Positions 1-64,000 of a stretch of 64,000 nucleotides of DNA are shown here, piece by piece (position 1 is the stretch's first letter; the number at the start of each line of letters is the position of its first letter). The notes under the pieces are model-generated. The model searched no databases, was not told the origin of the DNA, and was given only the letters and a program-made list of their open reading frames with translations. Position numbers and translations under genes: made by a program. The stretch comes from an uncultured Pelagibacteraceae bacterium (GTDB taxonomy: Bacteria > Pseudomonadota > Alphaproteobacteria > Pelagibacterales > Pelagibacteraceae), in the NCBI GenBank assembly GCA_902622795.1, contig CACNRD010000001.1, forward strand, positions 124,001-188,000, in the 5' to 3' direction.

Positions 1-1
1 A

Positions 2-1015
2 CTCCAGTCAATGTTTAACTTAGATAAAAATGCAAATGAGAAACAACAAAATGAATTAAAAAAAATGGTTTCTTATTTCTTTGAAAGAGAAATTAAACAA
101 GAGTTGATTAATGATCCAAGTTTACTGGGAAAAACAAAAGATGTTTATATCACTGCATCAGATGATTTGGACCAGGTATTTAAAGGAAATTACCCAAGAG
201 ACCTACCTGAAAACCAAAGAAGAGTTACCGATTATCAATTAAAAATTTTTGATCAACTTGTAGAACAAGGAAAAGTAGAGAGTAAATTTAATTTAAGTTT
301 TTTTACTTATCCAGACTCTCGTGAAGCTGAGTTAGCTGGTATTGCAAGTTCATTTATGGGTTCTATATTTTCAATTTTAGTTTGTTTAGCTATTGCTTTT
401 CCTGTGGCTGTTTTAGCAGCAATATACTTAGAAGAATTTGCCCCCAAAAATAGATTTACAGATTTTATCGAGGTAAATATTAATAATTTAGCAGCAGTAC
501 CATCTATTGTATTTGGTCTTTTAGGTTTGGGAATTTTATTAGCAGTGTTTCAATTACCAAGGTCAACACCTTTAGTTGGAGGAATAACTTTATCTTTGAT
601 GACTTTGCCAACGATTATTATTGCTTGTAGAGCGTCTTTAAAAGCAGTGCCACCAAGCATAAGAGAAGCAGCTTTAGCAATGGGGGCTAGCCGAATGCAA
701 ACTACAATGCATCATACTGTACCTTTGTCGATGCCAGGTACGCTGTCAGGAACTATTATTGGATTAGCTCAAGCATTGGGTGAAACAGCGCCATTGATTT
801 TAATTGGTATGGTAGCTTTTGTAAACACTATCCCTGGCTCACCAATGGACCCTGCTGCAAGTCTGCCCGTTCAAATTTATATTTGGGCTGAAAGTGCTGA
901 GAGGGGATTTGTTGAAAAAGTTTCAGCTTGTATAATGGTTTTACTTGGTTTTTTAATAGTTATGAATTTGTTCGCACAAATTATAAGACATAAATTTGAG
1001 AAAAAATGGAGTTAA
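2..1015 (+). CDS. pstA: Phosphate ABC transporter permease PstA (5' end outside window)
   Basis: Inner-membrane permease of the PstSCAB high-affinity phosphate importer. The reading frame is open to the window edge, and the first ATG (position 11) lies in a periplasmic-type region before any membrane segment, so the true start is probably upstream. Alphaproteobacterial PstA proteins carry an extra N-terminal domain (DUF3333) that would explain the visible hydrophilic first 100 residues. After it come hydrophobic helices and the ABC permease coupling loop (EAALAMGAS...T). The gene ends one base before the pstB ATG, as expected for an operon. The family assignment is firm; only the 5' boundary is unknown. 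Confidence 0.93.
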
Positions 1016-1016
1016 T

Positions 1017-1772
1017 ATGATTAAGATAAGTGCAAAAAATGTTGATGTTTTTTATGGAAAAAAGCAAGCCTTGTTTAATATTAATTTAGACATTGAGGAA
1101 AATCAGGTAACAGCCTTAATTGGACCATCGGGATGTGGTAAATCTACTTTTTTAAGATGCTTGAATAGAATGAATGATGTAATTGACATATGCAAAGTTC
1201 AAGGAGAGATAGTTATAAACGATTTTAATATTAACGATAAAGGGTGTGACGTAGTAAGATTGCGAGAAAAAATTGGAATGGTTTTTCAAAAACCAAATCC
1301 ATTTCCAAAAACATTATACGAAAATATTTCTTATGGTCCTACAATCCATGGGATGGCTCAATCAAAACAAGAAATGGATGAAATAGTTGAGACAAGTTTG
1401 AAAAAAGCTGCGCTCTGGGAAGAAGTAAAAGATAGACTTCATGAACCTGGAACAGGTTTGTCAGGTGGTCAACAACAACGGTTATGTATAGCAAGAGCTA
1501 TTTCGGTACAACCGGAAGTAATCTTAATGGACGAGCCTTGTTCAGCATTAGACCCAATTGCAACAGCCCAAATTGAGGAGTTAATTGATGAATTAAAGAA
1601 AGAACATACAATAATTATAGTTACACACTCTATGGCTCAAGCAGCAAGGGTCTCACAAAGAACAGGTTTTTTCCATTTAGGGGAATTGATAGAACATGGA
1701 TCAACTGATAAAATATTTAAGAATCCAGATAATATAAAAACACAAGATTATATAACAGGGAGGTTTGGCTAA
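1017..1772 (+). CDS. pstB: Phosphate ABC transporter ATP-binding protein PstB
   Basis: ATPase subunit that powers PstCA. It has Walker A (GPSGCGKST), the Q-loop (VFQKPNPFP), the ABC signature ([14 protein letters not shown]), Walker B (VILMDEP) and the switch His (VTHSMAQA), all in the usual PstB order; length 251 residues is normal. I chose the ATG at 1017 because GGAG lies at 1008-1011, five bases upstream; an in-frame TTG at 996 would overlap pstA and adds seven residues untypical of the family. The stop overlaps the phoU start by one base (TAATG). Confidence 0.97.
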
Positions 1773-2479
1773 TGTCGGAAGCACCACACACCGTTAAATC
1801 ATACGAGGAAGAGCTTAAGAATTTAAATAGCAATATTATTAAGATGGGTGGCTTTTGTGAAGAAGCTTTAGGTAAAGCTGTTCAAGCTATAACAATGAGA
1901 AATAGTGATCATGCTGAAAGTGTTATTAAAGACGATGAAAAAATTGATAAATTTGAAACTTTAATAGAACAGCAAGTTGTAAACCTAATTGCTTTAAGAC
2001 AACCAATGGCTATAGATTTGAGAGAAACAGTTACAGCACTAAAAATATCCTCTGATTTAGAAAGAATTGGTGATTTAGCCAAAAACATTTCGAAAAGAAC
2101 TCTATTATTAAATGAAAATTTACCAAAAAATCTAGTTGATGCTTTAGTGAGAGTTTCCTCAGATGTTCAAAAACAATTAAAATCTATTTTAGATGCTTAT
2201 TTAGATAGATCTTCATCTGTGGCTATGAATGTTTGGGAAAGTGATGAGAAAACAGATGATTTAACCAACCTTTGTATGCAAGAAGTAATTAAATATCTTA
2301 AAGAAAACGAAAAAAATTTGGATGATGGTACTCACTTATTGTTTGTTACTAAAAACATAGAGAGAATTGGCGATCATACAACAAACGTAGCAGAACAAGT
2401 ATATTATTTAGTTACGGGTAAATATTTAGAAGGTGATAGACCTAAAGGAACAGAACCAATAGTAACTGGAGAAAAATAA
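1772..2479 (+). CDS. phoU: Phosphate transport regulator PhoU
   Basis: PhoU links Pst transporter status to the PhoR/PhoB two-component system and dampens Pho signalling when phosphate is plentiful. The 235-residue protein shows the duplicated PhoU helical-bundle pattern, with the paired metal-binding E/D motifs (ISSDLERIGDLAKNI near residue 90 and VTKNIERIGDHTTNVAE near 195). A purine-rich RBS (AGGGAGG, 1757-1763) precedes the ATG. It sits between pstB and phoB, the classical position, with stop/start overlap to pstB and two bases before phoB. Confidence 0.96.
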   Translation: MSEAPHTVKSYEEELKNLNSNIIKMGGFCEEALGKAVQAITMRNSDHAESVIKDDEKIDKFETLIEQQVVNLIALRQPMAIDLRETVTALKISSDLERIGDLAKNISKRTLLLNENLPKNLVDALVRVSSDVQKQLKSILDAYLDRSSSVAMNVWESDEKTDDLTNLCMQEVIKYLKENEKNLDDGTHLLFVTKNIERIGDHTTNVAEQVYYLVTGKYLEGDRPKGTEPIVTGEK

Positions 2480-2481
2480 TA

Positions 2482-3165
2482 ATGTCAGCACATGTTTTTA
2501 TTGCTGAAGATGAAACACCAATAGTAACTTTATTAAAATACAATTTAGAAAAAGAAGGACATAAGGTTAGTTTTTCTGAAAATGGTGAGGAAGCACTTAA
2601 ATTAATTAAAGATAAGCAACCTGATTTAATACTTTTGGATTGGATGCTGCCTGATCTTTCTGGAGTGGATCTTTGTAAAAATTTAAAAAAGGACAAAAAA
2701 TTTAGTGATATACCAATAATAATGCTTACAGCTAAAGGCGAGGAAGCAGATAAAATTAAAGCATTTGACACAGGTGCGGACGATTACGTGACAAAACCGT
2801 TTAGTCAAAAAGAACTTAATGCTAGAATAAAATCTCTCCTAAGAAGGTCTAAACCTCAATCTTCAGTAGACGTTGTGGAATTTACTGATTTAAAAATAGA
2901 TAGAGTAACAAAACGTGTCTATAGAAATAATATAGAAATATCCTTAGGACCAACTGAATTTAAATTATTAGATTTTTTTATTAAAAACCCTAAAAGAGTT
3001 TATTCACGAGAACAACTTTTAAATAATGTTTGGGGTGAAAATATCTATGTAGAGTCTCGAACAGTCGATGTTCATATAAGAAGATTGAGACAAGCTATAA
3101 ATATAGAAAAAACTAAACCATTAATAAGAACTGTTAGATCGGCAGGTTATTCTTTAGAGTCTTGA
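2482..3165 (+). CDS. phoB: Phosphate regulon response regulator PhoB
   Basis: OmpR-family response regulator expected to activate pst, ppk and other phosphate-starvation genes. Residues 1-120 form a receiver domain with phospho-acceptor Asp53 (ILLDWMLPD) and conserved Lys105 (VTKPF); residues about 130-227 are a winged-helix DNA-binding domain ending in RTVRSAGYSLE. It closes the pstA-pstB-phoU-phoB run. No PhoR histidine kinase is present downstream, so the partner must lie elsewhere, possibly upstream of the window. The last 19 bases overlap the convergent SixA-like gene. Confidence 0.95.
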   Translation: MSAHVFIAEDETPIVTLLKYNLEKEGHKVSFSENGEEALKLIKDKQPDLILLDWMLPDLSGVDLCKNLKKDKKFSDIPIIMLTAKGEEADKIKAFDTGADDYVTKPFSQKELNARIKSLLRRSKPQSSVDVVEFTDLKIDRVTKRVYRNNIEISLGPTEFKLLDFFIKNPKRVYSREQLLNNVWGENIYVESRTVDVHIRRLRQAINIEKTKPLIRTVRSAGYSLES

Positions 3166-3671
3166 AGATCTTTTGGTCTGATAAACTCTTTAATTAATCC
3201 ATTATTTTTTATTTCTTTCCATTCAATTAAATCAAAATTAATTTTGGCAAAGGCAGAGGTTGGAAATTTATAATTTAGTAATTTAAAATGATTATTATTT
3301 TGGTTCTTTGTTAATGCTTTTACTAAATTTCTTACCGTAGGTTCATGGTTAATTAACAAAACAGATTTATATTTCTTTGGAATTGATTTAATTAATTTAA
3401 TAATTCTATCTTCATTTGCTAAATAAAGTTTCTTCGATGAAAAAATTTTTTTTGGTTTAGTGATTTTTTTTAAAAGTATGTTTAAAGTTTTTTTTGTTCT
3501 TTTTGCACTAGAAACTAATACATAATCAAATTTATAATTTTTTTTAACAAAAAATTCACAAATCAATTTAGCATTGTTTTTACCCCTTTTACTTAAAGGT
3601 CTGTCAAAATCATCTAGACTGGGATTACTCCAACTAGATTTTGAGTGTCGCATGACATATAAATGTAACAT
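3147..3671 (-). CDS. SixA-like phosphohistidine phosphatase (histidine phosphatase superfamily)
   Basis: A 174-residue histidine phosphatase superfamily protein. It has the catalytic His in LYVMRHSKSSW (His9; RHS where many relatives have RHG), a SixA-type DFDRPLSKRGKNNA segment, and the second catalytic His in LLINHEPTVRNL. SixA removes phosphate from phosphohistidine in phosphorelay proteins; whether this one acts on the Pho pathway is only suggested by position. The gene converges with phoB (19-base overlap) and diverges from ppk, with just 13 bases between the two start codons. Family call is solid, substrate unknown. Confidence 0.82.
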   Translation of the reverse strand: MLHLYVMRHSKSSWSNPSLDDFDRPLSKRGKNNAKLICEFFVKKNYKFDYVLVSSAKRTKKTLNILLKKITKPKKIFSSKKLYLANEDRIIKLIKSIPKKYKSVLLINHEPTVRNLVKALTKNQNNNHFKLLNYKFPTSAFAKINFDLIEWKEIKNNGLIKEFIRPKDLQDSKE

Positions 3672-3684
3672 TATTTACAGTTAT

Positions 3685-5835
3685 ATGACCCCGCTAAAAA
3701 AACAACAGAAACAAGAGTTAAAATCTAAGTATATCAACAGAGAATTATCTTGGCTTAAATTTAATGATAGGGTGTTACTTGAAGCTCAAAATTTAGAAAA
3801 TCCTCTTTATGAAAGAGTAAAATTTCTTTCTATTGCAGGCTCAAATTTAGATGAGTTTTTTATGGTTCGTGTTGCCGGATTACATAGCCAGATTAAACAA
3901 GAGGTTGAATCATTAAGTTCAGATGGATTAAACCCAGAAGAACAAATGAGTGAAGTTGTTAGAGAAACCAAAAATCTTCTTTTTAAACAGAATAGGATTT
4001 ATAAAAATCTAATATCTCAATTAAAGAAAAACAATGTTATTCTGGTAAAACCAGAAGATCTTAGTAAAAATGAAAAGGTCAAATTGAAAAATATTTTTAG
4101 TGAGGAAATATATCCATTACTAACACCCTCAGCTATTGATCCTGCACATCCATTTCCGTTCATAGTAAATCAAGGCAGAGCAGTGGTTATGAAACTTAAA
4201 AAAAAAAATAAAAAAAGATTATTAAATTCAATTATCGTAATTCCAAAAGCTCTCTCTAGATTTATAGAGATAGATGGAGGAAAAAATTTCAAAAAATATG
4301 TAATTATTGACGATGTAATTAGTTTTTTTTCTTCTGAAATATTTCCAGATCACAATTTAGAAAGCAAAATGATATTTAGAGTTATAAGAGATAGTGACGT
4401 CGAAATACAAGAAGAGGCTGAAGATCTAGTAAGATCATTTGAATTAGCACTCAAAAGAAGAAGAATTGGAGATATAGTCCGTCTAGAGGTCATCAAAAAC
4501 AGTAATAAAGATTTAATTAAATTTATTACCAATAAGCTAGAAGTAAATTCAGAATATATATATGAAACTGAAGGACTTGTAGGTATTGAAGATATAGATC
4601 AAATATGTAAGTTAAAAAACTCTAAACTCAGATTTAAAAATTTTAATCCTCGAGAAGTAGAAAGATTAAAAGAATTTAATAATAATTTTTTTGATACTAT
4701 AAAACAAAAAGATTTAGTTGTTCATCACCCCTTTGAAACATTTGATGCCGTAATTGAATTTTTAAATCAAGCCGCTTATGATAAAAAAGTTATTGCAATA
4801 AAACAAACCCTTTATAGAACAACTTTAGACTCACCCATAGTTAAAGCGCTTATCTCAGCTGCAGAAAATGGAAAAACGGTCACAGCTCTTATTGAAATTA
4901 AAGCGAGATTTGATGAAGAGGCCAATATTCAATTAGCTAGAAGTTTAGAAAAAGCTGGGGTTCAAATTGTTTACGGTTTTGCAAAGTATAAGACACACGC
5001 CAAGTCCTCTCTAGTACTTAGAAGAGAACAAGGTAAGATACAAACCTATTTTCATTTAGGGACCGGAAATTATCACCCAGTAAATGCAAAAATTTACACT
5101 GATTTATCTTTATTTAGTTCTGATAGAAAAATTGCTGCTGATGTGGAAAAATTTTTTAATTATGTTACAGGTTATGCGAAACCTAGAAATCTTAATAAAA
5201 TTTCAATTTCACCAGTTAATCTAAGAAGCACTCTAAATGAATGTGTGGATATAGAAATTTCAAATGCTAAAAATGGAAAAAATGGTGAAATATGGGCAAA
5301 AATGAACTCTCTAGTTGATCCACTTATCATTGATAAATTTTATGAGGCGTCAAATGCAGGAGTTAAAATTTTTCTTTTTGTAAGAGGTGTATGCTGTTTG
5401 AGACCAGGGATAAAAGATAAATCTGAGAATATAGTTGTTAAAAGCATGATAGGAAGATTTCTTGAACACTCAAGAATATATTGTTTTGCAAATGGAGAAT
5501 TGATGCCTAACAGAAATGCAAAAGTTTTTATTTCATCAGCTGATTTAATGCCTAGAAATTTGAATAGAAGAGTTGAACTTCTAGTACCAATTGAAAATTC
5601 AACAGTTCATGAACAAATATTAGATCAAATAATGTTAGCTAATTATTTAGACAACAAGCAAAGTTGGGAATTAAATCCAAATGGAAATTATAAAAAAATT
5701 AAATATAGTAAAGATGATTCTTTTTCAGCCCATGAATATTTTATGAATAATCCAAGTTTATCAGGTAGAGGTAAAGCAAAATTAAAAATTCGTCCAAAAA
5801 AACTTAATTTGAGATTAATTAAAAATGACACTTAA
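3685..5835 (+). CDS. ppk: Polyphosphate kinase 1
   Basis: PPK1 reversibly makes inorganic polyphosphate from ATP. The 716-residue protein begins with the family N-terminus (KYINRELSWLKFNDRVL) and contains both catalytic histidines: His438 in KTHAKSSL, the autophosphorylated residue, and His595 in EHSRIYCF, close to E. coli numbering (435 and 592). I start it at the ATG at 3685; the longer frame from 3574 would run inside the divergent SixA gene and add residues unlike PPK. It overlaps ppx by 11 bases. Location beside pst-phoB suggests phosphate-responsive storage; no convincing Pho box was seen. Confidence 0.95.
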   Translation: MTPLKKQQKQELKSKYINRELSWLKFNDRVLLEAQNLENPLYERVKFLSIAGSNLDEFFMVRVAGLHSQIKQEVESLSSDGLNPEEQMSEVVRETKNLLFKQNRIYKNLISQLKKNNVILVKPEDLSKNEKVKLKNIFSEEIYPLLTPSAIDPAHPFPFIVNQGRAVVMKLKKKNKKRLLNSIIVIPKALSRFIEIDGGKNFKKYVIIDDVISFFSSEIFPDHNLESKMIFRVIRDSDVEIQEEAEDLVRSFELALKRRRIGDIVRLEVIKNSNKDLIKFITNKLEVNSEYIYETEGLVGIEDIDQICKLKNSKLRFKNFNPREVERLKEFNNNFFDTIKQKDLVVHHPFETFDAVIEFLNQAAYDKKVIAIKQTLYRTTLDSPIVKALISAAENGKTVTALIEIKARFDEEANIQLARSLEKAGVQIVYGFAKYKTHAKSSLVLRREQGKIQTYFHLGTGNYHPVNAKIYTDLSLFSSDRKIAADVEKFFNYVTGYAKPRNLNKISISPVNLRSTLNECVDIEISNAKNGKNGEIWAKMNSLVDPLIIDKFYEASNAGVKIFLFVRGVCCLRPGIKDKSENIVVKSMIGRFLEHSRIYCFANGELMPNRNAKVFISSADLMPRNLNRRVELLVPIENSTVHEQILDQIMLANYLDNKQSWELNPNGNYKKIKYSKDDSFSAHEYFMNNPSLSGRGKAKLKIRPKKLNLRLIKNDT

Positions 5836-7336
5836 AGTTCTTAAAACAAATCCAAATTTAAAGTTGAAGCAAGCAAGGCTTGCAATAATTGATATAGGTT
5901 CAAATTCGATTAGAATGCTTATTTATGATGATTTTACCTCGTCTAGAGTCCCTTTTTTTAACGAAAAAGCTGTATGTGAACTAGGAAAAAATTTAGATAA
6001 ATCTAGAAAATTACATCATTCTGGAAAAATATATGCACTCAAAGTACTTAAGAGATTTTCAGAAATTTTAAATGTATCAAAAATTACCAATTTAAAAATC
6101 ATAGCAACTGCAGTTCTTAGGGAAGCTTCTGATGCCAGACTTTTCATTGAGGATGTTGAGAAATTATTTCAAAAAAAAATTGAAATTCTGAGTGGTGATC
6201 AAGAAGCAGAATGTGCAGCTGAGGGAGTAAAAATAGGATTTGAAAATGTTGATGGTCTTGTTGCTGATTTAGGTGGAGGTAGTTTAGAATTGGCTAGAGT
6301 TGAAAACAATTTAATTACTAATAAAACCTCACTACCCCTTGGTGTTTTAAGATTAATTAATAATCCAATTGTTAAAAAAAGAAATCTATCAAAATACATA
6401 AAAAAATTATTTGCTGAAGAAAAATGGTTATCTAAGAAAAAATTTAAAAACTTATATTTAGTTGGAGGCACGTGGAGAGCTTTATTTAAACTTCATTTAT
6501 TCCAGAATGACCACCCTGTTCATATAATTCATCAATATTCAATTGATAATGAAAGATTAAAAAAATTTTTAGATAAAATTTCATCATTCAATAAGTCAAA
6601 ATTAAAAACAGTTGAATATATTTCTAAATCTAGAACTCAATATTTGCCATATAGCTCAATAATTTTAAATGAAATAATGAATTTCACTAATCCTAAAAAA
6701 ATCCTATGTTCTATAAGTGGTTTAAGAGAAGGGGCATTAGTTAAAGAACATTTTAAAGATTTAGAAAGTCCAGATATGTTTAATAAATCTCTTGAGCATA
6801 TTGCAAAAAAAAGAGGTGACTTAGGGTTAACATTTAAAAAATATTATCATTTTATAAAGCCTGTTTTTGACGGTAATGAGTATTATAACCAAAAACTATT
6901 AAATTTAGCATGTGTGTTGAGCCATATGGATTGGGGACTAGGTGCTTTTCAAAAAGCAGAATTAGTTTTTCAAGAAACACTTAACACACCTTTACTTAAA
7001 TTATCACATAAAGAAAGAATACAAATAGCATTGTCCTGTTACTGGAGATATTGCAGTATTAAATATAATCCCAAGATGGAATACTTAACTTTTTTAAATA
7101 ATAATGAAATTTTTTCAAGTAAACAAGTGGGGGCTGCTTTGAGATTTGCTAACTCACTAACTTCAATTTCAACTATTTTTTTAGAAGAATTTAAACTTTA
7201 TAAAAGAGGAAACGCACTTTTTTTAAAAATACCATCCCAACACCAAGAAATTATATCAAAACAAGTAACAAAAAAATTCAAAGCACTTGCTAGAGAATTA
7301 TTTTTAGAGCCTCGTGTGCTTTACTCAAATAATTAA
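5825..7336 (+). CDS. ppx: Exopolyphosphatase (Ppx/GppA family)
   Basis: Ppx/GppA phosphatase that hydrolyses terminal phosphate of polyphosphate and, in some members, pppGpp. The actin-like ATPase fold motifs are visible: phosphate-1 loop AIIDIGSNSIRMLIYD (about residues 20-35), AVLREASDA, and the phosphate-2 loop VADLGGGSLELA (about 145-156). The remaining 200 residues form the C-terminal helical region typical of long Ppx forms (503 residues in all). Start overlap with ppk implies one transcript for synthesis and breakdown of polyphosphate. Ppx versus GppA specificity cannot be decided from sequence alone, but the ppk pairing favours Ppx. Confidence 0.92.
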   Translation: MTLKVLKTNPNLKLKQARLAIIDIGSNSIRMLIYDDFTSSRVPFFNEKAVCELGKNLDKSRKLHHSGKIYALKVLKRFSEILNVSKITNLKIIATAVLREASDARLFIEDVEKLFQKKIEILSGDQEAECAAEGVKIGFENVDGLVADLGGGSLELARVENNLITNKTSLPLGVLRLINNPIVKKRNLSKYIKKLFAEEKWLSKKKFKNLYLVGGTWRALFKLHLFQNDHPVHIIHQYSIDNERLKKFLDKISSFNKSKLKTVEYISKSRTQYLPYSSIILNEIMNFTNPKKILCSISGLREGALVKEHFKDLESPDMFNKSLEHIAKKRGDLGLTFKKYYHFIKPVFDGNEYYNQKLLNLACVLSHMDWGLGAFQKAELVFQETLNTPLLKLSHKERIQIALSCYWRYCSIKYNPKMEYLTFLNNNEIFSSKQVGAALRFANSLTSISTIFLEEFKLYKRGNALFLKIPSQHQEIISKQVTKKFKALARELFLEPRVLYSNN

Positions 7337-7339
7337 ATA

Positions 7340-7549
7340 TTAATTATTAATTGATGAAGTACTTGGCTCTACTTTATTCTTTGCTACTTTTCTTGCTTTT
7401 TTTTCTGCAACTTTTTTTTCAATAGCAGCAATTTTGATATTAATTTTTGATAATTTTTTTTCTTTAGTGGTTATTTTATTTTTAAATTTATCTATTGCTT
7501 TTAAAATTTTTAATTTTTTCTTCTCATTTTTTTTTAACTTTTTTTTCAT
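7340..7549 (-). CDS. Small lysine-rich hypothetical protein (uncertain)
   Basis: A 69-residue ORF of almost pure Lys/Ile/Ala/Glu character, predicted as a continuous charged helix or coiled coil (repeats such as KKLKILKAIDKFKNK and AAIEKKVAEKKARK) with a short polar tail ending STSSINN. It converges on ppx with a three-base gap. A-rich codons could arise by chance in DNA this AT-rich, and the opposite strand also has an open frame (7434-7634), so the case is weak. The helical heptad-like pattern and tight fit after ppx are the only arguments for it. I recognise no family. Confidence 0.4.
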   Translation of the reverse strand: MKKKLKKNEKKKLKILKAIDKFKNKITTKEKKLSKINIKIAAIEKKVAEKKARKVAKNKVEPSTSSINN

Positions 7550-7642
7550 TTTTAACCCTCCAAAACTATTAAAAAATTATTTAAACACACATTTTATGGC
7601 TTTAAAAGTAAATTCAATACAACTTATAAGTTAGTAGTTTTT

Positions 7643-7672
7643 TTGAAATAAATTTTTAATTTTATTTAAATA
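7643..7672 (+). promoter_or_regulatory. Possible promoter for a small RNA
   Basis: TTGAAA at 7643-7648 is followed after 18 bases by TAAATA (7667-7672), a fair sigma-70 pair in front of the small RNA candidate. AT richness makes chance matches common. Confidence 0.3.
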
Positions 7673-7679
7673 TATCTTT

Positions 7680-7768
7680 AATACAAATGTCATGTTTTTC
7701 TGCGAAGTTTCTCCAAAGTCAAACCCCTGAAATACGCTCGATACTGTTATCGAGCGTATTTTTTTTTA
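7680..7768 (+). ncRNA. Candidate small RNA of unknown class, about 90 nt
   Basis: About 50 bases that are less AT-rich than the surrounding DNA (around 7700-7740, with GCGAAG, CTCC and CCCCTG) lead directly into a perfect intrinsic terminator on the plus strand. The upstream plus-strand gene ppx ends almost 400 bases earlier, with a minus-strand ORF between, so the terminator seems to belong to a separate short transcript. I could not match it to 4.5S, 6S, tmRNA or RNase P RNA. Boundaries are inferred from the promoter-like sequence and the terminator. Confidence 0.42.
7731..7768 (+). terminator. Intrinsic terminator, perfect 13-bp stem
   Basis: AATACGCTCGATA (7731-7743) and TATCGAGCGTATT (7748-7760) are exact reverse complements with a CTGT loop, followed by an unbroken T run to 7768. 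Orientation is plus strand: the minus-strand side lacks a T run. The right arm also encodes the last residues and stop codon of the convergent Nudix gene. Confidence 0.88.
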
Positions 7769-8235
7769 TAAAAGAAAAACATACCAATATGAGAGGCGTT
7801 GTTAAATTTACCATTCTTAATTAATTTAATTATTTGATGATTTGAAACTATATGTATTTTTATTCCTTTTTCTGGCTTTGAAATTTTAATAAGATTATTA
7901 CAAAAAAAACCAGTAATTTTAGTGGTGAGTCGACCTGGTTCAGAATAAAACGAAGTAATTTTTCTCAATTTATTTCTTGATTTATATCCCGTTTCTTCAA
8001 TTAATTCTTTTTTAGCAGATATTAAGGCTGTTTCATGTTTTTCAATGATACCAGATGGAAACTCAAAATTAATTTGATTTATAGGAACTTTTTTTTGTGA
8101 AACTAAAATATACTTGTTTTTAATTTTGGGTATTACAATTGAAAGGTTTGAAGTTTTTAAAAAATGATAAAATTCATTTTTTTTAAATTTTTTATTAATT
8201 AATTTAATATTGTTTGTTAGTCTTAAATTTTTCAA
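7747..8235 (-). CDS. Nudix hydrolase
   Basis: A 162-residue Nudix protein. The Nudix box is present as G-IIEKH-E-TALISAK-KELIEETGY, with Lys in place of the usual first Arg of the REUXEE core. Such enzymes cleave nucleoside diphosphates linked to another group; ADP-sugar pyrophosphatase activity is plausible but not shown. The open frame extends to 8406, but that part lies within the aquaporin gene. A TTG at 8235-8233 overlapping the aquaporin TGA (ATTGA) is the best start. The C-terminal residues KYAR and the stop are encoded inside the plus-strand terminator hairpin. Confidence 0.75.
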   Translation of the reverse strand: MKNLRLTNNIKLINKKFKKNEFYHFLKTSNLSIVIPKIKNKYILVSQKKVPINQINFEFPSGIIEKHETALISAKKELIEETGYKSRNKLRKITSFYSEPGRLTTKITGFFCNNLIKISKPEKGIKIHIVSNHQIIKLIKNGKFNNASHIGMFFFYKKKYAR

Positions 8236-8891
8236 TATTTTTCTAAGAATAATTTTTTTGCAATAAAAACAGCAATTAACATACCAATTAATTCTGCAAA
8301 TATATAAAAAGGAGTGTTTAAATAGCTTATACCAGTAAATGATTCTGTGAATGTTCTTGCTATTGCTACAGCAGGATTTGCAAAAGATGTTGATGAAGTA
8401 AACCAATAACCAGCTGTAATATACAAGCCTACTGATGCAGCTACAGTAATTTTACCTGACTTCATAGATCCAAAAATAATGATTATAAGTCCTAATGTTG
8501 CGATAATTTCAGATACAAAAATATAAACACCATCCCTTGATTTCGTAGATAGTTCAAAAATTTGATGTTCAAAAAAGAAATTAGCTAGAGCAACACCAAT
8601 TAAACAACCTAAGACCTGAGCAAAAATATAGAAGGGAAGAAGTTTTTTTTTAAGTTTACCTGTAATTGTCATTGCAATGCTCACAAATGGATTGAAATGA
8701 GCACCAGATACATCTGCAAAAACAGTTATTAACACAAATAAACCTGCTCCAGTAGCGAGTGTGTTGGCAATTAGCATTACAGCTGTATCATTAGTCAAAT
8801 TTTCAGCCATCAAACCAGAGCCGACAATAATCATAACAAGAAAACAACTACCAATGAGCTCTGCTAAAAAATAACGATTTTTATTTTTCAC
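8232..8891 (-). CDS. Aquaporin / MIP channel of the arsenic-linked type
   Basis: A 219-residue major intrinsic protein with six hydrophobic segments. The second signature is a normal NPA (SFANPAVAIARTF); the first reads NPF (GAHFNPFVSIAM) instead of NPA. It overlaps the 3' end of an arsC gene by 11 bases. AqpS-type aquaporins in alphaproteobacterial ars operons conduct arsenite or methylarsenicals out of the cell after ArsC reduction, which is the likely role here, though passage of water, glycerol or other small neutral solutes cannot be excluded. The family is certain and the arsenic role is inference from the neighbour. Confidence 0.87.
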   Translation of the reverse strand: MKNKNRYFLAELIGSCFLVMIIVGSGLMAENLTNDTAVMLIANTLATGAGLFVLITVFADVSGAHFNPFVSIAMTITGKLKKKLLPFYIFAQVLGCLIGVALANFFFEHQIFELSTKSRDGVYIFVSEIIATLGLIIIIFGSMKSGKITVAASVGLYITAGYWFTSSTSFANPAVAIARTFTESFTGISYLNTPFYIFAELIGMLIAVFIAKKLFLEKY

Positions 8892-9315
8892 TTTTTACCC
8901 ATGAATTAATTTTTTTATTTATTTCATTAAAAGTTTTTCGAATGATGATTTGTTTTTCTTCATCATTAAGATTTTTTAATTTTGAAACTGGATCATCAAT
9001 ATCCCAATGAATTATCTGGTTTTGTTTGGGCCAAATAGGACAAATTTCATTATTTGCGTTATTACAAACCGTAATCACATGATCCATTTTAATTTTATTA
9101 TTTATATAAATTTCAAAATTCTCTGATTTATAATTATTTAGATTATAATTTTTGTTTTTTTCTAAGAATTTTTTTACATCTTCATTTATTTTACCTGAAG
9201 GTTTGCTACCTGCACTATAAGCTTTATATTTATCATTATATTCGTTATTTATTATACATTCCGCTATTATACTTCTAGCTGAGTTGCCTGTACAAACGAA
9301 CAAGATGTTTTTCAT
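8881..9315 (-). CDS. arsC: Arsenate reductase, low-molecular-weight phosphatase type
   Basis: A 144-residue ArsC of the low-molecular-weight tyrosine-phosphatase fold. The N-terminal catalytic loop is VCTGNSARS (Cys8 to Arg14, CX5R), and downstream cysteines in VITVCNNANNEICPIW match the redox pair of this arsenate reductase class, which separates it from plain phosphatases. It reduces arsenate to arsenite using a thiol partner. It overlaps the aquaporin gene downstream and touches the start of a small membrane protein upstream. In phosphate-poor seawater arsenate enters through phosphate transporters, so closeness to pst is suggestive. No ArsR or ArsB is adjacent. Confidence 0.88.
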   Translation of the reverse strand: MKNILFVCTGNSARSIIAECIINNEYNDKYKAYSAGSKPSGKINEDVKKFLEKNKNYNLNNYKSENFEIYINNKIKMDHVITVCNNANNEICPIWPKQNQIIHWDIDDPVSKLKNLNDEEKQIIIRKTFNEINKKINSWVKSEK

Positions 9316-9536
9316 TAGAAAATAATTTTATAAATTCCAATTACAAACAATGGTATTTGTAATCCAAAGTTGGTTAAAATAGCTTTATCTTTTGATATAA
9401 ATCCTGCGATAGTCCAACCCACAACTCCTAAACCGTGGAAGTAAATATTGATAGGGTAGATATTTAAATTAGTTAATAATATTCCTGTTAAAACAAGAGC
9501 TGTACTAATCCATTTTAGATATTTTTTTATAAACAT
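9315..9536 (-). CDS. Small membrane protein of unknown function
   Basis: A 73-residue hydrophobic protein with about three membrane segments (WISTALVLTGILLT, FHGLGVVGWTIAGFI, FGLQIPLFVIGIYKIIF) and a lysine-rich N-terminus that predicts a cytoplasmic N-end. Its stop codon shares a base with the arsC start, so it probably heads the transcript arsC-aquaporin-Nudix. AAAGGATAATT lies just ahead of the ATG (minus strand) and provides a good RBS. I do not recognise the family with confidence. Confidence 0.65.
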   Translation of the reverse strand: MFIKKYLKWISTALVLTGILLTNLNIYPINIYFHGLGVVGWTIAGFISKDKAILTNFGLQIPLFVIGIYKIIF

Positions 9537-9594
9537 AATTATCCTTTCTTAGTGTTTATGACTTTTATGTTAAAGATTTGTTAAAATTACTCTT

Positions 9595-9933
9595 TTAAAT
9601 GAAATTTACTATGTACTTATGTATAAAATAGCCAACTACCAACAATAATAGGCCAGAGACGTAAATTATTGCAAAATTCATATTTAGAGATTTTGCAAAA
9701 AAGAATGGTAAGAAGAATAAATAGCTAGCAGGCACTGCTATAAAAATACTTTTTGTAAACATGATTGTCTTTTCTGTATCATTGTGCTCATAGTAAGAGA
9801 ATAGGATTGCAATCAAGGAAACCAATGGTAACGCTATAATAAATCCAGCTAATTTTGGATTTTGACCAGCTAACCAGCTTGCAAAAGCAATTACAATACC
9901 TGCACCAACAACTTTTAATAAAAAGAATAGCAT
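9595..9933 (-). CDS. Small integral membrane protein, possibly DUF3147-like
   Basis: A 112-residue membrane protein with four hydrophobic segments: about residues 5-22, 30-48, 60-80 and 87-108. A short charged loop (YYEHNDTEKT) separates the second and third. The fold pattern recalls DUF3147-type four-helix proteins, but I cannot confirm this by eye. It is 42 bases downstream of znuA on the same strand and 58 bases upstream of the next small membrane gene, so it could be read through from either unit. Function unknown. Confidence 0.65.
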   Translation of the reverse strand: MLFFLLKVVGAGIVIAFASWLAGQNPKLAGFIIALPLVSLIAILFSYYEHNDTEKTIMFTKSIFIAVPASYLFFLPFFFAKSLNMNFAIIYVSGLLLLVVGYFIHKYIVNFI

Positions 9934-9975
9934 TAATATTCCGTACTCTATTTAATATAGAAATACGAAATAGTA

Positions 9976-11052
9976 TTAGCAACCTTTAAATGATGCTGAC
10001 ATATTTTTAATCAAAGCAAAATATAAATCTTTACCTGGATTTAGTGTCGCTCCTAATGGATCAACTACGCCAGTTTTTATGTTCATATCTTTTGCTACAG
10101 CTTTAATTATATCAGGATTAAACTGAGGTTCTGAAAATACACATGCAACTTTATCATGTTCGATTACTTCTCTAATCTCAGCTAATTGTTCTGCTCCAGG
10201 CATTACGTCTGTATTAACCGTAAAAGCACCTAATATATTTACACTAAATCTCTTTTCAAAGTATTGATAAGCATCATGAAAAACAATTGAAGCAACACTT
10301 TTACTTAATTCAGATGAAACATCTTTAGTAAGTTTATCAATTTCTTTGTAACCTTTGCTTAAATTATCTCTATAAATTTTCTCATTTTTAGGATCATTTT
10401 CAATTAAGTGCTTAGACATTTCAAATAAAATTACCTTTGCATTAATTGGATCTAACCAGATGTGTGGATCAAATTCACCATGTGCATGTCCTTCATGATC
10501 CTCATGATCATCATGGCCATCTTTTTTAGCATGAGAGTCGTGATCGTGATCGTCGTGATCTTCTTTTTTACCATGATCATCGTGATCGTCATGATCTTCC
10601 TTTTTAGCATGTGAATCGTGGTCGTGATCATCATGATCGTCTTTTTTACCATGATCATCATGTCCATGATCATCGTGATCATCAAATATATTTCTTTCTC
10701 TAAACTTTAAAATTTGAAGTCCCTTAACTTGCATTAATTCAATTTTTTCAGCTTTCTTAGCAATTGATCCTAATGGCTTTTCTAGGAAACTTTCTAAATC
10801 TTCTCCAACCCAAAAAATTAAATCAGCATTTTGTAACATCTTTGCATGAGATGGCTTCATTGCAAAGCCATGTGGAGATGCATATCCATCTACAATTAAA
10901 TCAGGTTTAGCCACTCCGTTCATAAGGTAACTAGCTAACGAATGTATTGGTTTAATTGAGGCAACTACTTTAATATCAGCATTGGCTGGTAGAAAAAAAG
11001 TAAATAAAGATAAAATTGATATGATCATTGGGAGTTTTTTTAAATTTTTCAT
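9976..11052 (-). CDS. znuA: Zinc ABC transporter substrate-binding protein ZnuA
   Basis: Periplasmic zinc-binding protein of the cluster A-I family. Residues 1-25 form a signal peptide ending PANA; the metal ligands appear as HSLASYL (His near 37), HIWLDP and FHDAYQYFE, with the family C-terminus. Residues about 123-195 are an insert of repeated Asp-His modules (DDHDDH, HDSHAKK) typical of ZnuA histidine-rich loops thought to help capture zinc; here the loop is built of near-identical DNA repeats. The gene diverges from znuC across a 71-base region holding two Zur-like boxes, so zinc repression of both arms is likely. Confidence 0.95.
   Translation of the reverse strand: MKNLKKLPMIISILSLFTFFLPANADIKVVASIKPIHSLASYLMNGVAKPDLIVDGYASPHGFAMKPSHAKMLQNADLIFWVGEDLESFLEKPLGSIAKKAEKIELMQVKGLQILKFRERNIFDDHDDHGHDDHGKKDDHDDHDHDSHAKKEDHDDHDDHGKKEDHDDHDHDSHAKKDGHDDHEDHEGHAHGEFDPHIWLDPINAKVILFEMSKHLIENDPKNEKIYRDNLSKGYKEIDKLTKDVSSELSKSVASIVFHDAYQYFEKRFSVNILGAFTVNTDVMPGAEQLAEIREVIEHDKVACVFSEPQFNPDIIKAVAKDMNIKTGVVDPLGATLNPGKDLYFALIKNMSASFKGC
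10495..10683 (-). repeat. Repeats encoding the His/Asp-rich ZnuA loop
   Basis: Imperfect repeats with GATCATCGTGATC-like cores, spaced by TTTTTTA-type units encoding the KK of HAKK and HGKK. At protein level a module of roughly 15 residues (EDHDDHDHDSHAKK alternating with EDHDDHDDHGKK) recurs about four times. It lies inside znuA and is not a CRISPR array. Confidence 0.8.
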
Positions 11053-11071
11053 AAATACACTATTAATTGGT

Positions 11072-11086
11072 TGTTATAATATAACA
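11072..11086. promoter_or_regulatory. Zur-like operator 1 overlapping a -10 element
   Basis: TGTTATAATATAACA has perfect seven-base arms about one central base, matching the TGTTATA-TATAACA pattern of Zur sites. It contains TATAAT (11075-11080), a consensus -10 pointing to znuC, so bound repressor would block the promoter. The family of binder is inferred from the zur gene three cistrons away. Confidence 0.72.
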
Positions 11087-11089
11087 CTA

Positions 11090-11104
11090 TGTAATAATAT
11101 AACA
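11090..11104. promoter_or_regulatory. Zur-like operator 2
   Basis: TGTAATAATATAACA repeats the operator 1 pattern with one arm mismatch and starts 18 bases after it. Two nearby dyads between divergent znuA and znuC suggest cooperative or strand-specific repression. Confidence 0.62.
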
Positions 11105-11123
11105 TTTACAAGTCAAGGGTTAA

Positions 11124-11870
11124 ATGAATTTTAATAATAATATTTTAGTTAAATTAAATAATGCTGGTTTTCGCCAAAGCGAAAAATGGTTAGTGGAAGG
11201 TGTTTCCCTTACGGTTGAAAAAGGTAAAATTGTAACTCTCATTGGTCCTAATGGTTCTGGTAAAAGTACTACTGCTAAAATTGCTTTAGGAATTTATAAA
11301 AATATTGAGGGGACTGTTGAAAAATATACAACCAAAGTTGGTTATGTTCCCCAAAAAATTTCAATTGATTGGACTTTACCCATAAGAGTTTATGATTTTA
11401 TGCTTTTAACAGAAACTATAGATGATAGTGCTATTGATGAAGCATTATCATTAACAGGCGTAATTCATCTTAAAAATAAAAATTTAGGTAGTTTATCTGG
11501 TGGAGAATTTCAAAGAGTTTTAATTGCAAGAGCAATTTCAAAAAAACCAGAATTGCTAGTATTAGATGAACCAGTACAGGGAGTTGATTATACTGGTGAG
11601 ATTGCTTTGTATGAATTAATTAAAAAAATATCCGATACTTTAAATTGCGGAATATTATTAATTTCTCATGATTTGCATATGGTGATGACAGCAACTGATC
11701 ACGTCGTTTGTTTAAATGGTCATGTTTGTTGCTCAGGATCACCATTGGATGTAGCAAAAAATAACGAATACAAAGCTTTGTTTGGTGAAAAAGCTTCTCA
11801 AATTTTAACAACATATGAACATAAACATGATCATGTTCATTCTGATGAAGGGGAAATAAAGAAAAATTAA
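11124..11870 (+). CDS. znuC: Zinc ABC transporter ATP-binding protein ZnuC
   Basis: ATPase of the ZnuABC importer, 248 residues. Walker A is GPNGSGKST (about residues 42-50), the signature LSGGEFQRVLIARA, Walker B LLVLDEP and the switch His LLISHDLHMV. The C-terminus carries a short His-rich tail (YEHKHDHVHSDEGE) seen in zinc-type ATPases. AAGGG at 11115-11119 provides the RBS. It begins the znuC-znuB-zur run, with the next start directly after its stop, and faces znuA across the two operator boxes. Confidence 0.95.
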   Translation: MNFNNNILVKLNNAGFRQSEKWLVEGVSLTVEKGKIVTLIGPNGSGKSTTAKIALGIYKNIEGTVEKYTTKVGYVPQKISIDWTLPIRVYDFMLLTETIDDSAIDEALSLTGVIHLKNKNLGSLSGGEFQRVLIARAISKKPELLVLDEPVQGVDYTGEIALYELIKKISDTLNCGILLISHDLHMVMTATDHVVCLNGHVCCSGSPLDVAKNNEYKALFGEKASQILTTYEHKHDHVHSDEGEIKKN

Positions 11871-12674
11871 ATGTTTGATGATTTTTTTATAAGAGCTCTA
11901 GTTGCAGGTATTGGAATTGCATTTGTAACTGGTCCACTTGGATGTTTTGTTGTGTGGAGAAGATTGTCTTATTTTGGAGATACACTTGCCCACTCAGCTC
12001 TTCTTGGAGTTACAATGGCCTACACATTTGATTTAAACATTGCCATTTCAGTATTTTTAATTTCATCAGTAATTGCACTAATATTAATTCAACTTCAGAA
12101 AAAAACTAATCTTCCAGGTGATGCATTGTTAGGTCTTTTAGCACATTCATCATTAGCCGTTGGATTAGTAGTTATTGGTTTTTTAACATTTATAAGATTT
12201 GATATTATGGGTTTATTATTCGGTGATATTTTAGCGGTAACTACAGATGATTTACTTGTAATTTGGACAGGCGGAGCATTAATTTTAATAGTACTTAAAT
12301 TAATTTGGAAACCTTTACTTGCATCAACTGTTAATTATGAATTAGCTGAGGCAGAGGGATTAAACCCCGATAGAGCAAAAGCTATTTTCACAATATTAAT
12401 GGCAGCGGTAATTGCTATTTCTATCAAAATGGTTGGATTATTATTGATTACAGGAATGTTAATTATCCCCGCAGCAATGGCTAGAAATATCTCTGATAGT
12501 CCTCAAAAAATGGTTCTATTCTCAATAATTGGTGGCCTATTATCAGTTATCTTAGGACTATACTCTTCATTAGAATTTAATACATCTTCTGGACCCTCAA
12601 TTATTGCAGCGGCGTTGATATTGTTCATATTATCTTTGTTTAAAATTAAACAATCGATTAAATTAAAAAACTAA
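11871..12674 (+). CDS. znuB: Zinc ABC transporter permease ZnuB
   Basis: ABC-3 family membrane permease, 267 residues with about eight hydrophobic helices. Family features include the early GPLGCFVVWRRLSYFGDTLAHS segment and GLNPDRAK before the last helices. It starts immediately after the znuC stop, with no spacer, so translation is presumably coupled. Together with ZnuA and ZnuC it forms a complete zinc importer. Confidence 0.94.
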   Translation: MFDDFFIRALVAGIGIAFVTGPLGCFVVWRRLSYFGDTLAHSALLGVTMAYTFDLNIAISVFLISSVIALILIQLQKKTNLPGDALLGLLAHSSLAVGLVVIGFLTFIRFDIMGLLFGDILAVTTDDLLVIWTGGALILIVLKLIWKPLLASTVNYELAEAEGLNPDRAKAIFTILMAAVIAISIKMVGLLLITGMLIIPAAMARNISDSPQKMVLFSIIGGLLSVILGLYSSLEFNTSSGPSIIAAALILFILSLFKIKQSIKLKN

Positions 12675-12688
12675 GTGGAAATTTAAAA

Positions 12689-13087
12689 ATGGAAAAACAA
12701 CACAATCTTTCAAAAAACCAAAAAATTATTTTTGATTTGATCGATAAATCTCCTGAGCCATTAAAAGCATATTCAATTCTTTTTAATGTACAGAAAAAAG
12801 GTATCAATGCACCTTTACAAGTTTATAGGGCATTAGATAAATTAGTTGAAATCGGTAAAATTCACAAAATTGAAAGTAGAAACGCTTTCATTGCATGTCA
12901 GAATTCTAGTTGCCAAATTTCTAAGGCTACAGCATTTTCAATATGTGAAAGTTGTGAAAAAGTTTCTGAAATAAGTAATACTAAACTATCAAAATATTTA
13001 TCAAACTTTGCTGATGAAGCAGGGATGAAATACAGTAAATACAATTTAGAATTTTTTGGTTTATGTAAGAAATGTAAATCAAAATAA
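12689..13087 (+). CDS. zur: Fur-family zinc uptake regulator Zur
   Basis: A 132-residue Fur-superfamily repressor. The N-terminal half is a winged helix (LSKNQKIIFDLIDKS...YRALDKLVEIGKIHKIES) and the C-terminal half has two CXXC structural zinc pairs (CESCEKV near residue 90, CKKCKSK at the end). Being fused to znuCB by position makes zinc the likely signal and the two 15-base dyads upstream the likely targets. Compared with E. coli Zur the dimerisation domain is short, so metal-site details are uncertain. Its stop overlaps the next start by one base. Confidence 0.9.
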   Translation: MEKQHNLSKNQKIIFDLIDKSPEPLKAYSILFNVQKKGINAPLQVYRALDKLVEIGKIHKIESRNAFIACQNSSCQISKATAFSICESCEKVSEISNTKLSKYLSNFADEAGMKYSKYNLEFFGLCKKCKSK

Positions 13088-14085
13088 TGAACACTGTTTC
13101 ATTAACCCTAGACGAAATTAATAATTTAGCGAAAAAAACTCTCTTAGCAAATGGATGTGATGAAGATACCGCATCAATACTTTCAGAATTAATTACAAGT
13201 GCAGAAAGAGATGGTTCGCTTTCTCATGGTTTATTTAGATTACCAGCTTATGTTTCAGGATTAAAAAGTGGAAAAATAAATGGTAAAGGAAAACCTGAAA
13301 TTAAAAAAATATCACCATCTGTAATTAAAGTTGCAGGAAATAATTGTTTAGCTCCAGTGGTATTAAATAAAAGTTTACCAGAATTAAGTAAAGCTGCTAA
13401 AGAAAATGGTGTTGCTGTCTTAGCAATAAATAATTCACATCATATGGCTGCTATGTGGCCTGAAACTGAAAAATTAGCTGAAGATGGTTTAGTTGCTTTT
13501 GCATGTACTTCTTATAAGCCTGCCGTTGCACCTGCTGGTGCAATTAAACCTCTTTTTGGAACAAACCCAATTTCATTTGCATGGCCTAGACCTGGAAAGA
13601 CACCTGTAGTTTATGATATGGCAACTGCTTCAATGGCTATGGGGGAAGTACAAGTTGCTAAAAGAGAAGGGCACAAAGTTCCATTAGGAACAGGACTTAC
13701 GAAGGATGGTAAAGAAACTTCTGATCCAGGACAAATAGCCGATGGTGGAGTGTTACTTCCTTTCGGTGGTTATAAAGGCTCAGCAATTGCTATGATGGTA
13801 GAATTATTAGCCGGTGCTTTAGTTGGTGATAATTTTAGTTTTGAAACAGCTGCTAAAGATAACAATGATGGTGGTCCCCCAAGTGGTGGTGAATTTATTT
13901 TAGCAATTAGTCCAGATAAAACATCAGGAACAGATTGGCAAAAACATGCAGATGAATTTTTTGATAAAATGAAGTCAATGGGTGAAGTAAGACTTCCAGG
14001 TGAAAGACGACATAAAAACAGGTTAGACAGTGGACCAAGAAATATTAACGAGGAATTGGTTAATAAAATTAAATCTTTAAGCTAA
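13087..14085 (+). CDS. Ldh2/MdhB-family NAD(P)H-dependent reductase, probably ketimine reductase type
   Basis: A 332-residue member of the malate/L-lactate dehydrogenase-like family (Ldh_2), distinct from classical Rossmann dehydrogenases. The segment SAERDGSLSHGLFRLPAYVSGLKSGKI and the NNSHHMAAMW active-site region resemble Delta1-piperideine/pyrroline-2-carboxylate reductases (DpkA), which reduce cyclic ketimines from D-lysine, D-proline or hydroxyproline breakdown. Specificity in this family is hard to read from sequence, so malate, lactate or ureidoglycolate cannot be excluded. The start overlaps the zur stop (TAATG), yet no functional link to zinc is evident. Confidence 0.8.
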   Translation: MNTVSLTLDEINNLAKKTLLANGCDEDTASILSELITSAERDGSLSHGLFRLPAYVSGLKSGKINGKGKPEIKKISPSVIKVAGNNCLAPVVLNKSLPELSKAAKENGVAVLAINNSHHMAAMWPETEKLAEDGLVAFACTSYKPAVAPAGAIKPLFGTNPISFAWPRPGKTPVVYDMATASMAMGEVQVAKREGHKVPLGTGLTKDGKETSDPGQIADGGVLLPFGGYKGSAIAMMVELLAGALVGDNFSFETAAKDNNDGGPPSGGEFILAISPDKTSGTDWQKHADEFFDKMKSMGEVRLPGERRHKNRLDSGPRNINEELVNKIKSLS

Positions 14086-14853
14086 GTTAATCTCAATTGG
14101 AGTGTGATCCGAAGGTTTTTCTCTTCCACGAGGATCTTTATTTATATTAATACTTTTAATATTATCAATTATTGAGCTTGATACTAAAAAGTGATCAATT
14201 CTCATTCCGTTATTTTTTTGCCATGCACCCCTCATATAATCCCAAAAGGTATAGCCTTCTTTATCTTCATTAAAATGTCGGTAAACATCACTAAATCCAA
14301 GATTTAGCATTTCTCTAAATTTTTTTCTAATTTCAAGTCGATACAAAGCATCATCTTCAAAACTTTTCACATTATAAACATCCTCTGCAGCAGGAATAAC
14401 ATTAAAATCTCCAGCAAGAATTAAGTTAGAATTTTTCTTTGATAAGGATTTTAATTGTTTAATTAATTGATCCATCCAATTTTTTTTATAATCATATTTT
14501 TCTGTGTCCACTGGATTTCCATTAGGAGTATAAATATTTATTAATTGAATAGTTTTTTTCTTATATTCAACTTCAGCAGAAATAATTCTAGATTGCTTTA
14601 ATTTATCCTTAATTAAATCTGTTCTAATGTTAGTTAGTTTTTTTTTTGAAATAATTGCTACACCATTATAGCTTTTTTGACCAAACACATGACTTTCATA
14701 ATCCATTGAAGAAAAGTCGTCATAAGGGAAATTAATATCCTCAGTTTTTATCTCCTGCATCATTAAAATATCTGGTTTATATTTTAACAGATAGCTTTTG
14801 ATATTTTCTATTCTTGCTCTAACAGAATTAACGTTCCACGATGAGATGAGCAT
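14077..14853 (-). CDS. xthA: Exodeoxyribonuclease III (AP endonuclease)
   Basis: ExoIII family base-excision repair enzyme acting at abasic sites. Family motifs: SWNVNSVRARI at the N-terminus, LMMQEIKTED (metal Glu), LAGDFNVIPAAEDV, and the closing SDHTPIEI with the catalytic His. The open frame extends ten residues further, but the ATG at 14853 gives the canonical MLISSWNVNS start and overlaps the erpA stop by one base. Length 258 is normal. It converges on the Ldh2-family gene with a nine-base overlap. Confidence 0.95.
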   Translation of the reverse strand: MLISSWNVNSVRARIENIKSYLLKYKPDILMMQEIKTEDINFPYDDFSSMDYESHVFGQKSYNGVAIISKKKLTNIRTDLIKDKLKQSRIISAEVEYKKKTIQLINIYTPNGNPVDTEKYDYKKNWMDQLIKQLKSLSKKNSNLILAGDFNVIPAAEDVYNVKSFEDDALYRLEIRKKFREMLNLGFSDVYRHFNEDKEGYTFWDYMRGAWQKNNGMRIDHFLVSSSIIDNIKSININKDPRGREKPSDHTPIEINLA

Positions 14854-15170
14854 TAAAGAGAGAATGAAACTCCACACCCACAAGAAGATTTTGTTTGAGG
14901 GTTGGAAATTTTAAAAGACTCACCAATTAATTCAGATACATAATCAACTTCAGATCCTTTTAATAAGTCAGCTGAAGCTTTATCAATTAAAATATTTTGA
15001 TAATTAAGATCGTCAGCTTGTTTTGATTTATCAAAAGTAAATTCATATTGAAAACCAGAACAACCACCACCCTTAATAGCGATTCTAAAAAAAGAACCTT
15101 CGTCTTTTTTAGACAATAAATTTTCTATTTGTTTTAACGCTTTATCCGTAAATTTAATTTCTTTAATCAT
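14853..15170 (-). CDS. erpA: A-type iron-sulfur carrier protein (ErpA/IscA family)
   Basis: A 105-residue HesB/IscA-family protein that delivers Fe-S clusters to apo-enzymes. The three cluster cysteines are present: GGGCSGFQYEF (Cys37) and the C-terminal pair SSCGCGVSF. Which A-type paralogue (ErpA, IscA, SufA) it represents cannot be proved by eye; linkage to xthA and dgt and no isc/suf genes nearby favours the ErpA-like carrier often found next to dgt in alphaproteobacteria. It is transcribed divergently from dgt across 50 bases. Confidence 0.86.
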   Translation of the reverse strand: MIKEIKFTDKALKQIENLLSKKDEGSFFRIAIKGGGCSGFQYEFTFDKSKQADDLNYQNILIDKASADLLKGSEVDYVSELIGESFKISNPQTKSSCGCGVSFSL

Positions 15171-15198
15171 GACTGAACACTGATATTACTAATATAAT
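15169..15198 (+). promoter_or_regulatory. Probable promoter for dgt-argS
   Basis: TATAAT at 15193-15198 is a perfect -10 hexamer; a weak -35 (ATGACT or TGACTG, 15169-15175) sits 17-18 bases upstream. Transcription would begin near 15205, leaving a short leader before the dgt ATG at 15221. Confidence 0.45.
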
Positions 15199-15220
15199 AC
15201 TTAATTATTTAAATTAAAGG

Positions 15221-16339
15221 ATGAAAAAAGACACTTTGTTGGGAGTATTTAAAAGTAAAGGTAGACTTAATAAAGAAGCTAACTCTAAGTATCGATCACC
15301 TTTTCAAAGAGATAGAGATAGAATTGTCCATAGCGCGTCGTTTCGAAGATTAAAGCATAAGACACAAGTTTTCGTAAACACTGAGGGGGATCATTTTAGA
15401 ACTAGAATAACCCATTCAATTGAAGTTGCCCAAATAGCAAGGTCGATCTCAAAGTATTTAGACTTAAATGAGGATTTGGTAGAAACTTTAAGTTTAGCTC
15501 ATGACTTAGGACACACACCGTTTGGACATGCTGGGGAAGATGCATTGCATGAATGTATGGATATTCATGGTGGTTTTGATCATAATCTACAAACTTTGAG
15601 AATTGTTATGTTTTTAGAAAATAAATATTTAAAATTTAAAGGATTAAATCTTACCATTGAAACCTTAGAGGGACTTTTAAAACATAATGGACCAATTAAT
15701 GAATTGACCACAATAAATAAACTTATTGGATCAAAAGTTTTTAAAAATAAAATTAAATTTAATACTTTTCCCTCATTAGAAGCACAAATTTCAGCTATTT
15801 CAGACGATATAGCTTACAATAATCATGATATTCAAGATGGAATTAAAGCAAATCTTTTTAAATTAGAAGAGTTATGTGAGATTAATTTTCTTAAAAATAT
15901 TTATGTAAATTATAAAAAAAAGATAAATAAAAAAAATTATAAAATAGCAATTAATCAAATAGTAAGAGACTCAATTGATTTAATGATAAAAGATCTAATA
16001 ACTAATACACAAAAAAATTTAAAGAGATTAAAAATAAAATCTCTTAAAGATATTGTAAAATCAAAAGAATTAATAGTTTGTTTCTCTAAAAATATTCAAA
16101 GTTCAGAAAAAGAAATTAAATCGTTTTTAAGATCTAACATGTATGATAATAAATCTGTTTTAAGAAAAAACCAAAGAGGTAAAAAGATTATAAAAAAATT
16201 ATTCAATATAATTCAATCTTCACCTAGAAAGTTTCTTACAAAAGAACAATTGACTAAAGATAAATATAGAGCTATCTCAGATTTTATTTCTGGCATGACT
16301 GATCGTTATGCTATCAACCTTTATAATGCAAATAAATGA
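15221..16339 (+). CDS. dgt: Deoxyguanosinetriphosphate triphosphohydrolase-like protein
   Basis: HD-domain dNTPase that hydrolyses dGTP or other dNTPs to the nucleoside and tripolyphosphate. The N-terminal core RDRDRIVHSASFRRLKHKTQVF, the metal His/Asp in RITHSIEVAQIARS and HDLGHTPFGHAGE, and a late DDIAYNNHDIQDG (second Asp) define the family; 372 residues fits the type 2 group. AAAGG directly precedes the ATG. Its last four bases overlap the argS start, as in many alphaproteobacteria. Confidence 0.94.
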   Translation: MKKDTLLGVFKSKGRLNKEANSKYRSPFQRDRDRIVHSASFRRLKHKTQVFVNTEGDHFRTRITHSIEVAQIARSISKYLDLNEDLVETLSLAHDLGHTPFGHAGEDALHECMDIHGGFDHNLQTLRIVMFLENKYLKFKGLNLTIETLEGLLKHNGPINELTTINKLIGSKVFKNKIKFNTFPSLEAQISAISDDIAYNNHDIQDGIKANLFKLEELCEINFLKNIYVNYKKKINKKNYKIAINQIVRDSIDLMIKDLITNTQKNLKRLKIKSLKDIVKSKELIVCFSKNIQSSEKEIKSFLRSNMYDNKSVLRKNQRGKKIIKKLFNIIQSSPRKFLTKEQLTKDKYRAISDFISGMTDRYAINLYNANK

Positions 16340-18066
16340 ATATTTTTGAAATCTATCTAGACAAAATCAAAACGATAATTAGTGAACTTCAAAAAGATAA
16401 TAAAATAATTGTTCCTGATAATTTTAATGGAATAAATGCTGAAATACCTCCACCAAAATTTAATTGTGACATCTCAACTAATGTTGCAATGGTTTTATCT
16501 AAAATTAATAACAAACCACCTATTGAACTAGCAGAACAACTTGTACCTATAATAAAAGATAAAGATAAATTAATTGAAACAATAACTATTGCAAAGCCTG
16601 GTTTTATTAACATAAAGTTTAAGAAATCTTTCTGGACAAATTTTACTAAAGAAATCAATGAAAATTCTGAAACTTTTGGAATAAATCAAAAAGAAAAAAA
16701 GAATAATTATCTTGTGGAATTCGTGTCTGCGAACCCAACAGGACCATTACATGTTGGTCATTGTCGAGGCGCAATACTTGGCGATGTAATTTCAAACATA
16801 TTAACCTTCAACAATCATAAAGTTACGAAAGAATACTATGTAAATGACTATGGCAATCAAATCATTAATTTTACAAAATCAGTATATTTTCGAATACGTG
16901 AAATAAATCATAAAGAAACATTTCCATCTGATAATGCTGATTTATATCCTGGTGATTATTTAATAGATTTTGCAAAAAATATATCCTCTAACTCTAATTT
17001 AAATTTTGATAATTATGATGAAGTTAGTGAGGAATTAACGGAATTATCAATTGAACAAGCATTAATGCTAATTAAAAAAAATCTTAATAGTCTTGGTATA
17101 AATCACGACAATTTTGTAAGTGAAAAAAAAATTGTTTTAAACAAAGAAGTTGAAAATGTAGTTCAATTTTTAGAGAAAAATAAGTTTGTTTATAAAGGTA
17201 AAATCAAAGCACCAGAAGGTGAGGACAATAATAATTGGGTAGAACGTGAGCAATTATTATTCAAATCCACAGATTTTGGTGATGATAAAGACCGTGCTCT
17301 ACAAAAATCAGACGGATCATGGACATATTTTGCAAGTGATGTTGCTTATCATAAAAATAAAGTTGATAGAAAATTTGATTATTTGATTAATATACTTGGC
17401 GCAGATCATGCTGGATATATAAAAAGAATTTCATCATCAGTCGAAGCACTTTCAGGAGAGAAAGATAAATTAATTTGTAAAATTAGTCAGTTAGTAAAAC
17501 TTATAAAAGACAATAAACCTTTTAAAATGTCTAAAAGAAAAGGGGACTATATTACTGTTGATGATCTTATAGAAGAAGTTGGCAAAGATGCCACTCGATT
17601 TATAATGTTGAACAGAAGTAGTGATGCAGAACTTGATTTTGATTTTGATGCAGTAAAAGAAAAGTCAAAAGATAATCCATTATATTATGTACAATATTGT
17701 TATGCACGAATTTCATCTGTATTTAGACACATTAATAAAGATTTAAATAAAAAAATTGATACTAATAATATTAATTTTGAATATTCTGAAGATGAAATTA
17801 AAATTTTAAAAAAATTATCTGAATGGCCAAAATGTATTGATATATCAAGCACAAAACTTGAGCCACATAGAATACCTGTTTATCTTTATGAGTTAGCCTC
17901 AGAATTTCACTCATATTGGAATCTCGGAAAACAACAACCAGAAAAACGATTTATAAATGAACAAAAAGAAGTTCCGTTAGACAAGTTAGTATTTTTAAAA
18001 GTTATTTCTAATGTAATAAAATCTGGAATGGATATTGTTGGCGTTGATACTCCATCCAAAATGTAA
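16336..18066 (+). CDS. argS: Arginyl-tRNA synthetase
   Basis: Class I synthetase charging tRNA-Arg. The N-terminal Add1 domain is followed by the HIGH-type motif in SANPTGPLHVGHCRGA (about residues 130-145) and the KMSK-type motif in FKMSKRKGDYITVDDL (about 396-411), then an anticodon-binding helical domain. Length 576 is standard. It overlaps dgt by four bases and its stop overlaps the next small gene by one base, placing it in the long plus-strand run. Confidence 0.97.
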   Translation: MNIFEIYLDKIKTIISELQKDNKIIVPDNFNGINAEIPPPKFNCDISTNVAMVLSKINNKPPIELAEQLVPIIKDKDKLIETITIAKPGFINIKFKKSFWTNFTKEINENSETFGINQKEKKNNYLVEFVSANPTGPLHVGHCRGAILGDVISNILTFNNHKVTKEYYVNDYGNQIINFTKSVYFRIREINHKETFPSDNADLYPGDYLIDFAKNISSNSNLNFDNYDEVSEELTELSIEQALMLIKKNLNSLGINHDNFVSEKKIVLNKEVENVVQFLEKNKFVYKGKIKAPEGEDNNNWVEREQLLFKSTDFGDDKDRALQKSDGSWTYFASDVAYHKNKVDRKFDYLINILGADHAGYIKRISSSVEALSGEKDKLICKISQLVKLIKDNKPFKMSKRKGDYITVDDLIEEVGKDATRFIMLNRSSDAELDFDFDAVKEKSKDNPLYYVQYCYARISSVFRHINKDLNKKIDTNNINFEYSEDEIKILKKLSEWPKCIDISSTKLEPHRIPVYLYELASEFHSYWNLGKQQPEKRFINEQKEVPLDKLVFLKVISNVIKSGMDIVGVDTPSKM

Positions 18067-18329
18067 TGTTAAAAGAGATCAAATATTTAATTTTTATAAT
18101 AGTTATCTCGGTATTTATTTTTTTTACTGGCAGATACTATTTTTCTGATGAAAATTTAAAAAATTCGTATCGTTCCTATAAAAATAATGATGAGAAGATA
18201 AAACTGTATTCAGAAAACTTACCTATATTAGAAAATGATACCCAAGACATCATTGAGTATGTAAAACAAACAAATAAAGATAAGAAAAAAAAGTTTAATT
18301 TCTGGAAACTTTTAGAAAATGATAAGTAA
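18066..18329 (+). CDS. Small membrane-anchored protein in the slot of the SPOR protein
   Basis: An 87-residue protein with one N-terminal membrane helix (residues about 6-22) and a charged periplasmic tail ending KKKKFNFWKLLENDK. In other alphaproteobacteria the position between argS and nagZ is often held by a longer membrane protein with a C-terminal peptidoglycan-binding SPOR domain. No SPOR domain is present here. I infer a reduced version retaining the anchor and linker; sequence similarity to the longer proteins is not provable by eye. It overlaps argS and nagZ. Confidence 0.68.
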   Translation: MLKEIKYLIFIIVISVFIFFTGRYYFSDENLKNSYRSYKNNDEKIKLYSENLPILENDTQDIIEYVKQTNKDKKKKFNFWKLLENDK

Positions 18330-19269
18330 AAGAAAAGCCTTTATTACTGGTATTAAATCACTGAAATTAACAAGTAGTGAAGTAAAATTTTTAAAAAAAC
18401 AAAAACCTTGGGGAATAATATTATTTTCAAGAAATATTAAATCTATAAACCAGACCAAACTATTAACAAATAGCATCAGAAAGTTATTCAAAGATCCTAA
18501 TTATCCTATTTTGATTGATCAAGAGGGAGGTAGAGTGAACAGGTTAAAAAATATTATAACATTTGATAATTTGACAGGTGAATATTTTGGAAAATTATAT
18601 GTCCAAGATAAAAGAAAATTTAATATTATCTATAAATTATTTATTGATAAATCTTCATATCTTCTAAAACAAATAGGTGTAAATATTAATACACTACCTG
18701 TACTGGACCTTAGAATTAAAGGGGCGAGTAATATTATTGGTGATAGATCGTTCTCAGAAAATAAGAAAATTGTTTCAAAGGTAGGTGATATTTGTATTGA
18801 TTTATTTAACCAAAACTCAATAGGCACAGTAATCAAGCATATCCCAGGGCACGGCCTAGCAAAGGTTGATAGCCATAATTTTACACCGGTCATAAATAAG
18901 AGCATCAATTACCTTAGTAAAAACGATTTTTTTCCTTTTAAAAATAAAGATAGTTTATTTGCAATGACTGCCCATATTATTTATAAAAAAATTGATCCAC
19001 TTAACACTGCAACGCATTCCAAAACAATTATAAATATTATTCGTAAAAAAATAGGTTTTAAAAATGTTTTGATTTCTGATGACTTATCGATGAAGAGTTT
19101 AAAATATGATTTAAGCACTAATACAATTAAAAGTTTTGAAGCTGGATGCAACCTAGCCTTACATTGTAATGGTAATTTCAATGAAATGAAGGTTGTTGCC
19201 GAAAATTCACCCCTAGTAAATAATTTTATTATCAAAAAAACATCACTATTTTATAAGAATTTAAGTTAA
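18319..19269 (+). CDS. nagZ: Beta-N-acetylhexosaminidase (glycoside hydrolase family 3)
   Basis: NagZ removes N-acetylglucosamine from muropeptides in cell-wall recycling. GH3 features: IDQEGGRVNRL near residue 72, the NagZ histidine/acid-base loop KHIPGHGLAKVDSH, and the nucleophile Asp in LISDDLSMKSL. Length 316 matches NagZ rather than large GH3 glucosidases. The start overlaps the small membrane gene by 11 bases and scpA follows nine bases later. Confidence 0.93.
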   Translation: MISKRKAFITGIKSLKLTSSEVKFLKKQKPWGIILFSRNIKSINQTKLLTNSIRKLFKDPNYPILIDQEGGRVNRLKNIITFDNLTGEYFGKLYVQDKRKFNIIYKLFIDKSSYLLKQIGVNINTLPVLDLRIKGASNIIGDRSFSENKKIVSKVGDICIDLFNQNSIGTVIKHIPGHGLAKVDSHNFTPVINKSINYLSKNDFFPFKNKDSLFAMTAHIIYKKIDPLNTATHSKTIINIIRKKIGFKNVLISDDLSMKSLKYDLSTNTIKSFEAGCNLALHCNGNFNEMKVVAENSPLVNNFIIKKTSLFYKNLS

Positions 19270-19278
19270 TATCGCATC

Positions 19279-20022
19279 ATGTCCGAGTCTGATTCTGCTT
19301 TGTTTAATGTTGATATAAATAACTACAGCGGGCCATTAGATGTTCTTTTAGATTTAGCGAAAGCTCAAAAAGTTGATCTTGAAGAAATATCAATAACAAA
19401 GCTGGCAGATCAATTTCATGAATATATTACAAAAGAAAAAGACTTAAATTTAGAAATAGCTTCTGAGTATTTATTGATGGCAACATGGCTTGCTTATTTG
19501 AAATCTAAGTTATTACTACCAGGTACCCCAGAGGAAGAATTTAAAGTTCAAGAAGTGGCAGAGAAATTAAAGTTACAACTAAAAAAACTAGAACTTATTC
19601 GTTTACTTTCTGAACAAATGCTTAAGAGAAAAAGATTAGGTCGTGAAATAAGAACAAGAGGGATGAAGGGAAATATCAGATCTATTTACAGCACTGAATA
19701 TAATTTAAGTTTATTTGAACTTTTAAAAACCTATTCAACTATTATTATGACTAAAGATTTTCAAAGGATGAACATTCCAAAATTGCCAGTTTTTACTACT
19801 GAGGATGGAATTAAAACTATTAAAGATTTTTTTGGAAAACTAACTGACTGGAAAAAACTTGATGAATTAATACCTGCAAATTTTAAATCTGGTTCAAGAT
19901 ATAAAAGAACTGGTAAAGCAGGAATTTTTGCTGGGTCCCTAGAGCTTGCTAAAGAGGGAAATCTTTCAATTAAACAGGAAAAACTATTTGATGATATCTA
20001 TGTAAAGGAATTAAGTGATTAA
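19279..20022 (+). CDS. scpA: Segregation and condensation protein A
   Basis: Kleisin subunit bridging the heads of the SMC dimer during chromosome condensation. It starts with the characteristic YSGPLDVLLDLAKAQKVDLEEISI region (about residues 13-36) and has the ScpA hydrophobic MATWLAYLKSKLLLP helix; 247 residues is normal. It overlaps scpB by eight bases, so the two partners are probably made together. Confidence 0.94.
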   Translation: MSESDSALFNVDINNYSGPLDVLLDLAKAQKVDLEEISITKLADQFHEYITKEKDLNLEIASEYLLMATWLAYLKSKLLLPGTPEEEFKVQEVAEKLKLQLKKLELIRLLSEQMLKRKRLGREIRTRGMKGNIRSIYSTEYNLSLFELLKTYSTIIMTKDFQRMNIPKLPVFTTEDGIKTIKDFFGKLTDWKKLDELIPANFKSGSRYKRTGKAGIFAGSLELAKEGNLSIKQEKLFDDIYVKELSD

Positions 20023-20716
20023 AAAACAAAAAATAAATAAAGATAATGTAGTCAAGTTTCCCTCAAAATTAACTGAAATTGAGAAAGAAATAGAGGGTGT
20101 AATTTTTGCTGCTGCTGAACCACTTGATGTTGATACTATTGAAAGCAAACTTTCAAAAAAATTAAATGTTTTAAAATCACTAGAAAAATTACAACAAGAG
20201 TACTCAAATCGAGGAATAAATTTAGTATGCATTAAGAACAAGTGGTCTTTTAGAACATCTCCAAAATTAGCAAACCTTATGTCTCAAGAGAAAACTGTTG
20301 AAAAAAAATTATCTAGAGCTGCTGTCGAAACTTTAGCCATAATTGTTTATCACCAACCTGTAACAAGAGCAGAAATTGAAGAGATAAGAGGTGTGGCTTT
20401 TGGAACAAATACACTTGATATTTTAATGGAGCTTAATTGGGTTAAACCTGGGGGAAGAAAAGATGTGCCTGGTAGACCTATTCAATATGTAACTACAGAT
20501 GATTTTTTAAGTCATTTTAATATCCAAAAACTTTCAGATCTTCCAAATATCGATGAATTAGGTGCAGCAGGTATGATTGATAGCTCTAGTATTGATAGCG
20601 ATATTTTTGGAACAGGTAAGTTTTATAAAGAAAAGCAGGAAGAAAAAAAAGAAGATATTTATTCTAATATTGATGAGATGCTGAATAGCACTCTCGATAG
20701 TGAAGAGAAAGAGTAA
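20015..20716 (+). CDS. scpB: Segregation and condensation protein B
   Basis: ScpB dimer binds ScpA in the SMC complex. The tandem winged-helix pattern is present: IEGVIFAAAEPLDVDTIE in the first, and LSRAAVETLAIIVYHQPVTRAEIEEIRGV in the second, followed by a long acidic tail (residues about 190-233) common in alphaproteobacterial ScpB. Start is a GTG at 20015 overlapping scpA; no ATG occurs before the conserved region. Confidence 0.93.
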   Translation: MIKKQKINKDNVVKFPSKLTEIEKEIEGVIFAAAEPLDVDTIESKLSKKLNVLKSLEKLQQEYSNRGINLVCIKNKWSFRTSPKLANLMSQEKTVEKKLSRAAVETLAIIVYHQPVTRAEIEEIRGVAFGTNTLDILMELNWVKPGGRKDVPGRPIQYVTTDDFLSHFNIQKLSDLPNIDELGAAGMIDSSSIDSDIFGTGKFYKEKQEEKKEDIYSNIDEMLNSTLDSEEKE

Positions 20717-20762
20717 CAAAAAAGTAACTTTTAAATTTATCATAAAAAGGTTATAAGTTTCT

Positions 20763-20963
20763 ATGAGCATAGGAATTTGGCAAATAGCAGTTGTTGTAAT
20801 ATTGGTAGTCTTATTATTCGGACGAGGTAAAATCTCTAGTTTGATGGGAGATGTTGCCAAAGGTATTAAAAGCTTTAAAAAAGGTATGGCGTCAGATGTA
20901 ACTGACGATACGGAGCCAAAAAATATTTCCGACGAAAATAAAGACTCCAATAACAAAGAATAA
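20763..20963 (+). CDS. tatA: Sec-independent translocase TatA
   Basis: Pore-forming component of the twin-arginine translocase. A 66-residue protein: one N-terminal membrane helix, the FGRGK hinge motif (residues 20-24), an amphipathic helix ([18 protein letters not shown]) and a short acidic tail. Position immediately upstream of tatB and tatC confirms it. A 46-base AT-rich gap separates it from scpB. Confidence 0.94.
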
Positions 20964-20968
20964 CTCAC

Positions 20969-21187
20969 ATGCCTACTATTGGTTGGTTTGAGATATTGAT
21001 AGTTGTTGCTATAGCTATTGTTGTCCTTGGTCCCAAAGATTTTCCAGTTATGTTAAAAAAAGCAGGTTCATGGATTGGTACTGCAAAAAGATATGTCAGT
21101 AATATTCAAAACGAAGTTTCTAATTTAGAAATTGATGATGAAAAAATTAATAACGAAGTAAAAAAAGAAACAAAAAAAGATGAATAA
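20969..21187 (+). CDS. tatB: Sec-independent translocase TatB (short form)
   Basis: TatB acts with TatC in recognising twin-arginine signal peptides. N-terminal helix with IGWFEILIVVAIAIVVLGPKDFP, the GP hinge typical of TatB instead of TatA's FG, then an amphipathic helix. At 72 residues it is far shorter than E. coli TatB (171), losing the long C-terminal region. Five bases separate it from tatA and it overlaps tatC by eight. Confidence 0.9.
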   Translation: MPTIGWFEILIVVAIAIVVLGPKDFPVMLKKAGSWIGTAKRYVSNIQNEVSNLEIDDEKINNEVKKETKKDE

Positions 21188-21950
21188 TGAGGAAAAAGAC
21201 AGCGGCTTTGTTAGTCATTTAACTGAATTAAGAAAAAGACTTATACATAGTTTTATTTTTTTATTAATATTTTTTATTTTTTGCTATTTTTTTGCTGAAT
21301 ATATTTATGGTTTTTTAGTAGACCCATTTGCACAAGCTGTAAAAGATGATGGTTCAGAAAGAAGATTAATCTTTACAGCACTTCAAGAGACCTTTCTAAC
21401 GTATTTAAAAGTATCTTTTTTTACAGCATTTTTTGTAACCTGCCCGTTTATATTGATGCAAATATGGAAGTTTATTGCACCGGGCTTATATAAACATGAA
21501 AAAATTGCAATTTTACCTTACTTAATACTTACCCCTATACTTTTTTTCCTAGGTGGTATGTTGGTTTATTATTTGATCATGCCGCTAGCAATTAAGTTTT
21601 TTTTATCATTTGAGAGTACTGGTTTATCAACAAGCTTACCAATACAATTAGAAGCAAAAGTAAATGAATACTTATCTTTAGTAATGAAATTAATTTTTGC
21701 TTTTGGAATTAGTTTTCAATTACCTGTTGTGTTAAGTCTTCTAGCAAGAATAGGTGTTGTAGATAGCCAGTTTTTAAAAGATAGAAGAAAGTATGTTGTG
21801 GTAATAATTTTTGCTGCTGCTGCTTTGTTAACACCTCCAGATCCAATTACACAAATAGGATTAGCAATACCATTGTTAATTTTATATGAATTATCAATAT
21901 TTTCAGTAAAATTTATAGAAAACAAAAATTTAGAAAAAACTGATGCATAA
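21180..21950 (+). CDS. tatC: Sec-independent translocase TatC
   Basis: Six-helix receptor of the Tat pathway, 256 residues. It opens with the conserved SHLTELRKRLIHS motif and contains the FAFGISFQLPVV segment and the final LTPPDPITQIGLAIPLLILYELSI region. It completes tatABC. One likely client is the nearby M48 protease, whose N-terminus carries RRKFL. Its stop overlaps the serS start by eight bases. Confidence 0.96.
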   Translation: MNNEEKDSGFVSHLTELRKRLIHSFIFLLIFFIFCYFFAEYIYGFLVDPFAQAVKDDGSERRLIFTALQETFLTYLKVSFFTAFFVTCPFILMQIWKFIAPGLYKHEKIAILPYLILTPILFFLGGMLVYYLIMPLAIKFFLSFESTGLSTSLPIQLEAKVNEYLSLVMKLIFAFGISFQLPVVLSLLARIGVVDSQFLKDRRKYVVVIIFAAAALLTPPDPITQIGLAIPLLILYELSIFSVKFIENKNLEKTDA

Positions 21951-23196
21951 TTTAAAGGAAATTAGAAAAGATTTCCCTGGTTTTGAAAAATCTCTAGAAA
22001 AAAGATCTATTAAAATTGATTTTAAGAAATTGCAAGATTTGGATGAAGAAAATAGAAATTTAATTCAAAAAAAAGAAGCTATTGAAAAAGAAAAAAAAGA
22101 TATTTCTAAATCTAAAGATGAAACTTTATTCAAAAAATCTAAAGAGCTCTCATTAGAATTAGATAAATTGGTTGATTTACAAAAAAAAATAAAGACAGAG
22201 TTAGACAGTTTACTTTCTAATATACCCAATATTCCACATGTTGATGTTCCTAGTGGTAAAGATGAAAATGATAACGTAGAGGTATTAAAATCAGGTAATA
22301 TACCAAAATTTGATTTTAAACCTAAATCTCACTATGAGCTTGGTGAAAACCTTGGAATGCTAGACTTTGATTTAGCAACTAAAACAACAGGATCTAGATT
22401 TGTTTTTGTAAAAAACCATTTAGCTTTACTAGAACGAGCCTTATCTAACTTTATGCTGGATACGCATATAAATAAAAATGGGTATCAAGAAATATCACCA
22501 CCTTTAATTGCGTCTGATAATACAATGTATGGAACAGGACAGTTGCCTAAGTTTGAAAATGATCAGTTTGAAATTAAATTTGACGAAGGATCAGATAGAA
22601 AATTTTTAATTCCTACAGCTGAAGTAATTTTAACTAACATTGTGAAAGACAAAATAGTTGATCAAAATCATTTGCCGATGAGATTTGTAGCTTCAACACC
22701 TTGTTTTAGAAAAGAAGCAGGAAGTTACGGTAAAGATACAAAAGGTATGATCAGACAACACCAGTTCTATAAAGTTGAACTTGTAAGTATTGTTGAAAAA
22801 GAAAATTGTTTAGATGAGTTAGAAAGAATGACAAATTGTGCAACAGATATCCTTGATAAATTAGAACTACCTTATAGAAAAGTTATTTTATGTTCTGGAG
22901 ATATGGGTTTCAGTGCTGAGAAAACTTATGATATTGAAGTTTGGTTGCCATCAGAAAATAAGTACCGTGAAATTTCATCATGTTCATCGTGCTCAACATT
23001 TCAGTCTCAAAGAATGAAAACTAGATATAAAAACAAAAATAAAGAAACTGTCTTTGTTGGAACTTTAAATGGAAGTGGTCTTGCAGTTGGTAGAACTTTA
23101 ATAGCTGTATTAGAAAATTATCAGCAAAAAGATGGATCGATTGTTGTTCCTAAAGTTCTTAGAGAATATATGAATAATTTAGAATTAATTTCTTAG
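21943..23196 (+). CDS. serS: Seryl-tRNA synthetase
   Basis: Class II synthetase charging tRNA-Ser, 417 residues. The N-terminal two-helix coiled-coil arm (about residues 25-105) grips the long variable arm of tRNA-Ser; motif 2 reads RFVASTPCFRKEAGSYGKDTKGMIRQHQF and motif 3 LNGSGLAVGRTLIAVLENYQ. It overlaps tatC. Its substrate tRNA-Ser(UGA) is encoded at 38861-38950. Confidence 0.97.
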   Translation: MHNLKEIRKDFPGFEKSLEKRSIKIDFKKLQDLDEENRNLIQKKEAIEKEKKDISKSKDETLFKKSKELSLELDKLVDLQKKIKTELDSLLSNIPNIPHVDVPSGKDENDNVEVLKSGNIPKFDFKPKSHYELGENLGMLDFDLATKTTGSRFVFVKNHLALLERALSNFMLDTHINKNGYQEISPPLIASDNTMYGTGQLPKFENDQFEIKFDEGSDRKFLIPTAEVILTNIVKDKIVDQNHLPMRFVASTPCFRKEAGSYGKDTKGMIRQHQFYKVELVSIVEKENCLDELERMTNCATDILDKLELPYRKVILCSGDMGFSAEKTYDIEVWLPSENKYREISSCSSCSTFQSQRMKTRYKNKNKETVFVGTLNGSGLAVGRTLIAVLENYQQKDGSIVVPKVLREYMNNLELIS

Positions 23197-23257
23197 AAAT
23201 AAAGTTGTTTTAGAGATAGAGATAGTATAAATATTCACAATACTTTAAAGGAGAATT

Positions 23258-23545
23258 ATGGAAGGTTCAGGAATAGGACAATTTATACCGTTAATTTTAA
23301 TATTTGTTATTTTTTATTTTTTCTTAATAAGACCTCAACAAAAAAAAGTAAAAGAACATAAAGCTATGGTTGAAAATCTCAAAAGAGGTGACAAAGTTAT
23401 TACTTCAGGGGGTATCACAGGTACAGTTGAGAGACTTATAGATAATGACAAAGTTGAAGTAGAAATAGCTGAAAATATTAAAGTTGAAGTTGTAAAAGCT
23501 ACTGGTATTCAAAGTCTTCAAACTACTCAAGAAGTTAAAAAATAA
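23258..23545 (+). CDS. yajC: Preprotein translocase subunit YajC
   Basis: YajC partners SecDF in the accessory complex of the Sec translocon. A 95-residue protein with one membrane helix ending FFLIRPQQKKVKEH, the family signature, and a beta-rich cytoplasmic domain (GDKVITSGGITGTVERL). A strong RBS (AAAGGAGAA) precedes the ATG, unlike most genes nearby. It begins a yajC-secD-secF unit; the surE/pcm/lipoprotein genes that lie between serS and yajC in many relatives are absent. Confidence 0.95.
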   Translation: MEGSGIGQFIPLILIFVIFYFFLIRPQQKKVKEHKAMVENLKRGDKVITSGGITGTVERLIDNDKVEVEIAENIKVEVVKATGIQSLQTTQEVKK

Positions 23546-23559
23546 ATAATTTTAGATAA

Positions 23560-25113
23560 GTGCTTTATTTTTCTAAGTTACGAATAGTTTTTATAACTAT
23601 TTTTTCTTTGTTATTTGTTCTAATTGCTTCATCAAATTTGTTTAAGTTTGATGACAGTTTTTTTGATAAGAAAATTAATCTAGGTTTAGATCTTCAGGGT
23701 GGCTCTTACTTATTACTTGAAATTGATAATGAGCCTGTTATCGAGCAAAAATTACAGAATTTAAGCACTACATTCAGAAATTTTTTTAAAAATAAAGATA
23801 TTAAACTAAATAATTTAAAAATAGATGATCAAAATATATTTTTTAATGTAACTGAAGAAAATAAGCAAAAAGTTATAGATATTTTCCAAGATGAAAATAG
23901 TGAAATTAATCCTTATTATCCCAGATTTAAATCACACCAATTAGAAATTGAAGATCTAGGACTAAATTTAAAAATTAATTTTTCACGTCAAGGTCTAATT
24001 AATCTTAAAACTTCCTCTCAGGATCAAGCTATTGAAATTGTGAGAAGAAGAGTTGATGAGGTAGGAACTAATGAGCCAAATATTTTAAAGAGGGGCAATA
24101 GCAGGATTTTAGTAGAACTTCCTGGTTTAGATGATCCAATGAGAATAAAATCTCTTTTAGGTAAAACTGCCAACCTGACATTTAGGTTTGTAACTCAGAA
24201 TGATGATGAAAGATTTGGGGTAGAGAAATTAGAGTACGAGGATGGTACACCCGCAGTGAATGTGAGTAAAAGAATTATTATTAGTGGAGAAAACCTTTTA
24301 GATGCTCAGCCAAAGATGGATACGCAGAATAATCAAACAATTGTTTCTTTCACATTAGATAGAGTGGGGGCAAAAAGATTTGGAAAGGCAACTTCAGCAG
24401 GTATAGGAAAACAATTAGCTATAGTATTAGATGGTAAAATAATAAGTGCTCCAGTAGTAAGGGACACTATTGCTAGTGGGGCGGGGCAAATAAGTGGTGG
24501 TTTTACCTTTCAATCAGCAACAGATCTAGCTTTACTATTAAGATCTGGTGCATTACCGGCTCCTTTAGAAATTATAGAAGAGAGAACTGTTGGCCCTGAT
24601 CTTGGACAAGATTCTATTAATGCAGGAATGATAGCATTAGCGATTGGTTTTTTATTAGTGATAATTTTTATGTTTGTTAAGTATAGATTTTTTGGTTTGA
24701 TAACAAACGTTACATTAATAATTAATTTATTTATTCTTTTAGGTATTCTTACTTTATTTGAAGCGACCTTAACTTTACCGGGAATAGCAGGAATAATTTT
24801 GACTGTTGGAATGGCTGTTGATGCAAATGTTCTGATTTTTGAAAGAATTAAAGAAGAGCTTAAAGATGATACAAATAATATTTTAGCATTTGATGGGGGT
24901 TATACTAAATCTAGAACTGCAATAATTGATGCCAATATTACAACTCTATTAGCTGCAGTAATTCTATTTTTTATGGGATCAGGACCAGTTAAAGGTTTTG
25001 CTGTAACCTTGGGAGTTGGTATATTTACAACATTATTTTCTGTTTATTTTATCGCCAGATTATTCACCAGTCTTTATGTGATTAAAAACAAAAATAATGG
25101 GAAGCTGATTTAA
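23560..25113 (+). CDS. secD: Protein translocase subunit SecD
   Basis: RND-type membrane protein that uses proton motive force to pull exported proteins through SecYEG. The first helix is followed by GLDLQGGSYLLLEID, then a 300-residue periplasmic domain, then the RND core with GMAVDANVLIFERIKEEL (Asp/Arg in helix 4). Length 517 is typical for the split SecD. Start is a GTG at 23560. The stop overlaps secF by one base. Confidence 0.95.
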   Translation: MLYFSKLRIVFITIFSLLFVLIASSNLFKFDDSFFDKKINLGLDLQGGSYLLLEIDNEPVIEQKLQNLSTTFRNFFKNKDIKLNNLKIDDQNIFFNVTEENKQKVIDIFQDENSEINPYYPRFKSHQLEIEDLGLNLKINFSRQGLINLKTSSQDQAIEIVRRRVDEVGTNEPNILKRGNSRILVELPGLDDPMRIKSLLGKTANLTFRFVTQNDDERFGVEKLEYEDGTPAVNVSKRIIISGENLLDAQPKMDTQNNQTIVSFTLDRVGAKRFGKATSAGIGKQLAIVLDGKIISAPVVRDTIASGAGQISGGFTFQSATDLALLLRSGALPAPLEIIEERTVGPDLGQDSINAGMIALAIGFLLVIIFMFVKYRFFGLITNVTLIINLFILLGILTLFEATLTLPGIAGIILTVGMAVDANVLIFERIKEELKDDTNNILAFDGGYTKSRTAIIDANITTLLAAVILFFMGSGPVKGFAVTLGVGIFTTLFSVYFIARLFTSLYVIKNKNNGKLI

Positions 25114-26003
25114 TGATTGCATTTAATAAATATTATAATCATTTTAATGTCTTATCTAGCGCCTTAATCATAATCTCTTTACTTTTACTGATATTTAAGG
25201 GTCTTAATTTTGGCATAGATTTCAAAGGAGGAACGTTAATAGAGTTAAGATCTAATGATACAAAAATAAACGTAAGCTCACTTCGTGATAAATTTAGTCA
25301 AATGAACTTGGGTGATGTTTCAGTAAAAAAATTTGGTTCAGATAATGATTTTTTAATAAAATTTGAGAATAAAGATAATAAAAAAAATATAATTGAGGAG
25401 ATTAAGGTAAATCTTGATAAGTCATTTGGTAATAACTATGATTTTAGAAGAGTTGAAAATGTAGGACCAAAAGTAAGTGCTGAATTATTAAAATCTGGTG
25501 TAATAGCAATTTCTTTATCTCTTGCAATAATGCTTATTTATATTTGGGTTAGGTTTGAATGGCAGTTTAGCCTTGGAGCTATTTTGGCTTTATTTCATGA
25601 TGTTATTGTTACTCTTGGTGTATTTTCACTATTCAGTTTAGAGATCAACTTATCAATTATTGCTGCAGTTTTAACTATTGTAGGTTATTCAATGAATGAC
25701 ACTGTTGTAATATTTGATCGTGTAAGAGAAAATTTAAGAAAATATTCAGATATAAAGATTTTTGAACTAACCAATATTTCAATTAATGAAACTTTATCTA
25801 GAACAATAATTACTTCAGCAACAACTTTACTTGCATTACTTGCAATATATTTTTTTGGTGGTGAAATCTTAAAAGGATTTTCATTAGCTATGATTTTAGG
25901 AGTTATTTTTGGAACTTATTCATCAATTTATATTGCAAATACTGTATTGGTACGATTAAGGGTTTCTCAAAAAACTGTCTTGAGAGAAGACGATAGTAAG
26001 TAA
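25113..26003 (+). CDS. secF: Protein translocase subunit SecF
   Basis: Second half of the SecDF complex, 296 residues. It has GLNFGIDFKGGTLIELR after the first helix and the RND core GYSMNDTVVIFDRVRENLR, plus SATTLLALLAIYFFGG. The one-base overlap with secD suggests matched production. It converges on the PuuD-like gene with one base between the stops. Confidence 0.95.
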   Translation: MIAFNKYYNHFNVLSSALIIISLLLLIFKGLNFGIDFKGGTLIELRSNDTKINVSSLRDKFSQMNLGDVSVKKFGSDNDFLIKFENKDNKKNIIEEIKVNLDKSFGNNYDFRRVENVGPKVSAELLKSGVIAISLSLAIMLIYIWVRFEWQFSLGAILALFHDVIVTLGVFSLFSLEINLSIIAAVLTIVGYSMNDTVVIFDRVRENLRKYSDIKIFELTNISINETLSRTIITSATTLLALLAIYFFGGEILKGFSLAMILGVIFGTYSSIYIANTVLVRLRVSQKTVLREDDSK

Positions 26004-26004
26004 A

Positions 26005-26607
26005 TTAATAAATATTCTGAGCAGCTACCATTGTTAGTAACATTGGTAGGGAAAGAAGAGTATTTGTTCTAGAGAACAACATTGCTGTTTTAGCAGATTT
26101 TGCTTTTGTTTCAGGATCAGTTTCAACAATACCTAATGCTCTTTTTTGATTTGGCCATATTACAAACCAAACGTTAAATGCCATTATAAGACCTAACCAC
26201 ATTCCAATTCCTATTGCAGTATGTTTTGGAATTCCAGAACCAATACTAAAAGTCATTGCATCATGTAGATAACCATTTAACCAAGCTAGAATTAATCCTG
26301 ATAAAACAGTAAAAGCTGCAGCCCATCTAAAATAAAATAAAGCTGCTGGAGCAATTACTTTTCCAATTGCAGGCTTTTGTTCATCTGGAATTTTAGCCAT
26401 GTTTGGGATTTGAACAAAATTAAAATACCAAAGTAATCCAATCCACATTATTGCGACAACCACATGTATAAATCTAAATAACCAACTCCAAAACAACGTA
26501 TCAAATGCAATGCCTTCATTGTGAAAAAACATTCCTACAAACAAAATTATAGCTAAAGCTAATGATGTATGAATAGTTTTTGATAAAGAAGATAATAAAT
26601 TACTCAT
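26005..26607 (-). CDS. Urate-oxidase N-terminal (PuuD-type) membrane protein
   Basis: A 200-residue membrane protein of the UrateOx_N/DUF989 family, the membrane half of the PuuD urate hydroxylase. About six hydrophobic helices are visible, with conserved histidines and aromatic residues in FRFIHVVVAIMWIGLLWYFN and IGIGMWLGLIMAFNVWFVIWPNQK. PuuD proper also carries a C-terminal cytochrome c domain, which is missing here (no CXXCH). Standalone versions are common in marine alphaproteobacteria with unproven function. I take the ATG at 26607; an upstream in-frame GTG at 26625 is an alternative. Confidence 0.78.
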   Translation of the reverse strand: MSNLLSSLSKTIHTSLALAIILFVGMFFHNEGIAFDTLFWSWLFRFIHVVVAIMWIGLLWYFNFVQIPNMAKIPDEQKPAIGKVIAPAALFYFRWAAAFTVLSGLILAWLNGYLHDAMTFSIGSGIPKHTAIGIGMWLGLIMAFNVWFVIWPNQKRALGIVETDPETKAKSAKTAMLFSRTNTLLSLPMLLTMVAAQNIY

Positions 26608-26655
26608 GATTCTTAATTTATACACTAAAATTTGTTAATTTTTAAGTTTTTATAT

Positions 26656-29508
26656 TTAATTTAGTAAAGGCTTTAAAAATTGACCAGTGTAACTCTCTTT
26701 AATTTTCGACACTTCCTCAGGTTTACCCTCTGCGATAATTTTACCACCTTTTACACCACCCTCAGGACCCATATCAACAATATAGTCAGCAGTTTTTATA
26801 ACATCCAAATTATGCTCAATTACAACAACAGTGTTACCAAGTTTTACAAATGTGTGTAGAATTTCTAAAAGTTTTTTAATATCGTGTTGATGTAAACCAG
26901 TTGTTGGCTCATCTAAAATATACATTGTTCGTCCTGTAGATCTTTTTGATAACTCTTTAGCAAGTTTAATTCTTTGGGCTTCCCCACCAGAAAGGGTTGT
27001 TGCTTGTTGACCAATTTTAATATAGCCCAATCCAACTTTTTTTAATGTTAATAATTTTGTTTTGATATTGGATATATTTTCAAAATATTCACAACCTTCA
27101 TCTACAGACATATCCAAAACATCTGCAATACTTTTACCTTTAAATTTTATTTCTAAAGTTTCTCTATTGTATCTAGTACCCTTGCATTCATCACATTGAA
27201 TATAAACATCGGGTAAAAAGTGCATTTCGTAAGTAATCACACCATCCCCTTCACAGGCTTCGCATCTTCCACCTTTAACATTAAATGAAAATCTACCTGG
27301 TTTATAACCTCTAGTTTTAGACTCTGGTAAACTTGTAAACCAATCTCGTATTGGACCAAATGCACCTGTATATGTTGCGGGATTTGATCTTGGTGTTCTA
27401 CCGATAGGGGATTGATCTATATCAATAATTTTATCAATTAATTCAACACCCTTGTAACCTTTAAAAGCTTTTGGAGCTTTTTTAGCTTTGTTATTAAGAG
27501 TTAAATTTAAAGCATGAAAAAGTGTTTGTAATATAAGTGTAGATTTTCCACTTCCTGATACACCAGTGACACAAGTGAAAGTTCCTGTTGGAATCTTAAG
27601 ATTAACATTGTTTAAGTTATTTCCTGTTGCACCATTTATTTCAACAAACCTTCCATTTTTAGCTAATCGTCTTGTATTTGGAATATCTATTTTCTTTTTA
27701 TTAGCAAGATATTGTCCAGTGATACTATTTTTATCCTTTTTAATTTCATCATATGTACCTTGGGACGATATTTGACCACCATTAGTTCCTGCCTCTGGGC
27801 CTAAATCTATAATATGATCCGCATTCTCCATAGTTTCAGTATCGTGCTCAACTACTATTACAGTATTACCAAGATCTCTTAATCTTTTAAGTGCATTAAT
27901 AAGTTTAACATTATCTTTTTGATGCAAACCAATTGATGGCTCGTCTAAAACGTAAAGAACACCGGTTAACCCTGAACCTATTTGAGAAGCTAATCTTATT
28001 CTTTGAGCCTCGCCACCAGATAATGTTCCAGACTCTCTAGAAAGAGTTAAATAATCCAAGCCTACATTTAACAAAAAATTCAATCTTTCATTTATTTCTT
28101 TTAATACATGTTCTGCAATTTTAAATTGCCTTTTGTCTATATGATTTACTAAATCTTTAAACCATTCTGCAGCATCAAATATTGACTTCTTTGTTACTTC
28201 ACTAATATTAAGATTGTTAATTTTTACACATAATGCCTCTTCTTTTAAACGATCTCCATTACATGCTTCACAGGCAGTATCGGATTGATATTCTGCTATA
28301 GCTTCTCTTTTCCATTCACTATCAGATTCTAAAAATCTTCTCTCAAGATTGTTAATTACACCTTCAAAGGTTTTTTTGTAAGAATATTTTTCATAACCAT
28401 CATCATAATTAAATTTTATTTCATCTTCATCTGATCCATAAAGAACAATATCTTTTATTTTTTTTGGAAGTTTTTTCCATTTTTCATCTAAAGAAAAACC
28501 GTAATGTTTAGCTAGTGATGATAGTGTTTGTGCATAATATAAGGTAGTAGATTTTGACCAGGGTTCAATAGCACCATCAGCGAGACTTTTTCTTTCATCT
28601 GGCACAACAAGATTTGGATCCACATTTAATTTCATACCAATACCTTCACACTCTTCACAGGCTCCGTAAGGACTATTAAATGAGAATAATCTTGGTTCTA
28701 TTTCTTCAATTGTAAATCCACTTTCTGGACACGCAAATTTTGTTGAATAAATTAATTTCTCTAATTGTCTGTGTTTTTGAGGTAAAGTTTCATCTTCATA
28801 TTCAACAAAAACTAATCCGTTTGCTAGATTAACAGCTGTTTCAATACTTTCGGCTAGTCTATTTCCTAGCTTTGAGTTTAAAACAATTCTATCAACCAAA
28901 ACTGAAATATCGTGTTTAAGTTTTTTATCTAAATTTGGAGATTTTTCTATATCGTATAAGACATTATCAATCTTAATTTTTCTAAAACCTCTTCTTTTGT
29001 AACTTAAAATATCTTTTCTATATTCACCTTTACGACCTCTAACTACTGGAGCGTATATGTAAATTGTAGATTTTTTAGGTAGTTTTTTAATTAAATCAAC
29101 TATTTGAGTTATCGTTTGTGAAGTTATTGGTTTACCAGTAAATGGTGAATAGGGAATACCAGCTCTTGCATAGAGTACCCTCATGTAATCATAAATTTCA
29201 GTAACTGTTGCAACCGTAGATCTCGGGTTTTTTGAAGTATTTTTTTGTTCAATAGCAATCGCTGGACTTAATCCTTCAATAAGATCAACATTTGGCTTTT
29301 TCATTTTATCCAAAAACTGTCTTGCATATGCAGATAAACTTTCAACGTATCTTCGTTGTCCCTCGGCATAAATAGTATCGAACGCTAAAGATGATTTTCC
29401 TGAACCAGAGAGACCTGTAATCACCACAAATTTATCTTTAGGAATCTCTACAGAAATATTCTTCAAATTATGTTCTTTAGCACCCTTAATAACTATCTTT
29501 TTCATCAT
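26656..29508 (-). CDS. uvrA: Excinuclease ABC subunit A
   Basis: Damage-recognition ATPase of nucleotide excision repair, 950 residues. Two ABC modules: Walker [10 protein letters not shown] (about residue 35) with [12 protein letters not shown], and GVSGSGKST (about residue 650) with [12 protein letters not shown]; zinc-binding cysteine pairs CEACNGD and CEACEGDG...CDECKGTRY. It is divergent from ssb across 89 bases, the same arrangement as uvrA/ssb in many bacteria. I looked for a LexA box (GTTC-N7-GTTC) between them and found none. Confidence 0.97.
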
Positions 29509-29554
29509 AATTTTTGTTGCTTTGAATTAATAAAATTAATATTCAGAGGAATTG

Positions 29555-29563
29555 TGGTATAAA
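29555..29563 (+). promoter_or_regulatory. Extended -10 promoter for ssb-gyrA
   Basis: TGGTATAAA gives an extended -10 (TGn then TATAAA at 29558-29563) about 35 bases before the ssb ATG; the -35 region is weak. Transcription would start near 29570. Confidence 0.4.
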
Positions 29564-29597
29564 TCTAATTAATTAAATAAACAAATATAAAAATATT

Positions 29598-30047
29598 ATG
29601 GCTGGAAGTTTAAATAAAGTGTTATTAATTGGTCGTTTGGGCGCAGATCCAGAAATCAAACAAATGGTAAATGGCAAAAGTGTAGCGAGACTAAGCCTTG
29701 CAACAAGTCAATCTTGGAAAGACAAAAATACTGGAGAAAAAAAAGAAAAAACTGAATGGCACCGTATAGTTGTATTTAATGAAGGTCTAGTTAATGTTGT
29801 TCAACAGTATCTTAAGAAAGGTGCTCAAATTTATGTTGAGGGTCAAATAACCACAAGAAAATGGAAAGATGAACAATCTGGTCAGGATAAATATTCTACT
29901 GAAGTTGTTATTCAAGGATACAATTCTTCATTAACAATGCTAGGTGGTGGTAATGGGAGTGGCATTCAAAATGACCCTAATCCACAAAATAATATAGAGG
30001 ACTCTTCTCAAATATCTAACGACATGGATGATGAAATTCCCTTTTAG
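29598..30047 (+). CDS. ssb: Single-stranded DNA-binding protein
   Basis: OB-fold protein coating single-stranded DNA in replication and repair. N-terminal [17 protein letters not shown], the [10 protein letters not shown] strand and a flexible tail with an acidic tip DMDDEIPF, the docking peptide for partner enzymes. Length 149. It is the first gene of the ssb-gyrA-coaD-ppi-tgt run, five bases before gyrA. Confidence 0.96.
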
Positions 30048-30052
30048 TTTCT

Positions 30053-32632
30053 ATGCAAAAATCTGAAGAGACAAAAGATAATAATATTAAACTAATCTCA
30101 ATGCATGATGAGATGAGCTCATCATATCTTTCTTATGCAATGAGCGTAATAGTTAGCCGTGCTCTACCAGATATTAGAGATGGCCTTAAACCTGTTCATC
30201 GTAGAATTTTATATGCGATGTATAAAGGTGGTTATGATTGGTCAAAACAATTTAGAAAATCTGCAAGAATAGTTGGAGATGTTATTGGTAAATATCATCC
30301 TCATGGAGATCAATCTGTTTATGATGCTCTAGTTAGAATGGTACAAGATTTTTCAATGAGCTTACCTTTGGTTCAGGGTCAAGGAAACTTTGGTTCAATT
30401 GATGGAGATCCAGCAGCAGCTATGAGATATACTGAAACACGTTTATCAAAAGTTTCACAATTTTTAATTGATGATATTGAGAAAAATACCATTTCATTTA
30501 AAAGCAACTATGATGAAACCGAAAAAGAGCCAAGTGTTTTACCTGCACAATTTCCAAATTTATTAGTAAATGGTGCTGGAGGTATTGCAGTAGGGATGGC
30601 CACGAGTATTCCACCTCACAATTTAGGTGAAATAATTGATGGAACTTTAGCTCTTATCGGAGACAAAGATATTAAAATTAAAGAATTAATGAAACATATA
30701 CCTGGTCCAGATTTTCCAACAGGCGGTGTAATCATTGGAAAAGATATTATTAAACAGGGTTATAATAACGGAAGAGGTTCTTTTAAAATTAGAGGTGAAG
30801 TATCAATAGAACAACAAAAAAATGGAAGAGAAAGATTAGTTATTACTTCGATACCTTATCAAGTAAACAAATCAGTTTTAAATGAAAGAATTGCTCAGCT
30901 TGTAAGAGAAAAAAAAATTGAAGGAATTAAAGATATAAGAGACGAGTCTAACAGAGAAGGAATAAGAGTAGCAATTGATTTGAGAAATGGCGTTGAGCCA
31001 GAAACAATTAAAAGACAACTTTATAAAAATACTCAGATTGAGAGTTCCTTTGGATTTAATACTTTAGCTATCGTTGAGGGCAAACCTAGGACGTGCACAC
31101 TTAAAGATTTCTTATCAAATTTTTTATCTTTTAGAGAAGATGTTGTAATTAAAAAAACTAAATTTGATTTACAAAAAGCAGAAGAACGTGCACACATCTT
31201 AATTGGTTTATCTGTCTCTGTAGAAAACTTAGATAAAATTATTAAAATAATCAGATCCTCAAAAACACCAGATGATGCAAAAGGATCTATATTAAAAACT
31301 AAGTGGAAAATTAATAAATCACAAAAATTAATATCATTAGTTGAAGGCAAAAAAGGTAAAAACTTATATTCATTATCTGAACCACAAGTTCTAGCTATTT
31401 TAGAGTTAAGACTTCAAAAATTAACAGCACTTGGGATAAATGAGATTGAAGTTGAAATTAAAAAATTAGCTGAATTGATTGCTAGATTTAAAAAAATTAT
31501 ATCTTCAAAAAAAGAATTGTTAAAAGTTATCAGTGATGAACTTAAAAATATCAAAGAAAAATTTGCTGTACCAAGAAGAACTAAAATTATTGATGCAGTT
31601 TTAAATTATGATATTGAAGAAACAATTCAAAAACAATCTGTAATCATTACAGTTACACTACAAGGCTATATAAAAAGAGGTTCTTTAGATGGTGTTAAAA
31701 AGCAAAAAAGAGGTGGTAAAGGTAAATCTGGAATTACAACAAGAGATCAAGATTCTGTTATACAAACATTATCTGTAAATACACATACTTCTGTTTTGTT
31801 TTTTTCAACAGAAGGATTAGTTTATAAAGTAAAAGCTTGGAAAATACCCGAGGGATCATCCTCGTCAAAAGGAAAATCTTTGTTTAATATTTTACCTTTA
31901 AAGAGTCATCAGGCAATTAGTTCTATTATGCCAATGCCTGAGGATGAAACAGACTCAAAAAATTATCATATAATATTTGCTACAGCTTTAGGAAAAGTTA
32001 GAAAAAATAGCTTAGATGACTTTTCATCAATTAATGCATCTGGAAAAATTGCAATGAAATTAGATAATAACGATAAGATAGTAGGGGTTAAAATTTGTAA
32101 AGATGATCAAGATGTAATCTTAAGTACAAAATTTGGCAAATGTATAAGATTTGAGGCAAAAAAATTGAGAGTTTTTAAAGGAAGATCATCAAAAGGTATA
32201 AAGGGAATAGAATTAGCACCAAATGATCAAATAGTTTCTTTATCAGTTATTGATAGTGATAAAATCAAAAAAAATGGAAAAAAATCTAAAGATGAAAAAT
32301 CTGAGATAGATGCTAAAGAAAAGTTTGTTTTATCCATAAGTGAAAATGGATTTGGTAAAAAAACCTCTCATTTTGACTACAGAGTTACGAACCGTGGAGG
32401 CAAAGGTATTATTGGTATTGTTAATTCGCCGAGAAATGGAAACATTACATCTTCATTCCCTGTTAATGAGGGTGACGAAATTTTGATATCAACTAACAAA
32501 GGTAGAGTTATAAGAGTCGCTGTTAAAGAAATCAGAACTGCTGGCAGAAATACCCAAGGAGTAAGAATTATTAAATTATCTGGCGAAGAAAAAGTTGTAT
32601 CTGCAATTAAAATAGAAGATAACTTGATTTAA
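30053..32632 (+). CDS. gyrA: DNA gyrase subunit A
   Basis: Breakage-reunion subunit of gyrase, 859 residues. Active-site Tyr126 lies in [11 protein letters not shown]; the C-terminal beta-pinwheel carries a GyrA box (QKRGGKG), which tells it from ParC. In the quinolone region [13 protein letters not shown] the residue at the E. coli Ser83 position is Gln87, while the Asp87 equivalent (Asp91) is kept. The start (ATG at 30053) lies five bases after ssb. Confidence 0.96.
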
Positions 32633-32636
32633 TTTA

Positions 32637-33131
32637 ATGAGTAAAATAGCTATATATCCTGGTACATTTGATCCAATTACTTATGGACACATAGATGTAA
32701 TAAAAAAAGCTTTGAAACTATTTAATAAGATTGTTGTGGGTGTTTCAGATGTTAGTAGTAAAAATTATCTATTTAGCTCAGAGGAAAGAATAGAAATAGT
32801 CAATGAAGCTTTATTCAACGATTTAAAACTTAATAAAAAAAAAATTACAGTTGTGTCTTTTAGCTCATTAACAACAGATTTATGTAAAAAATATAAAGCA
32901 AATATTATTCTTAGGGGATTAAGAGCTGTATCTGACTTTGAGTATGAATTTCAATTAGCTGGAATGAATAGAAAATTAAATCAGAATATTGAAACTATTT
33001 TTTTAATGTCAGATGTTGAAAATCAAATTATATCTTCTAGATTTGTTAAAGAGATTGTAAAATTAAATGGTGATATTAAAAAATTTACTACTAAAAGTAC
33101 TATTAAATCTTTAAAAAAAAAATATGAATAG
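32637..33131 (+). CDS. coaD: Phosphopantetheine adenylyltransferase
   Basis: Penultimate enzyme of coenzyme A synthesis, forming dephospho-CoA from ATP and phosphopantetheine. The nucleotidyltransferase T/HXGH motif is in YPGTFDPITYGHIDVI at the N-terminus; LRGLRAVSDFEYEFQLAGMNR and ISSRFVKEI complete the family signature. Length 164 is normal. It overlaps the downstream gene by eight bases. Confidence 0.96.
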   Translation: MSKIAIYPGTFDPITYGHIDVIKKALKLFNKIVVGVSDVSSKNYLFSSEERIEIVNEALFNDLKLNKKKITVVSFSSLTTDLCKKYKANIILRGLRAVSDFEYEFQLAGMNRKLNQNIETIFLMSDVENQIISSRFVKEIVKLNGDIKKFTTKSTIKSLKKKYE

Positions 33132-33684
33132 AATTTTAATCAATTTATTTATTTTATTTTTTTTTATTACTAATCAATCAATAGCTGAGGAGAATATAAT
33201 GATTTTAAAATTAAAAGATGGAGATGTAAAAATAGAGTTATTTGAAGATGTGGCACCAAATCACGTGAAGAGAATCAAAGAATTAGCAAATGATGGAAAA
33301 TACGATAACGTTGTTTTTCATAGAGTAATTGATGGATTTATGGCTCAAACTGGTGATGTAAAATTTGGTAATTCAGAATCAAAGGATTTCGATTTAGGAA
33401 GAGCAGGAATGGGAGGATCTGACTTGCCAGACTTAAATCAAGAATTTAGTAGCTTGCCTCATGATAGAGGAACTTTATCTATGGCTAGATCTTCAGATCC
33501 TAATAGTGCAAATAGTCAATTTTTTATATGTTTTAAACCAGCACCTTTTTTAGACAGACAATATACTGTTTTTGGTAAAGTAATAGAAGGAATGGATTTA
33601 GTAGACAAAATAAAAAGAGGTGATGAAAGTAATAACGGATCTGTAAAAGATCCAGATAAAATCATAAGCTTTAAATCACTCTAA
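33124..33684 (+). CDS. Peptidyl-prolyl cis-trans isomerase, cyclophilin type, probably exported
   Basis: Cyclophilin-family proline isomerase of 186 residues. A hydrophobic N-terminus ending in NQSIAEEN looks like a cleavable signal peptide, placing the enzyme in the periplasm (PpiA-like location). The catalytic core is complete: FHRVIDGFMAQTGD, the Gln/Phe site SANSQFFICF and the DRQYTVFGKVIEGMD strand. It overlaps coaD and precedes tgt by eight bases. Confidence 0.9.
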   Translation: MNRILINLFILFFFITNQSIAEENIMILKLKDGDVKIELFEDVAPNHVKRIKELANDGKYDNVVFHRVIDGFMAQTGDVKFGNSESKDFDLGRAGMGGSDLPDLNQEFSSLPHDRGTLSMARSSDPNSANSQFFICFKPAPFLDRQYTVFGKVIEGMDLVDKIKRGDESNNGSVKDPDKIISFKSL

Positions 33685-33692
33685 TATTTTAA

Positions 33693-34805
33693 ATGGCATT
33701 AAAAAATTTTGCCTTTAGAGTTTTAAAGAAAGATAAATTTGCAAGATCAGGTGTTATTGAAACCCATCGTGGTAATATAAATACTCCAGCCTTTATGCCA
33801 GTAGGTACACAGGCCACAGTCAAAGCTTGTACAATTGATGATATTAAAAAAACTGGCTCGCAAATAATTTTGTCCAACACTTATCATCTAATGATAAGAC
33901 CTGGTCTTGATCGAATTCAATCTGCTGGTGGGTTACATGAATTTATGAACTGTGATTTACCAATTTTAACAGATTCTGGTGGCTTTCAAGTAATGTCTCT
34001 TTCAAAACTAAATAAAATAGATCGTGAAAAAGGTGCCATCTTCAATTCACACATTGATGGTAAAAAATTTTATTTAAGCCCAGAAGAAAGTATAAGAATT
34101 CAATTAGGGTTAAATTCTGATATTGTTATGATCATGGATGAGTGTCCAAAAAAAACTAATGATTATGATTTAATTAAAAAATCTATGGATCTTTCATTAT
34201 ATTGGGCAGAAAGATCAAAAAGTGCATTTGGCACAAATCCACACAAAGCATTATTTGGTATAGTCCAAGGAGGATTATTTAAGGATTTAAGACTTAAATC
34301 ATTGAATGAATTAATTAATATAGGTTTTGACGGTTATGCTCTAGGAGGTCTTGCTGTTGGAGAAACTCAAGATGAAATGTTTTCAGTTTTAGATTACGTT
34401 AAAGAATTTCTTCCTCAAGATAAACCTCATTATTTAATGGGGGTAGGTACCCCATCTGATATTATTGGAGCTGTTAAACGTGGTATTGATATGTTTGATT
34501 GTGTTTTACCTACTAGATCCGGAAGAACTGGACTTGCCTTTACTTGGGAAGGAAGAATAAATATTAAAAACAATAAATATCAAAAAGACAATAAACCACT
34601 AGATACAAATTGTGACAATTTAAGCTTGAATAAATATTCTAAAAATTATTTAAACCATCTTTTTAATACAAATGAAATATTAGCATCAATGCTATTAACA
34701 CTGCACAATATCAACTTTTATCAAGAATTAATGTCTACAATCAGAGATAATATAGAGGCAGGTACGTTCGATAAATTTCATGATAAATACATAGATAAGT
34801 TGTAG
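33693..34805 (+). CDS. tgt: Queuine tRNA-ribosyltransferase
   Basis: Tgt exchanges guanine 34 for a queuine precursor in tRNAs with GUN anticodons. Catalytic features: ILTDSGGFQVMSL (general Asp), LPTRSGRTGLAFT with nearby Asp of MFDCVLPTR, and a substrate loop LGGLAVGE. The usual C-terminal zinc site CXCXXC is not intact: the region around DNKPLDTNCDNLSLNKYSKNYLNHL keeps one Cys and His, with the other cysteines replaced. Otherwise the 370-residue length and order are normal. It ends the ssb-tgt run. Confidence 0.92.
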   Translation: MALKNFAFRVLKKDKFARSGVIETHRGNINTPAFMPVGTQATVKACTIDDIKKTGSQIILSNTYHLMIRPGLDRIQSAGGLHEFMNCDLPILTDSGGFQVMSLSKLNKIDREKGAIFNSHIDGKKFYLSPEESIRIQLGLNSDIVMIMDECPKKTNDYDLIKKSMDLSLYWAERSKSAFGTNPHKALFGIVQGGLFKDLRLKSLNELINIGFDGYALGGLAVGETQDEMFSVLDYVKEFLPQDKPHYLMGVGTPSDIIGAVKRGIDMFDCVLPTRSGRTGLAFTWEGRINIKNNKYQKDNKPLDTNCDNLSLNKYSKNYLNHLFNTNEILASMLLTLHNINFYQELMSTIRDNIEAGTFDKFHDKYIDKL

Positions 34806-34834
34806 CAGAATTTAATATTTACCTAAATTGACAT

Positions 34835-34862
34835 TTGAAAAAATAAAATAAATCTGTATATA
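34835..34862 (+). promoter_or_regulatory. Probable promoter of tRNA-Lys
   Basis: TTGAAA (34835-34840) with TATATA (34857-34862) at a 16-base spacing, or TATAAC (34859-34864) at 18. A start near 34870 would lie about 20 bases before the tRNA. Confidence 0.4.
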
Positions 34863-34888
34863 ACAATCATTCAGTTTGAATAAATCGG

Positions 34889-34964
<76 letters not shown>

Positions 34965-34972
34965 TAATTCAC

Positions 34973-35800
34973 CTAAACTGTCTTAATAGGTGGATAATCT
35001 AAAATCACCTCGTTCATCTTTTCATTTAAATCTTTAATTCTATTATCAGATGATGGGTGGGTGCTCATAAATTCAGGGGGTTCTTTTCCTTTATTAAGTT
35101 TTTTCATTCTTTCCCAAATTTTAACTGTTTCTCTTATGTCATAACCAGATAGAGATGAAAATATCATACCTAAATAGTCTGCTTCACTTTCTTGTTTCCT
35201 ATTGAAAGGATTTAAAATTCCTAATTGAGCCAATAAACCAACAGTGTTCATACCTGTTGTTCTGTTTATATCTGAAAGTACACCACCAGAGGCAATATCA
35301 ATTATTCGTGTTCCTACATTTAATAGAGTTCCTCTGCTAGCTCTTTCAACCGAGTGTTTTGCAACAGCATGAGCTATTTCATGACCCATGACAGCAGCTA
35401 AACCGTCTGTATTTTTTGTTGCTTCAAGTATACCTGTGTACACGGCAATTTTTCCTCCTGGCATACACCATGCATTTCGAACTTTTTTTTTATCTATTAA
35501 GATATACTCCCAATCAAAATTAACAGTAGGGTCATTTAAACCTTCTTTATCAAAATATTCAGATATAGAATTTTCCATTTTTCTACCAATTTCTTTAATT
35601 TCATTAAGAGTTTTTTTGTCATCACTCATTTTTTCTTTTTCTTTAATTTTTTCATAAATTTGAGCTGCCTGGGCATTTAGCTTAGCTTCAGAAACTATTT
35701 TTAATTGTTTCCTCTCTGTAATTGGTGCTGTTGTACAAGATGGTAAAAAGTATCCACAACAACTACAACCAACATAAGATAAAAATTTTCTTCTATTCAT
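34973..35800 (-). CDS. M48-family metalloprotease, lipoprotein-like
   Basis: A 275-residue zinc peptidase of family M48 (BepA/LoiP/YggG-like periplasmic group). Zinc motif VMGHEIAHAVAKHS (HEXXH) and the third-ligand region KQESEADYLGMIF. The N-terminus MNRRKFLSYVG contains a twin-arginine-like start, followed by a cysteine-rich stretch and a possible lipobox at LPSC, so it may be an exported outer-membrane-facing lipoprotein in protein quality control. Export through Tat is inference. It ends a few bases from tRNA-Lys. Confidence 0.88.
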   Translation of the reverse strand: MNRRKFLSYVGCSCCGYFLPSCTTAPITERKQLKIVSEAKLNAQAAQIYEKIKEKEKMSDDKKTLNEIKEIGRKMENSISEYFDKEGLNDPTVNFDWEYILIDKKKVRNAWCMPGGKIAVYTGILEATKNTDGLAAVMGHEIAHAVAKHSVERASRGTLLNVGTRIIDIASGGVLSDINRTTGMNTVGLLAQLGILNPFNRKQESEADYLGMIFSSLSGYDIRETVKIWERMKKLNKGKEPPEFMSTHPSSDNRIKDLNEKMNEVILDYPPIKTV

Positions 35801-35831
35801 AAGTGTATAAAATTGATAATACTAAATTATT

Positions 35832-35909
35832 ATGAATCTTAATAACAAAATCTTAATTGTTTTGTTTATCATTGCAATTATTTTTGTTATTTACTCAAGT
35901 TATAATTAA
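35832..35909 (+). CDS. Putative 25-residue membrane peptide
   Basis: ATG at 35832 opens a frame of 25 codons ending TAA at 35907-35909, four bases before the DUF502 start. The peptide is a single hydrophobic helix (ILIVLFIIAIIFVIY) with polar Asn/Lys at the front and SSYN at the end, as in small membrane proteins. No clear RBS is visible and such a frame can occur by chance in T-rich DNA, so this is tentative. Confidence 0.35.
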   Translation: MNLNNKILIVLFIIAIIFVIYSSYN

Positions 35910-35913
35910 ATAT

Positions 35914-36528
35914 ATGGCTAAAAAAAATTCAAAAAAATCAATATCTCTAACATTAAGAAATTATTTTATTACTGGCGTCGTTGTTTTAATACCTATTGGA
36001 TTTACTTTATATCTAAGTAAAATTCTTATAGGTATATCATCAAATTTAATACCTGCTAATATTAATCCTAATAGTTATTTACCATTTAATATCCCAGGCG
36101 TTGAGATATTAATTTCAATTATATTTATTACCTTTGTTGGTGGGTTGTCACTTTCCTTTTTTGGAAGAAGAATTTTAAAATTAATTGACGACCTGTTTAA
36201 AAGAATTCCTTTTTTAAGAACTGTTTATTCAGCAATAGTACAAATGACAGAAACATTTTCTAAGAAAGATGACGCTCAAAAAAGTGTGGTATTAATTGAA
36301 TACCCAAGAAAAGGAGTTTGGGCTGTTGGCTTTGCAACTAAAGAAAATACTGGCGAGATGGCTCAAAAAACTAATAAAAAACTGATTAATGTTTTTGTTC
36401 CTACAACTCCAAATCCTACAAGTGGTTTTTTACTTATGTTCCCCATTGAAGATATTATCTATTTAAACATGTCATTTGAAGAGGCCTCTAAATTCATAGT
36501 GTCTGCAGGAACTTCTACAAAATCTTAA
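35914..36528 (+). CDS. DUF502 membrane protein
   Basis: A 204-residue DUF502-family protein, function unknown. Two membrane helices (about residues 17-40 and 58-82), then a conserved soluble domain with GRRILKLIDDLFKRIPFLRTVYSAIVQ and the PTTPNPTSGFLLMFP signature. I choose the ATG at 35914 (MAKKNSKKS); the frame extends to 35857 but the extra residues are unlike the family. DUF502 genes commonly lie beside recG in alphaproteobacteria, as here (convergent, four-base overlap). Confidence 0.88.
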   Translation: MAKKNSKKSISLTLRNYFITGVVVLIPIGFTLYLSKILIGISSNLIPANINPNSYLPFNIPGVEILISIIFITFVGGLSLSFFGRRILKLIDDLFKRIPFLRTVYSAIVQMTETFSKKDDAQKSVVLIEYPRKGVWAVGFATKENTGEMAQKTNKKLINVFVPTTPNPTSGFLLMFPIEDIIYLNMSFEEASKFIVSAGTSTKS

Positions 36529-38576
36529 GCAATATCGTTGATAACATCAGCTCTATCATATAGTTTTATCAGGGGTTTATATTTTCTGATATCTTCATTT
36601 GAGTTTTCGATTCTTTTAATTTCTTTTTCAGCAAGGAAAAAAAGATCACTATTATGAATAGGGTCAGCTAATTTAAAATTCTTAATACCACTCTGTTTGA
36701 AACCAAGTATGTCACCAAAACCTCGAATTTTCATATCTTCCTCGGATATTAAAAAACCATCATTACTTTGTTTTAATATATTAATTCGTTTTTTTGCATT
36801 GTCAGATAAATTTGATTTAAACATTAATATACATGTTGACTCTTTATCTCCTCTACCAACACGACCTCTAAGCTGGTGAAGTTGAGATAAACCAAACTTA
36901 TTTGCATTTTCAATAATTATTACATTTGCATTTGGAAAATCAATTCCAACTTCAATAATTGTTGTTGAGACTAGAATTTGGAATTTATTTTTTTGAAAAT
37001 TATTTAATATTTTTTCTTTTTCATTTATATCAGTTTTTCCATGCAATAATAAAACTTGATTTGGGAATAAACTTTTTAAGAATTTATATTTATTAACTGC
37101 AGATGTATGATCTAATTTTTTAGACTCTTCAATAAGAGGACACACCCAAAAAATTTGGTTACCTGAATTTATCTCTTTTTTAATAAATTTAAGAACATCA
37201 TCTATTTTACTCTCTAATTTACTATATGTTTTAATTGGTTTTCTAGATCTAGGTTTTTCTTTTATTATTGATAAGTCCATATCACCATAAATTGTCATAG
37301 TTAAAGTTCTTGGGATCGGTGTAGCAGTCATTAATAAAACGTCACAATCATCACCACCTTTATCAGATAGTTTTTTTCTTTGATTAACCCCAAACTTATG
37401 CTGTTCATCAATAATAATTAATCCAAGTTTTTTATAACTGACCTTTTTTTGAAATATCGCGTGTGTACCAAAAATAATATCTATTTTATTGTTTTGTAAT
37501 TTCTCTAAAATTATTTTTTTATTTTTATAATCAGATTTGCCTGAAATTAATTCTATTTTTTTGTTATTAGGAAAAATCTCTTTCGCTAAATTATAATGTT
37601 GACGTGCTAATATTTCCGTAGGAGCCATAAAAGCAACTTGATAGCCTGAGTTTATGGTATTGTATGCTGATAGAAGTGCTATAATTGTTTTTCCACTTCC
37701 GACATCACCTTGTAAAAGTCTAAACATCTTTGTGGATGTGCTTAAATCTCTATTAATTTGTTTCAGGGAATTTAATTGATCATTAGTAAGAGAAAAATTT
37801 AATTTATTTATTAAATCATTTTGTAAAATAAAATTAATTTTTTTTCTTTTTTTTTTTATTTTTTTTATTTTTTTTCTTATTTGAGAATTTACTAAAAAAG
37901 TTGAAAATATTTCGTCATAAGCGAGCCTTTGATAAAAGTTATCTTTATATTTGCCTATATTTTCTGGTTTATGAAGTTCGACAATAGAATTATTCCAACT
38001 TAAATTTCCAAATTTCTTTATAATTTCATTAGAATGCCACTCATCTAATACAGGCAATTTATTAATAATTTGATTAATAATTTTATTATAAACTTTTTCA
38101 GATATCCCTTCTGTTAAAGAATACTGATTATGAACTTGTTTTATTATAGATGAGTCTTCAGAAATATATTTTGGGTTTGTTAATTGATATTTGTTTTTAA
38201 AATAACCTATCTTGCCACTTATGGTTATTTCTTTACCTAAAGGAAGTATTTTTTTTATATATCCTTCATAACTATTAAAAAAAACACAGTCTAGACTTCC
38301 AGTATTGTCTGAACAAATAACTCTATTTGGTAAGTTCCTAATCCTAGGAAATTGGTATTTTTGAGGTGTAACCGTAACAGTTTGATTCTCACCAATTTTT
38401 AGTTCTTTTATTTTCGAGGACAAACTTCTGTCCGTATAAGATTTTGGAAGTTTCCACAAAAGATCAAATAAATTATTAATATTTTTCTTCTTAAGTAAAT
38501 TTGTTGTTTTAGCTCCAACACCTTTTAATGATGTTAAATCTGATAATAAATATTTATAATCACTTTTAATATCCAT
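36525..38576 (-). CDS. recG: ATP-dependent DNA helicase RecG
   Basis: Branch-migration helicase that remodels stalled forks and Holliday junctions. N-terminal wedge domain with OB fold, then the SF2 helicase core: Walker A GDVGSGKTIIALL (about residues 292-304), IIDEQHKFG (DEQH box), LLMTATPIPRTL, and motif VI QLRGRVGRGD. Length 683 is typical. The 5' end is 22 bases from the divergent sdhE gene. Confidence 0.96.
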   Translation of the reverse strand: MDIKSDYKYLLSDLTSLKGVGAKTTNLLKKKNINNLFDLLWKLPKSYTDRSLSSKIKELKIGENQTVTVTPQKYQFPRIRNLPNRVICSDNTGSLDCVFFNSYEGYIKKILPLGKEITISGKIGYFKNKYQLTNPKYISEDSSIIKQVHNQYSLTEGISEKVYNKIINQIINKLPVLDEWHSNEIIKKFGNLSWNNSIVELHKPENIGKYKDNFYQRLAYDEIFSTFLVNSQIRKKIKKIKKKRKKINFILQNDLINKLNFSLTNDQLNSLKQINRDLSTSTKMFRLLQGDVGSGKTIIALLSAYNTINSGYQVAFMAPTEILARQHYNLAKEIFPNNKKIELISGKSDYKNKKIILEKLQNNKIDIIFGTHAIFQKKVSYKKLGLIIIDEQHKFGVNQRKKLSDKGGDDCDVLLMTATPIPRTLTMTIYGDMDLSIIKEKPRSRKPIKTYSKLESKIDDVLKFIKKEINSGNQIFWVCPLIEESKKLDHTSAVNKYKFLKSLFPNQVLLLHGKTDINEKEKILNNFQKNKFQILVSTTIIEVGIDFPNANVIIIENANKFGLSQLHQLRGRVGRGDKESTCILMFKSNLSDNAKKRINILKQSNDGFLISEEDMKIRGFGDILGFKQSGIKNFKLADPIHNSDLFFLAEKEIKRIENSNEDIRKYKPLIKLYDRADVINDIA

Positions 38577-38598
38577 AATAAATTAATATATTCTAATA

Positions 38599-38856
38599 AT
38601 GACTATCAACATAGATGAATTAAAAAAAAAAATTATTTACAGATCTAATTACCGTGGCACAAAAGAGATGGACAAACTTTTAGGTACATTTACCAAAAAA
38701 AATATTAATAATTTGGATAAAAAAGACTTAATTGATTTGGAAAAATTACTAAATATAGATGATACAAATTTATACAACTTTTATACAGGGGCTGAAACAG
38801 ATTTTGAAATAGAGAATAATAAAGTAAATTTACTTTTTAAAAATTTTAAATATTAA
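38599..38856 (+). CDS. sdhE: Succinate dehydrogenase assembly factor SdhE (DUF339)
   Basis: SdhE promotes covalent FAD attachment to SdhA. The 85-residue protein shows the family RGXXE motif in RSNYRGTKEMDKLLGTF (Arg19-Gly20, Glu23) and the C-terminal four-helix pattern ending LFKNFKY. Its location beside recG agrees with the recG-sdhE order of alphaproteobacteria. tRNA-Ser on the other strand begins four bases after its stop. Confidence 0.87.
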   Translation: MTINIDELKKKIIYRSNYRGTKEMDKLLGTFTKKNINNLDKKDLIDLEKLLNIDDTNLYNFYTGAETDFEIENNKVNLLFKNFKY

Positions 38857-38860
38857 ACGA

Positions 38861-38950
38861 TGGCGGAGAGACTGGGATTCGAACCCAGGAAAGAGTTGCC
38901 CCTTTGCCGGTTTTCAAGACCGGTGCTTTCAACCGCTCAGCCATCTCTCC
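38861..38950 (-). tRNA. tRNA-Ser (anticodon TGA)
   Basis: Read on the minus strand: acceptor GGAGAGA/TCTCTCC, anticodon stem CCGGT/ACCGG around loop CTTGAAA, a long class II variable arm, T-stem CTGGG/CCCAG, discriminator G and encoded CCA. Length about 90 bases fits tRNA-Ser. Confidence 0.97.
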
Positions 38951-39036
38951 GTTCGCAAGGTTTTATAATTTTAATTATTTAATTCAACCTTAAAATAGTC
39001 TAATAAAACTAATAACGACTAATTCCATTAAATCTT

Positions 39037-39915
39037 ATGAACAAAGAATTCAATAAGGGGTTACTACTAGCTGGTTCTGGATCATTTTGGTGGGGATTTA
39101 TCGGCGTTATTTATTTTAAATCTATCACTTATATTGGTCACATAGAACTTGTTGTTCATAGATGCCTTTGGTCGACTGTCACATTGATATTAACAACGTT
39201 TTTCTTTTCCAAATGGCATATTTTTTTTGAAGTTTTAAAAAGTAAAAAAAATCTAATCTACCTTTTTTTTTCAGGCAGTTTAATTTTTGTCAATTGGGCA
39301 GCATGGATTTATGCTATAGCAACAAATAGAATAATTGATGCAAGTTTTGGTTATTTTATAATGCCAATTCTTAGTGTTATGTTGGGATATATTTTTTTTA
39401 AGGAGGTTCTTAACAAGAAAAGAATTTTTTCAATTATTTTAGTCATAGTATCTATACTTTATTTAATTATTATGAGTTACAAAACTTTGCCATGGCTTGG
39501 TTTAGTAGTAGCATTTAGTTGGGGTTTTTATAATTTATTAAGAAAAAAAATTAATGTTGATACAGATATTGGATTATTAATAGAGAGCTTGTTTATATTA
39601 CCATTTGCTATTGTAGCATTTTATTTAATCTCCATTAATGGATTTAATGATTTTAAAATTGAAGATCCTCCTATGATGCTACTAATTTTTTTGGCAGGAC
39701 CAATGACTGTTATTCCACTATTTTTATATGTTAGAGGGGTTGAGCTATGTGGACTTGGACCAACTGGAATGATTTTTTATATAACCCCAACTTTGCAATT
39801 TTTACTCGGTTTCTTTTATTATGATGAAGTTTTTTCATTAAATAAATTAGTTAGTTTTATTTTTATTTGGATTGCTGTAATTGTATATTTGAAAGATTTA
39901 CATGAAAATAATTAA
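39037..39915 (+). CDS. rarD: RarD-family EamA transporter
   Basis: A ten-helix drug/metabolite superfamily membrane protein of 292 residues. The start KGLLLAGSGSFWWGFIGVIYFK, the early segment ELVVHRCLWS and the late GPTGMIFYITPTLQFLLGFFYYDE closely follow the RarD pattern. RarD was named for chloramphenicol sensitivity but the natural substrate is unknown. It overlaps mltB by 14 bases, so it may head the following wall-biogenesis operon. Confidence 0.9.
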   Translation: MNKEFNKGLLLAGSGSFWWGFIGVIYFKSITYIGHIELVVHRCLWSTVTLILTTFFFSKWHIFFEVLKSKKNLIYLFFSGSLIFVNWAAWIYAIATNRIIDASFGYFIMPILSVMLGYIFFKEVLNKKRIFSIILVIVSILYLIIMSYKTLPWLGLVVAFSWGFYNLLRKKINVDTDIGLLIESLFILPFAIVAFYLISINGFNDFKIEDPPMMLLIFLAGPMTVIPLFLYVRGVELCGLGPTGMIFYITPTLQFLLGFFYYDEVFSLNKLVSFIFIWIAVIVYLKDLHENN

Positions 39916-40906
39916 ATACTTATTAATTATCTTATTTACTTTTAATACTAATGTTTGTGCTGATATCAATATTGAATTTGAAAATTGGAAAAAAAGTTTT
40001 AAAAAAATAGCACTTAAAAATAATATTTCAGAAAAAACTTTTGATAAAGTGATGTCTAATACTAAATTCCTTCCTAATGTTATTAAATACGATCGTTTTC
40101 AACCAGAATTTTATGAAGATACAAAGACTTATATCTCAAAGAGAACTTCTAAAAAGAAAGTTTCTAAAGGGTTGTCTTTTTATGAACAAAATTCAAATCT
40201 GGTTAAATCAGTAGAAAAAAAATTTAATATTGAACAGGAATTACTCTTATCATTAATGGGTATCGAAACAAATTTTGGAACCTATGTTGGAAAAATGGAC
40301 ATTTTATCATCTCTTGCAACATTAAGTTTTGACCAAAGGCGATCTGATTTTTTTACAAATGAATTGTTAATACTTTTAAAGCTTATTGAAAAACAACAAA
40401 TTAATTATGAAACTCTTTTTGGATCTTGGGCAGGTGCATTTGGTTTTTTTCAATTTATGCCTTCTACAATGAAAAACTATGCAATAGATTATGATAATAA
40501 TGGATCAATTGATTTAAAAAATAATAAAGATGCATATGCATCAGCAGGTAATTATTTAAATCAAATTGGTTGGAAGGCTGGTCAACCTTGTTTTTTAAGA
40601 GTCAATTTATCTAATGATATACCTAGAAAATATTTAAATGTTTCAGCTAAGAAACTTCACAATAAACAAAAATTAAAATCTTATAGTAAATTTATTAAAA
40701 ATATAAATGAAATAGATAATAAATATCAAAATCTTCAAGTAGCAATAATTACACCTGATAAAGATATAATACCTGATGCTGATACTTTAAATCCAGCCTT
40801 TATTGTTTTTGATAATTATGAAATTATACTACAATGGAACAGATCATTAAGATTTGCTTTAGCAGTTTGTACTTTAAAAGATAAATTTAAAAATGAACTA
40901 CAATAA
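39902..40906 (+). CDS. Lytic murein transglycosylase, MltB family
   Basis: A 334-residue exported enzyme cutting glycan strands of peptidoglycan. Signal peptide (about residues 1-20, ending CADI), the MltB catalytic glutamate in LLSLMGIETNFGTYVG, substrate motifs RRSDFFTNELL and GSWAGAFGFFQFMPSTM, and the DLKNNKDAYASAGNYLNQIGW block. It lies upstream of an RlpA-like lipoprotein and a D-Ala-D-Ala carboxypeptidase, a conserved wall-remodelling trio. Confidence 0.93.
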   Translation: MKIIKYLLIILFTFNTNVCADINIEFENWKKSFKKIALKNNISEKTFDKVMSNTKFLPNVIKYDRFQPEFYEDTKTYISKRTSKKKVSKGLSFYEQNSNLVKSVEKKFNIEQELLLSLMGIETNFGTYVGKMDILSSLATLSFDQRRSDFFTNELLILLKLIEKQQINYETLFGSWAGAFGFFQFMPSTMKNYAIDYDNNGSIDLKNNKDAYASAGNYLNQIGWKAGQPCFLRVNLSNDIPRKYLNVSAKKLHNKQKLKSYSKFIKNINEIDNKYQNLQVAIITPDKDIIPDADTLNPAFIVFDNYEIILQWNRSLRFALAVCTLKDKFKNELQ

Positions 40907-41654
40907 ATTTTTAACTATATTATTAATTTTATTTTTAACAGCATGCCAACAATTTGATGATAACAAAAAAGGAGTAAATTACTCAAATTATCTAAAATAT
41001 AGTAACACAGGTTTTACGTTAATTTATGATGAACAACTTAAAAAAGATAACAAAATATCTAAAAAAATTGATAATAGAGCTTTAGTTATTTTTCACAAAA
41101 AAATTAAAAAAAATTCATTTGTTAAAATTACCAATCCTGTAAATGATAAATCAATCATTGCTAAAGTTATTTCAAATAATGTTCAATTTTCAGACTTTTA
41201 TAATTCAGTGATAACAAAAAGAATTGCTAATGAATTATCTATTAATTTAAGTGAGCCATACGTTGATCTTGTTCTTATATCTGAAAACTCAACATTTATT
41301 GCTAAAAAAGCAAAAACATTCGATGAAGAAAAAAATGTAGCTGAAAAAGCACCTGTGGATGGAATTACAATTGATAATTTAGGAGCAGACTTAAATAAAA
41401 AAAAACAAGTAAAGAAACATAAATTTTTATACTCAATTAAGATCGCTGATTTTTATTACAAGGATTCAGCAGAGAATATGATCTTAAGAATTAAAAAAGA
41501 GACTAATTTGAAAAATCCATTAATAAAAAAATTATCACAGACTAAATATAGGGTATTATTAGGTCCATTTAATGATATAAAAAAACTTGAAAAGTCATTT
41601 GATGAAATAAAATTATTAGAATTTGAAAACTTAGAAATATTAAAAGATGCTTAA
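40893..41654 (+). CDS. RlpA-like lipoprotein with C-terminal SPOR domain
   Basis: A 253-residue lipoprotein: lipobox LTAC (Cys18), a divergent double-psi beta-barrel region (about residues 60-125) and a SPOR domain at the end (FLYSIKIADFYYKDSAENM...YRVLLGPFNDIKKLEKSF, about 175-250) for binding denuded glycan strands. RlpA in Pseudomonas is a septal lytic transglycosylase. Here the region matching RlpA's NDRGPF reads SNNVQF, so the catalytic Asp appears to be lost, though His remains in VIFHKKIKKNSFVKI. It may act as a structural binder. Overlaps both neighbours. Confidence 0.78.
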   Translation: MNYNKFLTILLILFLTACQQFDDNKKGVNYSNYLKYSNTGFTLIYDEQLKKDNKISKKIDNRALVIFHKKIKKNSFVKITNPVNDKSIIAKVISNNVQFSDFYNSVITKRIANELSINLSEPYVDLVLISENSTFIAKKAKTFDEEKNVAEKAPVDGITIDNLGADLNKKKQVKKHKFLYSIKIADFYYKDSAENMILRIKKETNLKNPLIKKLSQTKYRVLLGPFNDIKKLEKSFDEIKLLEFENLEILKDA

Positions 41655-42798
41655 GAAATTAGTAATTTATATTTTCCTCAGCTTGTTTATTCATTCATTT
41701 TCTAATGCCAATTTTGATGTAAAAGCAAGAACAGCAATACTTCAAGATTACTATTCTGGTGAAATTTTGTATGAAAAAGAACCTGATAGATCAATTTATC
41801 CAGCTTCAATGACAAAAATTATGACTTCAATAATTGCTTTTGATTTGATCAAATCTGGTGATTTAAGTTTAGATGAAAAATTTATTATTTCCGAAAAGGC
41901 TTGGAGATTATCTACAGCAGGTTATTCTTCTATGTTTATTATGGTCGGAGATCAAGTTACTGTAGAAGATTTACTTAAAGGTATAATTATTGCCTCAGGT
42001 AATGATGCGTGTATAGCTTTAGCGGAGGGTATTGCTGGTACAGAAGAAGAGTTTGCTTTGTTAATGACTGCTAAAGCAAGAGAAATTGGTATGGAAAATA
42101 CAAATTTCACAAATTCTTCAGGTATCAATGATCCTGATAACTATTCTACTGTAAGAGATATAATGCTTATGTCTAGATATCTAATCGAAAAACATCCTGA
42201 GTTTTACAAAATGTTTGCTGAAAAAGAATTCACATGGGATCGTACTGGAGGTGATCCAATTACCCAAGGTAATAGAAATCCTCTACTTTATAAAAACCTT
42301 GGGGCTGACGGAATTAAAACAGGTTATCTTGCTGTTGAAAAATACTCTTTAGCATCCTCTATAGATAGAAATGGCAGAAGGTTGATAGCAGTAGGCAGTG
42401 GTTTTAATACAAAAAATTCAAGATCCAAGGAGAGTACTAAGCTTTTAACTTATGGATTAACTAATTTTGATTTAGTTGAAATAGCAAAATCAAATAAACC
42501 TTTTCAAAAAATAAATATCTGGCTGGGTAAACAAGACACAGTAGAAGCTTATACTAACCAAGATATTTACAAAACTATTAAAAAAGCTAAAAAAAAATTA
42601 CTAAAAGTTTCTGTTAAATATGAAGGACCTGTGGAAGCACCAATAAAAAAAAATCAAAAAATAGCGACATTGAGAGTAGTTTATGACCAAGAATTAGTTG
42701 GTGAATATGACCTTTTATCATCAAAAGAAATAAAAAAAGTAAACTTTATATCCAGATTAATTAAATCAATTAACTATTTAATCTGGGGTGATGTCTAA
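41647..42798 (+). CDS. D-alanyl-D-alanine carboxypeptidase (penicillin-binding protein 5/6 type)
   Basis: Serine DD-peptidase trimming peptidoglycan stem peptides. A signal peptide (residues 1-21) precedes the three active-site motifs: SMTK (SXXK, about residue 54), SGN in IIASGNDACIA, and KTG in ADGIKTGYLAVE. The C-terminal domain (about 275-383) is the beta-rich PBP5 extension ending in an amphipathic LISRLIKSINYLIWG helix for membrane attachment. It overlaps tmk by eight bases. Confidence 0.94.
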   Translation: MLKKLVIYIFLSLFIHSFSNANFDVKARTAILQDYYSGEILYEKEPDRSIYPASMTKIMTSIIAFDLIKSGDLSLDEKFIISEKAWRLSTAGYSSMFIMVGDQVTVEDLLKGIIIASGNDACIALAEGIAGTEEEFALLMTAKAREIGMENTNFTNSSGINDPDNYSTVRDIMLMSRYLIEKHPEFYKMFAEKEFTWDRTGGDPITQGNRNPLLYKNLGADGIKTGYLAVEKYSLASSIDRNGRRLIAVGSGFNTKNSRSKESTKLLTYGLTNFDLVEIAKSNKPFQKINIWLGKQDTVEAYTNQDIYKTIKKAKKKLLKVSVKYEGPVEAPIKKNQKIATLRVVYDQELVGEYDLLSSKEIKKVNFISRLIKSINYLIWGDV

Positions 42799-43402
42799 AA
42801 AACCTATTATTGTTTTTGAGGGTATAGAAGGGAGTGGAAAAAGTTACCATTTAGCTTTTGTAGCAAGATATCTAAAACAAAAAAAAATCAGCTTTATTAA
42901 AATACGTGAACCTGGTGGCAGTCAAAATTCAGAAAAAATTAGGAGACTAATGTTAAATAATAAATCAAATTTTAATAAAAATACTGACCTATTGTTATTT
43001 TTATCATCAAGAAGTGAAAATATTAGTTTAATAAAAAAAAATTATAATAAAAAAATTATTCTTATTGATAGATTTACAGACTCTACAATCGCCTACCAAC
43101 ATTATGGTATGGGTGTAAATTTGAAGTTAATTAATGTATTAAATAAGTATTTACTTAAAGATATAAAGTTAGGTTTTACTTTTCTAAATATAGTAAATAA
43201 TAAAAACTTATTTTTAAGATTAAAAAAAAGAAAAACACTTAACAGGTACGATAAATTTAATTCAGTGTTTTATAACAAAGTTCAGAATGGTTTTATAAAA
43301 TTAGCTAAATCAAAAAAAAGATCATATATGATAGTTAATTCAAATTTAGAAATTAAGAAAAATAGGAAATTAATCTTAGATAAAATAAATAAATTAATTT
43401 AA
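42791..43402 (+). CDS. tmk: Thymidylate kinase
   Basis: Phosphorylates dTMP to dTDP. P-loop GIEGSGKSYH at the N-terminus (residues about 9-18), the DR motif IDRFTDSTIAYQHYG, and a LID region rich in Arg/Lys (RLKKRKTLNRYD). The ATG at 42791 has GGGG a few bases upstream; a GTG three bases earlier is an alternative. Length 203. It is followed by holB, the common tmk-holB pairing. Confidence 0.94.
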   Translation: MSKKPIIVFEGIEGSGKSYHLAFVARYLKQKKISFIKIREPGGSQNSEKIRRLMLNNKSNFNKNTDLLLFLSSRSENISLIKKNYNKKIILIDRFTDSTIAYQHYGMGVNLKLINVLNKYLLKDIKLGFTFLNIVNNKNLFLRLKKRKTLNRYDKFNSVFYNKVQNGFIKLAKSKKRSYMIVNSNLEIKKNRKLILDKINKLI

Positions 43403-43405
43403 TAT

Positions 43406-44329
43406 ATGGAGTCTTTATTGCAAAAATGTTTATTTGGGCATTACGAAATTTTTGACACACTAAAAAATCTATATTTAAATAAAAAGTTTCCTAATAAAAT
43501 AATTTTCTCAGGTGAGAAGGGTATAGGTAAGTGTACTTTAGCCTATCATATAATTAATTATATTTTATCCCTAAATGAAGATCATAATTATGATACTAAA
43601 AATTATGAAATTAATAGTGAAAATAAATCTTTTAAATTAATTAAGAATAAATCTAATCCTAATTTTAACCTAATTGATGTTCAGGATGGAAAAAAAAATA
43701 TCGATATTAATCAAATCCGGGATCTAATTTCAAATTTAAATAAATCGTCATTTAACGTAAACCCAAGGTTTGTTTTGATTGATAATATAAATTTACTTAA
43801 CCTTAATTCTGTAAACGCATTACTTAAAGTTATCGAAGAACCAAATGATAATATAAACTTTATTTTAATAAACAGTAACAAACGAGTACTTCCCACCTTA
43901 AAATCAAGATGTATAGATTTCAAGATATCTCTTTCTCAAAATCAATTAATTGAAATAACCAATAAGATAATTAATCAAGATATTTACAACTTATTTAATA
44001 AAGAATTAATTAATTACTATAATACACCTGGACAGTTGTTAACAATTTTAAATGTTTCAGAAGAGTTTGTAATAGATATTAAAAATTTGAAATTAAAAGA
44101 TTTTCTATCATTCATGATCAAAAATAAAATTTACAAAAAAGATAAAAAATTGATTGAATTGACTTACTCATTTATTGAAATTTACTTTAGAGATAAAGTT
44201 AATATTAAGAATATTGAAATATTAAATTTTTATACTCTTTTTTTGAAAAAAATCATTAACACTAAAATTTATAATTTAGACGAAGAGACTATTATAATGG
44301 AATTTGAAGATCGAATTTTAAATGGATAA
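43406..44329 (+). CDS. holB: DNA polymerase III subunit delta'
   Basis: Clamp-loader subunit with an AAA+ fold, 307 residues. It has a P-loop-like GEKGIGKCTLAY (residues about 37-48), the Walker B-like VLIDNINLLN and the sensor region LKVIEEPNDNINFILINSNKRVLPTLKSRC, which includes the SRC motif of clamp loaders. The zinc-binding cysteines seen in many delta' and tau proteins are not present. Position between tmk and metG supports the call. Confidence 0.9.
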   Translation: MESLLQKCLFGHYEIFDTLKNLYLNKKFPNKIIFSGEKGIGKCTLAYHIINYILSLNEDHNYDTKNYEINSENKSFKLIKNKSNPNFNLIDVQDGKKNIDINQIRDLISNLNKSSFNVNPRFVLIDNINLLNLNSVNALLKVIEEPNDNINFILINSNKRVLPTLKSRCIDFKISLSQNQLIEITNKIINQDIYNLFNKELINYYNTPGQLLTILNVSEEFVIDIKNLKLKDFLSFMIKNKIYKKDKKLIELTYSFIEIYFRDKVNIKNIEILNFYTLFLKKIINTKIYNLDEETIIMEFEDRILNG

Positions 44330-45863
44330 AAATTTTTATATCACAACTCCTATATACTATCCATCTGCCAGACCTCACATGGGTCATGCTTATTCAAGCA
44401 TAATTGCTGATTTTTTTTCAAGATTTAAAACTATTGACGGATACAAAGTTTATTTTTTAACCGGGACCGATGAGCATGGACTTAAAATCCAAAGATCGGC
44501 TGAGAAAGAGGGTTTAGATCCTCTTAAATTTTGTGATCAAATTAGTAAAACATTTAGAGATTTATCTAAAACTTTAAATTTAACCAATACAGACTTTATT
44601 CGTACAACAGAAGACAGACATAAGAAAACAGTTCAGCATTTATGGAAAGAGCTAGAAAAAAATGATGATATTTATCTTTCTAATTATTCAGGATGGTATT
44701 CTGTTTCAGATGAAGCTTTTTATAATGAAGATGAAATAGAAGAAATCGATGGAAAAAAAATTTCAATTAGTTCAAAATCAACTGTGGAATGGATAGAAGA
44801 GGAGTCTTATTTTTTTAGACTCTCTAAATGGGAAAAGCCTTTATTGGATTTTTATGATAAAAACCCAAATTTTATTTCTCCTGAATCAAGAAAAAATGAA
44901 GTAATAAGTTTTGTTAAAAGTGGACTTAAAGATCTTTCAGTAAGTAGAAAAACTTTTTCATGGGGTATTCAGGTACCAGGAAATAATAACCATGTTATTT
45001 ATGTTTGGCTTGATGCACTTACCAACTATATAAGTGCATTAAACTACCCTAATAAAGAAGATAAATTATTTAAAAAATTTTGGCCTGCTTCAGTTCACTT
45101 AATTGGAAAAGATATATTAAGATTTCATGCTGTATATTGGCCTGCTTTTTTATTAGCGGCCAAAATAGAACTACCAAAAAAAGTTTATGGTCATGGATGG
45201 ATACTGTCAGGTGATGAGAAAATGTCTAAATCAAAAGGTAATATTTTAGATCCTTTACAAATTATTGATGAATATGGTTTAGATCCTTTAAGATATTATT
45301 TGATTAAAGAAGTTTCGTTTGGGAATGATGGCAATATATCTAAGGATAGATTGGAGGATTGTATAAATAGCGATTTAGCAAATAATTATGGTAACTTATG
45401 TCAACGTGTTACGGCATTTGCTATAAAAAATTGTGATGGAAAAATACCAGAAAAAATTAAATTTGAGGACGATGATTTAAATATTTTAAATAAATTTAAA
45501 GATAATTTAGAAAACATAAGATCTAAAATAGATCAACAAAACTTAAACTTTTATATTGATTATATAGTTAATTCACTCTTTGAGGCTAATAAATATTTTA
45601 ATGATCAAGAACCTTGGAAAAAGAAGGATGATATAACTAGATTGAATACCATCGTTTTTACTTCTTTAGAAATTATTAGAAAAATAAGTTTTTTACTCTA
45701 TCCAATAATCCCAGGATCAGTATTAAAGGCTTTAAAAATATTTAATCTTGGTGAAAATGACATTAAATTAGAAGACATATCTAAAAATGAATTTTTAATT
45801 AAAGGAAATAGTATAAATAAAATAGATATACTTTTTAATAAAATAAAAAAAAATAATGATTGA
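44322..45863 (+). CDS. metG: Methionyl-tRNA synthetase
   Basis: Class I synthetase charging initiator and elongator tRNA-Met. HIGH motif as HMGH in PIYYPSARPHMGHAYS (residues 6-21), KMSKS in DEKMSKSKGNILDP (about 303). The connective peptide (WYSVSDEAFYNEDEI) lacks the zinc-binding cysteine knuckle, placing it with the zinc-free, mitochondrial-like MetRS group of alphaproteobacteria; no C-terminal tRNA-binding domain at 513 residues. It overlaps holB and tatD. Confidence 0.96.
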   Translation: MDKNFYITTPIYYPSARPHMGHAYSSIIADFFSRFKTIDGYKVYFLTGTDEHGLKIQRSAEKEGLDPLKFCDQISKTFRDLSKTLNLTNTDFIRTTEDRHKKTVQHLWKELEKNDDIYLSNYSGWYSVSDEAFYNEDEIEEIDGKKISISSKSTVEWIEEESYFFRLSKWEKPLLDFYDKNPNFISPESRKNEVISFVKSGLKDLSVSRKTFSWGIQVPGNNNHVIYVWLDALTNYISALNYPNKEDKLFKKFWPASVHLIGKDILRFHAVYWPAFLLAAKIELPKKVYGHGWILSGDEKMSKSKGNILDPLQIIDEYGLDPLRYYLIKEVSFGNDGNISKDRLEDCINSDLANNYGNLCQRVTAFAIKNCDGKIPEKIKFEDDDLNILNKFKDNLENIRSKIDQQNLNFYIDYIVNSLFEANKYFNDQEPWKKKDDITRLNTIVFTSLEIIRKISFLLYPIIPGSVLKALKIFNLGENDIKLEDISKNEFLIKGNSINKIDILFNKIKKNND

Positions 45864-46617
45864 TTCACACTGTCATCTTGATCATGAACCATTAATAAGT
45901 GACCTTAATAATGTAATACAAAGATCAAAAGATGTTGGCATTAAAAAATTGCTAACCATATCAACATCAATAGATAGTTTTTCTAAAATTAAACAATTGA
46001 TCCATAAAGATGACATTATTTATGGTACAGTTGGTATTCATCCACACGAAAGTGACAAAAATGTTTTAACTTCCTCTCAATTAGTTCAAAACTTTCGAGA
46101 AAATGAGAAAATTATTGGCATAGGTGAAACTGGATTAGATTTTTATTATAATAATAGTGATCGTGAGAAACAAATATCGAGTTTTAAAGAACACATAGAA
46201 GCTTCGATTGAGACTAAGTCGCCATTAATTGTTCATTCAAGAAATGCAGAAGATGAAACATATGAAATACTTAATTCATATAAAAATAATGACCTTAAAA
46301 TTTTAATGCATTGTTTTACAGGATCTAAAGAATTTTCAAAAAAACTTTTACTATTAAACTCATATTTTTCAGCAAGTGGAATTATTACCTTTAAAAATTC
46401 CTTAGATTTGCAAGATACCTTTAAGTCGTTACCTCTAGAAAAAGTATTGATTGAAACCGACAGTCCTTTTTTAGCCCCTGTACCAAATAGAGGTAAAAAA
46501 AATGAACCATCATTTATTGATTTTACAGCCGTTAAACTTGCAGAAATTAAGGAAATACCAAAGTCAAAACTCATTGAAATAACCACAAATAATTTTAATC
46601 AACTGTTCTTTAATTAA
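45856..46617 (+). CDS. tatD: TatD-family deoxyribonuclease
   Basis: Metal-dependent hydrolase of the TatD family, 253 residues. Metal ligands: IDSHCHLDHE at the N-terminus, GETGLDFYY, VHSRNAEDE, MHCFTG and the final ETDSPFLAPVPNRGKKNEP. Members have DNA exonuclease activity and are not required for Tat export despite the name. It sits between metG and a metallo-beta-lactamase protein, the conserved alphaproteobacterial order. Confidence 0.94.
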   Translation: MIDSHCHLDHEPLISDLNNVIQRSKDVGIKKLLTISTSIDSFSKIKQLIHKDDIIYGTVGIHPHESDKNVLTSSQLVQNFRENEKIIGIGETGLDFYYNNSDREKQISSFKEHIEASIETKSPLIVHSRNAEDETYEILNSYKNNDLKILMHCFTGSKEFSKKLLLLNSYFSASGIITFKNSLDLQDTFKSLPLEKVLIETDSPFLAPVPNRGKKNEPSFIDFTAVKLAEIKEIPKSKLIEITTNNFNQLFFN

Positions 46618-46622
46618 TACTT

Positions 46623-47393
46623 ATGAAATTTATTATATTGGGGTGCGGTAGTTCAATGGGTGTGCCAAGACCTGATGGTTTTTATGGTAACTGTGATCCA
46701 AATAATAAAAAAAACCACAGAACAAGATGTTCAGCATTATTTCAAACTTCAGATGAAAATATTTTGATAGATACTTCACCAGACCTTAGACAACAACTAT
46801 TGAGACACAAAATTAAAAAAATAACTAAAGTATTTTATTCACATATGCACGGTGATCAAACACATGGTATCAATGATTTAAGATCCTTTTTTATAAATAG
46901 CAGAAAACCTATTGACGTTTATGCTGATAAATTTACCTCAAATTATCTTGCAAAAACTTTTTCATATATTTTTAAAAGTTATTCAAAAGAATACCCTGCG
47001 ACACTGAAATTAAATAAACTAAAAAGCAATTTTTTCATATTTAATAATAACAGAAAAGTTAAAATTAAATCTGTTGAAGTTGATCATGGTAAAATCAAAT
47101 CAAACTGCTTTATTATAGATAAGAAATTGGCCTATATAAGCGATGTAAATAAAATATATAAGAAAGATTATAAATATTTTAAAAATCTAAAATATTTAAT
47201 AATTGATTGCTTGTGGTACAATTATCATCCATCTCACTTTAATTTAGAAAACTCTTTATCCATGATTGAGGAATTTAAACCTAAAAATGCTATTTTAACA
47301 AATTTATCACCAGTATTAGATTATAAAGTTTTAAAAAAACTTTTACCTAAAAATGTAATTCCAGCACATGATGGATTAACAATTAAATTATAG
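46623..47393 (+). CDS. MBL-fold metallohydrolase (PhnP-like)
   Basis: A 256-residue metallo-beta-lactamase-fold hydrolase. N-terminal ILGCGSSMGVPRPDG is shared with PhnP and RNase Z-like enzymes; the metal motif is SHMHGDQTHG (HXHXD...H), with further ligands in EVDHGKIKS and NLSPVLDY. PhnP is a cyclic ribose phosphodiesterase, but no phosphonate genes are nearby and conservation after tatD suggests a housekeeping role, so substrate remains open. It converges on glutathione peroxidase with a six-base overlap. Confidence 0.87.
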   Translation: MKFIILGCGSSMGVPRPDGFYGNCDPNNKKNHRTRCSALFQTSDENILIDTSPDLRQQLLRHKIKKITKVFYSHMHGDQTHGINDLRSFFINSRKPIDVYADKFTSNYLAKTFSYIFKSYSKEYPATLKLNKLKSNFFIFNNNRKVKIKSVEVDHGKIKSNCFIIDKKLAYISDVNKIYKKDYKYFKNLKYLIIDCLWYNYHPSHFNLENSLSMIEEFKPKNAILTNLSPVLDYKVLKKLLPKNVIPAHDGLTIKL

Positions 47394-47933
47394 TATTTCT
47401 TCAATTTTTTTTATTAACTTACTAGACATAGGTTTAGTAAACGATGCAAATGTATCCTCAATTTTGCCTTCTTTATTAATCAATATTTTATAAAAATTCC
47501 ATTTTGGCACTGCGGATTTACCGTAGTTTTTTTTTGCCCATTTATATATTTCGTGTGCATTATCACCTTTAACTTCAGTAATAGTAGATAAGGGGAAGTT
47601 AATATTAAAATTTACCTCACAAAACTTTTTAACTTCATCATTATCTTTTTTTTCTTGGTTAAATGTATTTGAGGGTATGCCTAAGACTATTAAGCCTTTT
47701 GATTTATAAGTGTCCCATAGATCTTGTAGTTCTTCATATTGATTAGTAAAACCACAATAACTTGCAGTATTAACTACTAAGACAGCTTTATTTTCATATT
47801 CATTAAAATTTATTATATTTCCATTTATACTTTCTATGTTTAGATCATAAAAAGTTTTTTCATACTCACCCTTAACTATATTGTTAAAAAAAAACATAAA
47901 TATTAATATACCACTTAAAAATATTTTCTTCAT
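47388..47933 (-). CDS. Glutathione peroxidase family protein, exported
   Basis: A thioredoxin-fold peroxidase of 181 residues with an N-terminal signal-like segment (residues about 1-22). The peroxidatic Cys is in VVNTASYCGFTNQYEELQ and the conserved Trp/Asn in VPKWNFYKILI. The glutamine of the classical tetrad (NQFGXQE) is missing: the region reads PSNTFNQEKK. Electron donor may be thioredoxin rather than glutathione. It begins eight bases after the nhaA stop on the same strand. Confidence 0.9.
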   Translation of the reverse strand: MKKIFLSGILIFMFFFNNIVKGEYEKTFYDLNIESINGNIINFNEYENKAVLVVNTASYCGFTNQYEELQDLWDTYKSKGLIVLGIPSNTFNQEKKDNDEVKKFCEVNFNINFPLSTITEVKGDNAHEIYKWAKKNYGKSAVPKWNFYKILINKEGKIEDTFASFTKPMSSKLIKKIEEIL

Positions 47934-47941
47934 TTATTGAA

Positions 47942-49123
47942 TTATTTCTTAGGTTTATTAGGTGTCAGTAATATTAAAAAATATCCAAATAATGTCGATA
48001 GTAATGACCCAGTTAGTACACCAATTTTAACTCCATCCATATACTGTATGTTTTCGACAAAAGCTAAATTTCCAACAAAAAGACTCATTGTGAAACCAAT
48101 ACCAGTAAGTACACCAACGCCATAAAAATTGTACCAGCTCGTATCATTAGGCATTTGCGCTATTTTTGTCTTAATAGACACATAAGAGAAAATAAAGACA
48201 CCAAGTTGTTTACCAACGAATAACCCTAATAATATACCTAATGGCACTTTATTTAATAGAGAACCAAAAGTTAAACCTTCAAGAGACACCCCTGCATTAG
48301 CAAAGGCAAATAAAGGCATTATACCAAAGGCAACATAAGGACTGATGGCATGTTCAATTTTAATTAATAATGAAAAATCTTTTTCTTTTTTTCTATGAGG
48401 AATTGTCATGGCAAGAAGAACACCAGCTATAGTTGCATGTATACCTGAATTATGAGTAAAATCCCAAAGAAATAATCCAACAATCAAATAGGGTAAAAAC
48501 TTCTTGATTTTAAATTTGTTGATCAATAATAAAATGATAAATGCAGCCAACATTAATAGTAAATATTTAATACTTAAGTCCCCTGAGTAGAAAAGAGCAA
48601 TAATAACTATCGCTCCTAAATCATCTATAATAGCAAGAGCAGTCAAAAAAACTTTTAAAGATAATGGTACTCTTTTCCCTAGTAGTGACAAAACACCTAA
48701 CGAGAAAGCTATATCTGTAGCTGAAGGTATAGCCCAACCTTTTAAAGTTTCACTGTCACCAAAATTTATAAAAACATAAAATAATGCAGGCACCAGCATT
48801 CCACCTACGGCAGCAATTATTGGAAGTAAAGCTTGTTTTATATTTGAAAGTTCTCCTTGTAAAAATTCTCTTTTAATCTCAAGTGTTACAAAAAAGAAAA
48901 ATATTGCCATTAAAGCATCATTTATCCAATGAATAACAGACAGTTTTAATCCAAAATTATTAATACCAATGAATAGATATTTATTTAATGTTGAAAAGTA
49001 TAAATCTGCTAGGTTTGAATTACTAATAAATAAAGCAATAATAGCAGCAAATAATAAAACGAGCCCACTAGCTGCCTCTAATTTAAAGAACCACTTAAAA
49101 GGTTTAGAGATATAATTAATCAT
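47942..49123 (-). CDS. nhaA: Sodium/proton antiporter NhaA
   Basis: Inner-membrane Na+/H+ exchanger, 393 residues with about twelve helices. The ion-binding pair of aspartates is in LTALAIIDDLGAIVIIALFYS; GWAIPSATDIAFSLGVLSLLG gives the interrupted helix IV, and NDALMAIFFFFVTLEIKRE the second-helix signature. NhaA maintains sodium and pH balance, fitting a marine life. It follows the zinc-ribbon protein by four bases. Confidence 0.95.
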   Translation of the reverse strand: MINYISKPFKWFFKLEAASGLVLLFAAIIALFISNSNLADLYFSTLNKYLFIGINNFGLKLSVIHWINDALMAIFFFFVTLEIKREFLQGELSNIKQALLPIIAAVGGMLVPALFYVFINFGDSETLKGWAIPSATDIAFSLGVLSLLGKRVPLSLKVFLTALAIIDDLGAIVIIALFYSGDLSIKYLLLMLAAFIILLLINKFKIKKFLPYLIVGLFLWDFTHNSGIHATIAGVLLAMTIPHRKKEKDFSLLIKIEHAISPYVAFGIMPLFAFANAGVSLEGLTFGSLLNKVPLGILLGLFVGKQLGVFIFSYVSIKTKIAQMPNDTSWYNFYGVGVLTGIGFTMSLFVGNLAFVENIQYMDGVKIGVLTGSLLSTLFGYFLILLTPNKPKK

Positions 49124-49127
49124 AGAA

Positions 49128-49619
49128 TTACAAAAGGTCTATAATAAATAGTTTAATATCTTTCAATGTTTCATATAGGTTGAATAATAACACTTCTAAC
49201 CCAGGAAATATGTTGATTAAAGGTGTTTTTAGAGTGTCTAATAAAACAATAAGTGCCCCTAATGAGATTATGAAAACAATTAAATATGAAAAAAATTTGG
49301 TACTTTGAGTTTTTTTAACTAATTCAGGTTTACTTTCAGTTTCTTTGATAGCTGATAATTCAGATTTTATTTTTTTATTCTCTTCAACTGGTCGTTTTAT
49401 TTTTTGATCATTAGATTTATTATCATCTAAATTGTTACCTTCTTGATTTTTTTTAATAGCAATATTCTCATTTATTTGTAAGGTTTCTGGTATTGGATCT
49501 TCTTTTTTATAAAACCAAACACGATCACACGAGCCACATTGTAGATTACGTCCTTCAGGTGGGATTAAATTTATATCAATATTGAATTTTTTTTTTTTAC
49601 AAGGACATTCAATAATCAT
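49128..49619 (-). CDS. MJ0042-type zinc-ribbon membrane protein
   Basis: A 163-residue protein with an N-terminal zinc ribbon (IIECPCKKKKFNI...LQCGSCDRVWFYKKE: CXC and CGXC pairs) of the MJ0042 type found in alphaproteobacteria, an unstructured Lys/Asn/Glu-rich middle (about residues 45-105) and one membrane helix (YLIVFIISLGALIVLLDTL). Function is unknown. Its promoter must lie in the 93-base gap shared with tRNA-Pro. Confidence 0.8.
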   Translation of the reverse strand: MIIECPCKKKKFNIDINLIPPEGRNLQCGSCDRVWFYKKEDPIPETLQINENIAIKKNQEGNNLDDNKSNDQKIKRPVEENKKIKSELSAIKETESKPELVKKTQSTKFFSYLIVFIISLGALIVLLDTLKTPLINIFPGLEVLLFNLYETLKDIKLFIIDLL

Positions 49620-49712
49620 AAATTCCTATATATCAGAAATTTGTTAAAATTCTTTTAATTTTAAAGCTTTAATCATTGAAAATATCAATAACTACTGTAT
49701 TAGTAATGCTCT

Positions 49713-49789
<77 letters not shown>

Positions 49790-49794
49790 TCATT

Positions 49795-50076
49795 ATGAAA
49801 AAAGCAATAATTTATATCCCTAACAAAAGCCCAATGCAGTCAGGTCTTGGAAAAACCAATAAATGGATATTAGAATTTAAAACAAAAGACCCAACAAAAA
49901 ATCCTTTAATGGGATGGGAAAGTTCTGATGATACGTTAACAGAATTGAGACTAGAATTTTCATCTAAAGAACTTGCAATAAACTATGCAAAAAAGAAAAA
50001 GATAGAATATGAAATAATTGAACCCAAAAAAAGAAAAACTGTAAAAAAATCTTATGCAGATAATTTCTTAAAATAA
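49795..50076 (+). CDS. NADH dehydrogenase accessory subunit, NDUFS4-like
   Basis: A 93-residue protein of the ETC complex I NDUFS4/18-kDa family, an accessory subunit of respiratory complex I shared by alphaproteobacteria and mitochondria. The core WILEFKTKDPTKNPLMGWESSDDTLTEL-type region (residues about 24-51) and FSSKELAINYAKKKKIEYEI are diagnostic; the basic tail ends in ADNFLK. It is encoded alone, five bases after tRNA-Pro and away from a nuo operon, which is usual for this subunit. Confidence 0.88.
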   Translation: MKKAIIYIPNKSPMQSGLGKTNKWILEFKTKDPTKNPLMGWESSDDTLTELRLEFSSKELAINYAKKKKIEYEIIEPKKRKTVKKSYADNFLK

Positions 50077-50080
50077 TTAT

Positions 50081-51073
50081 ATGTTTAGATTTTTTACTGA
50101 AAGAAATTGGTATCTCTGGTCTTGGCTTGGTTCTGCTATAATACTTTCATCACTTTGGATACAAGTTAAAATTGATGTTAAAATAAATGAGTGGTTTGGA
50201 GAATTTTATGACATGATTCAAAAAGCTCTTGGAGCTCCAAATGCAATAACTATTGAAGAATATTGGGCAAGTTTACTATCATTTATTATTCTAGCAGCTA
50301 TGTATGTAGGTGTTGCAGTATTAGTAAGTTTTTTTACATCACATTATCTCTTTAGATGGAGGGCAGCCATGGTTGAATGGTACCACTCTGTTTATGATAA
50401 AGCTCGCAAAATTGAAGGTGCTGCTCAAAGAGTTCAAGAGGATACAATAAAGTTTTCTAGGATAATGGAGTCACTTGGAACAAGTTTGATTGAAGCTTTA
50501 ATGATCCTAATTGAATTTATGCCAATATTATTTGGATTAAGTATTGGTATTCCAATTTTCTTTTTTGGTGATTGGGACTATGGTTTGATTGTTGGTGCTC
50601 TTGTTTGGTCAGTAGGTGGAACAATATTTCTTATAATTTTAGGTCTAATATTAAGGTTGGTAGGTGTTGAGTATGATTTACAGAAAAAAGAGGCTGCATA
50701 TAGAAAAATATTAGTAATAGCTGAAGATGATGGAACAATAAGACCAAAAACCATAGATGAATTATTCGAAGATGTAAGAGGAATACATTACTTAAGTTAT
50801 TTAAGATATTTATATTTTAATATTGGAAGAATTGCATACTTACAGGCTAATGTATTATCAGCATATGTTTTTTTAGCTCCAGCAATAGTAGCAGGCGCAG
50901 TTACCCTTGGTGTAATGCAACAGATAATTAGAGCATTTGGGAGAGTAGAGGGATCAATGCAATATATATTAAAAGCATGGCCCACAATAATTGAGCTAGC
51001 AAGTGTGTACAAACGTTTAAGGGAATTTGAATATAAAATAAGACAACATGATTATGTTGATGAAAAAATTTAA
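50081..51073 (+). CDS. SbmA/BacA-like peptide transporter
   Basis: A 330-residue membrane protein of the SbmA/BacA family, proton-driven importers related to ABC exporter membrane domains but with no ATPase. Features: WLGSAIILSSLWIQVKIDVKINEWFGEFYD at the start, LFRWRAAMVEWYHSVYDKARKIEGAAQRVQEDT in the middle, and VEGSMQYILKAWPTIIELASVYKRLREFE at the end. Family members take up proline-rich peptides and modified microcins; here peptide or vitamin-like uptake is possible. Overlaps glpX (TAATG). Confidence 0.88.
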   Translation: MFRFFTERNWYLWSWLGSAIILSSLWIQVKIDVKINEWFGEFYDMIQKALGAPNAITIEEYWASLLSFIILAAMYVGVAVLVSFFTSHYLFRWRAAMVEWYHSVYDKARKIEGAAQRVQEDTIKFSRIMESLGTSLIEALMILIEFMPILFGLSIGIPIFFFGDWDYGLIVGALVWSVGGTIFLIILGLILRLVGVEYDLQKKEAAYRKILVIAEDDGTIRPKTIDELFEDVRGIHYLSYLRYLYFNIGRIAYLQANVLSAYVFLAPAIVAGAVTLGVMQQIIRAFGRVEGSMQYILKAWPTIIELASVYKRLREFEYKIRQHDYVDEKI

Positions 51074-52014
51074 TGACAATTGAACAAAAATTTATAGATC
51101 AATTTGTAAACGTAACATCGAAAGCAGCTGTTGCTTCATATAACTTTGTGGGGAAGAAAGATAAAATTGCTGCAGACAAAGCTGCTGTTGACTCGATTAG
51201 AAATAATTTAAACCAACTAAATATCAAAGGTAAAATAGTTATTGGTGAGGGTGAACTTGATGAAGCTCCAATGCTACATATTGGTGAAAAAGTTGGTACC
51301 ACTAATGGTCCTGAAATAGATATAGCTGTTGATCCATTGGAAGGCACTAATTTTGCTGCAAATAATCTCCCAGGTGCTTTATCGGTAATTGCAATTGCTG
51401 AAAAAAATAATCTTTTTCATGCCCCCGAAACATATATGGAAAAAATATCTACCAAAGTAAATGAGAAAGGTGTTGTTGATTTAGATTATTCTACTAAAGA
51501 AAATATTTTTAATTTATGTGAGTATTTGAATAAAAAACCAGAGAGTATAACGGCCTGTATTATGGATAGACCTAGACATAAAGATATTATAGATGAATTA
51601 AATATATTGGGAGTTAAAATAAAATTAATTACTGATGGTGATGTATCAGGTGCCTTATTAGTAACTGATGACAAATATGGTGTAGATATTTTTCTTGGTA
51701 TAGGAGGGGGTCCTGAGGGTGTTCTTGCTTCAGTAGCTCTTGACACTTTTGAATGCAGTTTTCAAGGAAGATTCTTATTTCAATCTGAGGACGATAAGAG
51801 AAGAGCTAACAAAATGGGAATTACTAATTTATCAAAAAAATACGAATTAAATGAGATAGTTAAAGGAGACTCAATTTTTTGTGCTACAGGTATTACATCA
51901 GGTGATTTAGTATCAGGGATAAAAATCGAAAATAATAAATTTATTACTGAGACTTTGGTCACACATAAGAGCACAGGTTTAAAAAAAATAATTAAAAAAG
52001 TTGCAAATAGATGA
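51073..52014 (+). CDS. glpX: Fructose-1,6-bisphosphatase class II
   Basis: GlpX-type FBPase, dephosphorylating fructose 1,6-bisphosphate in gluconeogenesis. Metal and substrate motifs: IGEGELDEAPML, IDIAVDPLEGTNFAANN (DPLEGT), and the late CATGITSGDLVSGI. At 313 residues it has normal length. It is the last gene of the tRNA-Pro to tRNA-Glu block; a one-base overlap ties it to the SbmA-like gene. No class I Fbp was seen here. Confidence 0.95.
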   Translation: MTIEQKFIDQFVNVTSKAAVASYNFVGKKDKIAADKAAVDSIRNNLNQLNIKGKIVIGEGELDEAPMLHIGEKVGTTNGPEIDIAVDPLEGTNFAANNLPGALSVIAIAEKNNLFHAPETYMEKISTKVNEKGVVDLDYSTKENIFNLCEYLNKKPESITACIMDRPRHKDIIDELNILGVKIKLITDGDVSGALLVTDDKYGVDIFLGIGGGPEGVLASVALDTFECSFQGRFLFQSEDDKRRANKMGITNLSKKYELNEIVKGDSIFCATGITSGDLVSGIKIENNKFITETLVTHKSTGLKKIIKKVANR

Positions 52015-52083
52015 AGTTGATAACTATCCTAAATCTAATAAAGCTTGATTAATATACTTTTTTACAATAAAAAACAGCAATTT

Positions 52084-52158
52084 GGTCCCTTCGTCTATCG
52101 GTTAGGACACGTGGTTTTCATCCTCGAAAGAGGGGTTCGATTCCCCTAGGGACCGCCA
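52084..52158 (+). tRNA. tRNA-Glu (anticodon TTC) with an anticodon-stem mismatch
   Basis: Acceptor GGTCCCT/AGGGACC, D-stem GTCT/GGAC, T-stem AGGGG/CCCCT with TTCGATT, discriminator G and encoded CCA. The anticodon stem CGTGG/CCTCG around TTTTCAT has a U-U opposition at the middle pair (29-41). All else is regular. Confidence 0.93.
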
Positions 52159-52178
52159 GATTATTTTTGAGCTTTCTT

Positions 52179-52445
52179 ATGGTTTATTACGTATATTTAA
52201 TAAAAACATTGGATGGTTACAAAAACAAATCATATGTTGGATATACTAATAATTTAATCTCTAGAATAAATAAGCATAATTCAAATATTGGCGCAAAATC
52301 TACAAAAGGTTATAAATGGGAATTGGTTTATAAAAAAAGATTTTACTTAAAGCAAAAAGCTCTTTCTTTTGAATATAAACTTAAAAAAAATAGAAAAGAA
52401 AGATTAAATTTAATTTATGATTTTAAAAAAAAATCGAATACTTAA
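52179..52445 (+). CDS. GIY-YIG domain protein (UPF0213 type)
   Basis: An 88-residue single-domain GIY-YIG protein: YYVYLIKT (GIY strand), SYVGYTNNLISRINKH (YIG strand with catalytic Arg), and Glu in LSFEYKLKK. Small members of this group are predicted nucleases; several are linked to repair or mobile DNA, but most have unknown roles. I choose the ATG at 52179 over a TTG at 52167. It begins 20 bases after tRNA-Glu and overlaps the glycosyltransferase by 29 bases, opening the accessory block. Confidence 0.85.
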   Translation: MVYYVYLIKTLDGYKNKSYVGYTNNLISRINKHNSNIGAKSTKGYKWELVYKKRFYLKQKALSFEYKLKKNRKERLNLIYDFKKKSNT

Positions 52446-54537
52446 AATTGCAACAATATTACCTTATAAGGAAAACTATACCCATGATAAAGCCTCAGCT
52501 GCATCATTATGGGTTTCTGAATTTTATGCAAAATCAAAATATAAAAAATATAATTTTATTTATGGTCATACAAAATCAAAAAATTACTTAACTAAAAATT
52601 ATATTAATATAAATTTAAAAAATTTAAAATCTAAATTAAAAAGTACAACAACTGAATATGCTGAAAAATTAATTAAGGATTTGAATTCAAAAAATTATAA
52701 TATTATTGAAATTCATAATAGACCAAAGCTTCTTATTAAATTATTACAAAAGGTTAAATCAAGATTTATTTTTTATTTCCATAATGACCCATTATCTATG
52801 AAGGGATCTAAATTTATTAACGAAAGATTAGAAATACTTAACTCTGTTGATAGATTAATTTTTGTAAGCGAATGGGTGAGAAATAGGTTTTTTTTAGATA
52901 TTGATAAAAAATTACAAACTAAAACTGATGTAATTTATCCAAGTGTACACAAACAAAAACTGAGTAAAAAAAAAAATAATATAATTTTTGTTGGAAGATT
53001 AAATCATTCTAAGGGTTACGATTTATTTAAAGAAGCTATAATTAAAATTCTTGATGAATTTCCAAAATGGCATGCATATTCAGTTGGTGATGAAGAAAGA
53101 AGATCAATTTATATATCACATGCAAGACACAAAGAATTAGGATTTATCAATCATAAAGATACACTTAAATTACTTAACAAATCTGAAATAGCAGTTGTAC
53201 CTTCAAGATGGGATGAACCATTTGGAAGGACAGCTTTAGAGTCATCATCTAGAGGATGTGCTACAATAATCAGTAATCGAGGTGGTTTAACAGAAACTAC
53301 TGACTATGCTTCAATACTTAAAAAACTTGATGCTAAAAATATTTATCAGGAAATAAAAATGTTTATTAAACATCCACTAAAAAAGCAAAAAATTCAAAAA
53401 CTTGGTAGAAAAAATATAAAACACTTAATAAATAACAATACAAAGCTGATTGATGAAATCAGAGAAAGTATTTTTCCACGATTCAATTTAAATTATATAA
53501 AAAATAAATTAAAGATTATAAATTTATACAATCAAGGACAAAAACATAATCATAGATTATTTAACATTTCACTTGGAAAAAAATTTACTAATGGTTTTGT
53601 TCGAAATGGACATGATGTACTTGAAATAAGTGATAGGGATTATTTAAGGAATAATAAATCTTTTAACTTAATACCTAATAAAATTAATTTTCAAAACTTT
53701 TTGATTGATACCTTTAAAAACTACAATCCAGATGTATTTTTTTTTGGTCATACAAAAAACATAACTTTAGATACACTAGAAGCAATCAGGTCAATAAATA
53801 AAAACCTAATTATTTCACAATGGAATGAGGATCCAGTAATGGATGGTTTAAATTATTCAAAACAAAATATATCAAATATTAAATTATATGCTGATTATGT
53901 AGATCATAATTTTATAACAACGCATCCTTCAATAATTAAAAATAAAATTAATAGTAATTTTCATTTTTTCTTTGTTCCTGTAGATAAAAATATTGAAAGA
54001 TTTGATGTTTATAAACTTAGACCAAAAAATGATTTATTTTATGCTATGAGTCACGGTGTTAATCGTTCTATATTAAAGCAAGGCACTGAAGATGATAGAA
54101 TTAAATTTTTAGATATGCTGATTAAAAAGATTCCAGATATTAAATATGATTTTTATGGTTTCTTAAATAAACAACCAATTTGGGGTAACGATTTTAATAA
54201 TGCATTAATAAACTCAAAAATGGCTCTCAATTTAAGTAGAGGCAGACCTACTAAATATTACTCAAGTAATAGAATAGCGTCTATTATGGGTAATGGATTA
54301 CTTACTTTTATAGATAAAAATGTAGGTATGTCTGATTTTTTCAATAAAGATGAGATTATTTTTTATTCAAGCATAAATGACCTCTCAGATAAAATTAAAT
54401 TTTACTCTAGGAATGATAAACTCAGAACAAAAATTGCAAAAAAAGGTAAAACTAAATATTTCAAACTTTTCAATGAAAGTAAAATTGCCAAATACATGAT
54501 TGACATATCTATGGGAAAACAAGCCTCATTATTTTAG
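52417..54537 (+). CDS. Fused double glycosyltransferase (GT4-like plus second GT domain)
   Basis: A 706-residue protein with two glycosyltransferase-like halves. Residues about 1-340 are a GT-B enzyme of family 4 type: IIFVGRLNHSKGYDLF opens the nucleotide-sugar domain, and EPFGRTALESSSRG is the EX7E motif. Residues about 350-706 look like a second GT-B unit of the CgeB/DUF3880-like group, with FFFGHTKNITLDTLEAIRSI and a late NRIASIMGNGLLTFID loop. No membrane segment or signal is seen, so it probably works at the cytoplasmic face on surface polysaccharide. Substrates cannot be read. Confidence 0.82.
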   Translation: MILKKNRILKIATILPYKENYTHDKASAASLWVSEFYAKSKYKKYNFIYGHTKSKNYLTKNYININLKNLKSKLKSTTTEYAEKLIKDLNSKNYNIIEIHNRPKLLIKLLQKVKSRFIFYFHNDPLSMKGSKFINERLEILNSVDRLIFVSEWVRNRFFLDIDKKLQTKTDVIYPSVHKQKLSKKKNNIIFVGRLNHSKGYDLFKEAIIKILDEFPKWHAYSVGDEERRSIYISHARHKELGFINHKDTLKLLNKSEIAVVPSRWDEPFGRTALESSSRGCATIISNRGGLTETTDYASILKKLDAKNIYQEIKMFIKHPLKKQKIQKLGRKNIKHLINNNTKLIDEIRESIFPRFNLNYIKNKLKIINLYNQGQKHNHRLFNISLGKKFTNGFVRNGHDVLEISDRDYLRNNKSFNLIPNKINFQNFLIDTFKNYNPDVFFFGHTKNITLDTLEAIRSINKNLIISQWNEDPVMDGLNYSKQNISNIKLYADYVDHNFITTHPSIIKNKINSNFHFFFVPVDKNIERFDVYKLRPKNDLFYAMSHGVNRSILKQGTEDDRIKFLDMLIKKIPDIKYDFYGFLNKQPIWGNDFNNALINSKMALNLSRGRPTKYYSSNRIASIMGNGLLTFIDKNVGMSDFFNKDEIIFYSSINDLSDKIKFYSRNDKLRTKIAKKGKTKYFKLFNESKIAKYMIDISMGKQASLF

Positions 54538-54628
54538 ATTAAAATGAGTAATTTGATAAAATAATTAATTAAATTACTAATTTTAAGGAGATTAATTCCA
54601 TCTATGGTAAAAGACATTTCTTCTTTTT

Positions 54629-54660
54629 AATAAAATTAAAATTTAAATTTTAATTTTATT
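54629..54660. repeat. Perfect 32-base A/T palindrome
   Basis: The sequence from AATAAAATTAAAATTT (54629-54644) onward equals its own reverse complement over 32 bases, with no spacer. It contains the stop codon of the recombinase gene and lies in the gap after the glycosyltransferase. It may act as a weak bidirectional terminator for the two converging genes, though no GC-rich stem is present. Confidence 0.75.
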
Positions 54661-55599
54661 TAAAGCATTATTCTTAAACAAATTTGCTTCCTTAATATAT
54701 CTTCTAACCATTTCTGTAGACTTATGTCCTGTCATAGCCATTATGCTTCTTTCTTCTGCTCCTGACTCAGCAGCAGATGTAGCAAAGCCAGATCTTAAAC
54801 TATGTCCAGAGTAATTTTTGCTTTCGATGCCTACTAATTTTAAATAATCTTTTATAAGTAAAGCAACTGATTGGTCAGTTAATCTATTATTTGATAGCTT
54901 TGATCCTTTAGTAAACCTTCTAAAAATTGCTCCTGAGCTAATTTTAGATATTTCAATCCATTTTTTAATTGAAACTACTGGGCAATATTGTGAATTGTCA
55001 AAGTAGGGTAGTCCTTTTATAGAACCCTCACCAAATTGATCTGTTTTTGATCTTTTAAGTCTAATTTTAAGACCCTCTTGCATGAATTCGAGATCATCAT
55101 AGTCTAGTGAAACTATCTCATTTCTTCTAAATCCACCTGAAAACCCAATTAATAAAATTGATCTGTCTCTCAGTTTTTTTATTTCCTCATTTTTTTCCTT
55201 ATCAATTACATCTATAAGTTTTTTTAAATAATTGATTAATAATGGTTTTTTAGCTTTTTGAATGCTACCTTTTCTTCTTTTAATCCCCATTATATTTTCA
55301 ATAATTGATGGGTGCTTTGTATCCAAATAGTGACCTTTAAGTTTATGTATAACGCCTATTGATACCAATCTTCTTTTTAATGTGCTCATTTTAGCGTCTT
55401 TCGATGATAAATGGGTCAAATATAATGAAACAATGTTTGGTTCTGATGGAAGAGATTTAAATCCATTTTGTGCACAGAATAATCCAAAATCATTAAAGTC
55501 TGATTTATAAGCTCTTACTGTATTGTGTGACTTTGAATTTTGAAGATTTAGTAAAGTCTCTTGCTGCAATTTTTTTATGTCAGTTATTATTTCACTCAT
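54643..55599 (-). CDS. Tyrosine recombinase / site-specific integrase
   Basis: A 318-residue tyrosine recombinase with all catalytic residues: Arg158 (GGFRRNEI), Lys185 (RSKTDQ), His266 and Arg269 (GHSLRSGF), His292 (MTGHKST) and Tyr301 (RRYIKEA). An N-terminal SAM-like core-binding domain (SHNTVRAYKSDFNDFGLFC) precedes it. It stands alone with no phage structural genes, excisionase or relaxase. Its start codon lies inside a 47-base dyad resembling a recombinase core site and its stop codon inside a perfect palindrome. It could be an integrase relic, a mobile-element recombinase or a single-subunit Xer-like enzyme. Confidence 0.9.
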   Translation of the reverse strand: MSEIITDIKKLQQETLLNLQNSKSHNTVRAYKSDFNDFGLFCAQNGFKSLPSEPNIVSLYLTHLSSKDAKMSTLKRRLVSIGVIHKLKGHYLDTKHPSIIENIMGIKRRKGSIQKAKKPLLINYLKKLIDVIDKEKNEEIKKLRDRSILLIGFSGGFRRNEIVSLDYDDLEFMQEGLKIRLKRSKTDQFGEGSIKGLPYFDNSQYCPVVSIKKWIEISKISSGAIFRRFTKGSKLSNNRLTDQSVALLIKDYLKLVGIESKNYSGHSLRSGFATSAAESGAEERSIMAMTGHKSTEMVRRYIKEANLFKNNALNKIKI

Positions 55600-55642
55600 A
55601 TATTACTATTGATAACCATTAATTATCGTTAGTAATATATGA
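55596..55642. other. Putative recombinase crossover site or operator (dif-like dyad)
   Basis: Two 20-base arms (55596-55615 and 55623-55642) are complementary at 18 positions plus one T-G; the centre is seven bases, CCATTAA. The inner arms, GATAA and TTATC, resemble the ATAA/TTAT inner arms of dif sites, which have a six-base centre. The left arm includes the recombinase start codon. Both a DNA-crossover site and an autoregulatory operator fit. Confidence 0.55.
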
Positions 55643-55732
55643 AGTATTTTATAATGTCAAATAAATATTTTATTAATTAAAACTACAATTAATAATATTG
55701 CGAGGCCAATAAGGATCAAATATGATTTTAAT

Positions 55733-55903
55733 ATGGATATAGACGGAGTAATTGAACCAATATATTTTTTAATAACTTCTTTTGGTTTTATAATATTAAG
55801 TTTTATTCAGTATAAAAAAACTGGTAAAACTTTAGAAACTATTTATCTCACTATTTTATCTATTTTCTTTATAGTTTGTTTTATCATTTTGAATTTTTAT
55901 TAA
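55733..55903 (+). CDS. Small two-helix membrane protein, 56 residues
   Basis: ATG at 55733 opens a 56-codon frame to TAA at 55901-55903, whose last base is the first base of the ogt ATG. The protein has two hydrophobic helices (YFLITSFGFIILSFI and LTILSIFFIVCFIILNFY) joined by a charged turn (QYKKTGKTLET), a plausible hairpin. AAGGA at 55711-55715 is rather far for an RBS. The tight coupling to ogt and coherent topology support a real gene; function unknown. Confidence 0.58.
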   Translation: MDIDGVIEPIYFLITSFGFIILSFIQYKKTGKTLETIYLTILSIFFIVCFIILNFY

Positions 55904-56172
55904 TGAAGGGAACTAAATTTCAATTAAAAGTCTGGAAATATCTTAAAACTATACCAAAAGGAGAGCTAAAAACTTATAAGGAAGTAGCTATTGGCATAAA
56001 AAGCCCAAAATCAGCCCGTGCTGTTGCTAATGCGTGTGGAAAAAACCCTCATCCACCTAAAATACCATGTCATAGAGTAATTCGGTCTGACGGAGGCCTT
56101 GGAGGATACTCAGGCAGGGGTGGAATTAGGACAAAACTGCGTTTATTAAGATCTGAAAAAGTTGATATTTAG
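55903..56172 (+). CDS. ogt: Methylated-DNA-protein cysteine methyltransferase, minimal form
   Basis: An 89-residue MGMT active domain that removes alkyl groups from O6-alkylguanine. FQLKVWKYLKTIPKGELKTYKEVA is the DNA-binding helix-turn-helix, VANACGKNPHPPKIPCHRVIRSDG carries the acceptor Cys in PCHRV, and GGYSGRGGIRTKLRLL the closing helix. The N-terminal ribonuclease-like domain of typical Ogt is absent. The family start is the ATG at 55903 (MKGTKFQL), overlapping the small membrane gene by one base; a longer frame from 55876 is less likely. The Cys rules out an alkyltransferase-like protein. Confidence 0.9.
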   Translation: MKGTKFQLKVWKYLKTIPKGELKTYKEVAIGIKSPKSARAVANACGKNPHPPKIPCHRVIRSDGGLGGYSGRGGIRTKLRLLRSEKVDI

Positions 56173-56632
56173 AGGTTATTTAATGCTCAAAATACCAGTA
56201 AAATCAATATTTTTTCAATATTTAGTATTATTTAAGCATAAATACTATTATGCATCCTTCAGTTGTACTATATATCGAAATTTACTAAATTAAAGTACCT
56301 CTATGGCCGTTTAAAACATATATTCTATAACTGCATTGCTCTACTTTTTAATAATAACAAGGCCCTTTTTAGTGTCAAATTTTATTGAATTTTTTATTAT
56401 TTTTTATTCCCCTACCCACTTATTGAAATGACTATTTTGAATTTTGTGTTTAATTAACTTAAAAAACCATTGACATTAAACACTTTTAATCATTTTGTTT
56501 ATTTTCTTTATGGAACTCGACACTTTTTTATTAATTTTTACATTTATGGTAAATTAATAAATCAATAATTACAATAGTTTAAACAAGTATACTAAGGTAA
56601 TACATTAAATATTAGTAACTATTTATTTACTA
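56173..56632. other. Gene-free stretch of 460 bases
   Basis: No convincing ORF or RNA is visible on either strand. TTGACA at 56470 lacks a good -10 partner. ATTCCCCTA (56406-56414) repeats nine bases of the tRNA-Glu 3' end. TAGTAA/TTACTA arms (56613-56632) form a weak dyad at the end. The stretch may be decayed DNA of the accessory block. Confidence 0.6.
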
Positions 56633-57484
56633 TTAATTAGAACGAGTAAGCAAATATTCTCTTCTAGAAATATATAAACCACTAAGAATAATAATAAATA
56701 GACCTAAATAAGTCCAATTATCCGGCAATTCATGAAAGAAATAGTAACTAATTAGAATGTTGGTAATTATCTCTGTATAGCCTAAAGGAGCTAATTTCGA
56801 TGCATCAGCATATTTGAGTGACAATATTAAGAAAAGATGGGCTACAGCGGCTATAAGACCGATTAAAGCCATTAAAAACCACTCAGTTAAAGATGGTTTA
56901 ACCCAAACAGAGGGTACAAATAGGCTAATTGATATTAAACCTACTAAACTAGTAAACAACAAAGTTAAAAAAGAATTGTCAGAAGTACTCAATTTCCTAG
57001 TTATAATAAAATAGAATCCATAACAAATTCCGCAAGAAACTGCGGCTAAAGTTGCTAAATTGACCTCAATAAAACCTGGTCTAATTACAATCAAAGCACC
57101 CATGAAACCAACTAAAACAGCGGACCATCTTCTAATACCAACCTTCTCGTTTAGAAATATTGGAGAAAAAGCAGTACAAGTTATAGGTGCTACAAATGCT
57201 AAAGTTAAAGCTTTAGGAAGTGAAATAATGGAAATTGCATAAAAAAAACATAATGTAGAAAAGGCTAAAACAAAACCTCTGATCAATTGTAATTTAGGGT
57301 TTTTACTCCAAACAAGGGTTCTTCTGTAAAAAATTAACATTAAAGAAAATGTAAAAAGTGCTGAAAAGAAATATCTTGCCCAGACAATTTGAAAAACATC
57401 CATAGAAGCACTTAAATGTTTAGCAAAAGCGTCCATAACTGGAACGATCATCCAAGCTGAAGCATTAAGAATTATAGCCTTCAT
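56633..57484 (-). CDS. EamA/DMT-family transporter
   Basis: A 283-residue ten-helix drug/metabolite transporter made of two EamA repeats (about residues 5-130 and 145-275). Motifs such as LRGFVLAFSTLCFFYAISIISLPKALTLAFVAPI and the matching LKYADASKLAPLGYTEIITNILISYYFFHE at the end of the second repeat are typical. Substrate unknown; family members move amino acids, purines or S-adenosylmethionine. It lies downstream of the AEC carrier on the same strand by 15 bases. Confidence 0.9.
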   Translation of the reverse strand: MKAIILNASAWMIVPVMDAFAKHLSASMDVFQIVWARYFFSALFTFSLMLIFYRRTLVWSKNPKLQLIRGFVLAFSTLCFFYAISIISLPKALTLAFVAPITCTAFSPIFLNEKVGIRRWSAVLVGFMGALIVIRPGFIEVNLATLAAVSCGICYGFYFIITRKLSTSDNSFLTLLFTSLVGLISISLFVPSVWVKPSLTEWFLMALIGLIAAVAHLFLILSLKYADASKLAPLGYTEIITNILISYYFFHELPDNWTYLGLFIIILSGLYISRREYLLTRSN

Positions 57485-57499
57485 AAAATAAAATATAAT

Positions 57500-58399
57500 T
57501 TAATAGAAGTATTTTAAAGCAAAGAATACAACAATTGGTAAGGTTATAAATGACATTAATGTTGAAACTACTATCATACTAGCAATGCTATCAACTATTT
57601 TTTTAGGTGAATACATGGAGCCTATTAGGTATGTTAAGACTGCACTTGGCATAGCACATTGAATTAAAAAAACACCAGCTGCAAAACCAGAAAGATTAAA
57701 TGTTTTTATAATTGCTAAGCCAATTAATGGACCAATAAAAACTCTACATAAAGATGAAATAAAAGCAGATTTAAATGAAAAAACTTTCAGTCTTGTAAGA
57801 GCAATTCCTAAAGACATCAATATTAAAAATATTGCAGTATAGGCAGTGATCATTGTTGTATTTACTAAAAAAAGCGGTGTCTCTATTTCAAAATATATAA
57901 AGATTATTGAGATTATTATTGCGTAAACAGGTGGGCTTTGTAATAGCAGCTTAAAATTAAATTTTTTACTAGCTAAAAAAACATTTACTGTAAAATGAAA
58001 AAATATAACCAATGAAGAAATAGTTGCTGCAATACCTAAACCTAAATTACCATAAGCAAATAAGCAAATTGGTAGTCCCATGTTACCTACATTAGGTAAA
58101 ACAAATGGAGGAAGTTCTCGTATAACATCTTTTTTTAAGAAAATTAAAAAGAGTACTCCTACTAAAGCAAAGGCAAATATTGCAATTAATGAATACCAAA
58201 AATACTCAATAAACATAGAAAATGTGACACCAGTGGTAGTGATAGCATAAAAAACCATTGCAGGGCTGCCAATATTTGCTGCAAAATTTGTTATAAAAGA
58301 GGTATCTAACTTTGGATTTTTTTTACCAATAAAGTAACCAATACCCACCATAAAAAAAACAGGAAATAAAACTTCAAAAAGTTTTAAATAAATATCCAT
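57500..58399 (-). CDS. AEC-family transporter (auxin efflux carrier type)
   Basis: A 299-residue membrane protein of the auxin efflux carrier/malonate transporter family with about ten helices. The N-terminal PVFFMVGIGYFIGKK, LPNVGNMGLPICLFAYG and C-terminal FLIQCAMPSAVLTYLIGSMY are characteristic. In bacteria these carry dicarboxylates or amino-acid-like solutes. The start overlaps the hom stop by one base, so it belongs to the rplM-argC-hom transcript. Confidence 0.9.
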   Translation of the reverse strand: MDIYLKLFEVLFPVFFMVGIGYFIGKKNPKLDTSFITNFAANIGSPAMVFYAITTTGVTFSMFIEYFWYSLIAIFAFALVGVLFLIFLKKDVIRELPPFVLPNVGNMGLPICLFAYGNLGLGIAATISSLVIFFHFTVNVFLASKKFNFKLLLQSPPVYAIIISIIFIYFEIETPLFLVNTTMITAYTAIFLILMSLGIALTRLKVFSFKSAFISSLCRVFIGPLIGLAIIKTFNLSGFAAGVFLIQCAMPSAVLTYLIGSMYSPKKIVDSIASMIVVSTLMSFITLPIVVFFALKYFY

Positions 58400-59691
58400 T
58401 AACCAATCACTCTAATAAGTGTTGGTGTTTTTAAAATATTTTTATTTTTTTTAAATATAGCTAGACAATTCTTGGAATTTATCTCTGAGGTTTTGTGAGT
58501 TATAATTACTATTGTTGCTTTATTTGTTTTTTTATCAGGTGTTTGAATAAGCCTTTTAACAGATATTTTATATTTAGCTAAACGATTGGTAATTTGTGAT
58601 AAAACACCTGGTTGATCTTTTACTTCAAATCTTAAATATAGAGAATTAGTGTAGTTGTTTATGTTGTAGGACTTTAATGATTTTAATTGTTCAAAAGGAA
58701 CTCCGAAAGGTTTTTTAATATTACCTCTAAGTATGGACAAAAGGTCGGAAAGTAGAGAAGATGATGTTGGCCCGGGCCCTGCACCCTCACCTTGAAATAT
58801 GCTCTCACCAACAGGCTTACCTTCAAGAATTACTGCATTCATTACACCGTTAACGTTTCCAATATAAGATTTTTTATTAACCAAACACGGATGAACGGTT
58901 TCAAAAAGTTGATTATTTTTTAATTCAGTTATACCAAGAAGTTTTATCCTTAAATCTAGTTGATTAGCAATTTTTATATCTTTTAACTGAATTTTTTCTA
59001 TCCCTTCCATTAAACATTTGTGGTGCGAAATCTTACTATTAAAAGCTAGCGCTGATAAAATTCTAACTTTTGCGAAAGCATCGAAACCATTCAAATCTAA
59101 TTTAGGATTGCCAGGCTCAGCATAACCAAGTTTTTGTGCTTTAATAAGAACATCACCAAATTTTTGATTAGATTTTTCCATTTCTGATAAGATATAGTTT
59201 GAAGTACCATTTAATATTCCATAAACTTTTGAAATCTTGTTTGTTGCTAATCCCTCTTTAATTGATCTTAAAATTGGGATACCTCCTGCCACAGATGCTT
59301 CAAACTCTAAATTAACATTATTTTTTTCTGCTAATTTTACTAGGTTATTCCCATGTTTAGAAATTAAAGCTTTATTTGGTGTGATAACATGTACCTTATT
59401 TTTTAGAGCTTTCTCCACAATTTTTTTTGATACGCCGTCAGATAATCCTATTGCTTCAAATAAAATATCAAGCTTATGCTTTTTAAGAACATCTAGTGGA
59501 TTAGTATAAAAAATTTTTTTATTAATTTTAAATTGTCTTTTTTTTTTGATATTTTTAGCAGATATAGCAACTATATTAATTTTTGTTCCAGTTATTTTTT
59601 CAATACTTTTTTTTTTAATTCTTAGTTCATTAAGTAAATAAATACCAACCTGCCCTAAGCCAACCACTGCAATATTATATATTTTTTTCAT
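58399..59691 (-). CDS. hom: Homoserine dehydrogenase
   Basis: Reduces aspartate semialdehyde to homoserine, the branch point to threonine and methionine. Rossmann start VVGLGQVGIYLLNEL, the catalytic/substrate segment GILNGTSNYILSEM, LDLNGFDAFAKVRIL, and a C-terminal ACT domain (about residues 350-430, YLRFEVKDQPGVLSQIT) for feedback control. Length 430. Its product feeds the riboswitch-controlled metY encoded a few kilobases away. Start overlaps the lipoprotein gene by four bases. Confidence 0.95.
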   Translation of the reverse strand: MKKIYNIAVVGLGQVGIYLLNELRIKKKSIEKITGTKINIVAISAKNIKKKRQFKINKKIFYTNPLDVLKKHKLDILFEAIGLSDGVSKKIVEKALKNKVHVITPNKALISKHGNNLVKLAEKNNVNLEFEASVAGGIPILRSIKEGLATNKISKVYGILNGTSNYILSEMEKSNQKFGDVLIKAQKLGYAEPGNPKLDLNGFDAFAKVRILSALAFNSKISHHKCLMEGIEKIQLKDIKIANQLDLRIKLLGITELKNNQLFETVHPCLVNKKSYIGNVNGVMNAVILEGKPVGESIFQGEGAGPGPTSSSLLSDLLSILRGNIKKPFGVPFEQLKSLKSYNINNYTNSLYLRFEVKDQPGVLSQITNRLAKYKISVKRLIQTPDKKTNKATIVIITHKTSEINSKNCLAIFKKNKNILKTPTLIRVIG

Positions 59692-59915
59692 TTACTAATA
59701 TTTGGATAAATACTTTTTTTTGTGTAGTTTTCTATATATATTTTATATTCCTCTAATGTCATTGACATTATATCTTTTGATTTATTTAATATTTTGGAAA
59801 GTTTTTCTTGCTCACCTTTCTTTTTAAGAGAGTCTTCAGTCCAATATTGAGAATCTTTATTTAAAGAACAATTGTTAATTAGAAATAGAAAAAATATACT
59901 TAATATTATTTTCAT
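59688..59915 (-). CDS. Small lipoprotein of unknown function
   Basis: A 75-residue protein with a hydrophobic N-terminus and a lipobox-like LINNC at residues 12-16, so a lipid-anchored mature part of 60 residues is likely. The remainder is charged (DSQYWTEDSLKKKGEQEK) with a Trp and Tyr-rich tail. It overlaps hom and argC by four bases each (ATGA type), a tight translational coupling that argues for a real gene. No family recognised. Confidence 0.7.
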   Translation of the reverse strand: MKIILSIFFLFLINNCSLNKDSQYWTEDSLKKKGEQEKLSKILNKSKDIMSMTLEEYKIYIENYTKKSIYPNISK

Positions 59916-60934
59916 ATTATTCCAGTTGTTTCTGGAAAATTAAACTTATTATTTAAACTCTGGACTGCTTGACCTGCTCCACCCTTAATTAAGTTATCTA
60001 TCGCTGAAAGTATTATAATTTTATTTTTAAATTTTGATTTGCATACTGAAATTAGACAATTATTCGTATTAATAACATCATTAGTGCTTATTAATGTATT
60101 AGATTTTAAAACTTTCACAAATTTTTCTTTCTTATAATAGTTTGATAGCAATTTAATAACCTTTGCTTGGCTAACATTTTTCTGAAGATCTAAATAAATA
60201 GTACTTAAAATACCTCTAAACATTGGAGATAAATGGGGAGTAAAACTTACTTCAATTTTTTTCTTAGTAAATTTTTTTAACATTTGATCGATTTCTGAGT
60301 TATGTCGATGATTACCAACACCATATGCACTCAAGGATTCATATAAATTTTTATTTTTGTATTTATTATGAACACCTCTTCCTGCACCAGAATATCCAGA
60401 TTTGGAGTCTATTATAATATTTTTAAAATTAATAAAATTTTTTTTAAACAAAGGTATTAAAGGCAAAAGAATAGAAGTTGGATAACACCCAGGGCTTGAG
60501 ATAATATTATACTTTTTAAGTTCTTTTCTATTAATTTCAGGAAGTGAGTAAATACTTTTTTTTATAAGTTTAACTGCTCGATGACTCTGCTTATACCATT
60601 TTTGATATTGTGAAGCTTTTTCGAGTCTGAAATCTGCAGCTAAATCAATTAAAATATTTTTATCACTGAGATGTTTGGATAAATCTTGAGCATCACCATT
60701 AGGTAAAGCAGTAAAAATTATATCAACATCATTTAATAAATTTTTGTTAAATTTTTTTATTTTGGGTAATTTATATTTTGATAACGACTTTTCATAATAA
60801 GAAATGGTCTTACCTATTGAGGAATTACCACATAGATATTTTATATTTATATATTTATGCTTAACTAATATCTTAATTAATTGAGTACCAATATATCCAG
60901 TTGATCCAGCGATTAACGCATTAAGCTTTAGCAT
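59912..60934 (-). CDS. argC: N-acetyl-gamma-glutamyl-phosphate reductase
   Basis: Third step of arginine synthesis, NADPH-dependent reduction of N-acetylglutamyl phosphate. Rossmann motif AGSTGYIGTQLIKIL at the start, catalytic Cys in ISSPGCYPTSILLPL (about residue 150), and HRHNSEIDQML and FTPHLSPMFRGIL conserved blocks. Length 340 fits the long ArgC type. It follows rpsI by 33 bases, a conserved alphaproteobacterial neighbourhood. Confidence 0.95.
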   Translation of the reverse strand: MLKLNALIAGSTGYIGTQLIKILVKHKYINIKYLCGNSSIGKTISYYEKSLSKYKLPKIKKFNKNLLNDVDIIFTALPNGDAQDLSKHLSDKNILIDLAADFRLEKASQYQKWYKQSHRAVKLIKKSIYSLPEINRKELKKYNIISSPGCYPTSILLPLIPLFKKNFINFKNIIIDSKSGYSGAGRGVHNKYKNKNLYESLSAYGVGNHRHNSEIDQMLKKFTKKKIEVSFTPHLSPMFRGILSTIYLDLQKNVSQAKVIKLLSNYYKKEKFVKVLKSNTLISTNDVINTNNCLISVCKSKFKNKIIILSAIDNLIKGGAGQAVQSLNNKFNFPETTGII

Positions 60935-60967
60935 TTTATATTATAACAGTTAAAAATTAAAAAAAAA

Positions 60968-61405
60968 TTATCTTTTAGAGAATTGAAAGCTTCTTCTAGC
61001 TTTTCTTCTACCAGGTTTTTTCCTCTCAACTGCTCGAGAATCTCTAGTAGTAAGTTTTTCGGTTTTTAATGTACCTTTTAAATTTTCATCAAATAAAACT
61101 AATGCTTTAGCTATACCATGTACCATAGCTCCAGCCTGACCAGTCGGTCCACCGCCTTTAACACTACATCTAACATCATAATCTGTAGACTGATTTATAA
61201 TCTCAAATGGTCTTGTAATTTGCATTTTGTGTGTCTCATCAGCAAAATAATCACTAAATAATTTTCCATTAACATAAATTTTACCTGAACCTTTTTTCAA
61301 CCATACTTTAGCAATTGACGTTTTTCTTCTACCAGTTGCATATTTACTGTCTTTAAAATCTAATTTAATTTTAGGAGATTTCGAAGATGTTTGAGTATTT
61401 TCCAT
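60968..61405 (-). CDS. rpsI: 30S ribosomal protein S9
   Basis: Small-subunit protein whose C-terminal tail reaches the P-site tRNA. The core YATGRRKTSIAKVWLKKGSGKIYVNG region (residues about 21-46), GGGPTGQAGAMVHGIAKAL and the strict C-terminus ...KKPGRRKARRSFQFSKR identify it. Length 145 includes a short N-terminal extension. One base separates it from rplM, the usual rplM-rpsI pair. Confidence 0.97.
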   Translation of the reverse strand: MENTQTSSKSPKIKLDFKDSKYATGRRKTSIAKVWLKKGSGKIYVNGKLFSDYFADETHKMQITRPFEIINQSTDYDVRCSVKGGGPTGQAGAMVHGIAKALVLFDENLKGTLKTEKLTTRDSRAVERKKPGRRKARRSFQFSKR

Positions 61406-61406
61406 G

Positions 61407-61865
61407 TTAATTTCTAGCTAAATTTTTGCTATTTAATTTATTTAATTCGATCACTGTAGGATTCTGTGCAGAATGAGGATGGTCATTACCTGCATAAATT
61501 TTTAATTTAGTTAATTGTTTTCTACCTAAAACACCGCCAGGTAACATTCTTTTAACCGCAAGTTTTAAAGTTTCACCTGGTTTTTTTTCATGTAATTTTT
61601 CAGGTGTAGCAATCTTAATTCCGCCTGGGTGACCTGTATGTCTATAATACTTTTTGTCTTGAAATTTTTTTCCTGTAAATTTTACTTGTTCAATATTTTT
61701 AACAACAACAAAATCACCATCATCCATGTGTGGAGTGTAAGTTGTTTTATTTTTACCTCTTATAATATTTGAAACAACCGTTGCTAATCTACCAACTACT
61801 GCATTAGTAGCATCAATTTCATACCAAGATGATGTTATTTGGTCTTTTTTAAGGAATTTCGTCAT
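61407..61865 (-). CDS. rplM: 50S ribosomal protein L13
   Basis: Large-subunit protein important in early assembly. Signature blocks WYEIDATNAVVGRLATVVSNIIRGKNKTTYTPHMDDGDFVVV and VKRMLPGGVLGRKQLTKLKIYAGNDHPHSAQNP. Length 152. It heads the minus-strand rplM-rpsI-argC-lipoprotein-hom run and diverges from metY across the 207-base riboswitch region. Confidence 0.97.
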   Translation of the reverse strand: MTKFLKKDQITSSWYEIDATNAVVGRLATVVSNIIRGKNKTTYTPHMDDGDFVVVKNIEQVKFTGKKFQDKKYYRHTGHPGGIKIATPEKLHEKKPGETLKLAVKRMLPGGVLGRKQLTKLKIYAGNDHPHSAQNPTVIELNKLNSKNLARN

Positions 61866-61875
61866 TGTGCGAGGA

Positions 61876-61903
61876 TTAATACTATTATTAAAATCAAAGT
61901 CAA
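61876..61903 (-). promoter_or_regulatory. Probable promoter of rplM-rpsI
   Basis: On the minus strand TTGACT (61903-61898) and TATTAA (61881-61876) are 16 bases apart. The predicted start point is only a few bases before the rplM ATG at 61865, so the leader would be almost absent. Confidence 0.42.
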
Positions 61904-61944
61904 TTTTATATTTACCTTGAAAATAGGTCTTAATTTGATAAAAA

Positions 61945-61992
61945 GATATTGCCGATTTGATCCTATTGCGGGCTTTAAACTGCTAAAAGGGA
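61945..61992 (+). promoter_or_regulatory. SAM-II riboswitch upstream of metY
   Basis: The order of conserved elements matches the SAM-II (metA) aptamer: GCC then GATTTGATCC and TTGCGGGC (P1 closure GCC/GGC with loop), then TTTAAAC, and GCTAAAAGGG at the 3' end, where the G run can pair with the loop CC to make the pseudoknot. SAM-II binds S-adenosylmethionine and turns off methionine genes in alphaproteobacteria. It stands about 20 bases upstream of a second SAM aptamer. P1 is short here. Confidence 0.8.
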
Positions 61993-62011
61993 ATATTCAT
62001 AAATTTTCGGT

Positions 62012-62066
62012 AGGCATTTGAACTATATTGTGCGCCTTACATTAAGTTAAAGCACTAAAAAAGGAG
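62012..62066 (+). promoter_or_regulatory. SAM-V riboswitch masking the metY ribosome site
   Basis: GGCATTTG, then GTGC (62030-62033) paired with GCAC (62052-62055), and CCTT (62035-62038) able to pair with AAGG (62061-62064), separated by ACTAAAAA. This H-type pseudoknot is the SAM-V pattern. The AAGGAG strand is the Shine-Dalgarno sequence, six bases before the metY ATG, so ligand binding would hide it and stop translation. Confidence 0.82.
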
Positions 62067-62072
62067 CAAACA

Positions 62073-63401
62073 ATGAGTGGTAAAAGAAACAACCCTGAAA
62101 CTATTGCAATCCATGGTGGGGATTACAGAAGTGATCCTGCAACAAATGCTGTTGCTGTACCAATTTATAGAACTACGTCTTACGAGTTTAATAGCACAGA
62201 ACATGCTGCTAATTTATTCTCATTAAAAGAGTTTGGGAATATTTATACCCGAATAATGAATCCAACAAATGACGTATTAGAAAAAAGGATTGCTGCACTT
62301 GAAGGTGGTTTATCTTGTGTAACGGTTTCATCTGGTCAAACAGCATCAACTTTTGCAGTATTAAATGTAGCTCAAGCGGGTGATAACATCGTAAGTTCTA
62401 CAGATTTATATGGAGGCACTGTATCATTATTCAATAACACGCTTAGTAAACTTGGAATAGAAATACGATATGCAGATCCAAGTGATCCTAAAAATTTTGA
62501 AAAATTAATTGATGATAATACCCGTGCATTTTATGGTGAAACCCTCCCTAACCCATATTTGAGAGTTTTCCCTATTAAAGAAGTATCGGATATTGGACGA
62601 AAATATAATATTCCTCTAATAATGGATAATACAGCTGCACCTGTTATTTGTAAACCTATAGAACATGGCGCTGCTGTAGTTATTCATTCCTTAACAAAAT
62701 ATATTGGTGGACACGGAACTGCAATTGCTGGCAGCATTGTTGATAGTGGAAATTTTGATTGGACAGCTGATCCTAAAAGACAACCATTATTCAATGAACC
62801 TGACGCAAGTTATAATAATGTAATATGGGGAAAAGCAGTACCTGAAATGACTGGAGCCAACGTTCCTTTTTCAGTCCGTGCTAGAGTTTGTCTGTTAAGA
62901 GATCTTGGTTCAGCATGTCCTCCGGATAATGCTTTTGCAATCATTCAGGGTCTTGAGACTGTTGCTTTAAGAATGAAGCAGCATTGTGAAAATGCACAAA
63001 AGGTTGTTAATTTTTTAAAAAAACATAAAGAAGTAACAAAAGTAATTTATTCAACCGAACATGATAAACATATCTCAGATAGAGCAAAACAATACTTAAA
63101 AGGTGGAAACGGACCAATGGTTGGTATCGAACTTAAGGGTGGAATTGATGCTGGAAAGAGATTTATAGAGTCGTTAAAAATGTTTTATCATGTTGCTAAT
63201 ATTGGTGATGCTAGAAGTTTGGCTATACACCCAGCTAGTACAACTCACAGTCAATTGAATGAAAAAGAGCTAGCCGCTTCTGGTGTAACTCAAAGTTATG
63301 TTAGACTATGCATTGGTATTGAACATATTGATGATATTATAGAAGATTTAGATCAAGGCTTAAATAAATCGTCAAAGGGGAAACTTAAAGCAGTTAGTTA
63401 G
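62073..63401 (+). CDS. metY: O-acetylhomoserine sulfhydrylase / aminocarboxypropyltransferase
   Basis: PLP enzyme of the Cys/Met metabolism family that makes homocysteine (or methionine) from an acylated homoserine and sulfide. PLP lysine in IHSLTKYIGGHGTAIAG (about residue 210), early TIAIHGGDYRSDPATNAVAVPIYRTTSYEF, and GQTASTFAVLN. The 442-residue length and insert between the lysine and SVRARVCLLRDLG point to MetY rather than MetB/MetZ (about 390). The tandem SAM-II and SAM-V elements upstream support a methionine role. It converges on ctaA with an eight-base overlap. Confidence 0.92.
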   Translation: MSGKRNNPETIAIHGGDYRSDPATNAVAVPIYRTTSYEFNSTEHAANLFSLKEFGNIYTRIMNPTNDVLEKRIAALEGGLSCVTVSSGQTASTFAVLNVAQAGDNIVSSTDLYGGTVSLFNNTLSKLGIEIRYADPSDPKNFEKLIDDNTRAFYGETLPNPYLRVFPIKEVSDIGRKYNIPLIMDNTAAPVICKPIEHGAAVVIHSLTKYIGGHGTAIAGSIVDSGNFDWTADPKRQPLFNEPDASYNNVIWGKAVPEMTGANVPFSVRARVCLLRDLGSACPPDNAFAIIQGLETVALRMKQHCENAQKVVNFLKKHKEVTKVIYSTEHDKHISDRAKQYLKGGNGPMVGIELKGGIDAGKRFIESLKMFYHVANIGDARSLAIHPASTTHSQLNEKELAASGVTQSYVRLCIGIEHIDDIIEDLDQGLNKSSKGKLKAVS

Positions 63402-64000
63402 ATGTTGTATTTATAAAGAAAAAATAAATAGAAGAGGTTACTAAAAAAATTGAACTTACTTGGTGTACAGCAGCAATATAAATTTGCGCACCAAGTATTA
63501 TTGTAAAAATTCCTAAAATAATCTGTAAAATTATAAAAAATCCTAAAATATTAACTGATTTATATAGTTTATTTATTTTATTTTTATAGACTTTAAAAAA
63601 TATAAATACATAAAAAAATCCAATTACATATGCAAGGTTCCTATGGATAAATTGAACTAATGAAGGATCACTAAAAACAGACAATTTAAATAAATTTTCA
63701 ATTTTATTATCATTCGGAAAATAAGTGCTTCCCATAAGAGGCCAAGAATTATAAATTTTACCTGCATCCATTCCAGATACAAATGCACCAATAACAATTT
63801 GAATTAAAATTAATACCAAAAATATAAATGGAATTATTGAATTTATTCCACCTGAAATGTATTTGTAATTTTGATATTTTAAATAATTCCAAAAAATTAA
63901 TGATAAAATCAAAAAAGCAATTAATAAATGAATAGATAATCTAAAATGACTAACGTCTACCCTATCAACTAAACCACTGCTAACCATATACCAACCAATA
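63394..64000 (-). CDS. ctaA: Heme A synthase CtaA/COX15 (N-terminal part outside window)
   Basis: Membrane enzyme oxidising heme O to heme A for cytochrome c oxidase. Visible are the IGWYMVSSGL block (encoded at the very end of the window), VSHFRLSIHLLIAFLI with a heme-ligand His, VIGAFVSGMDAGKIYNSWPLMG, LVQFIHRNLAYVIGF and IAAVHQVSSIFLVTS with further histidines, typical of the COX15 type 2 group. About 200 C-terminal residues are present; the frame continues past 64000. Confidence 0.93.
   Translation of the reverse strand, partial: IGWYMVSSGLVDRVDVSHFRLSIHLLIAFLILSLIFWNYLKYQNYKYISGGINSIIPFIFLVLILIQIVIGAFVSGMDAGKIYNSWPLMGSTYFPNDNKIENLFKLSVFSDPSLVQFIHRNLAYVIGFFYVFIFFKVYKNKINKLYKSVNILGFFIILQIILGIFTIILGAQIYIAAVHQVSSIFLVTSSIYFFFINTTSN

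Follow-up and report, generated by a model that had tools for sequence, protein, structure and literature searches.

A dif-like site and its adjoining tyrosine recombinase as a probable single-recombinase dif/Xer system of Pelagibacteraceae (SAR11)

In the present study, a palindrome at the 5' end of a tyrosine recombinase gene was analysed in a stretch of 64,000 nucleotides from an uncultured Pelagibacteraceae bacterium (the window). On the basis of sequence comparison, we consider this dyad to be the probable dif site of the Pelagibacteraceae (SAR11), and the adjoining gene to encode the sole recombinase acting there, with a probability of about 0.85. A single-recombinase dif/Xer system is much the best explanation of the findings, with autoregulation as a possible second role. 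SAR11 are among the most abundant bacteria of the ocean. In the mechanism that we propose, two recombinase subunits would sit on the GATAA-containing arms of one site, and two such sites, one per sister chromosome of a dimer, would form a synapse at the terminus. FtsK, with its conserved translocase and gamma domains, would draw the two sites to each other at the septum; strand exchange within or close to the 7-base centre would then yield two monomers. Binding, cleavage points, FtsK dependence and recombination at the site are thereby predicted. The module appears to descend from a plasmid-type recombinase-plus-site module by which XerC/XerD were replaced.

The dyad and its recombinase

The palindrome reported by the sequence-only reading at 55596-55642 is real. 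Its arms (55596-55615 and 55623-55642, no strand assigned) are complementary at 18 of 20 positions around a 7-nt spacer. When the window was scanned for dyads with 20-base arms, 18 or more pairs and a spacer of 3-12, it was the single match, and 60 windows simulated by a first-order Markov model yielded none. The 20-7-20 geometry holds for the window dyad as it was described, but the conserved unit is shorter. Symmetry was counted over 91 different site sequences, for which the GATAA/TTATC core was a requirement of the scan. Outside the core, symmetry holds at positions -3 to -9 in 74-91 of the 91 sites and at position -10 in 58, while at positions -11 to -14 it holds in only 27-42. Positions -1 and -2 are symmetric in just 44 and 16 of the 91 sites, and in type-A sites (defined below) both are mostly asymmetric, which was counted against the dif-site reading. 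Because the symmetry fades some ten bases out from GATAA, the working unit is roughly 15-7-15 (about 37 bases) and not 20-7-20, and the outermost five pairs on each side are peculiar to the window genome.

The conserved dif-like site, with 15-base type-A arms and the 7-base centre, lies at 55601-55637 on the minus strand and reads TATTACTAACGATAA-TTAATGG-TTATCAATAGTAATA in gene orientation. Its core GATAA-TTAATGG-TTATC (55611-55627, minus strand) occurs exactly once in the genome assembly; since the exact core is single-copy, a regulator of many genes is unlikely to bind there. The asymmetric centre TTAATGG (55616-55622, minus strand) is the presumed region of strand exchange. Among 80 named loci, the centre is TTAATTG in 41, TTAATGG in 34 and another sequence in 5.

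The gene (54643-55599, minus strand) encodes a single tyrosine recombinase of 318 aa, in which a SAM-like N-terminal domain precedes the catalytic domain. In an alignment of 17 orthologue rows (64-100% identity), R158, K185, H266-x-x-R269, H292 and Y301 are invariant, and from knowledge of the family we take R158, K185, H266, R269, H292 and Y301 to be the catalytic residues. The protein fell outside the curated models of XerD and XerC (80.6 and 75.9 bits, cut-offs 329.6 and 335.15) and of XerS (52.1 bits, cut-off 267). In a PDB search XerH was not the nearest structure (E 9e-6), being outscored by XerD, archaeal XerC-like and Cre chains. An AlphaFold model of the recombinase was set aside at a mean pLDDT of 50.8.

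The palindrome is intergenic with a short centre, apart from its outermost bases, which in the window genome lie over the recombinase ATG. The start-codon overlap that had been claimed is thus correct for this genome but not general, as GATAA-N7-TTATC ends 9-68 nt before the matched protein start in 80 of 80 named-contig loci. These are the best 80 of 575 places from a profile search, and all are titled Pelagibacterales, Pelagibacteraceae or Pelagibacter, including 'Candidatus Pelagibacter ubique' HTCC9565.

A candidate -35 element, TTGACA, of putative promoter function, lies at 55655-55660 on the minus strand. By eye, TTGAC(A/T) stands just before the outer left arm in 27 genus loci and a -10-like TATATT overlaps that arm, but a promoter scan at the dyad region gave 12 matches against 11.4 in shuffles, i.e. 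no better. The site overlaps a probable promoter, and binding there might also regulate the recombinase gene. The autoregulatory operator of the sequence-only reading keeps these promoter-like elements and gains nothing from the scan. It could also be the whole function of the dyad, with the recombinase or another repressor controlling its own promoter and recombination taking place elsewhere or not at all; the dyad does stand just upstream of the gene in every locus found by protein search. However, an operator alone leaves unexplained the conserved asymmetric centre, as well as the terminus position (7 of 7 genomes) and the missing XerCD described below. Nor does it account for sites of this kind in phages that have no tyrosine recombinase, or for plasmid sites that stand as much as about 1 kb away from their gene, and we hold it to be unlikely.

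Linkage to the gene, chromosome position and partner proteins

Linkage of site and gene argues for a dif site and its recombinase. A search of 61 related genomes at the protein level gave one close orthologue in each of 27 of 37 same-genus genomes, and a GATAA-TTAAWKG-TTATC core stands upstream of the recombinase in 27 of these 27 loci. Genomes with and without the gene were compared, as had been proposed: the exact core, as a 19-base pattern, has one copy in each of the 27 gene-bearing genus genomes (27/27) and none in the other 34 of the 61 genomes (0/34). The earlier thought that the dyad might be absent from orthologues was not borne out: each of the 110 loci located by protein search (27 + 80 + 3) has the site upstream of the recombinase, and so do all 20 additional stretches taken from upstream of protein matches, which cover six genera. 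The genome and contig sets overlap, and some genomes are counted in more than one set. The pooled set holds 132 loci, and the site is present in each of the 130 that have the recombinase; 20 of the 130 form no independent test because they were found by the site pattern itself. L290 and L306, from that same search and lacking the recombinase, were dropped. The core differs by one base in G064 and G184. Each genome that has the gene holds one orthologue and one adjoining site, and the site is retained beside recombinases down to 56% identity. A further PF00589 protein accompanies the recombinase in 3 of 10 single-contig and 2 of 27 genus genomes. Second copies of GATAA-N7-TTATC, in L178, L188, L208 and L226, are all without arms and look like chance.

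Across the order, 137 of 198 genomes match the recombinase, and among the matches listed all are Pelagibacteraceae, from six genera; 41 of the 61 genomes without a match have no family assignment here. Counting against the dif-site reading, 10 of the 37 genus assemblies lack the gene, as do at least 16 drafts of the family that are 90% complete or more. Since the share of the 37 genus genomes with the gene (73%) nearly equals their mean completeness (77%), and no XerCD-like protein was found in the 16 drafts, these cases are probably assembly gaps, an explanation that is likely but not proven.

One flank of the site is conserved: the same ORF recurs there in 69 of 78 loci, at 500 bases (median). 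The opposite flank is variable, with 43 ORF clusters in 77 loci; the variable block at the site may itself break assemblies. Flanks of this kind would suit an island integrase that uses the dyad as its attachment core and inserts the downstream variable gene block, as the sequence-only reading had considered, and homologues on viral contigs adjoin the same kind of site. This proposal was weakened, and an island attachment site rejected as the main reading, because no second exact copy was found in any of 27 genomes as the other end of an island. Moreover, the site is single-copy in six family genera and stands at the terminus where tested, so that we regard an attachment core as very improbable.

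The dif-site reading had led to an expected position opposite the replication origin, and all 11 single-contig genomes, from four genera, do have the site 0.418-0.487 of the circle away from dnaA. In G012 (complete, single contig, 1,343,202 bp), the site, at 617,609, lies between the detrended GC-skew maximum (616,051) and the T-A skew minimum (620,848). The distance from the site to the GC-skew maximum was 1.3, 10.8, 10.8, 1.1, 1.05, 1.8 and 1.6 kb, which places it near the terminus in 7 of 7 genomes; besides G012, these are six contigs of 103-329 kb picked as long and gene-bearing, the window's own included. In these six contigs the word GAGTAGG, chosen as polarised in G012, is oriented 32 times toward the site and once away, and AGTAGGG 32 times toward and 4 away. 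Words of the same composition, the control for GAGTAGG, point toward the site in 64% of cases. When the majority orientation is counted, GAGTAGG ranks 1st of 6383 heptamers with at least 20 occurrences. We propose it as a candidate for the FtsK-orienting word of SAR11, and as a candidate only because orthologous genes make the six contigs dependent. The orienting word of E. coli is GGGNAGGG, and GGGTAGGG is a form of it; GAGTAGG is one base off the start of GGGTAGGG. As an orienting word of SAR11, GGGNAGGG itself was rejected as too rare (8 toward versus 3 away).

Two further features were observed in this region. The variable block downstream of the recombinase (L154-L233; window 52417-54537) stands at a border formed by the terminus site, and its ORFs, judged from their translations, presumably encode glycosyltransferases and other surface-polysaccharide proteins. 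In addition, a small ORF follows tRNA-Glu at window 52167-52445, which by its motif resembles a GIY-YIG endonuclease.

A clear XerCD/dif pair in the genome had been allowed for, but no XerCD-like protein was found in the family genomes searched. There was no PF00589 match at an XerCD-like score (at least 133 bits) in 37 genus genomes, and no XerCD-like match in the family genomes available as single contigs (10) or searched as drafts (16). The recombinase is carried by 10 of the 10 single-contig family genomes; among the 16 drafts lacking the gene, 13 have no member of the fold and 3 have a lower-scoring one of 430-464 residues. In the sister family, an XerC/XerD-like PF00589 match (133-163 bits) is present in 24 of 24 genomes, and 19 of 24 have at least two PF00589 matches, G054 having just one at XerCD-like score. 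FtsK is present in 7 of 8 family genomes searched, the one in which it was not found being G035, and in 3 of 3 of the sister family. FtsK of the window's genome (G000) has the 4TM, alpha, translocase and gamma domains, the gamma domain PF09397 scoring 94.7 bits against a cut-off of 30.6. Overall, a single-copy, gene-linked and terminal site, with no XerCD-like protein found and FtsK kept, agrees with the one-protein Xer-like module that was first suggested. In the sister family itself, matches to the classical dif pattern were no commoner than in the control overall. The sequence AATATATATTATG recurs in 6 of 10 sister-family genomes (G037, G039, G040, G045, G047 and G048), which is suggestive of a candidate classical dif in this XerCD-bearing family.

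Arm types, plasmid relatives and phage sites

The sites have two types of outer arm, type A (ATTACTAAY...) and type B (TTCC...GGAA). Residues 227-238 of the recombinase, a 12-residue insertion, are present in 118 of 118 type-A and 0 of 12 type-B recombinases. They are a candidate site-specificity element, encoded at 54886-54921 on the minus strand as computed from the ORF start at 55599. The 12 type-B proteins stand together in a tree of 61 rows (support 89/99). When plasmid proteins were included, in a tree of 28 rows, type A formed a single clade (100/98) and the four rows of type B did not, so that type B would fit as the older state. Both types were found inside genera g1, g5 and g8; a mix of this kind would be expected of a gene and a site that move together. 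The co-variation of arm and protein is also suggestive and not a statistical test, because it is possibly one evolutionary change.

The closest relatives found for the protein are plasmid recombinases. Matches were found on 1487 plasmids, the best of them covering 94% of the protein with 43.6% identity, and the XerCD-like matches of the sister family lie below them at 25-32% identity. From 40 plasmids among the matches listed, 15 were chosen for host variety and scanned for dyads whose arms are 11 bases long and form 9 or more pairs, whose centre is 6-7 bases, and in which one or both arms end in ATAA. An upstream dyad within about 1 kb of the gene was found in 12 of the 15, and both arms end in GATAA in 9 of these 12; of the 15 examined, the Paenibacillus, Acetobacter and Aureimonas plasmids had no such dyad. 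For the first 12 plasmids, the dyad was found in 10, against a mean of 0.32 and a maximum of 2 in shuffles. The 28-row tree, whose three XerCD rows are all from the sister family and which leaves out XerH, XerS, XerA and XerL, groups the SAR11 proteins with plasmid and viral proteins, apart from XerCD (100/100). We infer that SAR11 may have taken over a plasmid multimer-resolution module, with the transfer running from plasmid to SAR11. The plasmid affinity of the protein would equally suit a selfish or idle module that entered near the terminus in an ancestor and was inherited without a segregation role, but a site kept beside proteins down to 56% identity, catalytic residues invariant in 17 rows, a position opposite dnaA kept in four genera and the failure to find XerCD make this very improbable.

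Similar sites were also found in phages. The dyad region matches the isolated pelagiphages HTVC100P (92%, E 7e-4) and HTVC035P (87%, E 8e-3) over 36-37 bases, in both within an unannotated stretch near terL; five other weak phage matches (Listeria and Staphylococcus phages, E 0.1-0.3) are all outside the core. In the terL surroundings of 13 pelagiphages, type-A sites (23-27 of 28 matches) were present in HTVC100P, HTVC035P, Greip and HTVC106P. A type-B site (15-17 of 18) stands beside the type-A site in two of these four, and HTVC010P has a weak type-B match. Reversed sequences and ten shuffles gave 0; 8 of the 13 pelagiphages had no match at that threshold, several of them showing partial arms by eye. 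The tyrosine-recombinase fold is absent from 12 of 13 pelagiphage records, and the exception, HTVC028P, has no site in the 224 bases before its first gene. Dif-like sites upstream of the terminase in pelagiphages lacking a tyrosine recombinase were observed at MW273924.1 34318-34352, MW273923.1 35827-35863 and L506 2940.

In IMG/VR, the exact core occurs in 29 contigs and the type-B palindrome in at least 120; these contigs were selected by the site itself. Of 141 loci, 114 are AT-rich, and a pelagiphage-like terL is present in 76 AT-rich loci and one other contig; the site is 326-685 bases upstream of terL in 71 of these 77. Types A and B lie within 60 bases of each other in 24 loci. The phage centres are mostly unlike the host TTAATKG. 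A recombinase homologue (28-43% identity) near TTCCGATAA-N7-TTATCGGAA was found in 13 viral contigs, which had been selected by this pattern. In GC-rich viral contigs (L408, L411, L422, L431, L450 and L458), distant recombinase homologues have TTCCGATAA-N7-TTATCGGAA nearby with highly varied centres. A phage origin of the gene was rejected, as the SAR11 profile gave no IMG/VR relative, in a scan resting on few peptide words, and plasmids are closer; no pelagiphage was among 10 phage matches to the recombinase. A prophage at the site was also rejected, since a related terL occurs in 7 of 397 family genomes and none of the seven terL-centred stretches (2.4-4.1 kb) has the site.

Overall, we lean slightly towards a scenario in which SAR11 swapped XerC/XerD for a domesticated plasmid module, and HTVC010P-type viruses, which mostly have no tyrosine recombinase, exploit the host enzyme via dif mimics upstream of terL. 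These mimics would allow them to integrate at the terminus or resolve their own multimers, and tandem sites of both types would serve both host lineages. The phage part stays a reading because the contigs were selected by the site, the centres differ and no lysogen was seen at the host dyad.

Comparison with known systems

In 2009, dif/Xer was reported as absent from Pelagibacter ubique. If the single-recombinase dif/Xer reading is true, that absence would be overturned, another independent single-recombinase answer to chromosome dimers would be added, and a plasmid-type module would be seen to have been adopted by a chromosome. It would also give a testable reason for a host-like recombination site in pelagiphages that have no tyrosine recombinase. 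In HTCC1062, a gene called xerD (SAR11_1019) is up with recA under sulfur limitation (excerpts of PMC5069961), and the gene called xerD is up with recA in light (excerpts of PMC3090418); it may be the recombinase of this site. No described SAR11 system of this kind was found in the open-licence PMC literature, including excerpts of PMC9765430, PMC3025954, PMC7858055, PMC5357621, PMC2217521, PMC10504331 and PMC3861242.

The system resembles XerC/XerD-dif in its ATAA/TTAT inner arms, short centre, terminus position and FtsK gamma domain. It differs in having one protein instead of two, with scores far below the XerC/XerD cut-offs. With XerL/dif of Legionellales, as the excerpted text of PMC9765430 describes it, it shares long arms, a mobile element with a dif mimic, and a single recombinase that had escaped homology searches in a group reportedly devoid of dif/Xer. 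By that description XerL is set apart, its gene and site being more than 400 kb apart in L. pneumophila, whereas they are adjacent in SAR11. The nearest relatives found are plasmid recombinases titled 'site-specific integrase' (e.g. of Alicyclobacillus pAACI01), which have a similar upstream dyad; those systems are on a plasmid rather than at a chromosome terminus, and their outer arms are unlike those of SAR11. XerH/difH and XerS/difSL, in excerpts of PMC2731167 and PMC5357621, likewise have one tyrosine recombinase, a site near the gene and the skew terminus, an AT-rich palindrome and FtsK. However, the SAR11 protein is only distantly related to XerH and XerS, the SAR11 arms are about 15 bases with GATAA/TTATC, and the centre is 7 bases as compared with 11 in difSL and 6-10 in difH (same excerpts). 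Thus, the SAR11 system would function like XerH/difH and XerS/difSL, yet it is best named a new, plasmid-like variant.
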